From Saxidomus purpurata (lineage: Eukaryota > Mollusca > Bivalvia > Venerida > Veneridae): DNA of 64,000 nt. The position numbers and the translations under genes were made by a program. The DNA lies in assembly GCA_022818135.1 (NCBI GenBank), contig JAFMSR010000016.1, forward strand, positions 43,583,642 to 43,647,641. The letters are read 5' to 3'. Below are positions 1 to 64,000 of the stretch, one piece after another (positions within the stretch are counted from its first letter, which is position 1; every line of letters begins with the position of its first letter). The notes below the pieces were generated by a model, which saw only the letters and a list, made by a program, of their open reading frames with translations, did no database searches and was not told where the DNA came from.

Positions 1-369
1 CTTTCGAGTCATGGTGATATTAGTATACTTCTATTTTCTGTAAGCCTGTTTTGCAAGCGCCAGAAGTTTGTAAATACACGGGGCTTGTTAATTTTTTGCC
101 ACAGTCACCAATTATTCCTAGGTAGGTATCAAAATTCAGACACAGAAATCCCGCTGAAAAAGAACAAAAATTTAAGTTAATTTCTCAAATAACTACCCTA
201 GAATTAACCAAAACTATCTACTTGTTTAGATCCCATTATAGGGCATTAAGAAATGTGCTTGATTTTACTTTATAGGCATAACTGAACATAAAATAAATTA
301 ACCAATGTACTGCTAATTTTTCATTGTTTCGAAACTCTGCCGTGATCCTTAGCTCGTTCCTGTTTGGTC
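1..369. other. Window edge, 3' flank of a LINE relic
   Basis: No open frame or recognisable domain. By position it is probably the 3' untranslated part of the minus-strand LINE fragment that ends near 370-400, but nothing in it proves that. Confidence 0.3.
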
Positions 370-660
370 CATCTGTTTTGCCATCTATGTCCGGATTTGT
401 TAATTTACGATCCGATTTTGGGCCTTAGGTCGGTTATATACAGATTTCGTCATGCGGTATGTATTTTTTTCTGTAATAATTAATTGACTTAGTTTTATTA
501 GTTTATTTCCTAGCGTTTGTCCTGCTAGTACGAATTTCGGGCAATGGAAAATTACGTGTTGAAACGTTTCTGTTGTGTTGCAGTGCGGGCAACTTTTATC
601 GTCTTTATTTAAATACCCCTTAATAAAGGGGGAACTCTCGCTGGTATACCAGCGAGGATT
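370..660 (-). pseudogene. LINE C-terminal zinc-knuckle fragment
   Basis: Read on the minus strand from 660, the frame gives RWYTSESSPFIKGYLNKD, then a C-x2-C ... H-x4-H-C knuckle (CPHC, then FQHVIFHC) and a lysine/asparagine-rich tail that stops near 400. This pattern closes the second ORF of RNase H-bearing non-LTR retrotransposons, after the RNase H domain. It lies in the same strand order as the reverse transcriptase piece at 13826-14369 and the RNase H piece at 11136-11636, so all three may derive from one LINE split by later insertions. That link is inference, since no unbroken copy is present here. Confidence 0.55.
637..656. repeat. Perfect 20-bp palindrome, copy 1
   Basis: CTCGCTGGTATACCAGCGAG equals its own reverse complement. 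Here it lies inside the LINE frame (residues RWYTSES). A second identical copy is at 13279-13298 with similar bases on one side. Confidence 0.8.
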
Positions 661-889
661 TTCTTGTGCTAGTGTAATATTAAAGGTCTATGCTACACAT
701 GTCAGTCAAACTGGAGCTTGAATAAAATATAAACACAAGAGTGAGTGAGTCACCAGAGCCAAGCAGAAGATTTTTTCGAAACAAACAGAAACAGCTTACA
801 CTTACTTTATGTACAGAGCTTTTTAATCCAGTTATTCCATAATATTTCTTTGTAATTACTGGTCTGTCTTTTTTCACTTCAACTGTGTA
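661..889. other. Unassigned spacer
   Basis: No domain recognised on either strand. It separates the LINE tail from the transposase-like relic. Confidence 0.3.
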
Positions 890-1800
890 TGCTTGTGTCG
901 GATTTCTTTTATATGGAATTTGTTTGTAAGATGTTGCTTTTCTGTTTACATGTTCGATCTAGACAAGTACAGATAAATAGATTCTCATTAAATAATTTTG
1001 TTTTCCAAATACAGTTTTTTTGTCAACATACTGTAGTAAAACGTTGTTATAAGATTCGACGTAATGGGTGTCCATGCAATATTTGTATTTCTCTGCATCT
1101 TTGTAGACAGGATGTGATTTAAGAAAATTGGTAAAAATTGATAGAGTTTTTCCACTTTTCGGGATAAATTTTGAACATTCGTAGTGTTCATCAGCATTTT
1201 GCATTTGCATCGCAATGTTGAACAACAGTCACCATGATTACCCTGGTAGTGTACCACAAAGTTCACGATTTTTTTCTGCAATGTCTTTGCATCATTATTT
1301 GAATTCTTCATTGAATGAAATATATGTGTTTTAATAACAGCCCCTTTATCTGAAAGTTCCCCATGCCATGTATTTCCATTTACTTTTCTTGTTCCATTTG
1401 TAATATGCATTTTAAGCTAGTCATTTGGTCATGTGCCACGAATCAAAAGCATTTTGTGTCTCGCTTCTATCTTCTCGAACATACTTTGAAATTTGATTAT
1501 TGTTAGCATGGGCATGTATATCGATAGGACAAATGTTTTCATCAAAATATTCATAAATGTTTTTTAGACTTACGAGTTAATGCCTTTGGGAACATTGATC
1601 ATTTTCTTTGGCCACGGTAGAAATCTTCGTAACTTTATGGCTATGCATACTACATCACTAAATTTGGCTTTTTTTCGCCAGCAGTGTCCAGCATCGGTTA
1701 TGATGGAAACACCAGAAACATCATCTCCTTTCAAATCATGTCATGTCTATTTCCTCCTTCAATGTTTGCTCATAAAATTCAGTGACAGCCGCCTTTACAA
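890..1800 (-). pseudogene. Transposase-like relic (uncharacterised invertebrate family)
   Basis: Several minus-strand frames joined by frameshifts read as one protein. Around 1710-1580 it has GVSIITDAGHCWRKKAKFSD and a lysine-rich continuation. Around 1410-1230 it has TWHGELSDKGAVIKTHIFHS followed by H-x4-H-x-D-C-C. Around 1150-960 it has PVYKDAEKYKYCMDTHYVES followed by NNVLLQYVDKKTVFGK and a short YLMRIYLSVL segment. I know this layout (an Asp-bearing block, a WH...K block, a Cys/His-rich block, then H-YVESFNN and DKR-x-FG) from large uncharacterised proteins that are repeated in cnidarian and mollusc genomes and behave like transposable-element products. I cannot name the superfamily. The reading frame changes at least three times and has stops, so this copy is dead. 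Confidence 0.45.
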
Positions 1801-1975
1801 CCTCATATTAAGCTGAATGAAGACCATTTAAGCACTTCTCCCCAGTTACTCATAACAAAGATGATTCTAGGAATTTAGTTAAATGATTTGGTAACCTTCT
1901 ACTTGCCATGGCAGATCTTCATGTTGGCAACAAACTTCCCATTGTCCAAATGTGGGGAAGATGTCAAGGACACAT

Positions 1976-2535
1976 TATGATCACAGACACTTGGGTTCAG
2001 GAGAGCGATTCTGGCCCAATTGTGTCTATCTTGTATTTTTTTTTTCATATTCACATACTATAAGAACTCAGTATACACACTGAACAGGTTTAGTCACTCA
2101 ACGGAAACATTTAAAAAATTTTTTTTTTTTCACTATATGTCTCTATAAACCACAAGATACCAGACTCCAATGGTGGAAAAATTACTACTTCGTTCAATTC
2201 ACGATGCATTTCAAGAATCCACATTACACCTTACGAAAACTTACCGGTGCCTATCAGTAGTCTATATGTTTACCTCTTCGTACACAAAGTCGTTGGAGCT
2301 GACATTCTCATTTTCAAAAGAAAACCGACACAAATTTCAAAAACTACCTGTATTTTGGAGCTGGTTACTGTTGATGTCGAATAGCTCCCGGTCGTGTATT
2401 AGCGCAGTTTTGAGCCGGACACCAAATTGCGCTTGCGAATACAGGAATTGTTATTATCATCTCACCTGGCGCCAAATTCAACCGCTCTAGCGACGGTGTG
2501 TACTAAAAAGTTTTTACGAAAGTTTAGATTAAAGT
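1976..2535 (-). repeat. Left arm of a ~560-bp inverted repeat
   Basis: The segment recurs in reverse complement at 10119-10680. In a 72-base stretch around 2437-2509 only one base differs, and the arms appear about 97-98 percent identical overall by eye. The outer end carries WARIALLNPSVCD-like coding in the minus frame, continuous in direction with the transposase-like relic at 890-1800, so this may be the 5' part of that element. The inner end is AAAGTTTAGATTAAAGT, after which the two loci diverge. Confidence 0.75.
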
Positions 2536-3189
2536 GTTTTTAAAAGTTTTACGAAAAGATTGAGAGAGTCGAATGCTTGTTTCTTGGTACATATTGTTGA
2601 CAGTATTAAATCAGACAAATGTAAAATTGAACGAAATTCATAAAGCATGCAAAAATATACAATAAAAGGACCACACTGGAAATAAGAGCTTGCTCTTTAA
2701 TTATTGTGTTATCCTTTTGGTATTTGGTACTGAAAAATACATACATATATTCAATTTCGTGCCGTAGCGCAAAAGAGTGTCCCCATACAAGAGTATAGAT
2801 ACCTATTATTATTGGTCAGCTAGCTGCAGGGAGTATCAGAAGTCATTTAAGCAACTAACGTAGATGTGTGGAATTAACTTGTCAATAAAGCTTAACAATG
2901 CTTGGAGAAAATGTGTAGGGATAGCTCTAACAATGCACTGATTGGTCATCTAGTCGCATCGGATTTTGCAATTCATTAAACATGTTACGTGGTTGCGTGT
3001 ACTTAAAAATGTCCCTTTTTACAACGAAATCAATCCTTGTCTCGGTCTTACTTTGGCATAAGTAAGTTTGATTTAGTTTTATCATAATTATTTCATTCCA
3101 TATATACATAAATACATGTACACAAAACAGACATATGACACAACAAAACAAAAAGCAAGTGGGTAAGGGCCACAAGCAACATTAATGGA
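2536..3189. other. Unassigned spacer inside the inverted repeat
   Basis: AT-rich sequence with short open frames only. I see no domain, RNA gene or repeat boundary. Confidence 0.3.
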
Positions 3190-5336
3190 CGGCCTTCCGT
3201 TATTCGTAGAATTTTTAGAGAAAGAGATCCGCATTAAAAATAACGATAACAGTCTCAAAAGCATTCCTACACTAACAAAAACGGTACTGACAAATATGAT
3301 ATTTCGGATGAAGAAAAGGCTTATTGTCTAAACGAGCATTTTACTTCCATTTAAACAGTCGATGCAACGGCAACTCAATTACCAAATTTTATTCGTAAAA
3401 CTGAAAAAAGTTCGTCGTCATTTACCATTCACCCTCAAACAATTATAGACATCCTGTCTACATAAACTTTAAACAAAGCAGTAGGACCTGATGAAATCAG
3501 TCATACGATTCTTAAACTCACAGTAGTATCTGTTTTCTGCTATGTATTTTATTGATCTGTTTAAGATGGTGTTTATCCTAATATTTGGAAATTCGCAAAA
3601 GTCATACCACTTCTTACAAAGGGAGATGAAAATATGTATACCTTCTAATCATAGACCTATATCATTAATAAGCTGTATAAGAAATGCCATGGAACGAGTA
3701 ATTTACAAACAACATTATAATCATCTTCACCCTCACCATTTGATCTATCCATTACAATCAGGTTTTCTTCCATGACACTCAACCGTATACCAGCTTATAG
3801 ACATTTATCTATCAACAAATATGTGAATCATTTGATAATGTTCAAGCAATCGAGTCTGGCATTTGGTTTACTTTTTAAATTAAAACAGTTGGTTTAAACG
3901 ATGAACTCCTTCAATGGATTAAAGATTATCGGTATATCCCTGACCATAAACAATCAGTTTTTATTTGTTGCGCAACATCCGAGGTATTGAATACTTCAGC
4001 TTGTGTTCCACAGGGCTCAGCCCTTGACCCCCTACTTCTTTCATTTACGTCAACATTAAAAACTTTACATTGCCGAAAACCTATTAATAATCTTTTACTC
4101 TTTTAGCTAATGACAATTCTTTGGCAGTTTCGTCAAAAGATATTAAAGTGACATTACGCACATTTTTTTAAAGTAAAATTCCAGCTGAAATAGATGTGTG
4201 TGAAAAGGGTAGAGGAAATAATAACTTTTGACCAAATCCAACAAACTTTTCCTGCTACCAGTACGAAATAATAACTTTCCAAATATGACTTTTCCTATTT
4301 TGACTGGGAGAGTCAATTTAAGAAATAAACAAATGCATGTCAGAGTTGCTTCCCTTCCACTGCTGAGCAACACTAATAACACAAGGGAGATCACTGCCTA
4401 GGAAGAAATTATTATTTTATTAGTCCATTTCTTTAATTACTAAGGCACCAACTTCAAATATTTATGCGGCATTATCATTAGTTTAACACATTTAAATGCA
4501 CAGCTACCGAAAATTGCTTTTATAAAACTGTCACCAAAAATACACTATGTGCAGTAAGATCAGCATAATGTCACTTTAACTACATAGAAACAACTATAAA
4601 CCATTTACTTCAAACAATCAATGATTGGTCAAAGCAGTGGCTAGTAAATTTTTATCCTAATAAAACTGAAGTTATGTTTTCTCATCCAACACCAATAATA
4701 AACCAACACTTTTATTTAATGATGTTTCACTGAACTTCGTCGACAGTCATTAACATATTGGGTTATCATTGTCGTCCGATTTAAAGTGACATGAACATAC
4801 AGTATTGATATTGTTAAAATTTCAGCTTCAAAAGTTCTGGGCTCTGTGCGTTCTTTCAAATTTAGATTAATCGGATTTATACATAGTAAATGTATATACA
4901 TGTATGTCCAATTTTAGAATATGCTTCTGTAGTCTGGGATGGTTGCACGGTTTATGAACACAATTCTTTGAAACAGTTGCAATATGAAGCCACCAGAGTT
5001 GTCACAGGCCTCACACGATCAGTTTCAATGGAACGCTTATTAAAAATATAGGCTGGGTATCACTTGTTACACGTAAAATTAAAAAAAGTTATTCTTTATA
5101 AAGAAAAATATGGAGTTTTACCTGACTACTTGCAACATATTTTCCCATTAACTGTGTCTGAAACAACTCGTTATTCTCTAAGAAATGACGAAAACTTTAC
5201 TACAATAGCTAGCCATACACTAATATATTTTATTATGCATCATTTTTACCATCTTCTGTTGAATTATGGAACTCATTTGAATTCGAAATTCGAAACTCGG
5301 TATTTTTAAGTATATTCAAGTCAAAATTAAGAGAAT
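3190..5336 (+). pseudogene. Degenerate LINE reverse transcriptase (CR1/Jockey-type)
   Basis: The plus strand reads as a long but heavily mutated reverse transcriptase spread over three frames. At 3470-3520 there is the 'KAVGPDE' entry block. At 3640-3775 there is SNHRPISLISCIRNAMERVI followed by IYPLQSGFLP, then STVYQLIDIYLS. At 3895-4030 there is VGLNDELLQWIKDY and the 'SACVPQGS...LDPLL' block. After 4590 come INDWSKQWLVNFYPNKTEVM and, at 4915-5330, the C-terminal thumb-like part (LEYASVVWDG, then LYKEKYGVLPDYLQ and TTRYSLRNDEN). No complete catalytic YxDD box is readable. Many stops and frameshifts show an old copy. It ends about 120 bp from the Naiad 3' end. Confidence 0.75.
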
Positions 5337-5459
5337 AAATAAGACGTCCGTTTCTTGTTCTTGTAGTTTTTTAAAAATGACAGTGCATTGCTTTTAGCGT
5401 TCTTTGCATAAATCATCGTGCGCATTATTTTTTTTGGTACCACGGTTTCTTCTTGTCCT
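5337..5459. other. Junction between LINE relic and Naiad 3' end
   Basis: Short spacer of unknown origin. The Naiad 3' terminus, shared with three other copies in the window, starts right after it. Confidence 0.35.
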
Positions 5460-5554
5460 TAAAAACAAAAATAATATCAAACAGGGAACGCCACGTACCA
5501 AAAACGCAGCCTCCCCAAAACGAGCCCCACAGCACCCAGAAGTGCACACCACCA

Positions 5555-5589
<35 letters not shown>

Positions 5590-6021
5590 CACACACAACA
5601 CACACACGCACACAATCATGTACACACACAAACATACACTACCAACACACACAAGCATACAAAGCAAACACACGAGGACAAAACGAACAATTAACGGAAC
5701 ACAGTGGGGCACCGCCTTGGAACGGTCAGTGGCAAAACACCACTGGGGAGCTTAAACCGGTTTATGGTGCGCACCCAACCTCACTCTTACCCCCACCATG
5801 TTCCAAAGTCACAGGACAGTGTAAATAAAAGTAATCCCTGCTAGGTGAATCTCTAACACACGCAATGGAAACAAAAGGCATGGTATGTAAAACACAAAAA
5901 TGCTCGTGTATAAATATATAAAAAAGCAAACCTTGAGAACCAAAAAACGTATGTACTCAATGCATTTGCAGAAGGCAGAGCACCAAGAGAAACACCCTTA
6001 AGGGCCCGACGAATCAGGCCA
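5460..6021 (-). other. Naiad 3' UTR with internal (GT)n tract
   Basis: About 500 bases of this stretch recur in the other orientation at 60320-60833, including the dinucleotide tract (plus strand CA, 5549-5617), the palindrome TAAACCGGTTTA at 5753-5764 and the terminal TTTGATATTATTTTTGTTTT. Because both copies share the tract, it belongs to the element and is not a target-site microsatellite. Confidence 0.8.
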
Positions 6022-6085
6022 GAGGACAGAAATCAAAACAGTTACGTCCCAGTGGGATTTAAAAACTGCCCATCACAGAGTCCTC
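6022..6085 (-). ncRNA. Candidate SECIS element of the Naiad mRNA
   Basis: Read on the minus strand, a lower helix GAGGAC/GTCCTC (6085-6080 with 6027-6022) opens into a small internal loop. Then comes the core, GTGAT on the 5' side and TGATT on the 3' side, which supplies the tandem non-Watson-Crick U-G-A/G-A quartet. Helix II is GGGCAGTT with AACTGTTT (7-8 pairs including G-U). An unpaired AAA follows on the 5' side, about 11 nt above the core, and a mini-stem TCCC-ACT-GGGA caps it, as in form 2 SECIS elements. It starts 11 nt after the presumed stop codon at 6097-6099, inside the 3' UTR, where eukaryotic SECIS elements act. No folding program was run. Confidence 0.65.
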
Positions 6086-6096
6086 CCCCTCTTCCG

Positions 6097-6718
6097 TCAG
6101 ACACAATCAAAGAGGGAAGCATAGCGTCCAACTGTAAACGGGTTGAACACCAAACATGCGGTGTGTCTCAAAACAGTAGGGTCGTAACCTCTTTTAACAA
6201 AACGTTTTATAATTTTAGCAAATACAGTTGGAAAATTGCCATGACCCAAAATCTTACGAAGTTTGTAAACCACATCCCCATAAAAATCGGGTTTTGAAAT
6301 ACCTTCTCGCAGAAGAGTCTTTAGATTACTATTGAATTTCAAAACCAAATCAGAATTACGATAGTAAAATTTAGCAAAATATTTACGCAATTTGTAATAA
6401 CGGTAGCCCTGTTGAAGAAGTTTATTTGTAATATATTGATTACGTTCATTGAAATCCTCAACATGACTACACGCTCTGGCAAACCGAATTAACTGAGAAA
6501 TGTATACCCCATAAGATGTAGCATGAGGTACATCCCCATCCAAATGGGGGAAATTTACAATATTAAAATTAAAATCATCCCTCTTGTCATAAATTTTGGT
6601 ATGTATAATATTGTTATAAATAGAGAGATGTAAATCTAAAAATGAAGCACCAGTATCCAAATTGTTAGTTTTAATTAACTGGAGTTCCCGGGGATAAATA
6701 GTGTCCACCAATTGACCA
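6097..6718 (-). pseudogene. Naiad reverse transcriptase, thumb and C-terminal part
   Basis: Open minus-strand frame following the catalytic box after a frame slip at the A-run 6717-6724. It reads FGQLVDTIYPRELQLIKTNN, then the DTGASFLDLHLSI block, KIYDKRDDFNFNIVNFPHLD, and TSYGVYISQLIRFARAC, typical of the region after the YxDD box in Penelope-like elements, and ends VGRYASLFDCV followed by UGA. That terminal UGA is only about 11 nt from the SECIS-like hairpin, too close for recoding by the usual distance rule, so it probably acts as a stop. Confidence 0.75.
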
Positions 6719-8074
6719 AAAAAACGGGTTATCCATATTAAGAATATCATCCAGATAGCGTGATGTATTATTAAAAGCAGTGATAATGTCTGCCTGCGTA
6801 TCTGGAGAAAGACTCAACATAAAGTCTCTTTCATAACAATATAAAAACAAATCTGCGACAAGGGGTGCACAATTTGTTCCCATGGGAATACCGATTACTT
6901 GTCTGAAAACTGCATTCCCAAACCTTATATAAATGTTGTTCAATAAAAAGGAAAGGGCTTTACAAACTTCGTCACAGGTCCACATAGTATAATGTTTAAC
7001 AATACAGCTAGTAAAAAAAGCTTTATCGAAATTGCAGGCGAGAAATGTAGCATTCTCCCTGGCAAAAGTCTTTTGAATTAGGGCAGTTAGCTTGTCATTT
7101 ATCAAATTATGTGGTAAAGTGGTATACAGAGTAGAAAAATCGTATGTACTGACTGAAGTTACTTTGTAATTATTAACTTTAAACTTATCCAGGATTTCGC
7201 CAGAATTTTTGATCGACCAAAATAAATGTTTACCAGAGTTTTCGTATACTTTATCACAATATCTTTTCACGTGGGCTTTTATAGCAGTTAGGCAAGATGT
7301 TAATAGTTTTGAAATATTTGTAGTGGTACAAGAGCTTGAATTAGCGATGAAACGAGCTTTATATGGTTGTTTATGTAATTTAGGAATCCAGTACATAGTA
7401 GGAAGTTTAATATGTTGATCATCTATACGAACTTTCAAATTAGAAACTTCACTGATGTGATCAGTGACCACATTTTGTTCAACGGAAGGACTCAATATAT
7501 AAGCTTTAGTGCTATTTAGTTCGTTTTGTAAAACATTAATATAATGTAGGCGTCAAATGATGATAATATTGTTGGCCGCCTTGTCTGCTGGAACTAAGAC
7601 ATACTTAGAATGAAATTCTTGGATTTCCTTTTTCAGATGTCTTAAAGTAAACTTGGGTTTTGATGGAAGTAGGTGTTCATTTGTTTGGTAAAATTTTATA
7701 CGAGAATCGACAATGTTAGAAATACTTCGTTTCCAAGACGTTAATGCATTTGGATCAGCATTCTCACGACGACACCATTTAACACAAAAAGTTTCGATAG
7801 ATTCTGCAATATGACCACGACAAGCATGAAAATTAATAGTAGAAGGAATTCTGTATTTTGGTCCTTTAAAGAATAAATTACGAATACGCTTGTCTTTAAT
7901 AATATCAAAATTACCAGTGATGACATGACCGGCATCTGAATAGCAAAATTTCGAGTTTTTACATTCGCAGTAAGAAGGGGTATTTGTTTGAACATCTAGG
8001 TCGGAAACAATTTTATTGTAATTGAATATAACATTTCTAACAGGTGTTTTATATTTATAACAGATAATAGGAAC
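6671..8074 (-). pseudogene. Naiad CxC linker and reverse transcriptase core
   Basis: From about 8074 the minus frame reads through YCECKNSKFCYSDAGHVITG, the CxC linker (C-E-C), then a conserved 'FHACRGHIAESIETFCVKWC' block and the VPADKAANNIIII segment. Here UGA (7553-7555) stands where relatives have Cys-Arg/Lys. The frame continues through MYWIPKLHKQPYKARFIANS (RT1), STYDFSTLYTTLP (RT3, first catalytic Asp), VIGIPMGTNCAPLVADLFLY (RT4) and RYLDDIL (RT5, catalytic Asp pair). It breaks at 6718 shortly after the box. All catalytic aspartates are intact, so the damage is limited to frame changes. Confidence 0.82.
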
Positions 8075-8880
8075 TTCGGAGTTTCGGAAATACTAAGCAC
8101 AGAATCAATGACACGTCTATCACGAAATATACTGGGCACATCGATGAAGTCAATACCTTTATTAATGAAATGAATTTTAAGAAAATGTCTATTATGATCA
8201 GATTGAGTGTCAATGTGTGGACGGAGAACGTGTTGTGTATAATTTTGGATAAGATATGACACAGTGTAAAACGGATCTGTTTGAATAACGTACTGGTCCG
8301 CTTCCTGGTCTAGTTTTTTAAGAGACTGAATAGATAAAGATGTGAGACGAGAAAGCATTGAATGTCTACCAGAGTTTGAAAGAATTATATCGAGGTCTGC
8401 AACAGAAATATTGACTTTTGATTTACGCTTAATATTACCATTGCGTCTAATTCCATGAGACCTAGATTTACGTTTCCTAATATTTAAAATTGAAAATATA
8501 TCGATATCAGGGTTTTTAGAGATATTACCTTCTTGATAAATATTATCATTTAAGCCCAACGGAAACGGTGACTGTAAATTTTTAATCCATTTGAATTCTG
8601 CTAAATGTCTGGCTTTGATTTTAAAACTAGATGTACAATTTATATCATAGACGATTTGCTCTACTGGCTGAATGGTTACCTGATCAATTGTATGGCCAGA
8701 TTTACGAAAGTGTTGATATAAAAATGTAGTGAACTTTTTCCGACTTCGCATTTTGTAAGAATGCTCGCGGAAACGAATTTTTAAAGATCGCCCAGTTTGC
8801 CCAACATACTGAATACCACAATTGGGTGCGTTTCAAGTCAGTACATAAATCATGTGGGACGTATTTCAATCAACGTCAGA
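8075..8880 (-). pseudogene. Naiad GIY-YIG endonuclease domain with two UGA codons
   Basis: The minus frame reads DVD-UGA-NTSHMIYVLT-UGA-NAPNCGIQYVGQTGRSL and then KIRFREH. MIYV and QYVG correspond to the GIY and YIG strands; the Arg of KIRF and the Glu of LAEFKW match the catalytic Arg and Glu of the fold; PFPLGLND closes it. The CCHH motif universal to Penelope endonucleases is present as two UGA codons (8866-8868 and 8833-8835) plus the His of YQHF and SGHT. A downstream lysine/arginine-rich segment and the RVIDSVLSISETPK block lead to a one-base loss at 8074 that breaks the frame before the CxC linker. Confidence 0.8.
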
Positions 8881-9341
8881 GTAGACCTGTGCGATAAATG
8901 ATTGTAACAACCGCACCTCTTAGCATTGCATTTGTTAATAGAACGGTACCCTCTACATCTCTGCGGAAAATTTGTATGTTTTATTTTATATTTCTTCAGT
9001 ATAGTAGAAGTTAAAGGTGATAGACGAATACGTAGATTATTTCGAAAAACAGCTGGAAAATTAAAATGAGTACGTGGAATATAAAATGACTGTGCAGAAT
9101 GTAGCTTTAAAGGAGAAAGGCAGATAGATGGTGTATGTCTTAAAAAAGTACTGTTGTTATTAGGCAGATGTACAGATGATGCAGAGTGTAACCGAAGAGG
9201 TGAAAGAATTAATTTCGGAACTATATTATATGTACTCATGTAATGTAATTTTGTAATACCATTCTGTGAAAAGTGGCGTTCGGGTAGAAAAGTCATCAGT
9301 ATCAATTCGTCAAGTGAAAATGTTAAGCGACAATTAAACAC
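8850..9341 (-). pseudogene. Naiad N-terminal region
   Basis: Open frame of about 160 codons with no ATG at its upstream end; the first in-frame methionine is in MTFLPERHFS. It contains a loose repeat, LSPLRLHSA and LSPLKLHSA with a third LSPLTSTI, and ends in a Cys-rich knuckle (NKCNAKRCGCYNHLS). The knuckle is where the endonuclease should begin, but the frame runs out at 8850 while the endonuclease continues in another frame from about 8880. Comparison with the family layout suggests that residues were lost at this point. Confidence 0.6.
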
Positions 9342-9540
9342 AACCTGGTTAATCGCGCTGGAGGTCGCAATAGGACGGGATAACTAGCATGGACCCGAAT
9401 CCCAGTGAACACAGAACCTTCAACACGGTATAAAATACTCCTCATCTTGACAGAAGCCGAGGGTTTAGAACGAATAACAATCCCTGAAGGATGAAAATAT
9501 AACAACATTGATTGAATGTACGGGGAGACTAACCCTAACC
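9342..9540 (-). other. Naiad 5' leader and junction
   Basis: A 61-codon open frame overlaps here but shows no domain, so I treat it as leader. The outer edge carries two telomere-type repeats (plus strand CTAACCCTAACCCTTAA, 9529-9545) exactly where PIF1-like coding of opposite orientation begins. Confidence 0.45.
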
Positions 9541-9549
9541 CTTAAGACA

Positions 9550-9880
9550 AGACGACGTATAAAATCTTGTGAAATCGTCATCATTGATGAATGATCCATA
9601 ATGAGTAAGACAGTATTTGAAACAGTTGACCTTTTATGCAGGTCGTTGAGAAAAGACGAAAGGTATTTTCATGGTATTCAGGTGATCCTTTCAGGAGATT
9701 TTTATTAACTCCCCCCAGTATCAGACGATTTGCTGAGTGACTTCGGAAAAAGTGTTTTATGGAATCATTTCTTTTCTGCAATACCTCGCCATATTACCCT
9801 TCAAAATGCTCACATTGGTTAACAGTTAAGAATGATGCTCAGAGCACAGTGGATGCTTTAAAAACATCTAAGAAATAAGT
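9550..9880 (+). pseudogene. PIF1-like helicase fragment
   Basis: The plus frame from 9550 reads RIKSCEIVIIDE, a UGA where relatives have another residue, then SIMSKTVFETVDLLCRSLRK and FHGIQVILSGDFY followed by UAA and LPPVSDD. These are the Walker B 'IIDE-x-SM' and the motif III 'GG-x-Q-x-I-x-x-GDF-x-QLPPV' of PIF1/RRM3-family helicases. Only the middle of the protein is present and it holds stops, so it is a relic. PIF1-like genes occur in hosts, in Helitrons and in some large DNA elements, and the fragment does not say which. Its upstream end meets the Naiad 5' end. Confidence 0.7.
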
Positions 9881-10118
9881 TTTACCAAGTTATTTCTGTT
9901 ATTTACAAATACAAATTAAGACGTGCATAACCAAAAGGGTGGATTTATTATTTTTGACTAGGATAGTCAATTTTTTTTCCTCTATAATTCAATGTTAACA
10001 GAACTGTTATACAGACCGTTATTTTTGGTAATAACTATGACAATGTTTATTATTCTAGGAGTATAAATCTTTAATGTTTTATTTAAATGTATGATGGTCA
10101 CTTTAAACGGTAATTATT
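9881..10118. other. Unassigned spacer
   Basis: AT-rich, nothing recognised, between the helicase relic and the right inverted-repeat arm. Confidence 0.3.
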
Positions 10119-10680
10119 ACTTTAATCTAAACTTTCGTAAAACCTTTATAGTACACACCGTCGCTAGAGCGGTTGAATTTGGCGCCAGGTGAGATGATAA
10201 TAACAATTCCTGTATTCGTAAGCGCAATTTGGTGTCCGGCTCAAAACTGCGCTAATACACGACCGGGAGCTATTCGACATCAACAGTAACCAGCTCCAAA
10301 ATACAGGTAGTTTTTGAAATTTGTGTCGGTTTTCTTATGAAAATGAGAATGTCAGCTCCAACGACTTTGTGTACGAACAGGTAAACATATAGACTACTGA
10401 TAGGCACCGGTAAGTTTTCGTAAGGTGTAATGTGGATTCTTGAAATGCATCGTGAATTGAACGAAGTAGTACTTTTTCCACCATTGGAGTCTGGTATCTT
10501 GTGGTTTATAGAGACATATAGTGAAAAAAAAAATTTTTTTTAATGTTTCCGTTGAGTGACTAAACCTGTTCAGTGTGTATACTGAGTTCTTATAGTATGT
10601 GAATATGAAAAAAAAAATACAAGATAGACACAATTGGGCCAGAATCGCTCTCCTGAACCCAAGTGTCTGTGATTATGATC
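10119..10680 (+). repeat. Right arm of the ~560-bp inverted repeat
   Basis: Reverse complement of 1976-2535 with few differences. The plus frame near 10630-10660 reads WARIALLNPSVCD, as in the other arm, and the two sequences part after about 10680. Confidence 0.75.
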
Positions 10681-11127
10681 TGCGTTTGCACACTTCATTT
10701 CAGATGACATTACTTGTTGTTATTTCGTTTGCCTGGAGATTTCGAGCTTCTCATCTTTCGAACAGAGTTTGTGTAGTAATGAAAATGTCGAAATTTTGTT
10801 GAATTTGCCTTCACCAAGAAATAGCCATATTTTATCAAGTTTATTGAACAAATCTATTTTTTCACCTTCACTTTGATAGTTATAAACAAGAATTCCCCTG
10901 ATCTGATTTTTACTTCTTTACGTTTTCCATTTCTTTCTCTACGGGCTTCTATTGAGTCAGACGGGTATTTTTTTCATTTCTTGAATCGTTTCATCACGCT
11001 TCCTTTTTATTCCACGATTTTTTTTGATATTTTCCATTTTCCGAAATTTACAAACTTTATTTCAAACCTTATACAAAGAGCAATGTTTTGAACAATGTTT
11101 AATTCTGTGATATTGTTGTACAATAAT
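10681..11127. other. T-rich unassigned stretch
   Basis: Pyrimidine-rich plus strand with no gene-like frame. Nothing recognised. Confidence 0.3.
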
Positions 11128-12925
11128 TAAATATGTCAGCACCCAATTAAGATAAAGTCACCAATTACATTAGACGCCATCAGAAGGTCTGGTTTGTGAC
11201 TGATAATGACCGCTTTCGAGAGATAATTGTCTTGGCAAAATTTCATCGCATAATTTATTGCTGAGAGTTCGCACGTTAACATAGATGCTTGGCAGTCGAG
11301 TTTAAGACTTTTAGTGTGCATTATTGTGCCATGTGGTGAGATAACTACTATACCCGCCCCTGCTGTCTGTTTGGAATGGACCTTACTGCCGTCGGTGTAA
11401 ATTTGTGTATTATCGCTACAGTGGCGAAATATTTTTAAATTGGCGATTATTTTGCTATCGCTAGTATTATCCGACTTTTTTAGTTGACCGACCAGATCCA
11501 AATTTATGACGGGCATACGATATCTATAAGGTGTTCGTAGTACGGTTCTTGTATTTGTTTGTCGCTCAAAGGGGTTAACTGGACTATATAAACCACTAGA
11601 TGGCGCTGGGGCAGGTTTTTCAATAATTTCAAACATGTTTCACATCAGAGACCCGTTTTTAAAATTTTTGACAAAATTACAGAACTGTTTCCTTTGAAAT
11701 TTGTTACAAAGGTAAACTGTGCCATTTCATAACAGTTCATCCAAAAATCTTAATGACATATCTGTTCTAAAAGTGACTTTGAGAACAAAAATCAACCTGT
11801 CAAGCAGACGATCTCAGATTTGAATTTCCCCGGAGGCGTGGCTAATTGCTGATAAACTCTGTGTTTGTAAACAAAGGCCACGTGGTGATGTTTATACACT
11901 TGAGAGTAGTGGCATGCATTACAGAACAAAAACAGTTTACTAACCTTGATGAAAGTTTATTTCCATAAAATGAGAATATCCTTCATTAAAATGAATCATT
12001 AAGGTAATCAAGACCTAAATAAGTAAGTTAAAAGTTAGCAGATACATGTAACATAAACATTATGTTTTTGTGCAGAAATCTATTCAAGTTGCCATACAAG
12101 TAGTCAGTATTGAACTTTTAAATTTTGGCATAAATGTCTAACTTGCAAAAGTACACAGCAGGACACAACTTCCCTTGCGGTTCAATATGTTTTGTTCTTC
12201 CCCCATTCATCTATACTTTACTTCAAAAGCCCATTCTGACTATAGTATAGTTCAGTATTTTCTATAATAATGTTTTGTTGTATGATACTATTTCCTGGTT
12301 CAGGTAGTCTTCAATTTCTTGGTCAAGCCCGCGGGTATGCAGATATATAACATAAGGCAAACCATAAACAGTGTCAGTATAAATTTAAAAAATGTTTATG
12401 TGACTTAGACGAAGAATCCTCCTACTAAACCACTGCAAGGATCGCACCAGCAGGGTCAGTTAATATTATCCTGGCTCATTATATATTATGATCCATTATT
12501 ATCCAAGAATGAGGCTTTAGATTGATTTTACTATTGACTTTAATAATTTCTCCATTTTATTTTTTCCTTGATGGTCTACAATTTACATAATCCCATGTTA
12601 TCATCACTATGAACTTTTAAATCCGTGTCAGGAACATTAAAACTAACACAAATAGCTCCATTTACTCTCTTGATATAAACAATACATGTCTTTTTCTTAT
12701 GCACTTTTTCTGCAATGCTTCATTAAAATATAAACTTTATTCTTCATCAACTACATGCATATACATTGTATTGTGTTTTGAACTGCTGTGATAATTTCCC
12801 TCCTTTTTCTGATACATGTATCAGTTTCATGTCTGAAACTTTTGTCTTTCAAAAATACACAAACCATGGCATGTAATTACCAATTAATTTTGTAACTCTA
12901 TCTTAATTGGGTGCTGACATATTCA
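11128..12925. repeat. Pair of ~25-bp inverted termini 1.8 kb apart
   Basis: TATGTCAGCACCCAATTAAG at about 11131-11150 is matched in reverse complement at about 12901-12924, both bordered by TA. The enclosed 1.8 kb holds the RNase H relic at its left and AT-rich unassigned sequence at 11640-12895. It could be a TA-flanked DNA transposon or two scraps of one repeat. Confidence 0.4.
11136..11636 (-). pseudogene. RNase H domain of a non-LTR retrotransposon
   Basis: Minus frame with the RNase H signature: QIYTDGSKVHSKQTAGAGIV (first catalytic Asp in TDGSK), then LTCELSAINYAMKF (catalytic Glu) and AVIISHKPDLLMAS, where relatives usually have a Ser-Asp-Ser, so the third acidic residue is replaced. 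I-group LINEs carry such a domain after the reverse transcriptase. The frame ends where the TIR-like sequence at 11128-11152 begins, which suggests an insertion or deletion boundary there. Confidence 0.65.
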
Positions 12926-13356
12926 TTTTAGCACAATGTATTCATATTGTAGGAAATTACAAAAAATCAGGCCTTGTGCAAAATATGACTCTGTGAGTTA
13001 GGTTTATCTTTATAATTTCTAAAAAGGGAGAATATGAATGAATATCACGGGATAAAAAGAAAGTGAGAAGAAATGATTCAGGAGGTGGATAAATTTTCAT
13101 CTGATTCCGAAATGCTCATAGATACAAAATATAGGAAACGTAAAGAAGCCCTTAGTCAGCCTCGCTGAAGAGCTAAAATCGTCTGCTTGCTATTGTGATT
13201 CACTCACTCTAGTAACCTCCACTTTAATTGACAGGTAGTTTTGGAGGTATCAAGTTACAGCTGCAAACAAAACAAATACTCGCTGGTATACCAGCGAGAG
13301 TTACCCCTTTAAGCCATCTTCAGTTATTAGAGATTTGTATGTTTTAACTGTGTTTT
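12926..13356. other. Unassigned, with second palindrome at 13279-13298
   Basis: No gene recognised. The 20-bp palindrome of 637-656 recurs here on the plus strand, followed by the similar GAGTTACCCCTTT. Confidence 0.4.
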
Positions 13357-13740
13357 TATGCCCCCAAAGGGTGGCATATCAAAATCGCACCGTCCGTCTG
13401 TCCGTCCGACCGTCCGTCTGTCTGCCTGTCTGTCTGTCTGTCTGTGTGTCCTGCCTTACATTTCTTTTTGTCCAGGCTGTATATTTGTCATGCATTAAAA
13501 TGACTTGGCACACATGTCTAGTACATCCTCGTGTAAGACTCACGTCCGTACCTAAAAAGTCAAGATCACACTTAGTGTTTGAAGGTACTGGAATCCGCTA
13601 TATATGCACTTTCGTATCTGGACTGTAACTTTGTCATGCAAAGACGGATTTAAAGTAACCTTGGCACAAATGTCTAGTACACCAAGACGATGTGTCTCGT
13701 GTAAGACTCACGTCCCTACCTCAAAGGTAATAACATAGCA
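13357..13740. repeat. 'TATGCCCCC' interspersed repeat with TGTC/GTCC tract
   Basis: Starts TATGCCCCCAAAG and runs into a (GTCCGTCT)n-like tract, then duplicated 'GTGTAAGACTCACGTCC' segments. The same head is seen at 25633. Bivalve genomes carry many such elements, and the 97-codon frame across it is a by-product. Confidence 0.6.
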
Positions 13741-13825
13741 CAATTATTGAGCACAGGGAGAGGAAACAGACTGTGAGACACTTACCCCATGATTTTATAG
13801 GCCAAATGATTTTTAGGTCATTGAC

Positions 13826-14369
13826 TCATCTTTCAGAGAGATATTCAATATGCATTTTCAATGACAGAGTTTTATCAAAACACATACCTAGGAATTTAGC
13901 ATGTTCGTTATAATTAAGGTTTGTTACGCATAGTGTTAGTTTCGGAAAGTTGGTGGCTCTTTCCGGGGATTTTACGGACTGCTGATATATTAATAAAACG
14001 TTTTTGAAGGGTTTATGATGAACTCCCACGATTTACTTCATTTCAAAGTTCATCTTGAACTTTTTGTGCCTTTTAACATATTTGCACAGGGCTAAAGGAT
14101 GTTTAAAATGTGGCGGAGCCATCTACAAATTGGGATATTTTAGCGTTAATCGTGGGGTGTTTTACATTAAATTGTTTGATATGGGTCTCGAAAGTATTCA
14201 CCTGTGCACCTGTGGTCATCCATTTTTCGTTTCCACCTTCTCCTTATACGTCTATGTTCTAGAAAGCATTTTAGCCATTTAATACCAATATTATGAAGTT
14301 GCATAAATGCCCCTCCATTCCATATTTTATCAAAAGCATTACTTAGATCTAAAATGTACGATTACAAAT
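13826..14369 (-). pseudogene. LINE reverse transcriptase fragment
   Basis: From 14369 the minus strand reads YILDLSNAFDKIWNGGAFMQ followed by LHNIGIKWLKCFLEHRR, the RT block with the first catalytic Asp and the fingers-palm region. After frame changes it reads PKLTLCVTNLNYNEHAKFLG and MCFDKTLSLKMHIEYLSER, the block after the catalytic box. The middle, including the YxDD box, is lost. It belongs with I-like LINEs and could be the upstream part of the element whose RNase H sits at 11136-11636. Confidence 0.65.
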
Positions 14370-14660
14370 ATAATGTATGCTATATACACATGCTGATTTT
14401 CCAATTCGATTACAATGGGAAATGGGGACAATAGAATTACGCTTAATTACGCAATTTTATAGCACGCAACTTCTCTAATTTGTGAGATATTGACACCTAG
14501 CATAATTTGCATAAGTAATTGTGATTGGTTGAAAGCCTCTCAGACGCTCATTTAACATGACGATCGCTCCGCCTTCTGATTCACTTGATCGCAAGGATAG
14601 CTTTAGTGGAATTATTTATTGATGTTATGTTTAGTTTTTTAAAAAAAAGACCTAAAATGT
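14370..14660. other. Unassigned spacer
   Basis: Nothing recognised between the LINE piece and the next repeat. Confidence 0.3.
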
Positions 14661-15500
14661 CATTTTAGCTCTACTGGACGACGTGTAGCGGAGCTTATGC
14701 CATGGTGGTTTGTCCGGATGTCCGTCTGTCCGTACATGCACAGTAGACATTATGGGGTTAGGGTTTGAGTACAACTAAGCATTGTGAAATTCTTTGAGTT
14801 TATTCTGTCAATATGGGGTTAAAAATAGTATTGTCGGGTTAAATAATTGTATTGTGTGGTTTAAAAAGATCAAAGAAAGATCAAAGGGATAACCTCTCAA
14901 AGTCCGTCTGATGAGTACGTCCGTTAAATTTTTCTTGATAACGCTCTACAGGTCGCAATATTTATTTGACTTTAATAAAAACAAACATAATATCAAACAG
15001 GGAATGCCACATACCAAAAACGCAGCCTCCCCAAAACGAGCCCCATAGCCCCATTAATAAAACTTGCTGATAAGGATTCCTGCAACTTGTAAATGTTCTC
15101 TATTGGTTTTGGGGTCAGTGAGTTAATGGTCAAGGTCACAGTGACTTCGGATAGCAATTCCTTGATAACACTCTACAGGTCACAATTTTCATTCAGCTTT
15201 CATCAAAATTGATCAGAAGGTTTCCTGTAATATGTAAATGATTTCTATTGTTTTCTGGGTCAGTGTGTAAAAGGCTTTACGTGTCTCAGTTTTCTTTCAA
15301 CTTTTATCAAACTTGCTCAAAAGGTTTCCTGTAATATTTAGATGTTCATTAACAGCGGGCCAAAGGTCAAGGTCACAGTGACCTCCGTTAGATTTTCCTT
15401 TATAACGCTCTACGTATCCCAGTTTTCATTCAACTTTCATCAAACTTGCTCAAAATGTTTCCTACAACATGTAGATGATCCGTCTAGTTATTTGTTAAAG
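14661..15500. repeat. Bivalve 'GGTCAAGGTCACAGTGACC' repeat, interrupted
   Basis: Starts with TAGCTCTACTGGACGACG and a GTCCG/GTCTG tract. It holds several diverged units of about 150-170 bp with 'CTTGATAACGCTCTACAGG', 'CATTCAACTTTCATCAAACT' and 'GGTCAAGGTCACAGTGAC'. A 73-bp Naiad 3' scrap is inserted at 14981-15053. Confidence 0.65.
14981..15053 (-). mobile_element. 73-bp Naiad 3'-terminal insertion with 9-bp target-site duplication
   Basis: The segment matches the Naiad 3' terminus (compare 5462-5533). It is flanked on both sides by TTAATAAAA (14972-14980 and 15054-15062), and removing it restores the host repeat's reading. Confidence 0.8.
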
Positions 15501-16559
15501 TGAAACGAAAATTTATCACGCATCATATGCATGCATTATAAATTAATCTCTTAAAAACGTGCTTATAATGTCGACATAAAAACAGTTTTAAATTTGAAAA
15601 AAAAACATCATATAAACTATGAAATGTAAATGTATTATTCACATATTATTTTAAGAGTATAAATTTGACATGTTTGGTCCTAGCTCAATCGATGTCCATA
15701 GATCTATATAAACGTATTTCAAAATACAAGTTACATAAAATTATTGTGATGATGATATCAGACGACAATGATAGCTAATCTATTAAATTCTGATAAAAGA
15801 AGTTTTACAATATTTTATTGCCTTAAGGCAAATAGGTGGATCATACATGTACTGTGAAGTCTGATCAGTCAAGAAGAGCGGCTTTGAGTATGTGCAGTTA
15901 CTTATCGAAACAAAGGCAAGATGTCACACTGCATGTTATATATTAACTTCGTTATTCATATAGAATTTGTTACGACGTTTACTTATAAAAACTGACAGCA
16001 ACCCCAATTCGCTTGAAATCATAATTAACAAAATACTTTTAATTAAAGATGCGTAACGTAAAAAGTGAGGTAATAATTTACTAATAGGCTTTCTATGCCA
16101 ACTGGCAATTCACCGCCTCTTTTCAACTTCATATCTGTTTTCCGCTGTCTCTCTAAAATGGCGCTATTTGTTGTCGCTGGTTAACGAATTTTGAAAGAAA
16201 AAAAAGATATATGTTAGTGGAGTCAGCTAATCAGATCGCGGAATCGCTAAACACCGGTTGAAATTGTTCGCTTACCGGTTATATGCGGTCATCGTCCGGT
16301 GAATGGTTTTTGACCGGTATAACCGAACCCGAGCACACACGCAAACGAACCGCAAACGATATGGAACAGAACCGCAAAAATGGTAAATATTACCGTTGGC
16401 AGTAATGTAAAGGTTATTTAACTCTGTCTTAACCGGACACAGTGTATAGGGAAATACACAATTCAGCCCAATTAAAAAGATTCGGATTTTATTAATTTTC
16501 TTCTATGTGGACCTACAAAAAATCAACACGTTTAGCAGGAAATAAGTTGCAGCTATTTT
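15501..16559. other. Unassigned stretch
   Basis: AT-rich; the part around 16240-16400 is richer in CG and has ACCGGT motifs (CACCGGTTG, TTACCGGTTA, TGACCGGTAT). I see no gene. Confidence 0.3.
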
Positions 16560-17141
16560 TGTGTCGCCCTTTCGGAGAAAAGGCGATACATAGGGATCGC
16601 TTTGTCCGTCCGTCCGTTGGTCCGTCCGTCACACAAACTTAACGTTGGCTATAACTTTGCCATTTCTAAAGATTTCTTCATCAAACTTTACAATTGTATT
16701 GCTGATGACAAAAGGGTCATGATGCCGCCAAATTTTGTTGGTCAAGGTCATATTTGACAGAGTTATGCCCCTTTTTGTACTTAGATTTTGTCACGAAAAC
16801 TTAACGTTGGCTACAACTTTGCCATTTCTTAAGATTTCTTCATCAAACTTTCAAATTGCATTGCTTATGACATAAGGGTGGTGATGCCGCCAAATTTTGT
16901 ATTTCAAGGTAATATTTGACTGAGTTATGCCCCTTTTTATACTTAGATTTTGGCTATAACTTTGCCATTTCTTAAAATTTCTTTATCAAACTTTCAAATT
17001 GTATTGCTTATGTCAAAAGGGTCATGATGCCGCCAAATTTTGTAGGTCAAGGTCATATTTGACAGAGTTATGCCCCTTTTTGTACTTTGATTTTTTCACA
17101 AAATTATTTGTTATTCTGACAAAGCGTAAGAGGGCGACACA
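16560..17141. repeat. TIR-bounded repeat TGTGTCGCCCT...AGGGCGACACA
   Basis: Inverted ends of at least 11 bp enclose a GTCCG-rich head and about three diverged units with a 162-bp period (for example TTAACGTTGG at 16639 and 16801). No coding. A partial inverted copy is at 32680-32974. Confidence 0.75.
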
Positions 17142-18156
17142 AGTGTTCTACTGAACACCCATCTAGTTTAATAATGTTATTAAAGTTATCAATATGAAAA
17201 AAGAGCTGTCCTCTCTCTTGGGTCATGTAAGGCTATAATTTTCTGCGTGTAAGGACCTGTACTCCCTAAGACTAAAGTTTAGACGGTACTTCCAGATAAA
17301 CCATTTATGATTTCTTATAGTGGCATCTTCTTTTTTTCAACGAATGGAAATAAGAAGATTACTATTATGTCTGCTCTCAGCGCTTGTCTGTTTTGCTGCC
17401 TTGTTTCTAGTTACAATGATGACAGAAACAATAATTTTGCCTTCGATGTAAGAAACAATACATCTAATTATTTTCATTTATTAGAACAGTTAACCTGTAA
17501 ACAAAGACCAATGACCGGACGAAACTTTTTCGGTCTTTTTTGACAGTAAGGTAATCATGATACATTTAACATATTACCGTACAAGATAAGCTGATGTAAA
17601 TTTAGCTGATGTACATTTAGCATGCTACCATCGATGCGCTGATAGTAGATTTTGGATATTACAATAGATGTGCTGTAGGTACATTTAGCATGTGACCATA
17701 GCAGATGTACTGATGGTACATTAAACACATAACCCGAGATGTGCTAATGTAACATTTAGCAGAGGTTTTGATGAGTATTCATTGGTTAAAGAAAGAAGTT
17801 TACCGTGGATACCTTATGGTATTTTGCAATGTTGTATTGATTGTTCAAATTCATGCGATAAACTCCAGACGACTTAAGACTGATATAATTGTAGTTGATC
17901 TTGTACCAAACACTAACCTCTGGCCTAAGCTTAAGTTATCAGTCTAACGGATACTCGGGTACTCAAAAATGTCATTCTCTAATTGTATGTGTACGGTCAG
18001 CGTGCAAGTTATATTAAATAAAATGGAAACGTCAACACAAAAGTAAGAATATAAATTTGTTTATTAAAGCATAATCTAAACATTTCAGTTCTTGAACTGA
18101 TGACCCGAAAACAGTGTTTGATGTACCAAACTAATAATTATAACATTGTGTTACAG
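17142..18156. other. Upstream flank / intron of the sulfatase gene
   Basis: A degenerate motif 'TGTGCTGATGTACATTTAGCA' recurs loosely between 17585 and 17765. A 78-codon frame at 17307-17543 shows no sulfatase features, and I could not find the missing upstream exons here. Confidence 0.35.
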
Positions 18157-18268
18157 CCACTGTTTGTCTACTTATCCTTTCAAGCAGTTCATTATCCAGT
18201 CCAGGCACCAGAACAATGTATCACGAAGAATAAACATATAAAAGATATAGGACGACGAAAATACGCTG
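18157..18268 (+). CDS. Sulfatase exon A
   Basis: 112 nt. Acceptor TGTTACAG before it, donor GTAAGG after it. Encodes [20 protein letters not shown] through RRKYA plus the first base of a Gly codon. VHYP carries the His that contacts sulfate in family members. Confidence 0.85.
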
Positions 18269-21200
18269 GTAAGGTAACAAATTTATTTTTCGTTTTCTTG
18301 TCATATTCATACAGTGTGATTTATATATCATATATGCATGTAAGAACAAGGTATATTTCTAGAATTACAAGACATTTTTGGCTTTGAACCCCTTTTTTAT
18401 TTTTTTGCTGTTGTTAAAAAACAAGTTTTTCCTATATGCTTATGATTCTTGAATTCTACTGTCTGGAAAAGGTAGATCACATAATGAATCTATCTCATCA
18501 AGAGAGTTGGAACTTGTATGTGAATGGCGTGTTACATTTGTTTCATGTAAGTTTAATCTAGATTTTTTAATAAAAACACTAATGCCTAGTCGAATCAGCC
18601 ATTTGCAAAAGTGAGGACAACCCCAGAAAATACATGCAGTAGAATTTGGGTTAAAACTGTGCATATTCACTGATCTTCAGGTACATCGTTTAGGATGCCA
18701 GCTACTTCGATGCAAAACTCTCTTTAAAGTGTTTTAAACCTTTTGCATAGACACAGTGTGCCGCCTTACAGAGAGCTCTATTAGCAAATGCGATATTATA
18801 TCATAATCCAACACAAAAGATTTTCCCCTCATGAACTAACTCCATTTCATATTCTATTCCGTTATTATAAGATTTCGTTCATTTATATTTCAATATGATA
18901 CTTAGGTAAGATTAGGATAAAAACACAAATAATGTTATAAATTAAGTTTTATATCATTCTTTTAACATCGCCGAAAGCAAATTGTTATGTTAATAGTCAG
19001 ATATATGTACTACTAAAACCATTTAAGTTTATCTGGACCAGAAAAAGATCTGAAACCTTTATATTTGTTTTATTGAAATATTTGTGAAATACTGTATCGT
19101 CTGCAAATAAAACAATTTGGAATCATTTGTTCATACAGTGATACATTAGCTCGTACAATTACTAAAATAATGGAAAAATAGGAAAAAATATATGTGTTCT
19201 TAAATATGCAAATGCACTACTCAATACTGTCGTAGCATAAGTTTAAAAATGTTGGACATTATGAATTTTCAAAACCAAATGTTGATAGTAAAAATGTTAA
19301 AATACATTTGGGATGTATACCCCTTTAATATTTCACAATTTATCCTACTTCCGACGATTTATTCACATAAAAAAACCATCAACTACATATTTATTTAATA
19401 AACGTTTTACACAGGTATGGTAACATGTATGGATGAAGCTATTGGTAATGTTGTGGAGGAAATGAAAAAGCAAGGCTTGTGGGACAATACCGTTTTGATA
19501 TTTTCGACAGGCAAGTATCTAAATATTTATCAATAATATATAAATGGAAGAGTTCTTTTTCTGTAGTCATGAATGCTTATAATTAAATAATCGATCTATT
19601 AGAGATGTATACGCAGTGACAGATGTGTAGATGGACAACGGATAAGCGATAAAAACTGTGGACTTTCTCAAGGTTGTTATCGTTATGCAGATGTAATTAT
19701 CGATTGTACAATGTTTTTGCGTGACAGGGTGAGCTATTGTGACCACTTGATGTCCGTCGCCCGTCGTCGTCGGCGTGGTCGTTCATCTTCAATCGTCGTC
19801 GTTCGTCGTAAACAATTGCTTCAAACGACATCTTCTTTGAAATCCCTGGACCAATGATTATAAAACTTGAAAGGGATGCTATACCAAAATTGTTAAAAAT
19901 ATTCTGATCCATGCAGAACTCTGGTTACAATGGCAATCAAAAGGAAACACTTCGAAAATCTTCTTCTTTAAAGCTACTGATAAGAATTTAATTTAGTTTG
20001 ACACACATGCTCACCTTGTAACTCTACCTAAATTGCTACAATGAAGTTGATTTATAAAATAATAAGTCCCCTAGTAGAGTTGGACTTCAAATATCTCTGA
20101 ATCTACTGGACGAGAATTAAATTTTACAAATATATTAACTTTTTTTATATTTTGACTCCTTACCAAAATTCCTAAAACGAACTTGATCTCTTTTAAATGA
20201 GGCACCCAGTGGGGTAGGGCAGTTTTTTCTAAATGATCTTTATATAAACATCAAAACTCTTCTTCTGTGAAATTTAAGGGGAGCGATATAGGGACATTTT
20301 GGCCCTCTTGTTTATATAATTATATTCTGTGTGGAAACTTTAACCATCTTCTCTGAAAGTACTAGTCAGAATTATTCTTTTTAACAAAAAATAGTATCTC
20401 ATCACCCTCTACCAAATTGCTGTAATGAAGGTGATTCCTTAAAACGTGAGGCCCCAGTTGGGTGTGGCTGTTTTCCCTAACCAATTTTTAAAAAAATGAA
20501 TTTCTTTTCTAAATCCGTTATGATTTAATCCTATTTTTTATATGTATAGTCAGTCTTGCACAGCGTTTTTATACTACACTGAGATCTTTTACGCTACACA
20601 ATTCCTGCAGGTATAATGATAGTTTGCTGATGTTCTCTGTTGACTTAAGTGAGCGATATAGGGCCAGTGACCATTTTTTAACTTTATTATTGACAATAAA
20701 GCCCAATGGCACACAAAGGAAGACCATATTCTTACAATGACAGACAGGTATTGTGTCACACAGAGCCCACTCAATTATATTATTATTCCTGGCCAATTGC
20801 ATGTGGATACTCTGTAGTTTCTATGATATGCATTTTATCTTATAATAAACACTTCCGTCTTTCATAGCCATGATTCGTGAAAATTTAGCAATACTGTAAT
20901 GGATGAAAATGTTCGTTTGGCGATGTTTTGTCCTCAAACCCTAACACAGTCAACAGGAAACAGCTATTTTGCTGTAGCAATTTGCCGGTGCATTAACATG
21001 TAGGTATGTGCATCTTTCTAGTAACCTAGAATATTGCATTGTGCCATTCATATCAGCCACAGTCTGATTTTGAAGGCAGTGATAATTTCTGTAACCTGAT
21101 TAAAATTTGTTAGGGCAGTTGGCCTGTATATTTGGTGACCAATGTCATCTATGGCAGCACAAACAGCAATGCATTCTCTGCCATTACTGGATACATGCTC

Positions 21201-24200
21201 ATAGTATGTATGTAGAAATTGCATAATCAATTGCTTGATAAATACTTTTCATTATGGACTCAATATAAGCTATAGTTATGTTTGCTAATGTTTGCCGATT
21301 TGAATGCGAAAGGAATGTCAGATGCTTCTATAGTCTAGTTTGACTTTTTGGCGATTTGAGGCCCATTCGCTAGACATAATAATTTAATAGGGCTTATTTG
21401 ATTTTTAAATTAAACGTCAGATGGGTCCCATATTTTTACATTTAAATTGTTTAAATATCTTATACATCATCGCTGTTTAACAAGACTCACAGCATGAGGT
21501 TAATTCCTATATTGAAACTTTTTGTTGCATTTCAGACATTTTCCCCTATTTGAGGGCACAGCACCACAGCCTTTTCACTTTTGATTGCAAATTAGAGTTA
21601 CGGTAATGATCTTTTATGTGCAGTGATAAAGGTTATACCCTATAACCATACGTCACTAAATGGAACAAACATACATTTCGTATACCTATGACACGCTTCC
21701 TTCAAGCAATAATCGATTAATAAAATGCAATAATTTTTTGGGGGAAGGATGGTGGGGGAAAGTTCTCCAGCTGTTAAAAATATGTTTGTAGTAAAGTCCA
21801 CCAACTTTTGCTTGATTTGTTTTTAAATTAGAAAGGCCGTTCTTGAAACATATAGGTCTTGATCTAAACAGTGTCAAAATTATAAAAATATAAACCTTTA
21901 AAAACTTGGAAAGAAAATCAGCTTAAACTTAAGCGTTTCCTTAAACGCAGCATTTGGACTGAATTTCGCACAACTAAAAGTCGATTTCGCCGGTAAGGCA
22001 TTTATCTTGGTAGTATAAAGTAAAATAAAGTAATTGCAACATGTAATGTAATCCTGTGACTTTTAAAGTAAATTTCACAGGTAAAGAGAGAGAGAGAATT
22101 ACGCATATAAAACATGTATAATTGCAACTGTTACAGTGTTTGAAATATCTTAGCGTTTCTCTTTAACACACGACAAGAATCCACATTAAAGAATCAAACG
22201 ATGGTCGCTGAAGGCCTGAAATCATCCTCAAAATACTTTCGAGAAAATCCACTATTTTTGACGATATTCAAGAACCATATTCACATCATGTTATCGCGTG
22301 TACATCTCTTTTATAAGGGTATGGGAGTAACAAAACTTGTGTATAAGAAGACGTGCTTTATTACTTATTCACCTTTTCGTCATTACAATAAATTGTTAAT
22401 AAGTTCCCGAATTTGAAAACCAACGGTGAACTATCACAGAGATCACTGTACAGTAACATATACGATGATTGCTCAAAAGATACTGCTTTATCAATCTCTA
22501 TGTCTACTAGGTCTACATAGATCGCAAACGGCAGTATTGATGTTTTCGTTTTCGTTAACAGCAATAGTACATAGATATGAATAAAAGGGCATCACGCTTT
22601 GAAAACTTGTAGATGAAAATAATTTATAATGCATTTTATTTATTCCATTTCTCTAACAATGTTGGTAGCGTGTCATATGGAGAAATTTGGAATGTTTGAT
22701 TCTCTTCACTATTTAATTGACGATACATATTTAAACTGTTAAGCAGATTTTAATTTTACAGTTATATTTCTAGTTTATGTGTTTTACAATCCAAAATGTG
22801 CATTGGTTCTGCAAACAAAAAAAAAACACCTTTCTTGTTTTGAGAACACATAGAGCGAATATTTTCCCGTAAGATGCATTCAATGAAGCGATAATATCAA
22901 TTGTAAAAAATTAAGACACGTTAGCAGGTATTTACAGGAAACCTTACATATTCTCGTAACAGAATGCGTGTATCAGGTTAAATAATAACGTTGCGATTAA
23001 CATCGCGTTGCACCTTTGCATCATATCTATCATAGACTGATAGTGTATGCACTGGTAGTACTTATGGCTTACATTTTAATATTGTCACTTACTAATATAG
23101 ATTAAATAAATTGATCATCAATCCAATTTTCACACTAGACAATGGGGCTGCTGCAAACACTGGTGCTAGCAACTGGCCGCTTAAAGGAATGAAAGGCAGT
23201 GTATACGAGGGAGGAATACGCGCAGTTGGGTTTGTAAATAGTATGCATCTTGATAATTCGGTGTATGGATCTGTCTCACGTGAGCTCATTCAGGTCACTG
23301 ACTGGTTCCCGACCCTTGTAAATTTAGGTGGAGGAAATAAAAACGGCGTGAAAGCTTTGGACGGATTTGATCAGTGGGAAACCATTAAGTAAGTATGCTT
23401 ACTCAACAAATGTTTAATGAATGCAAATCATAATAAATTATCTGCCTCTTACAATAATCGATCTCCAGTTATGTAGAGGAAAAGTTAACAAAATTTCAAA
23501 GCTTCATGCAGAGCAAAAACTGTCAGAAAAGAACATATTTAATGTCAGTGCATCCTTAATACACTGAACATAAGTGCTATAAGAAATTTAATGCATATTA
23601 CAGTAAGATCAAACAAAACTCGAGAAAAAGTTCTGAGCTCAATCTCAATATCAACATTATGATAACAATTAAAGAAATATTTCAGATCAGTGTTTCAGTA
23701 CTTCATGTGTCCAAAAGCCAACACAACTGTCAAACTATAGATTTAAGCAAACCACAATTCGATAGTTATTAACATTTTATTCTAAAAACAAATTATGTAA
23801 CGGCAATGCAAAATCATTTACTATCATGTGCACTTGTCTCAAGAGACAAGTATTTATCACTTTTATAACATATCATAAAGGGTATTAATTTAAATAATGA
23901 TCTATTAGAAGCAAGTTTTCTTTATTTTAGAATACATTTTAATATTGCTTGTAATGTAATATAATAAAAGTTTACTAGAAGTCTTAACTCTGTCTAAATA
24001 ACTTGGATACATATATGACACCACTAATGTCCGAAGCAATGCATACATTCCGCATCCAGAATAATGGAATATTGTTATAGTCCGAGTATATATTGATATT
24101 AGTGTGTCAAACAATTGCGGGCGGAACTCTTTCATTTTCGTGACTGAAATATACACAAGCTATGCTAGTTTACAAGTCCAGCATACAAATTTATGATTTC

Positions 24201-27200
24201 TTGTGATGTAATTGTAACATTGAAATATATTTTAAACAGATACACCAGCTGTATGTTTATCATTTTGATTGTTTTGTCCGACACATTCTTGCCTTCCATT
24301 AAGTGGGACATGCACGACTCTGATGAAGTCAATGCTTAGACTCATATGACTAAAGGCGTGCCCCGAAATTACGCACCATTTCAACAAAATATAATCAGTT
24401 TTCTATTTGAGCATGGAATATACAGGCGACATAGCTTTTGTTTTGGTGAAGGGTTTAGACATAACTGAATAAATGAATGGTGTTTTATGGCACACCGTCT
24501 TCCAGTGTCATATTGCACCCATTTAAATCATGTACAGTGAACATAAAGCATGAAACAATAGGAGCCAGATCAATTTAGTTTCGAAAACTTATATTTAAGA
24601 AGGAAGTATTAAGGTTCAATTTAAATATGTAAGCTATGTGAATATAAGCGGAGCAAACAGGTCTTAATTTATATAATATCGATAACAGTTTTTCATTGAA
24701 AAGATCAATTTCTTTGATGAATGCAATAATAGCCTCAACACTGCAGAGGCAAAACGCATTCCATACCGTCAACCCTGTAGTGTCGCGAGCAAATAGGATC
24801 GAAATCAATGCAGTCAATAAGAATATGTGTGTACAGATTGTTACAGGGGATGCATTTTTGGGCAACATCCCTAGTTAGAATCCAGGAATGGGTTGATCGT
24901 GTATAGCTATTTCTACAACGTGCTAGTAAACGTTGTATAACTTCTTCTTGACGAATGTTTCTGTAAGCAGGATGCCATTTACCGAGACTTGGTTTGACAA
25001 TGTGAAGCTTATTAAAATTTGCACATATGGCAGAATTAGAACAATCGCCGCAGCGCACTTGCGGCTAAAACTGATATAGAACATAGAAGGACACTTTCAC
25101 CTTTTTTAAACTGTGGAAACACTATAAAAGATAAATTCGCTGTGCAAAAGGCTGTGAAAAGTTGTATATCTTGACTTTACAAATATATTAATGACTTTAA
25201 TGATTAATTTCCATAGCAAAATAGTCTGTTTGGGTGATTTTGAAAGTAATATTTGATATGAAATAAAGAACAGATATGTTAATTTACTGAACAGGATCGT
25301 TAACTAAGTCAAATATCCAAAAAAGAGTTTGAACCTGTACAATCCGATTCGTAATGCTCAATAATCAAGCGTTAAGATAAATGTTTTATTTAATTATCCT
25401 TTGATAATAAAATTGTCTGTTTGCGAATTGTTTTCAGAGAGTTCATTTTTTTTCATATCGCTCGGAAGTTGCCCAGCAGTTCCGATCATTTCCGCAACTT
25501 CTTTGGCTTTGTACATTTTATGATTAAAGATGCATAGAGACCAGCGATGAAAGCTTAGCAATCAGCTTTCCAAATATAAATAATTTCACCAGTACCCGGA
25601 TGTGCGAAGCTGAGAACTAGCGCTAAGTATTATTATGCCCCCGAAGAAGAGGGGTATATTGATTTGCAGATGTCGGTCGGTCGGTCGATATGTCGGTAGA
25701 GGAACCCAATCGGTTTTGAGATAAGAAGGTCAAAGGCCAAGGTCACAGTGACCCGGAATTGTAGAATGGTTTCCGCTCAATAACATAAGTTAGGACTGCC
25801 CAATTGCAATGAAATGTGTTTGTAGGTAGTTTGCGGGGAGAGGAAGCCTGGGCTGCATTTAGGGTTACAAGGATCAAAGTCAAGGTCACTGATACTAAAA
25901 ATAGAAAAAATGGTTTTCGCATAATAACATGAGTTAGGAGTGACCAATTGCAATGCAACTTGGTGTGTAGGTAGCTTGCATGGAGTGGAAGATATTTAAA
26001 TATTTCTTTTAAATTTTTATTTTGTTTTAAGCAATATTTTCTTTTGACGGGGTGAGGGGTGTGAGTAGCAAGGTCACTGTCACTAAAATATTTTTTTTTT
26101 CGAATTATTTATTTTTGGATTATAAATTTCTTTTATGCAAACAAATTTTTTTTTGGTCAATGTCACTACTAAAAATAGATTTTTCTTTTTGGTATTAAAT
26201 TGTTTTTAGCAAAAAAAGTTTTAAAGGGGTCAAAGTCAAGGTTACTTAAAATAGATATTTTTTCAATTTTTTTGTTTGGATTATAAAATTGTTTTACGCA
26301 AAAAAAAATTAAGGTCAAAGTCTCTTCGTAGAAATATTCATTTTTTAAAATGTTTTGTTTTGTTTTTCATTTTTTTTTATTCTACAATTTCTACAGATGC
26401 CTTTTTGTGAATATCACATTGACTTTTACTTCAAAAACTGTTCCTTTCATAGTACAACTTTTGCATCAAGGGGGGCATACGTAATTTACTGCTCTGTTGA
26501 CCAATCAAATCTAATCATGCGCTAACACAGTCATAACACAAGACAGGGCTATAGTCCGCCAAAGTACGTACCGTTATCGCATATCGCCTATGTATAATCT
26601 ATTTCAAGTTTTTATGTGTATTTTGCTGTCTGCTTTGACTGAATTTTAACAATAGTGAAATATGAATAAAGAAGTATAAAGAGTGTATTTCATGAAACCC
26701 TTTGTTAACAGGGACATTGAAGACTATAGGTAAATATGCCAGATTCATTTTTGTGTTGATGATTGTCGTAAATTTCAAAACTTGAAATTACGTATTCGTT
26801 TATCCTTGTACAGATTTGGTAAAAGAAGTCCGAGACTAGAAATACTTCATGACTTATCACCAAGACAAACTGAATCAAATGCCTCTCTCAGTATAATCTA
26901 CCTTCGCTGGGCAGCTATACGGATTGGAAAATGGAAAATAGTTGTATTTTTTAATCGTAAGTAAATCGTCTTGGTAAGGATGATACTTCGGGTGACTTCG
27001 TTCACAATTTCAATACTGTTTTTCGACTAGACTTCTCAGCCGTAATATAATTTTTAGTTCAGAAACACCTAAAATCTGAAATGCATTTACCGAAATTTTA
27101 AAATGCAATCTTTTACGCAATTTTCATAACCGGTTCTATACGTAAAACATGCAATACTTGTTATTTATAATTTCCAATAAGTATCTTCCATTTACACGAG

Positions 27201-27715
27201 TTCTGTATAGGAAATGGAATTATTCCTGTCCTGATCTCAAATCTCTAAAAATCAGGGACGTAACAATCTTTTGTTTTACAAAAATATGTATTAATTATAT
27301 ATTTCTTAGGTTTAATTGGTAGCCTGTTGATTTCATAAAACACTTTTTTTCACATGTAATGTTGCGATCACAGCATGTCACTACTGTTAACAAAAAAATG
27401 TTTAATGTCACAATCGTAGTACTGGTTCTGCTAGATCTCCTTACTACATTGAATTAAATCAATTTCTGTCATATTTCAGAATCACTTCCAGTATTAAACC
27501 AGATTCATAGACCAACGCAAGTAGAATTGTATAATATAGAAACAGATCCTACTGAATCATCTAACTTATCAAACCAGTTGCCACAGATTGTCAACAGATT
27601 GCTTCAAGGACTCATAACTTATCACACTGGAATGGTCCCTATTCCTGATCCGGAACCAGACGTCCTCTCCGATCCTGCATTCCATGATGGGTTTTGGGGA
27701 CCCTGGAAGGATTGA
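18157..27715 (+). CDS. Arylsulfatase B-like gene, 3' half (five or six exons)
   Basis: Exons at 18157-18268, 19415-19510, 23139-23388, 26814-26956 and 27480-27715 (plus a possible 18-nt exon 26712-26729) join in phase to about 278 residues ending in TGA. They align end to end with the C-terminal half of N-acetylgalactosamine-4-sulfatase: [14 protein letters not shown] (active-site His), [28 protein letters not shown] (metal-binding Asp-Asn), [18 protein letters not shown] (active-site Lys), [61 protein letters not shown] and the terminal GFWGPW. The family hydrolyses sulfate esters of glycosaminoglycans in lysosomes or outside cells. The N-terminal half with the formylglycine C-x-P-x-R motif is not in the window, so the gene is partial here, either continuing upstream or truncated. 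The segment after WKIV is shorter than in vertebrate ARSB. It could equally be called an ARSI/ARSJ-type paralogue. Confidence 0.85.
18269..19414 (+). other. Sulfatase intron (A-B)
   Basis: GTAAGG...TTTTACACAG, phase 1. It contains only AT-rich sequence. A minus-strand 76-codon frame at 18440-18670 was not recognised. Confidence 0.7.
19415..19510 (+). CDS. Sulfatase exon B
   Basis: 96 nt, encoding [20 protein letters not shown] and [12 protein letters not shown] plus the first base of the metal-binding Asp codon. Acceptor ACACAG; the donor is ACAG|GCAAGT, a GC donor. The next exon completes Asp-Asn-Gly in phase. Confidence 0.88.
19511..23138 (+). other. GC-AG intron of the sulfatase gene (B-C), 3.6 kb
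   Basis: Starts GCAAGT and ends CACACTAG. It holds a repeat at about 19726-20310 (the GTCGTCGTTCGTCG head and the 'GGGAGCGATATAGGGACATTTTGGCCCTCTTGTTT' type tail split over lines). Otherwise anonymous, including 20311-23138. Confidence 0.75.
19726..20315. repeat. Interspersed repeat with GTCGTCG head and GAGCGATATAGG tail
   Basis: The head has a CGTCG-rich tract. The body has 'AATTGCTACAATGAAG' style units and the tail GAGCGATATAGGGACA with CCCTCTTGTTT. The same tail family appears at 39181-39580 and 33712-33835 (there as AACAAGAGGG). Confidence 0.55.
23139..23388 (+). CDS. Sulfatase exon C
   Basis: 250 nt. Acceptor CACACTAG; donor AA|GTAAGTATG. Encodes [20 protein letters not shown] through FDQWETI and two bases of the next codon. 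It carries the metal-binding Asp-Asn and the K-x5-EGG segment of the sulfatase fold. Confidence 0.9.
24575..25060 (-). pseudogene. LINE C-terminal (after RNase H) fragment in the sulfatase intron
   Basis: The minus frame reads [20 protein letters not shown], then [20 protein letters not shown] and [20 protein letters not shown], followed after a frame change by [16 protein letters not shown]. This is the 'R-x-EEV-x-RLR-x-G-x-T-THS...C-x2-C...HIL-x-DC' tail of RNase H-type LINEs. It is a different family from 370-660, and its orientation is opposite to the host gene. Confidence 0.65.
25633..26479. repeat. TIR-bounded repeat TATGCCCCC...GGGGGCATA
   Basis: Inverted 9-bp ends enclose a GGTCG tract, two 'AATTGCAATG...GTAGGTAG' units with GGTCAAGGTCAC, and a T-rich degenerate tail (26040-26390). 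No coding. Confidence 0.65.
26712..26729 (+). CDS. Candidate 18-nt cassette microexon of the sulfatase gene
   Basis: GGACATTGAAGACTATAG is bordered by TTGTTAACAG and GTAAAT and would add six residues (D-I-E-D-Y-R) in phase. Skipping it also keeps the frame, and the skipped product matches the spacing of vertebrate ARSB, so it is optional at best. Confidence 0.3.
26814..26956 (+). CDS. Sulfatase exon E
   Basis: 143 nt. Acceptor TTGTACAG; donor AATC|GTAAGT. Encodes [16 protein letters not shown] through [16 protein letters not shown]. The SPR-x-E-x-L-H and GKWK blocks are family landmarks. Confidence 0.85.
26957..27479 (+). other. Sulfatase intron (E-F)
   Basis: GTAAGT...CATATTTCAG, phase 1, AT-rich, nothing else seen. 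Confidence 0.8.
27480..27715 (+). CDS. Sulfatase terminal exon F
   Basis: Encodes [40 protein letters not shown] and ends GFWGPWKD then TGA (27713-27715). The LY-x-I-x-x-DP-x-E and GPW endings are diagnostic of ARSB-like sulfatases. Confidence 0.9.
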
Positions 27716-27961
27716 AAATAATAATTCCTAGTTCATAAATAACCTTGGTTTAACCCAGAGAACAGTCTTTATAATCTAATTTAACAAAAGCTGTATCGTC
27801 ATATTTTAATATATTTTGCCTTAGTGTATCTTTCTAGTGACATAATCCTATCATGTAACTTTTCTCTATATGACAGTTTCAAATAGTGCTAAATTACCAA
27901 CTTTAATTTTAGAGAAAGGAAATGAATCATGATGATGTAAGCCTGAATCTTGCAGCTGCTG

Positions 27962-27967
27962 AATAAA
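27962..27967 (+). terminator. Polyadenylation signal AATAAA
   Basis: First AATAAA after the sulfatase stop, 247 bp downstream. A second candidate, AATAATAAAAC, lies near 28684. Confidence 0.5.
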
Positions 27968-29380
27968 ATAACATATATATAATTTACAAAATGATTTGTC
28001 TAGCGGACATTAGTGTTTATATAAATTTAGAAAATGAAACATCCTGCTGTTATAAGTTTTCTTATACTTGTTACTTTCTTGCAGAACAAAATTGCATTAG
28101 TGTTGGAACTTCATTGAATGACTACCCTCTATTTGACTTAAAATTCAAAAAACTAGTCAAGAGAAACACGCAGCTGAAAGAATTTTTAAAATCGGAGTAC
28201 TAAAGGTGAAGATATTGAACTTTAACAATTTCCAAAATGCAGGATCATTTCCGTGCCTTGATTGGAAATCAGATATTTTACGTTTTGGAATATTTTTCAT
28301 CTAACCTTAAAATGATTTTCCAAAAGGGTTGAACAATAATTAAGCTTTAAAAAGGAAAGAATTGATGAAGGCACCCGATTTGTGTAATACTATAGTGGCA
28401 TATTTCTATCACGAGATGGCGAAATAGCTGTGACGATAATGTCAAAGTTTTCTAAAAAGATGATCTTAAAGTTTGAAGTTTTTTTTTAAATGTTATTTCG
28501 ATAGTTATATATCATGAAAAACATTCTGAATGATGTTCGGCTGCGTTACCAACTGTGCCAACCAGCATCGATATAATCATGTCTTCCGTTTAGGCCGTTG
28601 TATTATTTTGTAAATAGTTACATGTATACTCTAGCTCATCCCACAACGGCTGTAAACTTATTTATATGAATAGCACTGTGAAATAATAAAACAAATAATG
28701 CTAAACTAAGAAGATACATGTAGATCAAATGTATCGAATATTATTCAAAGTTTAGATGGTCATTTCTGTCAGTTTTGCTGTGTAATGTCATAACTTGTTG
28801 ACTTTTTTCGGGACTATACAGAGGCTTACTACGTTTCTCGGTAAAAAAAGATGAATCCTTGGTTATATATACCTGGAGAACATCAATTATTTGATCATAT
28901 TTACATAGCAACGGGGAGTGTGGCACTTCCGTGTTAAAAAAATACAAAGAATTGAAATTATCAGTGACATGTTGTCATGAACTGAACGTCATCTCTCAAA
29001 CGTCGTTCTTTTGACGTTCAAGTGGTATCATTCACGCGTTATTTGTGAAAAATCTAGGACGAAGACGTCCTGTTTTTATTTCATTAATTGTGTTCAAATA
29101 TCATTAAATAAACACTGTCAAAATTACATAAACTTTTACCGTCCCGATTTTGAAATGTTTTGTAAAAACGGCAAAAAAGCGTTGAAAAACGATAACGTTT
29201 CAAACGTTATTTCAATTGCTTTAAGCGGAATCATGACATGCTTTGTGAAAGAAGGAAAATGTTTTTTACTCGGATGTATAATACATTTTCTGATGACTTT
29301 GTTAGAATTTACAGAAAGAAAATATGTTACGTATCAATGAAGCTATATGAGCATAACTTCATGACGGGATGGTTCCGGTA
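27968..29380. other. Anonymous stretch downstream of the sulfatase
   Basis: Frames at 27991-28203 and 29011-29340 (plus) show no recognisable domain. An inverted repeat TGAACGTCA...TGACGTTCA lies near 28982-29020. Confidence 0.3.
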
Positions 29381-29385
29381 CGCTG

Positions 29386-29398
29386 CCACTAGAGGGCG
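29386..29398 (+). promoter_or_regulatory. CTCF-core-like site and nearby CRE
   Basis: CCACTAGAGGGCG fits the CTCF core consensus; TGACGTCA follows at 29417-29424. Motif matches only. Confidence 0.25.
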
Positions 29399-29424
29399 TT
29401 GTTAAATGTCGTTATGTGACGTCA

Positions 29425-31305
29425 CAAAAATAAAAACGTATCTATGCAACGCAGATGGACACGATATACGCATGTACCAATTTTTAAATAAATGTGACAA
29501 CTTTTAATTTTACCGACTAAAGGTAATGACCCACCTTAAATATTCATGCAGGTAAAACTGCTTAGTCGAAACGTAACAGTTGTCACACGGAGTTCACGAT
29601 ACATGCACGATGTACGCACGATACACCCACCTTTTTGACGCACGTTGCACGTTCGGTAAATACACGATGAGCGATTCAGAACGATGTACGATATACGAAG
29701 CGCACGCTACACGATAAACGGATTACACGTTATACGATCACTTTTGGATTTCACATTTTATCTAAATTTAGACCTTTTAATCAGACCGAAAGAATCAGAT
29801 CAATTACAGTAGAAGCTTCGAACTTTAACAATAAAAAATCACAGCATGTGTCAAATTTGAACACCTGTCGGACTGACTGGCAAGAAATTGATCGCGATGT
29901 GCGAGAAAATGGGTGTAATTAAAGTTAATTGCCATCAACACTTTTCGTTAAATAAATTCTACATTAAAGACACTTTTTAGGACCGTGTCATATAAATGTT
30001 CAAATATAACAATCTTATACTGGAACCTTGAATGGATATGTTGATGGGTGTCAAGTGGGTGGGGTAAATTGACATTGAAGAAACTGAAAGCTTGAAATGG
30101 CGTTTTCGAATGAATCAAGCATTTATAACGGGGTTTTTAATGCTATTTTGTAGTATTTATAGTTGTGATGATTATACGGCCCCTAATTTTGACCAATGTT
30201 TTAACAGAAAAAAGTTTTGAACAATATTTTCCGGTAGCCCGAAAGTGAAAATTGTCCATCTAGAAATCTAAGATTATTCTAAGAGAAGGGAAGATAATCA
30301 AAGCGCAATGCAGTATTTATGTACTGTGGACTATGGTGATTAATTCTATATAAAGTTTTATATCATGTTACTTTATACTTTGTTTTAGTGGGCCTATTCT
30401 ATAGGTGGGGTATATAAAAACACATTTGAAAAATGAACCTCTAGGAAACAGTGATATTTTCTAGAGTGAAGAAGGTTATTAAAGTTCATTTTTATTTCAA
30501 TGTAGTTTAATTCTTGGCACGCAGTTCCATATACTTTATGTCACTGCTACCATTCTTTTAGATTCAGAACCCCTGTCAAGGTGGTTGGGGTAATACTATA
30601 TGGGGGTAGTAATAAATTTAAAGTATAATTAAACAGACTGTTATGTATTATAACTTTTCTCACCCATTTTGGGATAAGAATTGTAAAACTTTCTAGGATA
30701 TGAACCAAATACAGGTTAAAACTCTAGTGATGGATAGCAGATTCAATTAGAACCCTGGAGAAAACACATCTCACAGCCTAGATCATACAGTCTCAAGAGC
30801 CATGATATATGGTGTTAACACATACATGTATGTACATGTAACATATAATCTTATATGGAATTATATGTTTATTTGACATACTGATGATGAAGAAGATACA
30901 ATGGACTTCAATGGATGGTTAATTACTGGGCAGCAAAAATGATGAACATTCCATATTTAATCTATCTGATGGCATTTTTACATAAAACACGCAATTTGTT
31001 TTGGCGAGAAAAATCTTGAAATAAAGAAAATTTGTCCAAATTGCTTGGACGAGTTGCATAGTAGCAGTTTGACAGCGGTCATGAGGATATTAATTAGGAG
31101 GACAGCCTTTCTGCCTGTATAACTCACGCCAGCCCTGAGTTTGTATGTAATCCAAAGTGTTGCATATCAAATAATCAATGAATCAAGGTCTGGCAAGACG
31201 CAGTCCATTTAAAGAGCACCTCAACAGTTTCGCACACCTTCTGATTATTAGCAAGGTAAAGATGAACAAATGCACCTCTGCCTTGAAACAGATGAAAGCA
31301 GAAGC
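29425..31305. other. Anonymous stretch with ACGATACACG-type low complexity
   Basis: 29571-29745 is a degenerate run of ~10-bp 'CACGATACAC/CACGATGTAC' words. The rest shows no gene. Confidence 0.4.
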
Positions 31306-31565
31306 AAGCAGACCTGCAGACTATGCCTGGTATATTATGCAGACATGCAGAGTATGCATGGTATAGTCTGCAGAGCTGCAGACTATGCATGGTATAGTCT
31401 GCAGACATGCAGAGTATGCATGGCATAGTCTGCAGTCATGCAGACTATACCATGCATAGTCTGCAGGACTGCTTTTTATGCATGGTATAATGTTGACAAC
31501 CATGTAGTCTAAGCATGGCATACTTTTTGTACATTTTATGCATGGTGGAATGTTTGCATTTCTGC
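31306..31565. repeat. Hairpin minisatellite, 31-bp units, array 1
   Basis: Tandem units of the type ATGCATGGTATAGTCTGCAG, each able to fold with an 11-bp stem (CTGCAGACTAT with ATAGTCTGCAG). The last units decay. Sequence to the right, up to about 31690, matches (in reverse) the flank of array 2 at 40.61-40.68 kb. Confidence 0.8.
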
Positions 31566-32679
31566 AGTTCATGCCTTTTTCAGGTTCTGTAGCTTCGAGT
31601 CTATGCAAGAATTGATATGTGTATTTTAGGCTATATGCAAGCTATAGTTTCTGCAGTATATTTTGACAGTGCTGCAATGATGCATGCTTTCATTGTAAGC
31701 ATGGTGTCTTGGCTAATAGATGGTCCCTAGTGTTTACTCAGTATTCAGTATGCAGCGTAATAATAACAACGAATCTCATAACAGTATTTTAACTGTTTTA
31801 TTTACATATATATAAGTTAACAGTATTTGCAAATATCCGATACACACCTTTAAATTAAATCAGCAAAATAATGTACAATGTAATACAATGAAATATACTA
31901 AGAATTCAAGTGTTAGCATACAAATGAATTCACTGATCTACAAAGCCAATGAGGATGAAATAATGAAAAACAACTTATTCTCGAATTTCACTTCAAAACT
32001 GCTTTAAATGGATAGAAAATGACCTAAGAAAATGAATACCCACAAACCTATGTTTATTTAAAAAATAATTTTTTTACAGTCAATTTTCGATTTTTATGTA
32101 ATGTGCTGCTTGTTTGTAATTTACGTAAAAATTGTCCGGCAGCGAACAGAGATAAGGGGTCAATGATAAGGTTGTACGTGGAATTACGTATCTAATAGGT
32201 GAGTTATAGCAAAGAGGTTGAAATCGAAATGTTTCAGATTGAAAATGGCTTCAAGAAGCATATAATAAAGCTGTCAGCTGATTTTCTTGCACGGAGACTC
32301 GGGAAAAAAATGTTTTTACCAAAAGTGTATCAATAATTTAAGATATAACATGAAGTTATTCTTCATTTTAACGCACTGCCGATGGGATGTAGTTTTTTTA
32401 TTGTTTTTTGTCATTTAAATGTTTGCAACTATTAAATGAAGTATACATATATATAGTCGCAAAAATCGAATGCCGTTTTAAGTATCTCATTTTAAATTTC
32501 AATTCAATTCAATTCATTTATTTGGCAAATTCAGCACAAAAATGCTTTTGGCCAATACAATACGTAATGACAAATAATTATATGGCAAGGACAATACATA
32601 CAAAATATACACACATACACACACTTGTTCACACATACATAGACATCTTCACTGCCTCCACATAGTACACATAGTATAG
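31566..32679. other. Anonymous AT-rich stretch
   Basis: Contains (AC)-rich text near 32610-32640. No gene recognised. Confidence 0.3.
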
Positions 32680-32974
32680 AAAGTATTATATCATAAGTAA
32701 TAAAATTTGAAAGTCTGATAAAGAAATCTTAAGAAATGGCAAAGTTATAGCAAAAATCTAAGTATAAAAAGGGGCATAACTCAGTCAAATATGACCTTGA
32801 TCTACAAAGTTTTGCGGCATCACGACCCTTATGTCATAAGCAATACAACTGTAAAGTTTGATGAAGAAATCTTAAAAAATGGTTAAGTTTTAGCCAACGT
32901 TAAGTTTGTGTGACGGACCAACAGACCGACAAAGCGATCCCTATGTATCGCCTTTTCTCCTAAAGGGCGACACA
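32680..32974. repeat. Partial inverted copy of the GTGTCGCCC repeat
   Basis: Ends AAAGGGCGACACA and reads in reverse the 'CGATACATAGGGATCGCTTT' head and first unit of 16560-17141. Confidence 0.75.
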
Positions 32975-33069
32975 AAAACTGTAAGATTAAAGTTCATACA
33001 AAGCATACCTAACTAGATACTTATTTTAAACATATCATTCTTGCATCTGCCTCTTAATTCTGAAATGTA

Positions 33070-33075
33070 TTTATT
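33070..33075 (-). terminator. Polyadenylation signal for the candidate orphan gene
   Basis: AATAAA on the minus strand, 56 bp downstream of the TAA at 33131. Confidence 0.4.
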
Positions 33076-33130
33076 CACACTTTTGTTTTAAGTTCTATTG
33101 ACAAGCTTAATGTTTCTGTTCATTTTGCTG

Positions 33131-35592
33131 TTAACTTCTAAAACAGGACTGTCTTTCTAAACAATACTTAGGAACTTTCTTCAATTCCACGATATGACAA
33201 TGGCTCCTGAAATGAAAAAAAAAATATCATGTGGTGATAAGAGTATGTATGTAAAAAGAAAGTTGAACAATACATGATATCATAACATGAGACTCAGTTG
33301 GCAATATGTTGCTCATCAGAGCATGCTGTATCTTATTTTCTATGAAGTACTATTTTACTTTAGAACCAGTTACTGTTACTGTTTTAAGAGAAAAGTGTTC
33401 AACCTATTAATGATTTGACTAAAGAAGCACCAAATCTGTTGACAGAAGAAGTGATGATAGGCACCATATGACCCACATTCAAAATTGGCATTGATATCAT
33501 GAAGAAAATTATTTTGACAATTTTTCCTGATGATTGCTGGTCAAATGTGACCCATGTGCTTATATAATGGTAAGTGTAGTTAAACTCATCTTCTGCAGAC
33601 ACTATATAGAGCTAATGTGAGCTATTTCAGCTAGAGTAAAAATGGGAGCAAAATCATTACACGAAATATTTAACGGAAGAGACAATCTAACTAAGAGAGA
33701 TAACTAAAAACAAGAGGGCCATGCTCACCCTATATTGCTCATCTGAGTATCAGTGCACTAGTGCCTATGGGCAATTTTGTCCCCTTGGGCATGATTTGAA
33801 CAACTCAGCACTCAGATGAGCAATATAGGGTTTATTTATTTTTGAAGACTATCAAAGTACATATGAAGAAATTGCAAATAAGACCATGTAGATTTATTTT
33901 TGTTCTGAAAATCACCATCAAACTTGCTGTATGTAACATAATGCATTAAAGGAATTCCGAAATGAAAGAGAAACAAGTCTTCAATTGTTTTTAAGCAAGT
34001 TTACTCACATACCAATGTGTTTTCCATGCGGCTGCAGAATATTTGGCTTCAGAGCAGCAGTTGTTAGGCAGAGCAGGATGTGAAAATGGTTGCGATGACA
34101 CTACAAGATGGATGCTTTCCTGAAAATTTAGTAAATATGTAAAACTTAAAATAACATAGTTACAGAAACAAGGTCTGAGTATAGCAATTTTCTCTTGTTT
34201 ACATATATCTTTCTTATTTACATTTTTCTCCCCTGAAATTGGTACACAACATCTTCTTGGTGCATCATCTTAGAATATTTCTTTTTCATGTTACAGAGCA
34301 GTGTTGAATGTTTGTAATAGACAGTCTTATAAGAAGTGTCAAAGTTGCAAGGTCAATCAGAATTCAGGCTTTGAGTTCACAAATTTACAGTATAAATGAT
34401 TGAATGTTATACATAACATTGTATTGCCAATTCTAACACAATCCGCATATAGGTGTATAGTGAAGAAAGAGTTTACTATTTTGTTTCAATATACAAATGT
34501 ATCAGTATATGGGAGATGCCAGGTCCCTGTGGTTAGCATCGAATGTGACGGCAAATATTTATATAGAAATAATAGAACAACAACAACAACATAAATGATA
34601 ATATAATAAAATATGCAAAATTAATTAGTGAAACAATTTATTAATTACATCTAGACTTTATTTACATCTATATCATAAAATTCTTCAAAACATTCTAAAA
34701 AGCTTGAAAATTCGTATCAAAGTATTTTAACATTAACTGAATAATTTCTAAACCTTCTGTTTTAAAGTGCATGCAACATGTTCTGTCATTATGGTGACTG
34801 GTCATGGAGGTGAAATCATTTACGATTTTGGGATGTGAAATGACTGGGGTATGCACTGGCGGATACAGAGAAGGCATGTCTGGGAGACTGACTCGGGGTG
34901 GGTCGGCTGCAGCCTTAAAGCCCAGCCCTGAATCCGAAGCTGGCATGACACATCTGTCAGTCTGTTGGCCTTATTCGTTTGGCGTTTCAGTGTGACCCCT
35001 TTCACAGATCTGATATTGTCACACCTTTAACTTTGAAGAACTGCAGAAGGCTGTCAACCTGTAAAATCGGTCTACCTTCGAAGTGGAAATAGTAAGACTA
35101 AACTTGCAACTATCATAATCATGATGAAAATCCTAGTTTAAAAGTTAAAACACACCTATTTGGGTATAAATAACATTTATTGTTACCAGGTACAACGGCA
35201 AAACCCTAAACGTTTACAAATGGCGCCAGCAATTCAAAAGGGAGGTAACTATCAGAATAGTAGAGATGCCTTCGTACATAAGACAATTCGTACTCCGTCG
35301 TCTTTACATACATAAAGGGGACGACAGACACCGTCAGTCATCTTCACAAAAACTATTGAGAATGTAGATCTGGTTCTGACTTCTCAAACATTAAATGCAG
35401 CTAGATTCTCTATTTTTACTTTGATTAGTCGGTCGGAAAATGATGATGGGACAGTGTACTAGCTGTACTGTAGATCTAATCAATAACGGACACCAAGTAG
35501 TAAACATGGTAAACGAAAATAGATGTTTTATCTTGTCACTTGTGAATATTTAGCATCGATGATCAACCAAGAAACGTTGAACTTGACTTACC
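33131..35592 (-). CDS. Candidate small spliced gene, 101-residue orphan protein
   Basis: Four exons can be drawn on the minus strand with proper signals: exon 1 (5' UTR, start unknown, ends 35592, donor AAAG|GTAAGT); exon 2 35058-34824 (acceptor TTTTACAG, donor AATC|GTAAAT) with ATG at 34946; exon 3 34119-34013 (acceptor AATTTTCAG, donor ATTG|GTATGT); exon 4 from 33206 (acceptor after a T-run, TTTCAG) to the TAA at 33131. Phases agree (0, then 2). The product starts MPASDSGLGFKAAADPPRVS, is proline/serine-rich, then has Cys pairs, and ends CLERQSCFRS. There is no signal peptide or known domain. AATAAA lies 56-61 bp after the stop. It could instead be a spliced non-coding RNA. Confidence 0.4.
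33727..33831. repeat. Foldback element, 22-bp perfect arms
   Basis: ACCCTATATTGCTCATCTGAGT (33727-33748 minus its last two bases is enough to see it) is matched in reverse complement at 33810-33831, with a 61-base loop. It lies in the last intron of the candidate orphan gene. Confidence 0.75.
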
Positions 35593-35768
35593 TTTATGAT
35601 TTGTCTCATCCGAAGAAAACAACAATTTACAACCACTTCAGCACTTGGAGAATTCTATGCTGATTGTTCTTCCGTTGATCCCCATTGACCCTATTATTTC
35701 TCCCTGCAAACTTGTTTCATGATGCCATGTCCAACCTCAACAGCGTTTAGAATAAGTGTAGATGACAA

Positions 35769-35806
35769 TGACGTCATAGCGTTTTCGTCATAGGGCTTTG
35801 ACGTCA
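35769..35806. promoter_or_regulatory. Two CRE palindromes upstream of the candidate orphan gene
   Basis: TGACGTCA at 35769-35776 and 35799-35806, 30 bp apart, with a half-site TCGTCAT between them. They lie 180-215 bp upstream of the exon-1 donor on the minus strand, a plausible CREB/ATF promoter. A further perfect copy at 37491-37498 stands alone. Confidence 0.4.
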
Positions 35807-38800
35807 TAAAATAGAACGTGCTACCTTTCCTTTGATGTCACTGACCCAGAGTAAACAAATGTTGAGTGATTTGATATTTTGGCAGTTTCAAAAAAAATCA
35901 GCAGTGAAACTAGATCTTTGGAAATTTCAGGTAATAATCTAAAGTTTATAATATTTTTGTATACTTCGCTATACTTGATAAAAACGAACCTGGTAGATCT
36001 AATTCTAAAGAATGCTAAGTTGCTAACCTGTAACAAGAGTGTCAATCATCAATGTTGCCATATAGCTGATAGCATGATCATGATGATAGATCTACAACTT
36101 AAAACTGTCTTGGCCAACAATGAAACAACAAGTAAATAGATCTCTATATTAGGCTTTTTTCGGTTGTTTAAAGTTTTCAATTTTAACCAATGTTTGAAGA
36201 TGCCTTATAAAATGTATCATAGGAGGACCTGTTACAGTGGCTGACCTGTTTAAGTGACCCTTTGAAAGTATGCAAGGATTTCTTAGATCAATATTTTGGA
36301 TAACTATTTTTACTTGAGTTATGAACTAGATCTAGACCATTTTAGTTTTTTCAGATTGGAAGAAAATGTGCTGACAGACAGTTTAATCATGGGGTTGATA
36401 TTCCCAGTGTAACCCCACTTTTGAGGTCATACATGTACAGTGTCATATCAAATTTTTGATTGTATATTCTTCAACAGAATTGGTTGACAATTGATGTCAG
36501 AGCTGCTGTGAAACAGGATAGCCAAACAAGGAAACTAAAGGACATGTAGCTGATATTTAGACTGTAGCGGGGTAATAGCAGTTTCGTAAAAAGTAAAGAT
36601 CACATTCAAATTATTAAAGGTAACTTAGTACTTAGTGTTTCTATTCAGAAATCGGGTTTTTAATATTATTAATACAACTTAAGTCAGTTCTACTACAAAT
36701 AAAAAAATTACGAAACAGTTATTCCTATAATACAAAGATGTTTTTCTACAATTCATTTATGAGTGGATAGCGATCTATTAGAGAGGCGTCTATGTTGATT
36801 ATTTGTGGAAAAATGAAGCATTATTCAACATAAGTTGCTCTTAAATATATCATTTTTTTGCCATTTTACAATCATTGAACATGTTATTTCTGTTTTGAGT
36901 ACATGTGTATAGAATATGCGAGATGTAGGGAGTGTCTGCCTTTAAGGGTACTGTCTGTATAGAAAGATGAGCATGTCTATTAAAGGTCCATTACTAAGAC
37001 AAAATCGAATGTTCTTTTTGATCCTTAATTGTAACAGCTAGGCGTCTTCTCAGAAGGAAAATAAGCATGCCAATTTTTTAATTAAGTTGAAAGAATTGCA
37101 CTTCCAACATAATTTCTGACTGTTGACAACATGCAATAAAATGAAAGTAGGACAAGGAGACCACCCAGGTCAATCTAAGGAAATACAAAAAAATCACTCG
37201 TTTTTCTGCAGCAGTACTTCAAACAGGCTGTTGTAAATTTTTAGAAGCCTGTTTCAAACTGTATTTCCCTGTTACAATTCCAGAAAATTCTATTTGGTCT
37301 TAGTAATGGACCTTTAAGCACCTTTTACTACCTTTTCCAAAACATTAAAGTCCCATTAGCAAATTAGATATAATTCTTTTTGATAAAAATTAGCGAATAT
37401 ATAATACTGATAGAGCTATGCTCTATTTTATATAGTATAAACCAATGTTGACACCCCTAACTAATATATATTTCGTTCATTTTTGTCGCATGACGTCACA
37501 AAATAGAATTTCATGTTACAATTGAAAACATTATTGCGATTTACATGTATGTTTTGCATGTTCACTTAAGGGTGAGGTTTTGGAATTTACCAAAATTCTA
37601 GCTAATTCTGCATTTAACACCTTGATCTGATAGTGTATCACTATCAAAATCATTATTTTCCCAGAAATTAACTAACAATATGTTAGTCTCAATGAAAAAC
37701 AGGGTCAATAAAATTTCGTGTTATTCTGAATTTCAGCAATGACTCCCCTTCATTAAAAAATCATGGAAAAGTTTTGAAAGTTTTTCAAACAAAGATGGGT
37801 CAGTTTAACTGGTAAGACAGCAGCTGTCTTGGTAACAAAAGAGCTTCATATAATTTTACATCCAGCTTGCTAAGGCGTAAATAAATATGTTTGTTTCAGG
37901 TTTCCCGACTTACCCTATTTTTTTGCCCCGACCCTAGAACATTTTTGCGTGTTAATATAAAATGTTTAGGCCTAATGGGACTTTAACCAATACTATGATA
38001 CTTACAAGATAAATTTATTGATTATGCTACAAAATTTCTGTATTTCAGTGTTGTATCTTTAACAGTTTCTTATGTGGCTTTTTTTATTCATTTCAGGTAA
38101 AAACAACAAGACCGTGAATGAAGTGATTTTTGGAGTAAAGACATGTTTTTAACTTAAAGCTAAATACTCAATTGAAAATAACAATGTTTTGTGAAGAATG
38201 AGCTGGTTTCGGGAAACATCATTGCACAATTGACCAAATATTTTTGTTGGCAGTACTGGTGATATATTAACTGGCAACAAAAAACTGTTTTGCGCCTTCG
38301 TAGATAACAGCAAATGAGTCGTATTGTCTTATGGCGTAAACTATTACGTTGTATTTTATCGATAGTGTATGTTTTTAGCTCACTGTTAAAGGTGGTCAAT
38401 CACATTTAAGCAACATTGGATGACAATTTTTACTTTTGTATATTCTGTTAGAGATTTATCTAAGGAACAGAAAGACCCATTACAAAGAGTTAGATCCGTA
38501 TTAGAAATTTACATTTTATTTACTTTTATAAAATTTGGTTATTACTCCCCTTTGATATGAAAGTATTTAAAAATTTGAGTATTTTTTTTTATTTCAATAT
38601 AATTTGTACTTTTACATATGCATTGGATATATATACAAATATCTTAACATTCTGAACCAAAAGGCAAGTTTTAAAACTACGTGTAGCTTCTGAATTCATT
38701 TATTTCCAATTTATCTTGGGTACACAACCAAGATAGGTAATGGGGGGTAATAATAATTTTTCAAACTTGCATTTCTAATGAATTCCATCTAAATATATAA

Positions 38801-39180
38801 TTTTTAATGCAAACATTTTACAACTATAATACAATAGGTTTTATATTTATATGTCTCCTTAGGCAAAGTATTTGTATCAAATTTGTACTTATGATAAAAT
38901 AACTCTATCTTGGTTGGACAACCGGGATAGGGAAATCAAATTTTAAAAATACCTCCAGTGAAAATCTTACTTGAATTAAGCGCTTAGTGAACATAAATGA
39001 GTGTAATTGATCAGATGTTAAAGTTCCAAACAATTCTGTAACATGGCCGAAATCTGATTTACCACCTTTAATATGTATGATCAGGTTTGTCATGTCTTCA
39101 AATTGATTGAAAGTGTTTGATTTTTTCTAGTCAAATAGGGTGGAAATCAATCACCTGTTTTGATTTAATTATTGTAATTT
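35807..39180. other. Anonymous 3.4-kb stretch
   Basis: Only short AT-rich frames. Two similar segments with 'GGTAATGG/TTGGTTGGACAACC'-type text occur near 38715 and 38915. Nothing gene-like. Confidence 0.3.
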
Positions 39181-39590
39181 GTGCCAGGTTGAGCTTTACG
39201 GATGAATAATTGTTCGTCGTCCATCGACATCTCCTCTGAAACCACTGGGCCAATGGCCAATGTTGATGAAACTTGGCAGGGATGTTCCTTGCCTGAAGCT
39301 CTGCCAAAGTTGCTCAAAGAATGTCATTTAATGCAGAACTCTGGTTGATATGGCAACAATTAATGTTCCTCTATTTAGTTTGTTCAAATCAAGCCCCTTG
39401 GATCACCACGCCTGTGTGTGAGGGGGGTCCCTTTTCTTTATATAGCGTTATAGGAAAATCCAAGCTTCCAATGAGTTCCTATAGCAACCACTAACTTTCC
39501 AAGCAACCACTGACTCTCTTAGCAGCAGATGCATTAGTACTCAGATGAGCGATATAGTGCCATTACGGCCCTCTTGTTCTTAAATGACCC
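39181..39590. repeat. Interspersed repeat ending GAGCGATATAG...CCCTCTTG
   Basis: Head GTGCCAGGTTGAGC and 'CGTCGTCCATCGACATCTCC'. The tail CAGATGAGCGATATAG with CCCTCTTGTTC is shared with 19726-20315. Confidence 0.55.
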
Positions 39591-39699
39591 AAATTTATGA
39601 GTTTATTTCACAAGAGCACGATGGTCCATAATTTCTGTCCAAGAAGATCAATTAAGTATTAAGTGATTATGATGTATAAGTCTTCTTCAGATAATGCTG

Positions 39700-40265
39700 T
39701 TAACATAGTTTTTTCAGCCAAAATGCTCATGGTTTATTGTGATCGTCTGATGTCAGTCTGTCTGTCAATACTTAACCTTGTATATGCAATAGAATCTGCT
39801 TATTTTCATTGGATCTAGGTGAAACTTGGTCAGAATGGCTGCCTTGATGAAATCTTTTTTGAGTTCGAATCGGGGTCAAAAACTGGGTCACGGGGTCAAA
39901 TCAAAGAAAAACCTTGTCACTCACATGTGTATGCAATAGAGGTTGCATTTATCTTTGAATTTTCATGAAACCTAGTCAGTATGATAACCTTGATAAAATC
40001 TAGGTCGAATTCAAGTATGGGTCATTTTGGGTCGAAAGCTAGGCCACGGCGTAAAATCATTGAAAAACCTTGTGTATGCAATAGAGATTGCATTTTTAAT
40101 TGGATCTTCATGAAACTTGGTAAGAATGACTGCCTTAATGACTCAAGGGTCACAAGTTATAATCAAAGAAAAACCTTATGTACATGTATCATGCGATAGA
40201 GGTTGCATTTTCATTGGATCTTCATAAACTTTGAGTCGGATGTTTTCCTTGATAAAATCATACTG
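39700..40265. repeat. Tandem ~130-150-bp unit repeat ('TGCAATAGAGGTTGCATTT')
   Basis: About four diverged units containing TGCAATAGA-TTGCAT, GGATCTTCATGAAACTTGG, and GGGTCAAA-type text. No coding. Confidence 0.55.
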
Positions 40266-40609
40266 TAGAATCGAACAGAAGATACATGTATACTTTAAAT
40301 AATTGAACGCACACCAGATACAGGTACACTAACGCCAAATATATGTGTTAGGGTCTGTCCTTGCTAATAAAATTAAGGTTGGTTTACAGCTTTTTATTTC
40401 TTAGATACTTGAAAATTGGTATTTTTGGTCTTATTTTCTTCATACACTAGAAGAAAATATTCAATAAAAGGCCTACGGGGTATTCGTTATTTGCACTTTT
40501 TGTATAACCTACACTGTTAACTTCTGGAAATAAAGAAATTATTACTGTAACAGCAGTTGTTATTATTATCATTACACTGTAACTTGTGTACACTGTAGTA
40601 TGTGTAATT
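40266..40609. other. Anonymous spacer
   Basis: Nothing recognised. Confidence 0.3.
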
Positions 40610-40885
40610 GAATATAGAGAAAACAATGAACACTGCAGTAGGAGTAATTGAATTTACCATGCACAAACTACAGAACTGTCAAATATACTGCAGAAAATAC
40701 CGTGTATACTCTGCAGGTCTGCAGACTATACCATGCATCGTTTGCAGGTCTGCAGACTATACCATGCATAATCTGCATGCCTGCAGACTATACCATGCAT
40801 AGTCTGCAGGTCTGCAGACTATACCATGCATACTCTGCATGTGTGCAGACTATACCATGCATAGTCTGCAGGCCTACAACGAGGC
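40610..40885. repeat. Hairpin minisatellite, 31-bp units, array 2
   Basis: From 40705 at least five units CTGCAGACTATACCATGCAT + variable ~11 bases, each self-complementary (11-bp stem, 7-base loop ACCATGC). The left flank (40610-40700, with TCAAATATACTGCAGAAAAT) matches the right flank of array 1 in reverse, so the two loci are inverted copies of one element. Confidence 0.8.
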
Positions 40886-43700
40886 ATGTACACCACAGGC
40901 AAGGAGAACGTCTTCCGTAGCTGCAGTAATTAAGTTGTAGCCTTGTGTATCTTACATCAATATGTGTAACTGCCGGTCATGTTGAATGGGCATGCAATGT
41001 GTAGACACTAGCAGCTCTTGTCCATTATAATAACAAATTTTACAGATATGTTGCAAGCGGCGGCATAGCAAAAACATATCATACACATCTTCCATAGGTG
41101 CAGTCAATGAATACTGACTTAAAACAATCGTCATACAACAACTACTGAATCTTTCTTGAAATGAAGTTATGTCACAACTGCTTTCAATTTGTTTTAACAC
41201 ATGGTCCAAAGATAAAGTGCATAAAACTGCATAACAACAACTTCGCACACGGATTTCGTCTATTTTTCTTATTTACAAAATTTTTCTCGGAAAAAAAATT
41301 GCGTGTTATAAGTAGTTTCATCAGTATAAAGGCTATGAGACTATAACATTTAGATGTACACATATTTCCAAAATTGATTTTGTTTGCATATCCTATGTAC
41401 ATAACTCAGATATTACGCAGATATTATGAGGTGGTAATACATGTACATACACTATACATTTAGTAGATCATTTAGAGAAATTGTTCCTGGAATACACATG
41501 TAGCAGTAGCAAATAAATTGATGGAAGACTGACAACAATATGAAAGAGCTAAGCAACACTCTATACATGTATTTATGAAGGGGGTGCAACCTCACATGTT
41601 TCAAAAAAATCCATTACTATGAGACTGCAGAATAGAGCTCAGCAATGATGGTACTCATGTTGTTTTTAGTTATTTTGGAATTTAGATATGAAGAAAGATC
41701 TAAAAAGATCTATATTTGTTCAAATTAGTTTAAGCTAGGCATTTAAGGAAACTAACAGAGATGAGGAAACCGGACAGAGTTCAAGCACCGCCTCTGCCAC
41801 ACTTACAGGTAAAAAGGCCCTTTGAAGGATTTCTACAATGGCCAAGTTTTTATAAGAATTTGATCACGTTTTTTTTAAGGTTATAAATATTCAAGAAATT
41901 CACACAGAAGTTTTACATTGTCATTACTCTTGAAATATGGTAATGCCACTCTTCTTTAAATTAACAGATATTGTTTCCACCCTGTAGATATCTGTTTTAA
42001 TTAGAACGAATAAAGCTATGTAATATCTTTTCCATTTGGTTTAGAATCAATTACTGAAAACAAAGGAACAAATGAATATTCATTTTAGCGAGAATAGCTA
42101 AACTTTTCATGGTTCTTACATGTACATCTATTTACATATGACAACGTGATGTAATTGTTTCAATGCCACATTGTTTAAAAGGCAAATACTTGTTAGTAGG
42201 TAGTTAGAGACTACAGATTTATAACGTTTTATATACCATGTAGAATAAGTACCAGAAAAAGCATAAAGAATCTTTTTATATTTGATTAACACATGCGACA
42301 GGTCAGGTCATACAAGCACTCTTATATCTAAGTAATTCATTAGCATGTAGAGAAAAGGAAAGACTACTACACTCTATTATAATTGGCCGTTTTCCCACCA
42401 CTTATAAGTTGAGATTATTAGAAGGTGGGAGAGCAAGTACTTAATCAACATAGTATAACAGAACCTCCAATTCGTTGTTACTTCCCTTTTCCATTACTGT
42501 TAATACTAACTCCTTAATAGTTTACGATTACAATTAATCAGAAGTTCAATTCTATAATCATTTATCAACTTCATTGGTTATAATCGGCGGCATGTAGCAG
42601 TTTTACTCTTGTCCGACCATCTTTAATAAATACGTCTTCTTGGTGCGTTCGGGTTAGGATTTTGAAAACATTACTGGAGTAATAGGTAGGTGCTAATACA
42701 CAGACAAAATATCAACATTGGTTAGGTTCTTAAGTTGGTGATTTATATTAGCGGCTTGACTAAAATGCGCGAACATTTTTACACCGCCAACTGTTGGATT
42801 CCCGAATATCGCCAACATGTTACATCGCTAAACATAATCAAAGTTCATGTATTGTATAGAAGGCAAAGTTTTACAAAGAGGTACTTTTCTGAGTATTTAA
42901 CTGAATGTATTAAATGCGGAGAAAGGTAGAAAAGAGGGTCATTTTGTACGGACGACTATATCGAAGCATTTTGCTAACACAAATAAAATAGAAAAACTTA
43001 TCTCAATAAAAAAATCAAATGATTCAGTCACATTTGTGAAATGAAGCGTGTTATTATTTACAGCCTATATTCTTTCAAGTTTCGGGATAGGGATGTAAAC
43101 CATAAAGAAGAGCGATGAATAATAGTTCATTATGAATGACAAAATGCACTTCATAAAAGTGATACTGTTTTATTTTGAGCTATGAATAGATCCATTCATT
43201 TCGAACATTTCAAACAAATTTATATATGACTTTGAACTAATTAATAATATATGAGATACTCTCTGGTTGAGTATCCGGAAAGCTATCTCTTTGTTCATGA
43301 AACGGAAGGTACGTCTTAGTATTGTATGTTCGTTCCTTGGGTGTTATCTCAGGTATATTAGTGATCTGAGATCATTCCGACAAATATTACATACACGGTA
43401 TTTCTCACGGTGATGGAAAACAAAGGGCAAAAAACAGATACCAAAGCAGGTTTATGCTGGACAGCTCATATGTCATAACCAGAAAGTAGGTTTACTACAA
43501 GGAACAATTTTTAAATGTATTCCTTACAAGGGCCGAGTCGCACCTTCACATTATTTATATATCATATAAAAATTTCACTATATTAAATGACTGAGTTGAG
43601 TTATAAAAAATTGAGTAACACATTTGTAGCAGAAGATGCATAAGAAGGAGAGCAAATGTTTTTTTTAGACTACAGTCAGTGATGACATGTTATTGAGCGG
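40886..43700. other. Anonymous 2.8-kb stretch
   Basis: No domain seen in any frame. Scattered ACATGTAC words only. Confidence 0.3.
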
Positions 43701-43712
43701 AAACCATTTCTC

Positions 43713-44190
43713 TATTTTTAGTAACAGTGACCTTGACCTTGAACCAAGGTTGTTGTAACACGCGCTCTGCACATTGTGTCATTATGGTGAACATTTGTGG
43801 TGAGTTATTCTAAAATCCTTCGAGGGGTTCAAGAGCGGACACGAAATATACTCATATGACCTTTGATCTCTAACAGTGACCTTGACCCTGAACCAACGTT
43901 GTTGTAACACGCGCTCTGCACATTGTGTCATTATGGTGAACATTTGTGGTGAGTTATTCTAAAATCCTTCGAGGGGTTCAAGAGCGGACACGAAATATAC
44001 TCATATGACTTTTGATCCCTAACTGTGACCTTGACCTTGAGCCTGTTCGTTTTTTCCACGGGTTCTGCACATTGCACAGTTGAGGTGAACATCTGACCCA
44101 CGTTTCATGAAAATCCCTGAAGGGGTTTAGGAGATACGGAGCGGACACGAAATGCAAGGCTCGAACCTTTGACCTTGAGCTGTGACCTTG
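43713..44190. repeat. 150-bp tandem repeat, three units
   Basis: CACGCGCTCTGCACATTGTG begins at 43758 and again at 43908 (period 150). The third unit (about 44021-44190) is more diverged. Each unit holds AACAGTGACCTTGACC and GAGCGGACACGAAAT. Confidence 0.75.
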
Positions 44191-45360
44191 GCACGGTAGT
44201 TATCAACAATAAGAAGATGCATAATGAGACTAGAATAAAATGTTGACATTTAAATATATGTTCTATTCATGGAAAGCTGATATCTTTTTTATTAAACTCT
44301 AAGCTTAGTGCTGAGCTGCCTGATCAGAAATAATTGCAATATCAGCGAATCAACAAATGTATTCTCTGGCGGAAATATTTCAGCTTTAGCAGAAACATTC
44401 CATATTTATTACCGTATTATTTAGTGTCTTCCTACTGTTGGGCCACAATATGAATACAGGTAATACTAAATTTTGCAAATCTAGAAATATGAAAAATACA
44501 AATTTTTATTTGTACGCGCTCTACTAGACATTATTATAAAATTTCTTACAACTGAGATAAATGAGGGGTTTCCTTTTGGCGACCAGGAATTATCTTGAAT
44601 AAAACTAATTGAAAGACAAAAAATGAAAATGAAGTTTTGAATATACATTCATAAACAGGATTTAAATAAACATGCATATAAATATACGTACTTTCTGTCT
44701 GTGAAGATATGCAACCTAATCTCATAATGGGGTTCATGGTGACATAAGTGAAACAGATAATGAAGATTTTACAAGTGGATAAAAGAGACAGCTCTTATAT
44801 CTCGAATCGAGATAACAGTACTTGACATTATCGACGAGAAGGTTGTTGATATTATTAGCAGCAAATGGATACTAAACATAGTCAAAAGTGCGTAAAGACC
44901 AGACCTAGAATGGCACAGTACCATGACTTTTATGGGAATTTATTCACATGTTGCTCACTTCATGTACTTTTGTACAAATTTGTAAACACTGACGGTCAAA
45001 GATGTATAATCAGGACTGAACACAATTGAAACAAATTGAAGATAGAACTCTGCACGAGAACGACACAGATGTCGGTATATTTATGACTACCTTGGTCACT
45101 ATTGTATGTAATCATGTTTGCTATGTTTGTATGTCAAATTCTATTGAACTCTTTAAAGGAAAATGATAACTAGCCATTAAATGAGCATGTAATATGCATC
45201 CTCACGACACTCTCAAATGTGCACAAACACAGTACAGTTTTTTTTTAATTTTACGAAGAATGCACATACAGTTTACCTAATTACGTATCTGATTAACCGC
45301 GTATTGTTTTGTATTAAACATTCTTTCAAAATACATTTGATTGAACTCTAACCTTATGCA
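44191..45360. other. Anonymous spacer
   Basis: Nothing recognised. Confidence 0.3.
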
Positions 45361-45915
45361 ATGGTGTTTTTCCGTCCGTCCATTTTCTTGATAACACTTT
45401 ACAGGTACCAATTTACATTTGACTTTTATAAATCTTACTCTTATAAGAGTTGCTTGCAATCTGTAATGAAACCTGTTGTTTTGGGGTTAAGTGGATTAAA
45501 GATCAAGGTCACAATGACCCGAAAAAGTATCCGCTCAATATCCTGAGATCTATATCACCAACAGTCTTTAAACTTCATAGGATAATTTGTCGTACAAAGT
45601 AGACGATCTCTTCTGTTTTTAAGTCAGTGAATCAAAGGTCAAGACACTATATGGGTCACATTTTCATATGCCTGCTACCTTCTTATGAGCCCTTTTGTTG
45701 ATTGGGTCTATGAGTAAAATGTCTAAGTAACAGTGACCCAGAATTGTTTCTGCTCAAAAACGTCGGATCTTTTGACCCACAGTCTTCTTACTTTATAGGA
45801 CAATTCGTCTTATTAAAGAGGTGATCCGCATTTTTGGTGGCATCAGTAGGTCAAAGGTGAAAGTCAAAATGACCCAAACTTGGAAATTGTTTCCGTCCAG
45901 TAACTAAAACTATAT
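45361..45915. repeat. Bivalve 'AAGGTCACAATGACCC' repeat
   Basis: Three diverged units with 'CTTGATAACACTTTACAGG', 'TCAAAGGTCAA' and 'AGTGACCC'. Same superfamily as 14661-15500. Confidence 0.55.
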
Positions 45916-48020
45916 AATTATATGACTCATACAAACTTCATACAGTACCACCAGCGTTGCACTTCCGTGAGATCTCGATTAACGATTCATGGTTTACTCA
46001 CCACAAACAGTTCTCGATTCCAATTCCATTTAATCAACCTAGCCAATCAAAATGACTCTAAACATGATTCGGGACACGAGCAGCCAATCAAAATGATTGA
46101 TGGACCGGTTTATATGTGGGTCTTATGCGGGTCTAATACAAAGTACTTAAATTTGCTAGATTATGTACTTTTAGAAAATGGAACGTGTTTAGACCAATGA
46201 ATTACGATGCAAAAGTGATTTTATTTACTCATAAATAGCAATGATACTTTTCCGTGTTGTTTTGTGTCAAAGCAACTATGTATTTTATGCGTAACCGGGT
46301 TTTTGTACACACCTTGCATTCCAAATTGAATGTGCGTGAAATTTCCGACTAAATTTAACAATTAAAACCTGCTTTATACACATATTATGACAGCATCGTT
46401 TAATTGGCAAATTTCACACATCGTTTAAAATGGCTCATGATCTCTTTAGGTTCGCAAACAGGCCTTCAGAATTCCGCACAATAAACACATAACTGAAGCT
46501 GCAAAAGATGGTAGAAGAAATTAAAATCTGATCGTTCGATGTGAAATATTTTATATTGTAAACATATATATTGCGTAAATGTTGTTACATCAATTATCAA
46601 AGTGGCAATAGAGGTTTTGTTGATTTTCATTTTAATTTAGAGGAGATTTGTATGTTTGTCTAACGGATCAGTCATTCTTCTATTCATCAGCTGATCAGTG
46701 TTCATAAAACTTTTTAAAACATGCCAGAATTGGTATTATCCGATCGTTTGTTCCGCGGTTAAAATAAAAACACCGCTTCATGGTCGCACTTTTTGTTATT
46801 ATGGCTTCTTTACCAGTTACATTGGCTCAAACTGACCAATCATCGGTGTGGCGGGCTGCAGTCATGATATAGTATTGAGATCTGTTACTGACCATGTTAA
46901 TATGGAGGAAGCAAGTAGTTTCTGAGTGTCGACTTTACCTGTGTACAAATGGTTCTACCAAGAAACTATAGTTATATAAAATGCCCGTAACAGCTGAAGT
47001 TTCTACAGACCGACTGTTGAAACACCTGTAAACGAAACACAAAAACCTTAAACACAGACGTGAGTTAATTCCTTGTGACAAAAGTTCAATAAACATTTCA
47101 GTTGTGGGACAGTTGTTTACACATTTGTGCGCCAACTGTTAATGTAATTTGGCTTCGAAAACATGTTTTTGAATCTCTTTTATCATACTAAATGCATGTG
47201 ATAACTATAATGACAACGTTAACTTATTCTTTTACTGGCTTTCGGCTTCTAATGTACAAGTGCAGGAAAAAGGCTTTCAAGAGGAATTCACTTTCGACTT
47301 TTTTCACAAGGCTTGCGGGATATGCATTAACTTTATAATGGTACTTGTAAACAAATATGCGAAAACCAATGATAGTATTTGCTTTATTTTGATTGATGGT
47401 CACATAAAACACAGCGTTTCCATTTTTATGCATATGTGCATATTTCACGCTATATTCTAGTTTTCACGTAAATAAAGGGAATTTTTAGCAAGATCGGAGA
47501 TATTCTTAACGCCAATGCATCGACTTCACCCATATGCATTTACAATTCATGACGCTGAACTATTCCTGCTACTGCTGTCTTTCTTCGTGAGACCTAAACA
47601 AATAGTTATGTTTCTAGTGGCCAGACAGACTGTCATTGAAAAAATTAAACAGTCCCAAAATATCTTCTTACCATTTTCCAGATCAAACAAACTCGTCGGG
47701 AATATCTGTCAATAGCGCTCATTTTTTTTCTCACATTTTTTTGACTCGCTTGGTCTTAAATTTTTGAGAAACACAATTTGAATTTTTTATCTTGCGCGAG
47801 CAAGTCATGTCGGGCCTCATTTGAGAGACTGATTACAAATCTCATAACCAAAGGACGAATAACTTTTAACGAATAACAATTGTTTTCAATCCAATACTAT
47901 CTTTAATATTTTTTGTGTTACGACTTTAAGTCAGATTTATTTACGCTAGCAGCTCTAAAGGAATGTATTTTTTTCTTAATTCATACTTTGTTATTTGTTA
48001 AGAAAATTGTTGCCAGTTTG
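45916..48020. other. Anonymous 2.1-kb stretch
   Basis: Minus frame 46935-47135 and plus frames 47260-47460 and 47515-47715 are open but carry no recognisable domain or splice context. Confidence 0.3.
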
Positions 48021-48717
48021 TTTCTTTTCCCAGCAAATTATCGCTAAATTTCTCTGAACGCCTTTAAAAACAATATTGATCGGCCATTAATTAAACGAAA
48101 GTTACTTTTTGACAGCAACATTTTCAGTATGTCTGACTTCAAAATATTTTCAATTGATCCCTTTCCTGTGCCGACTTTTCAAAACACAAGCAGAAAACGC
48201 AAAGTTCGTGGATGTTATTTTTAAACAAATAACGGCGAAGCGTAAAAGGTAGACACAGATCTATACCACAGTCACGCTTTTAACGTGTTTACACTTGTTT
48301 CAACTATTCCCGTCATCTGCAGTGTTGGGGACGCACGGCTGATAATATCCCTGGCATGGCATAGTTATTTCTTTTCCCAGCAAATTATCGCCAAATTTCT
48401 CTGAACGCCTTTAAAAACAATATTGATCGGCCATTAATTAAACGAAAGTTACTTTTTTACAGCAACATTTTCAGTATGTCTGACTTCAAAATATTTTCAG
48501 TTGATCCCTTTCCTGTGCTTACTTTTCAAAACACAAGCAGAAAACGCAAAGTTCGTGGATGTTATTTTTAAACAAACAACGGCGAAGCGTAAAATGTAGG
48601 CACAGATCTATACCAAAGTCACACTTTTCATGTGTTTACACTTGTTTCAACTATTCCCGTCATCTGCAGTGTTGGGGACGCACGGCTGATAATAGTCCCT
48701 GGCATGGCATAGTTATT
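48021..48717. repeat. Recent tandem duplication, 347-bp period, two units
   Basis: CTTTTCCCAGCAAATTATCG occurs at 48024 and 48371. The two units differ at only about ten positions by eye, including ATAATATCC against ATAATAGTCC near their ends. Confidence 0.85.
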
Positions 48718-49499
48718 TGAAGTGTAAAATGGCAATGACAATAATGCAATGCAAACATCGTAAAATCAACGACAATAAATTTAACAAATACAATAATAGA
48801 GTTTGTCTTTTACTATTTCAATGAATACTTTGAAACCTGTCATTGTCACATTATACTGATATATTGATCAAAGCATGATTATGTCGGCGTTAGTAGTATA
48901 TACCACTTCCATGACACTTTTGAAAACCCAGGATGTCGTATTACTACTTTCAAATACTTACTAAATTTTTACAAAACTGTTGTATTTATATACTGCTCTT
49001 AATGCAGAGTTTGAAGACAGAGATTTTGTTTGAAATCCTTATCAAAACACCTCTGCCAAAATATTGCCATAAAACAATATTTTGCCAGCAAAAGGAATTT
49101 ATGGCATGTTTGTTTTTTGGTAACTTTCAACAATTTTTCCCGCGGATTTCCAATACTGTATTTATTTCACAATTATATTTTACTACGTCTTAAATTGAAG
49201 GATTAACAGTAATTCAGGTAACATTTTGCAATGAAAATCACGATTATTGGAAAACTACGGACTAGCGACACCGGTGTCGTTTGTTCTCCAAAGTTAAACA
49301 TGCAAGTTTTTACGACACGCGTCCAGGAATTATTTTATATTCTAATTTTAACTACTTACTAAACTACTTCCAGAACACTTTTGAGAAAATCTAAAACCTT
49401 TTTACACAAATAAATCACTTTTCCATAACTGACATCTAACATAATACTGTTAATATAATGGGAATATTTATCAATACTTAAAGTTTACGAACTGATAGT
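48718..49499. other. Anonymous spacer
   Basis: Nothing recognised. Confidence 0.3.
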
Positions 49500-50890
49500 T
49501 CTGTTTCTCAAGCTAATTTAAGAATAGTTTTGGCTGATTACGCTTCCAAACAACAATTTAAGTCTCTTAACAACAGGACATGACTTCCCATCTTCATAAA
49601 ACAAAGAAATAGACAACACAATTGACAAACCATTAGACATATGTGGCAATGGAATCATTAACCTTGGCAACTCAGAAAAACTCAATGTCGCAGTCCCGGG
49701 AAGATTTGTTTTTAGAAAAATCAAAGTTAAATAAAGGACTATTAAGATTGAAAACGAAAACAATAAATATTAAACAACTGGCAGAAGACTTAAAGAACAA
49801 TGAAAAAGTAAAAATTTAGATACAAAATAAAATTGAAAAAGAAACAAAGGCCTAATCGGAAAGAGTTGGAAAAGGAAACCAATCTTACAGATGATCAAAT
49901 TAAATAGGTATTCAAAACACATGTAGACATAATTCACAACCACATAAAATAATTGCAAGATAAATTTGCTTTATACAAATCAGAACTTGAAAAAACAGCT
50001 TTGGAAAGAGGCAACATACCCATAACTAAAGCAAACGAACTGATAGAAGGGTTCAACCAGAATATTACAAGCGATTCAAAATGTAATGACCATGGTTAAT
50101 AGTCGCTACATCGAATTATCAGACACTTTAACCGCTGTAAAAGACAATGAAATTACTAACTTAGATTTTAAAATTACCGGAGTAGAGGATAGTGTATATT
50201 CACAATAGGAAAAACGAAGGAAAACAAAGATGCAATTGACAACATTTAAAAAGAACTGAAAACACAGGAAGAGCTCGACATTGCTTTAGTTAAATGAACC
50301 GATCTTATTAAAAGAACATCAACGATCTAAACAGAGCAACACAATTTGTTTACAAAAACCGATAATTCATATTGGACAGACAATTTTAGACGAAGTTAGT
50401 TATATAAATTCTTAACAAACAACTGTCTAGATTAGATGATAAAATACATGATTTTGTTTGAAATTTACAAAAACAGACCTCGAGAAGTAAGAGTTATATG
50501 TGCATCCTCTTATACCACATACAACGTAAAATTCCTAAAATTAACTCATAACTTTAAACTAGGAAGCTTATAACAAAAATCAGTTTAAGTGATATTTAAA
50601 GATTGTGTCTGCATTGGAAAGAGGATATACCTGATACTAAAGCAAAAAATGAATTTATTGAAAAGGATGGATATATCTTTAAAACAGAATTTAAGATTCA
50701 ATTAAGATTTGATACGTTGTAATTTATCCAAATATATTTACAGGTAACACACTGTTTACCATTGAAGAAGGACGTTTTGCTAAATTTACATATTCTTGGA
50801 AATACTATAGTATAAATGGGAATGTTTAATAACATAAATGAAAAAAAAAACAAGATATACAAACATATTACAGCAAGAGCTGTCATTTGT
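49500..50890 (+). pseudogene. Possible L1-like ORF1 relic
   Basis: Broken plus frames rich in Lys/Glu/Asn (for example SRYIELSDTLTAVKDNEITN) look like a coiled-coil ORF1. At about 50480 it reads RPREVRVICASSYTTYNVKF, reminiscent of the RNA-binding part of L1 ORF1. Stops are frequent. It precedes, by 3 kb and in the same direction, the L1-like ORF2 tail at 53730-54670, so the two may be one element separated by insertions. Confidence 0.35.
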
Positions 50891-51104
50891 TTAGAGGCAA
50901 ATAACCCCGAAGTGGTGTCTCATAGTACGTGGCTTTGACCTTTATCTAAATGTGCTAAAATCTTTTGCTAATTTATTTAATAATCCTTCAATGTTTAATA
51001 GAGTTACAGTTTGACAGGAAGAATGCGTCTAGCTTCATCAAACTTTATTATACTTCTTCATTAGAAGCAAATATCTACCTCTTAATTGTCTAGGTGTTTT
51101 ACAG

Positions 51105-51310
51105 CACAACCCAGGCGAAACCCCGCGCGTATGCGTCCACGCGGATAGAAAATAAGAGTCTGAAAGCATGGAGCCTCGGCGGGAAATTGAACGCGTGACG
51201 CGGCATGCTAGAATCGTACGCGCCATTCAATTGCCGCAACTGAAAGACAAAATAACAATCAAGCGCGACAACGAGTCCCGCCGCGCGTGATGCCGCGTTT
51301 CTTGGCGTGT
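51105..51310. other. CpG-rich patch
   Basis: An abrupt GC- and CpG-rich segment (CCCCGCGCGTATGCG, GAACGCGTGACGCGGC, CCCGCCGCGCGTGATGCC) in an otherwise very AT-rich and CpG-poor neighbourhood. No frame or RNA gene recognised; could be a small CpG island or a young insertion. Confidence 0.5.
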
Positions 51311-52819
51311 AATTTTCAATACAGGTAAGAGCGATGAAATAAACTACAATGTACAGTTGTACACATGTATAAAACTGGTTTGCAATAACTATTTATTCGA
51401 TATTATTACAATAGATTATCAGTCTTATTTAGTAATTATACCAGTGAGTTTGAGTATATGTATGAACGTTTTTTAGAAATGTGAGATGAAAAAGTAATAC
51501 CTCATCCTATACGACTATTTGGCATAAATTATTACTTTAATTTTGTTATTTTAAATATTGAGTTTCTAACTGTTTGAAATCGTTTAACTTTGTGAAATGC
51601 GTATCTTTACATATTTTTACATTTAAATTAATACCCTCGGATTATCGTATCTAGTAACATGAGTATAACCATTATCAAAGATGTGTTATATTCCTCGTCT
51701 GTAATGTTTCCATGGTGACGATTATTTATAATTTTATTTAATTATCTGAACGTAAAGATGGACATATACCTCATCGAATGACAGTGTACTACCAAGAAGA
51801 CAGAACGTATCCAGAAAATGTTGAAAATGATATTAAAGCATCATGATCACTCTAAATGTTGCTGATTAAAAACGGATGCTTAAAAGAAGACAGATCTGAG
51901 AATATTTTACTGTAAAACATGGCTCACATACATGAACTGCATGACGTTCTTTTGTCAGAAAATGTTTATTACAGTATCATTGAAGAAATACTACTCTTTA
52001 GTTACAGCTGTATATTCGAATTTAGAATTCATTTTAGGAATTTGCCGATATGCATTCAAATCAATTATGTACTTTATTGGTTTCTGTGTCTGACTTTCTC
52101 AGCATACTGTCAAACTGACATCTCGAATGATAGCACAAAAGTTGGAGTGAATTTCAACAGCAATTATCTGTGGCCTATTACACATTACCGCCTACCTTGA
52201 AAAGGCCCACAGTGTTTACGATTGTTTTCATAACTTGTGCTTATAAGAATCGAAATAATCAAAGACGAGAACTTTATCAAAATTGAAGCATTTATCATTG
52301 TTACATGTATGACAGACTCAAGAGCTAAAAATGTGTTGTCAAGTTTTCAGTCTCAACTCTATTCACATTAAGTTAATATAGATAAGTTTAGAGCTGCACT
52401 GTGTAGATCAAGAGGTTCGTAACATAGATAAGAAATGAAAGCATAAACCTATATCAACACCACGATGATGTATGAAAATGTCTCCATTGTAATGTTTTAG
52501 AAGATAAACTCTACAATGATACGAGAAAATTATATGTAGAACATGTTACTGATCATGGCCAAATATTCTGAATTATGCAACTGATAAAGTTACTATCAAC
52601 AAGAATTTAGCTATGTGTGTACATAAAGCTGTTGAAATTAGAAATCAATATTTGTACCATTATAATTGATGTATGCCACATTCACGCTAAATATTTGTAG
52701 CACATGTTGACACTTAGGTATTTGTATGTGTGCTCATTGACCTATGGTTCCCTGTAAATGACGATAAACTATCGAAAACAATTATCGTGTATAAAAGGGT
52801 TATTACTTTAACAAACGAT
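51311..52819. other. Anonymous spacer
   Basis: A 93-codon frame at 51919-52200 is hydrophobic but unrecognised. Nothing else. Confidence 0.3.
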
Positions 52820-53415
52820 TGAGTGAATGTGTTTCAGAGTATAATTATACATACTGCTAATTTTCAAACTAGGTATAATCTTCCATTAAAGCCGTTACAC
52901 AAATGTTGTTCGACCTCACAACGAGGAGAAATTATTACCAATTTAGATACAAATAAGTTGAACAAAGGTCGCTCTACCTTTTCTCTTACAAACTGGTCCT
53001 ATCGGCAAATTTAGTATCAAGGAACTTCTGAGAACACAATTTATGATGGTTTCAATTTCATTCTTAACATAATGGGGTTTGTTTGATGGTGCTTTAATGA
53101 AAGAATGAGTGAATGTTTTAAGAGTATATACATACTGCTAATTCTTAAACTTGGTATGACCTTTCATTAAAGCCGTTTCACAAATGTTGTTCGACCTCAC
53201 TTACAACGAAGTGAATCTTTAACAAATTCAGATACAGGTAAAAACAAAAAATAATATCAAACAGGGAATGCCACGTACCAAAAACGCAGTCGAACAGTCG
53301 TAAGTCGAACAGTCGAAGTCGAACAGTCGCAGTCGAACAGTCGTAAGTCGAACAATTAACGAAGGTCGCTTTACTGGTCCTGTTGGCAAATTTACTGTTT
53401 ACAAAGAGAATCTTT
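52820..53415. repeat. Diverged tandem duplication, one unit carrying a Naiad scrap
   Basis: Unit 1 about 52820-53030 and unit 2 about 53098-53415 share GAGTGAATGT, ATACATACTGCTAAT, CATTAAAGCCGTT and CACAAATGTTGTTCGACCTC. Unit 2 is interrupted at 53233-53361 by the Naiad-derived insert, and after it resumes with AAGGTCGCTTTACTGGTCCT. Confidence 0.7.
53236..53361 (-). mobile_element. Naiad 3' scrap with internal AGTCGAACAGTCG minisatellite
   Basis: Starts with the Naiad 3' terminus (AACAAAAAATAATATCAAAC) up to AAAAACGCAG, then AGTCGAAC/AGTCG repeats (53288-53350), then CGAACAATTAACG, which is also Naiad 3' UTR (compare 5685-5697). The middle of the UTR, including the (GT)n, is replaced by the minisatellite. 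Confidence 0.7.
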
Positions 53416-53729
53416 AGTTTTGGGTTGTCTCTACCAGTCCGAGCAAAATACAAAAACCCTTGAAAAATTATCACTTAACTAATTTTCTTGTTTAATGGTT
53501 ATGACTTTTGTAGCATACACTTGGTTGATGTTAATTGTTAACTCCCGAATCAAAAGATAATATAATTTGTACATACAGCATTGTCAGAAATGCCGAGCCG
53601 AAGAGCGGTAACACATTTGAATATGAGTGTTTTATTGTTTCAGGTAACTTTAAAACTTTTCAAATGCTAAACATGATGCATATTTAAACAATATTTTGTA
53701 GATATGATTATGTACATCTTGTTAGTGCA
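53416..53729. other. Anonymous spacer
   Basis: Nothing recognised. Confidence 0.3.
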
Positions 53730-54670
53730 ATATCATTTTGTCAAGTTCATTAAAATCAAACAAATTATTTGGAACAGTTAGATAAACAGATCATATGGAA
53801 AATCAAATATAAAAAAGACAAAAATACGTTTTATTATAAGAAACGGCATGAAAAAGGAAAAACAAATACAGAACACTTTTTTGAGTATAGAAAAATACTT
53901 TTTACTGCTTTGATGAGTCTAAGCGTATATATGAACTAGAACACAGTGACTTTCTAATGCACTACCAACTCATTAATTGTATTCCAAGAAGATTAAAAAT
54001 AATGTTGAAAACAGAAGGCATAATATATAATATTAAACCAAAGTTATTGGATGCACTAAAACAATCGAAAACGCCAAACAAATTATTGTACACAAAACAG
54101 TTTAACGTCAACCCCAACTCAAAGTCACTAAAATCGGAAATAAAATGGGAAAACAACTCTAAATACAATCATTAACTGAAAAAGGGTATCCTCTAAGACA
54201 TTTAAAGCAACAATTGACACAAAAATGAGAAATTTCCAGTATAAATATATTATGCGAATTTTACCCACAAACACGACCTTATCAAAAATGAACATAGCTA
54301 GCACAAATATGTGCGACTTCTGTAATATGCATCCTGAAAGTCAAGAACATTTATTTTGGACATGTACTTATGCTCAAGTTTTATGGAAAAGAGTTTTTAA
54401 AAAGAAGTACCTTTGATATTCTTTTTAATTTAGAAAACATAAGCTTTGGAATATTCCAAATAACATGAAAAGGAAAGTTGCAAATTTTCTTATAATTTTG
54501 ATGAAGTCTTTTATTTTTCAAATGAAATACAGAAAAAAGTTACCACATTTTGACATTTACAGTTATTATCTGAAAAACAGAATCGGGATAGAAAAAGAAA
54601 TAGCTGAAATGAATGGCAAAATTCAATATCATAATTTAAAACGGGGAACTCTAAATATTTTCTAAGTTTT
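53730..54670 (+). pseudogene. 3' end of an L1/Tx1-like LINE ORF2
   Basis: Plus frames with shifts read IPRRLKIMLKTEGIIYNIKP, then LRNFQYKYIMRILPTNTTLS followed by MCDFCNMHPESQEHLFWTCT and YAQVLWKRVF. This is the reverse-transcriptase zinc-binding tail (C-x2-C...H-x4-C) of L1-group elements. KRKVANFLIILMKSFIFQMK and a Lys-rich end to 54665 complete ORF2. The upstream polymerase domain is missing or decayed. Confidence 0.75.
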
Positions 54671-55005
54671 TACACAACAAAACTTCGTACCCTTTTTTAT
54701 ACCATGACTATTATATGCGTTTGTATGAGGCTGAATTACAGAAAGAACAAACCTGCACTGGAGACGACACACAAATCATATTTCCCCCTTTTCTTTATCT
54801 ATTTAAAATTTATGTTTAATGCATTTTGAATCAAATTACAATACTGTTTTGATGTGTTAAGCATGAATCAGCAAGGGAGTTTAACATCCGATATTGTTTT
54901 TGCATGAAAATAAGTGTATGTATATCTCATAAATTATATATGTTGAAATAAATGATAAAAAATAAAAGTTTATTAAAATCAAAGAATTGCAGCGTTTCTG
55001 TAGCC
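54671..55005. other. 3' flank of the sulfotransferase gene
   Basis: Contains a minus-strand AATAAA at 54969-54974, about 35 bp after the sulfotransferase stop, and possible LINE 3' UTR on the other side. Confidence 0.5.
54969..54974 (-). terminator. Polyadenylation signal of the sulfotransferase
   Basis: AATAAA on the minus strand about 32-37 bp downstream of the stop codon. Confidence 0.55.
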
Positions 55006-56106
55006 TTAAAATAGATGTGTTTGTCCTAAACGTATCATGTTAATAAATTCAGTATCATTTGTATCCATTTTCCTGCAGTCATTTGGCGTGACCGTAAACT
55101 CCTTTTCCCATATTGAATTAGGTATAACAAATATTGAGTTATTGTCAGAATTAGAACAAAAAGAATTGACCTTTTGCAGAATGTCTTTAAAATGTTTTAG
55201 TTCAGTCTTAAACATCGGACCAGCGCTTTTTATCTTTTTGTCAAGTTCGGTGGAAAAGTAATAGTAAATCTGATAATCCAAGAAAGAAGTATTTTTCAAT
55301 TTTTCCATCAACATATAATCAACAGTCACTGCTTCATGCTCGTGAACATTCATCCTCTTATATAAAATATCTAAGAAAGACCAGTTGAGAAGCCTTCTAA
55401 GTAAAAGAAGAGATTCGTCAAATTTTTCTAAGATCAAAACTAAAAGGATTTCTGAGTTCACTTTATCTAGGTACTGTTTTATTTGTACAGTATCGAAGAC
55501 TGTGAAAGGTTCCGTGAATCCAAAATACTTCGCCATAAGATTACGAGTGGGTGAAAAGTATCCTTTGTCGTACTTTTCTGAATTTTCAAGCAAATTTTTA
55601 ATATAATCATTCCTTGGGACTTTTTCTAGGTATTTAGAATGCACGATATCTCTCATGTAGTATGCAGCACTAATAAACCTTTCATATGGATCTCGAATTA
55701 ATCCAATTGTTATAGAGTCCTTTGAGGGAAATTGTTTGAAGAAATTAGAATTGTAAACAGTATGGATAGCAAATATATCATAATGTTCTGCCTTGCTTAA
55801 CAAATAATTTTGCTCTCGCTTATCAACCACATAACTAGAGTTAGGAACATAAATGCTTAAGTTGTTTTTAATTCCAAACCTAAACAATATATTTTGTAAA
55901 GTAGATGATCCAGTTTTAGGTACTTTCAGATATGCTAGATGCAAAGTCATATTACAATGCTCCGAGCTGCATGTCTCCTGTGGCTTATCATATGACTTCC
56001 ATATATGTTTGGTTTTGTTATAGCCATTGGTACTCAAAGTGTATGCTCCGAAGAGAAAAACTAAGAATATAAAAGCTGACCTTCTACGTCTTTTTGTTCG
56101 GAGCAT
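55006..56106 (-). CDS. Galactose-3-O-sulfotransferase-like protein (Gal3ST family), single exon
   Basis: Intact 366-residue frame starting at ATG 56106-56104; the open frame extends 11 codons further but without an ATG. It is a Golgi type II membrane protein by layout: basic LRTKRRRRS, then a hydrophobic anchor at residues 11-24 (AFIFLVFLFGAYTL), then a lumenal domain. The PAPS 5'-phosphosulfate loop is LKVPKTGSSTLQNIL (60-74, Lys64), and the 3'-phosphate block is IGLIRDPYERFISAAYYM (134-151). Possible N-glycosylation sites are NKT 30, NMT 52, NLS 82 and NSS 89. Length and motif spacing fit the galactosylceramide/galactose 3-O-sulfotransferases, which transfer sulfate from PAPS to C3 of terminal galactose on glycolipids or glycoproteins. 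The acceptor cannot be told from sequence. No coding intron, no break. Confidence 0.88.
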   Translation of the reverse strand: MLRTKRRRRSAFIFLVFLFGAYTLSTNGYNKTKHIWKSYDKPQETCSSEHCNMTLHLAYLKVPKTGSSTLQNILFRFGIKNNLSIYVPNSSYVVDKREQNYLLSKAEHYDIFAIHTVYNSNFFKQFPSKDSITIGLIRDPYERFISAAYYMRDIVHSKYLEKVPRNDYIKNLLENSEKYDKGYFSPTRNLMAKYFGFTEPFTVFDTVQIKQYLDKVNSEILLVLILEKFDESLLLLRRLLNWSFLDILYKRMNVHEHEAVTVDYMLMEKLKNTSFLDYQIYYYFSTELDKKIKSAGPMFKTELKHFKDILQKVNSFCSNSDNNSIFVIPNSIWEKEFTVTPNDCRKMDTNDTEFINMIRLGQTHLF

Positions 56107-57782
56107 AAGTATACATTCAGTTTTATCAGCAAGGTACAAAAATAACGTTTTTACTATTTCTGTTACAACTTCAAGTCTGTTTTAAGTTTCCCAAAACCAT
56201 ATGTCCATGGATCTGTCCCTATCGCTCTTGAACTAAGAATGTGCCGCTGCCACAGTATATACACAATGCTGACGCAAACATTTCAGCAATACTTACTGCT
56301 ATTGTGTTATAAGATGTTCAATACTTCACTCAAGTACTGCATATGTTATTGATTAATTGCTGTTCATGATACGAATAGAACTTCAGATGAATCAGGGGAC
56401 TAGAGAAGAGAATTACTTCATTTTATTTAATCTATTCTTTTTAAACAGGGTGTTTACAAAAAAATTGTTTGTAAGCAATCTAAGCAAAAACTTTTTTTCC
56501 GTTTTTTATATTACATTTATCTAAAATATATCATTGTTACGCCCACATTGTTTAACTTCAACAGTCTCCCTGCAGTTCAAACAAACTTGTCAGGTTTGTC
56601 ATAACCTTTAGAAAGTTTTGATTTGAATAATCAATTGAACATAAAAACCTATCCATAAAAGATGTTGAGTCTTTATAATTTAGTAAAGCTTCCATGTATC
56701 AAAAATGTGTTGTTTCATATCAAAAGAAAAGAAGTAAGCAAAGATTTAAAATGGGACAAATAAGTTTTGCAAATGCCAACATGAATGTGTTCACTTTTTT
56801 ATCTTTTTATGTTGACATTAGTATAAGTTCAGCTGAGTAAAGATGTGGCAAGAACAGCACAATGCTTCATGGTTGTTTACAGTGATTTTCCGCATTCCAC
56901 AGAGAGCAGTTAATCATTTATTCAATTAGGCAAACTAATCTAGATTATGTGATGAAAAGTAGAATTCTATTTTGTTCCAATTCCTGTGAGAGTGTAAACT
57001 TAGCAATTTTTAATTTAACGAAACTGCTGTAAACAGATCAAACACTTAAGACAGGAGACAAAACAAAATACCGGTTAGGAAAAGAAAAACAGTAAACTCC
57101 GCAGACAATACCTGGAATAACTTGCTTGGACACATTTACAACTGATCAATGTAGACTAGTAAACTTTATTTCATTATAAATTATCCGGTAATTTCAAGAT
57201 ATATTACGGTACTTTTAAAGCTTTAAGTTCATCATCGATAATGAAATAAAACAACATTGCTGATTGGGTAAACACTTATTTGCCTTTAAACAAAGGATTT
57301 CATTGGATTATGCAACCTTTAAACTTGTTTTTTCCATCGCTAGCCAATCATTGATAGTTTGTCCACCTGAGTAATATAAATACACGTTTTTACTGATAAA
57401 TGGGTAGTTGGGTTACTGGTCACTAAGGTTAGTGCCATTACAAGACTAAGTCTCGTAATTAATACTGGATCTAGTCTTACATAGATTCTAATATATTGGA
57501 ATATTTACAATTCAATAGAAATAAAATATCATTGAATATATAACACAAAATAAATGTACTATCAGCAGAGATTGTTGTTGATTATTTAGTGTATGGGTAT
57601 ATTAAAACCCTGGTGTCCTAGAATACGCTAAACGAGAATATCTGACCATTTTATGTCCGTCTGTATGTTGCATAAACAAAACGACCATTGGACGATTGTG
57701 ATCAATTTGTGTCCGTAGCAAAGTGCGGTGCTTCTTGAACTTATTACACTATTACATTGGTGCCGTGGCCAATTAGTAGCAT
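56107..57782. other. 5' flank of the sulfotransferase and anonymous sequence
   Basis: No clear TATA box or initiator chosen. 57.1-57.6 kb has AT-rich text only. Confidence 0.35.
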
Positions 57783-58110
57783 ATAGTCTAGTCCCTAGAG
57801 GTATTTGTGTGAACTTTTTGTCCAGAGAGTTTCTTGGTATATTTGTGTAGAAGGATGATTAAAGTTCAATTTTAGCGAGGGTGGACACTTGACCTCATGT
57901 CAGTTTTCATGGAAACCAAGATGGCGTCCAAGATAGCCGCCATTTCATAAGCTTATATCTCGTGTAGATATAACGATCATAACTATAAAATGCTAACCAA
58001 TATTGATTTTGATGTAAGTGGTAATTTATGTCCAGATACAAAGCTTTTAAATGAGCTTCTTTTAAATGCCATTAATTTTCAAGGTCAAGATTAAAATGAT
58101 TTTTTTATTT
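57783..58110 (+). repeat. Interspersed repeat ('TAGTCCCTAGAGG...CAAGATGGCGTCCAAGAT'), copy 1
   Basis: Shares TCCCTAGAGG, GGTGGACAC-TTGAC-TCATG, CATGGAAACCAAGATGGCGT and CCAAGAT-GC-GCC with the inverted copy at 63480-63790. Confidence 0.65.
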
Positions 58111-59231
58111 ATTTGTTCATGTTTCGTAATAGGCATATCAAAAGTAATTAGTTACTTTTCCCATTCAATATAAGTGTAAACAAAATTTAGTTGACAAAAT
58201 TACAATGACTTTTGTGACAACACCAACCTGCAAAAATGAATATAAATTGAAAATTTATAGCATAAACACATACTTTACGGTTTGCCGCAAATAACTGTGT
58301 GGGTACATTTTCTATATATTTAAGAAGGTTTAGTATCTCAAAAACTACATGACAATCAAGGTCACCAGATCCAATGTTCAGTGTGTCAAGAAAAGGTCAT
58401 GGTCAGCATCACGAAAAGGTGACAGAATGTACTTAATCTACTGATATGAGTCGATTACTATACTTCTTCTGCAAAGGTTCGGCACCATGCTACCAATTAA
58501 GTGCTTTGTTCTTATCTATGCAACAGTTCGTTCATGTTAATTATTTTATTTTAGAAATTGTATATTGATATTATTAGAAGTAATGATGGGTCATGTCACC
58601 ACTTCTAAATTTAATCTTTATGATAACATCCTGTAGATTATGCACGTTTCGTCTCTGTGATTTGCTGAATAATATATGTCAGCACTATTTCTTGAAAATG
58701 CTCTATATATAATTACATTTTCATTGGTTGAAATAAAATCAAAGTCACTAGAGGAATGTGTCAAGGTCTTTTAAAGTAGCGCCTGACGAAGACTATAATT
58801 TAATTCGCTAAGATCTTCAAAGGTTTTTATCTCGTGTGTAGATAGTACTTTAATACATACCGCTTTAGAAAGGTAATTTCAAAATCAAAACAATTGTTGA
58901 TGCCCATGTTTACAAAAAGAAACAGTGCCGTAATGGTAGTAATGTGTCTTTCATATCATCGATTTTGAGTGAGGCTTACAGATAGGGGTAAGCCCCTTGT
59001 GCCAAAATGTTTTATTGCATTGTATGCGCTATTCGTCCTTGACGGAGCCGTTTTGCATATTTCTGCTATCTGTCTTCAAATGAATTAAATGCTCATGTGT
59101 TTGCTATGGCAGAAGGTTATACTCTCCCAAGAACAAAATAGTGCTCATCAAATTTAAATTGTAACAACCGACTTCGAAGATATATAGGTTTACATACTTT
59201 TTAAACATTATCAAAAAGATAAACTGTTGAA
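58111..59231. other. Anonymous spacer
   Basis: Nothing recognised. Confidence 0.3.
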
Positions 59232-59640
<409 letters not shown>

Positions 59641-60319
59641 AAATAAGATGGTGTCAGGACTTTTTAGTTAAACTGATGATTTACTTAATAATACATGTAA
59701 TACATTGTAAATATCGTTTTACGTTAGCAAGGTCATTAAAAACTTAACATTACATATTTAAAAAATATGTTACTAAATGATACAAGCAGACAGACGTACA
59801 CAAGAAGATGTTATCAGAGACAATCAGCGGAAAGTTAAATAATGATCTTTAAATAAAAAAAAATTCTCAGTACAACACATTTTGTTCTGCAATTATTCTA
59901 TGGAGATATAATAATAGAAGTGAAATGCAGTTGATGTCTCAAACAAGTTTTCTGCACAATGTATCGTCCAAAGTGTGGTATTTGCTTGATTAGCAATACT
60001 TAGATCATTATTATGTTCGCAGGTTATGATAAATATATTCATCGTACGCCCGTTATTTTATTAATCAACAATTATTGATGACACAGTCTATCATTTTCTG
60101 CAATGAATGGTCGAATGGCTCGTACAACATAATCAAACTAATCAACATAATCATTGTATTGACCTCATGCCGCTTACGTTCTACCAAGTTCAAACAGTTT
60201 TGTCTTTGCCTACACAGCATTTACCTTCACCCTCGTAACAGTAGTAAAGGTAACAATTATCTTGTTCCTTTTCCTGTCATACTTTTTTTTCAAGGCGGTA
60301 GCGGCTTACCACAAGTTTT
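59641..60319. other. Anonymous spacer
   Basis: Nothing recognised before the Naiad copy. Confidence 0.3.
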
Positions 60320-60679
60320 ACATACGTTTTTTGGTTCTCAAGGTTTGCTTTTTTTATATATTTATACACGAGCATTTTTGTGTTTTACAATCATGCCTTT
60401 TGTTTCCATTGCGTGTGTTAGAGATTCACCTAGCAGGGATTACTTTTATTTACACTGTCCTGTGACTTTGGAACATGGTGGGGGTAAGAGTGAGGTTGGG
60501 TGCGCACCATAAACCGGTTTAAGCTCCCCAGTGGTGTTTTTGCCACTGACCGTTCCAAGGCGGTGCCCCACTGTGTTCCGTTAATTGTTCGTTTTGTCCT
60601 CGTGTGTTTGCTTTGTATGCTTGTGTGTGTTGGTAGTGTATGTTTGTGTGTGTACATGATTGTGTGTATGTTGTGTGTG

Positions 60680-60725
<46 letters not shown>

Positions 60726-60833
60726 TGTGTTGATGGTGTGCACTTCTGGGTGCTGTGGGGCTCGTTTTGGGGAGGCTGCGTTTTTGGTACGTGGCATTCC
60801 CTGTTTGATATTATTTTTGTTTTTTTTTACTGG
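60320..60833 (+). mobile_element. 5'-truncated Naiad copy (3' UTR only)
   Basis: From CATACGTTTTTTGGTTCTCA it follows the reverse complement of 5957-5460 with small differences, including TAAACCGGTTTA, the (GT)n tract (60671-60730, different length) and the terminal GATATTATTTTTGTTTTTTT. No coding part and no SECIS region are present. The open frames across it are by-products. Confidence 0.85.
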
Positions 60834-62149
60834 TTATTTTAATCTTTTGAGCAGTTGATCACCATGTTCTGCTAATTTGTCCTACATCCCTCTGCCTAAA
60901 ACACCTCAAAACGTTGATATCCACTGGAAAAGCACTTTCCGCTTCTCACTTAATCTATTTAATTATTTTGTACATGTAAGAAGTGGTAGTACTCTGTTAG
61001 CAATATTTCAAAGACCATGGTATTAAAGACTGAAAGAGCATCTGTCAGAAAGATAGTTCTTTTTCTTTCGACTTTTCAATAGATTTTAATGTCAAAATAA
61101 TTGTTTCTACATTTGCCTTGTAGTTGGTAAAGAATTTGACAGTTGGTATGCTCACTGCCTCGGAAATATAACATGTGTGCATGATAAATGTATAACTACT
61201 TGTGTGTGCAAAGCATGCATCTGTTGTATTGTCGTACATACACATGACTTTGTGTCTCTGATAGATAGACTGATGAGGTCATGACTTGAGTCACTGATAT
61301 TTGATACTGTCAGTTTCCAATTTTGGAAGTAGTCCAAGCACAGTAGAGCAGGTGTTTGACAGACAGAATCTCTATGGTCTAAGAGTTTAGATAGATTCAG
61401 AGGAGCCATTTGACAGATGTTCCAAGATTGTAAACATTTGCTCTTATTAATTTCTGGGATGCATTTTTAGAGCTCCTTGTGTAATGACCTCAAGTTTTGT
61501 TTCCCTTTTGTGGGTGCCTTCACGGTCCTTCTAATTATGTGCTGAAATGGCAGTGACTTCTCCAGTGGCTCAATTAGTGGTTTTTAAGCTTATTAAAGTA
61601 ACTTCAGCTTGGGCTTCTGGTTTGTTTTACAGTTGTCGTCCACGCATAAGATCCACACTGCAGGTGGAACCTGACTGTTCCATGGTTTATTTTGTCATAT
61701 CATTATTTGCTCCCCAGCTGGTGCCAGTTGCATATATCTTCCAAAGTAAGGTTTTATTGTTATCGGCATTAGTTTTCACAATGTGTAGGACATTTCTGAA
61801 TTCACTCTATGCACAAATCGTCTACACTTAATGAAAGCATGCCTACAACTTAATATATCATAGAAGCTCAGGATGAGATACTCTGCAATGAATGATACAA
61901 ACTATATGCACAAGAACATATGTGTGACACACATCTTGATTAGACTGAATATATGTTCTAAAATATTGGTCATGGAAGCCATTCAGCGATAGTTTTGAGG
62001 TTCATAAGTTTATCAAAGTAAACAATTTTTCATGAGAGTGTCATCTCTATTGTTAGGATAAACAGTTTTTTCAAAGCACAGTTGTATCCCGACTCCTATA
62101 TTAAAATCCTAGACAATAGACCAGTATTTTATACAGATTTATTTATTCT
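60834..62149. other. Anonymous 1.3-kb stretch
   Basis: Minus frames 61152-61409 and 61045-61245 are open and shifted relative to one another over CTTTGTGTC..., which could be a decayed coding relic, but I recognise no domain. Confidence 0.3.
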
Positions 62150-62380
62150 CGATTGCGAAACGAGTACTTGCAACTCACATTAATTTCTGTCGAGACTCAC
62201 TCCAAATGTGAGCACCTTTTAATAGAGGGAGGCAATAATGTGTCTTGCCGAAGAAGGACACTGTCATAATGGCTCAGGATTCGAGTCATTAACCCCTTAT
62301 CCTTTGGCAGATTAATACATGTAGCTGGCGGCTCAACAACCAGGCCCCTGCTGATATTCAATCCTTTGTATACAAGCTCC
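62150..62380. repeat. Possible SINE-like relic
   Basis: GTGTCTTGCCGAAGAAGGACAC followed by GGCTCAGGATTCGAGTC resembles the 'GTGTCTTGCCCAAGGACAC' and the B-box-like GGTTCGAGTC words of dispersed short repeats in marine animals. Only the words are seen, with no A box or tail established. Confidence 0.3.
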
Positions 62381-63479
62381 GATAATTGATGCCTGAATTA
62401 TTGAGCCAACTGTTTGTTACATATACGAAAACGTTTGAATCTAAATTTGAAATGGAGATAGATGTCTACTGCAGAGGGTTAGCCCCTTTTATAGAATTCA
62501 TTGTCATCGTTACTTGTCATCACGCCAACAGGTAGAAAGTTAGGTTGCTGCTTTTGCGTTTTTTCACATTCGGTAAGAAAACTTGGATCAAAGATCTTAA
62601 CATGTCTCACGATGAAGACCGCTATCACTGCATCAGTATGAAAGTAATGACCAACGTACATTGCTTAGAGCTGGTTTGGACATCGATAATGGATCACCAT
62701 ATGTATGAGTATATTGGTATGTGAATACTGTGATATATATGTTATAAACTTGCGGCCTTGATTTATTTAAACGAATGAGCTATAAATTTAATAATATAGA
62801 TCTGCATTATAAATACAAAAAACAAATTTGTATCAAGTGCAGAAAAGACATTTATAGGCTGTTCTCGGATTATTCTGTACAAACAATTTAGGTCGAGGTT
62901 GTATCTTTTAACTTGTAGTAACTAGATGACCATAGTACTCGCTGTATGACCATAACATAAATTTGTTTTCAATCGCTTCGATCACAGGTCACGGGTAAAT
63001 ACATACTAGTTTGGTATGTTTCAGCGGTGACCTAAGCTAACAAGGAAAGTTAAAACTTTATACAATATAGATAAAATTGTTGTAAGACAGTAATTGTACA
63101 CTTTAACCTTTTAATCATCGTGACATTTAATTTTTGTGACCTTCATCAATGGCATGATTTTATTAAAGCCTTAAAGATTCAAAAACGTTTAGATATACAA
63201 AGAAAAAATGAAAGGATATAATACAAGCCGGAACACGCAAAGAATGAGTTTATGAGATATATGCTCACATTTTACGCAAAATTGCCGATTGATATTTGTA
63301 CCAGTTTTAATCGTAATTGTGTTTTAATTCATCATTTTACCATGAGTATTGTGTTTAACTATGATGAGTTTTGTGTTTAACTATGATGACCACAGTTTGT
63401 AACAATACACTTTTTATTAGCATGAAGCGAAATCTGCAAAAGCAAATTAAAACTTCATTAGGTAAAACGCGTTTTTTAA
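62381..63479. other. Anonymous spacer
   Basis: A short direct duplication (ACTATGATGA...TTTTGTGTTTAACTATGATGA) near 63340-63390. Nothing else. Confidence 0.3.
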
Positions 63480-63790
63480 CATTGATTTTTCAATTTGACC
63501 CGTAATTGACACAGATTTATGACCTTTACTGACCTTGACTAGAACTTCATTGCAGAGTTCTATACCTGTACTACAATATCCATGCACATTAAAGTCAGCA
63601 TCTATTGATACATATTAGCTGTAATCGATAGAATAACATTTACCATTACCTCAAAAAACGGCAGCCATCTTGGACGCCATCTTGGTTTCCATGGAAACTG
63701 GCATGATGTCAACTGTCCACATTCGCAAAAAATAAACACCAGCCATTCCTCTACAAAACATTCACACAAAAACCTCTAGGGACTGTACTA
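63480..63790 (-). repeat. Interspersed repeat, copy 2 (inverted relative to 57.8 kb)
   Basis: Contains GCAGCCATCTTGGACGCCAT, CTTGGTTTCCATGGAAACTG and CACAAAAACCTCTAGGGACT, the reverse complements of blocks in 57783-57950. Confidence 0.65.
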
Positions 63791-64000
63791 ATATTTTAAG
63801 ATAAATTCAACGGCGAATAGAACAAATCAAATGAAAAATATACAATTGAATAAAACAGTAACATATTAGGTTTAAAATTATAAGTAATGATAACTTTATC
63901 ACATTTATACTGATACTGAGTTTATACATAAAGAAGGTAATTTGTATAAAAACTTGATGTGTAAAGTACATTTTTACCATGTATAAGATATTAATTAATG
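63791..64000. other. Window end, anonymous
   Basis: Nothing recognised. Confidence 0.3.

Follow-up and report, generated by a model that had tools for sequence, protein, structure and literature searches.

The window, that is, the whole 64-kb stretch of DNA analysed here, carries on its minus strand, at about 9530-5461, a damaged copy of a Penelope-like retrotransposon, a member of a high-copy Naiad-type element whose endonuclease-reverse transcriptase protein, intact elsewhere apart from in-frame UGA codons, is very probably a selenoprotein with three selenocysteines. Translation of these UGAs as selenocysteine is itself a likely prediction made from sequence. The features concerned are as follows (window coordinates; RT, reverse transcriptase; ORF, open reading frame):

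5461..9530, minus strand: the Naiad-type Penelope-like element itself, in a damaged copy; delimited by alignment with 40 genomic copies, 5' junctions and a common 3' end
8901..9383, minus strand: open N-terminal stretch in frame 0, ending in the motif CNAKRCGC (translation, 109 homologues)
8096..8898, minus strand: GIY-YIG endonuclease region in frame 2
8866..8868, minus strand: first UGA, endonuclease column c11; TGA in 39 of 39 scorable copies, stop for 68 of 109 homologous ORFs
8833..8835, minus strand: second UGA, endonuclease column c22; TGA in 39 of 40 copies and TTA in one, 116 of 120 homologous ORFs beginning past c22
6738..8092, minus strand: CxC linker and RT in frame 1 (translation, 3083 homologues)
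7967..7969, minus strand: codon of the first Cys of the CxC linker, column c42; TGC in 38 of 38 scorable copies, stop for 60 of 104 homologous ORFs
7553..7555, minus strand: third UGA, RT column c180; TGA in 36 of 37 scorable copies and CGA in one, stop for 37 of 104 homologous ORFs
6100..6734, minus strand: C-terminal part of the RT protein in frame 2, last residues FDCV (translation)
6097..6099, minus strand: terminal stop codon, UGA; TGA in 36 of 36 scorable copies
6023..6084, minus strand: match to the full SECIS_1 model with E 0.00092 and 32.8 bits, the cutoff being 35; most copy loci score 38.7 bits
60319..60824, plus strand: 5'-truncated copy with the same 3' end as the element, 96.5% identical to 5461-5955
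14976..15053, minus strand: short 3'-end copy of the element, 93.7% identity
53239..53289, minus strand: short 3'-end copy of the element, 96.1% identity

In translation, the domains of the window element follow each other in the order GIY-YIG endonuclease, CxC linker, RT, and the presumed MSTYN start lies inside the N-terminal stretch (8901..9383). By alignment, 44 bp present in the other copies spanning that place are missing at 8881/8882, and two further frame changes are found near 8093 and near 6735; because of the deletion and the frame changes, the window copy itself can hardly be able to work. Its 5' end is about 44 bp shorter than that of the longer copies, and its 3' end is common to three truncated copies within the same window. 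At the 5' junction the element adjoins TAACCCTAACCC (9530-9541), equal to two telomere-like units, an arrangement that is suggestive and may be due to chance; Penelope-like RTs are related to telomerase. Two further observations were made in the surrounding sequence: an inverted pair of about 560 bp, 98% identical, flanks the element (1971-2535 and 10119-10682) and probably belongs to another repeat family, and a 391-codon open frame at 55006-56181 on the minus strand resembles, by eye, a membrane-bound sulfotransferase.

The putative assignment to the Naiad type is by domain features, these being a GIY-YIG endonuclease located upstream of the RT, a CxC linker (SYCECKNSKFC, at about 7975-7943, also present in relatives) and the catalytic YLDD of the RT, which occurs in frame as SRYLDDIL. 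The Pfam GIY-YIG and RT models gave no match to the window pieces, and Foldseek on its own gave none at E <= 0.001; a relative (P0063) does match Pfam RVT_1. Columns c11 and c22 are presumably the Cys pair of the endonuclease CCHH motif: both presumed Cys columns are UGA, and the His residues are kept in alignment A2. Several copies are tandem with pseudo-LTRs, a partial 3' end being fused directly to a 5' end. No hammerhead ribozyme was found at the Rfam gathering cutoff in 20 copy loci, for which SECIS_1 alone was listed.

The first-pass annotation had read the endonuclease frame as DVD-UGA-NTSHMIYVLT-UGA-NAPNCGIQYVG and placed a third UGA after NNIIII. Both readings were reproduced on the minus strand, where the endonuclease frame runs SDVD-UGA-NTSHMIYVLT-UGA-NAPNCGIQYVG and the RT frame AANNIIII-UGA-RLHYINV, with the UGAs at 8868-8866, 8835-8833 and 7555-7553 and neither TAA nor TAG at any of the three points. 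It had also proposed that genomic copies be collected and each UGA column scored. The genome of the window (1.135 Gb) was searched with the endonuclease piece (150 scored of 416 candidates) and 40 copies were fetched, taken from about ranks 1-86 of the matches, where identity is 98-100%, and from the larger contigs, for which reason the sample leans to well-kept copies. Leaving aside cells that were not covered (one copy at c11, three at c180, two at c42 and four at the terminal stop), UGA characterises the family at each of the three sites, with TGA in 114 of the 116 scorable cells; the opposite pattern, TGC or TGT as the family state with UGA in the window copy alone, was absent from the 40 fetched copies. 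Elsewhere in the frame only eight stops (five TAA, one TAG and two TGA, each occurring singly) were found in 38,588 codon cells, and in seven of the 15 copies inspected out of the 40, a frame of 1,062 codons running from MSTYN to the terminal UGA is interrupted by nothing but the three UGAs. Variation between copies is biased towards silent changes (391 non-silent and 230 silent, corrected ratio 0.46). Genome-wide, the flanks of c180 were matched at 530 places with any codon allowed between them, and TGA was found in 100 out of 100 among the matches listed. One apparent open frame of 1,867 amino acids among the genomic copies was rejected, because it runs through an assembly gap that had been taken for open sequence.

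Among the copies of this young family, the three UGA sites show no greater constancy than the remaining codons, 2 of the 116 cells being changed. Selection on them is therefore argued from distant homologues, and the case rests on breaks shared across families, on exchange with Cys and on the SECIS. Protein database queries returned 3,083 matches for the RT piece (best 120 used), 273 for the endonuclease piece (best 120 used) and 109 for the N-terminal piece (all used), and because gene callers end ORFs at UGA, the columns at which homologous ORFs break carry information. Among the N-terminal homologues, 68 of 109, the reference P0243 included, stop exactly at c11, while P0274 and P0346 read through c11 and stop at c22. 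The residue at c11 is R in P0274, L in P0346 and W in P0219, and Cys was not found there in any homologue examined (the 109 N-terminal matches and the best 120 of 273 endonuclease matches). From the same best 120, 116 endonuclease homologues begin after c22; P0145 and P0179 begin two residues upstream of it and both have Cys at c22, P0219 has W at both c11 and c22, and the N-terminus of P0221 is unrelated. When the endonuclease homologues were placed on the RT piece, which was possible for all but 16 of the 120, the 104 placed ORFs ended at c42 in 60 cases, at c180 in 37 and elsewhere in seven.

In the RT homologues (best 120 of 3,083), c180 is occupied by C in 44, by W in 18 and by other residues in three (n=65), a further 44 of the 120 begin within columns 181-206, and c42 is W in seven and C in two (n=9). 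Exchange of C and W was not seen at the other family Cys columns of these 120 homologues, apart from one stray W at column 377, and W at the break columns probably represents UGA that was translated under table 4. In a tree built from 110 RT rows, 97 of which have a known label, Cys versus presumed UGA at c180 needs at least five changes, two of which are forced by well-supported branches. Column c42, which is TGC in the window family, may likewise be a further recoding site in relatives. UGA thus corresponds to Cys of homologues at the second and third sites and, as presumed UGA of relatives, at c42; the first-pass claim of Cys in relatives at all three UGA columns is supported for sites 2 and 3 and, in the homologues examined, not supported for site 1. 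The family of P0129 was not found in the genome of the window, the 100 scored matches being copies at 62-64%.

Downstream of the frame, 12 nt past the terminal UGA, begins the match to SECIS_1 (6084-6023), the sole SECIS listed in the whole window, with an E value of 0.00092 when 4.6 kb is searched and of 0.013 over the entire window. The window copy is under the Rfam cutoff, its hairpin differing from the commonest form by one substitution, whereas the cutoff was passed in 19 of the 20 copy loci scanned (L010-L029); the alignment of L023 stops short of the SECIS part. Among 41 copies the 95-nt stretch around the SECIS exists in 12 distinct forms, and variation amounts to 0.31% in the SECIS, 0.63-0.66% in the three frame stretches and 0.76-1.8% in the remaining 3' UTR. 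The fold of the SECIS of one intact copy is modestly better than that of shuffled sequences (z -1.96, with 9 of 200 as good), and with longer flanks the window copy reaches a z of -3.5. When the whole genome was searched with the Rfam model, 41 matches reached E <= 0.001 (150 scored of 31,687 first-look candidates), and all nine of the matches picked and fetched contain sequence of the window element. The host genome also has five tRNA-Sec matches over the cutoff. The endonuclease-RT is likely a selenoprotein because its UGAs are fixed, relatives have Cys at two or more of these sites and a hairpin matches SECIS; the first-pass proposal that this copy descends from a selenoprotein-encoding Naiad lineage thus gains support from the family-wide UGA, the Cys exchange and the SECIS.

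Among the alternatives, the one that survives best, though we regard it as very unlikely, is that the UGAs act as programmed sites of termination or readthrough, by which the proportions of truncated and full-length protein are controlled, some other amino acid being inserted: UGA readthrough is known in other systems, and three low-efficiency UGAs would give truncated products either way, but it is Cys that is the exchange partner at these columns and a SECIS match accompanies nearly all of the scanned copy loci. A shade less probable again are ordinary nonsense mutations, either in a decaying copy or in one dead master multiplied by helpers. The window copy is plainly damaged and the copies of one young family would have inherited changes in common; against this, families that differ by 40-60% have stops at these very columns, c42 and c180 alone end 97 of the 104 placed endonuclease ORFs, further stops within the family are rare and scattered, and a SECIS lies downstream of the stop. 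Random decay of the frame was rejected on the basis of the codon counts and the homologues. A host code in which UGA means Trp or another amino acid throughout is practically negligible and was rejected, since the W seen at these columns in some homologues can be put down to table 4 prediction, while UGA is also the terminal stop, conserved Trp columns of the element are Trp under the standard code and tRNA-Sec matches are present.

Under the selenoprotein reading, a single mRNA would carry one SECIS and three UGAs, and SECIS-bound host factors would make codons 140, 151 and 578, numbered from the presumed MSTYN, specify selenocysteine; the first two lie in the endonuclease, the third in the N-terminal portion of the RT. 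UGAs too close to a SECIS are not known to be recoded, and the terminal UGA, 12 nt ahead of the SECIS, would serve as the stop because it is too near for recoding. Relatives would have one more selenocysteine, in place of the leading Cys of the CxC linker. In the endonuclease, selenocysteine would stand where the Cys pair of the CCHH motif is presumed to be, and it may there serve in redox control, in the binding of metal or in the cutting of DNA; for a nuclease to have selenocysteine at two presumed metal ligands would be chemically odd.

What had been a suspicion based on one broken copy has thus become a strong argument that an enzyme of a retrotransposon retains UGA at fixed sites, where it most likely encodes selenocysteine and where relatives switch between Cys and UGA site by site. 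The SECIS would in addition tie the activity of the element to the selenium supply of its host. A 45-nt core of the SECIS, with up to three mismatches, was found at 1,414 + 1,363 = 2,777 genomic places (0 for the reversed control), some of which lie in truncated copies and in tandem 3' ends without a frame of their own; with so many places matching the SECIS core of one family, the origin of new SECIS elements becomes testable. It is conceivable, and in our estimation unlikely, that the retrotransposon acts as a dispersal vehicle for SECIS elements across the genome. Were this true, the element would be the genome's principal source of SECIS elements, its insertion into 3' UTRs of genes that end in UGA or contain one in frame could create new host selenoproteins, and its expression could drain the selenocysteine machinery. 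As a separate observation, one 5'-truncated copy (L056) starts right at the SECIS, which consequently stands in foreign sequence without a frame; its core is of the ATGA form.

Relatives of the element were also looked for outside the host. Scanning of viral contigs confirmed none, and plasmids and phages gave no match to the element. The scan of genome_contigs yielded one distant relative (L001), in which the third UGA site is TGT and Rfam finds nothing at E <= 1. This sequence (positions 1-2600) is a distant Penelope-like RT in a single open frame; its contig bears the label of a gammaproteobacterial MAG, and the frame also carries what resembles a ubiquitin-specific-protease domain.

With regard to known systems, canonical Penelope-like elements have a C-terminal endonuclease, and a hammerhead ribozyme is present in an Anolis element (PMC11167929). 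Like the window element, Penelope/Poseidon and Neptune as described there combine an RT with a GIY-YIG endonuclease and occur in tandem with pseudo-LTRs; they differ from it in that the endonuclease of the window element is N-terminal and that no ribozyme reached the Rfam cutoff in the 20 loci. A literature search for papers on Naiad selenoproteins found none by title or abstract start, among the matches listed. Naiads of clams and spiders reportedly encode selenoproteins with several selenocysteines; multi-selenocysteine Naiads have already been published, and the window element joins this known group. Like it, the clam and spider Naiads reportedly have an N-terminal GIY-YIG endonuclease, a CxC linker, an RT, a high copy number and several in-frame UGAs. 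New here are the codon counts over 40 copies, the site-by-site differences between Cys and UGA, including c42, which is TGC in the window family and a stop in relatives, and the genome-wide SECIS count. Selenoprotein P similarly combines several UGAs in one frame with a SECIS in the 3' UTR; unlike it, the window element is mobile and high-copy, encodes an endonuclease and an RT, and has its SECIS 12 nt past the stop.
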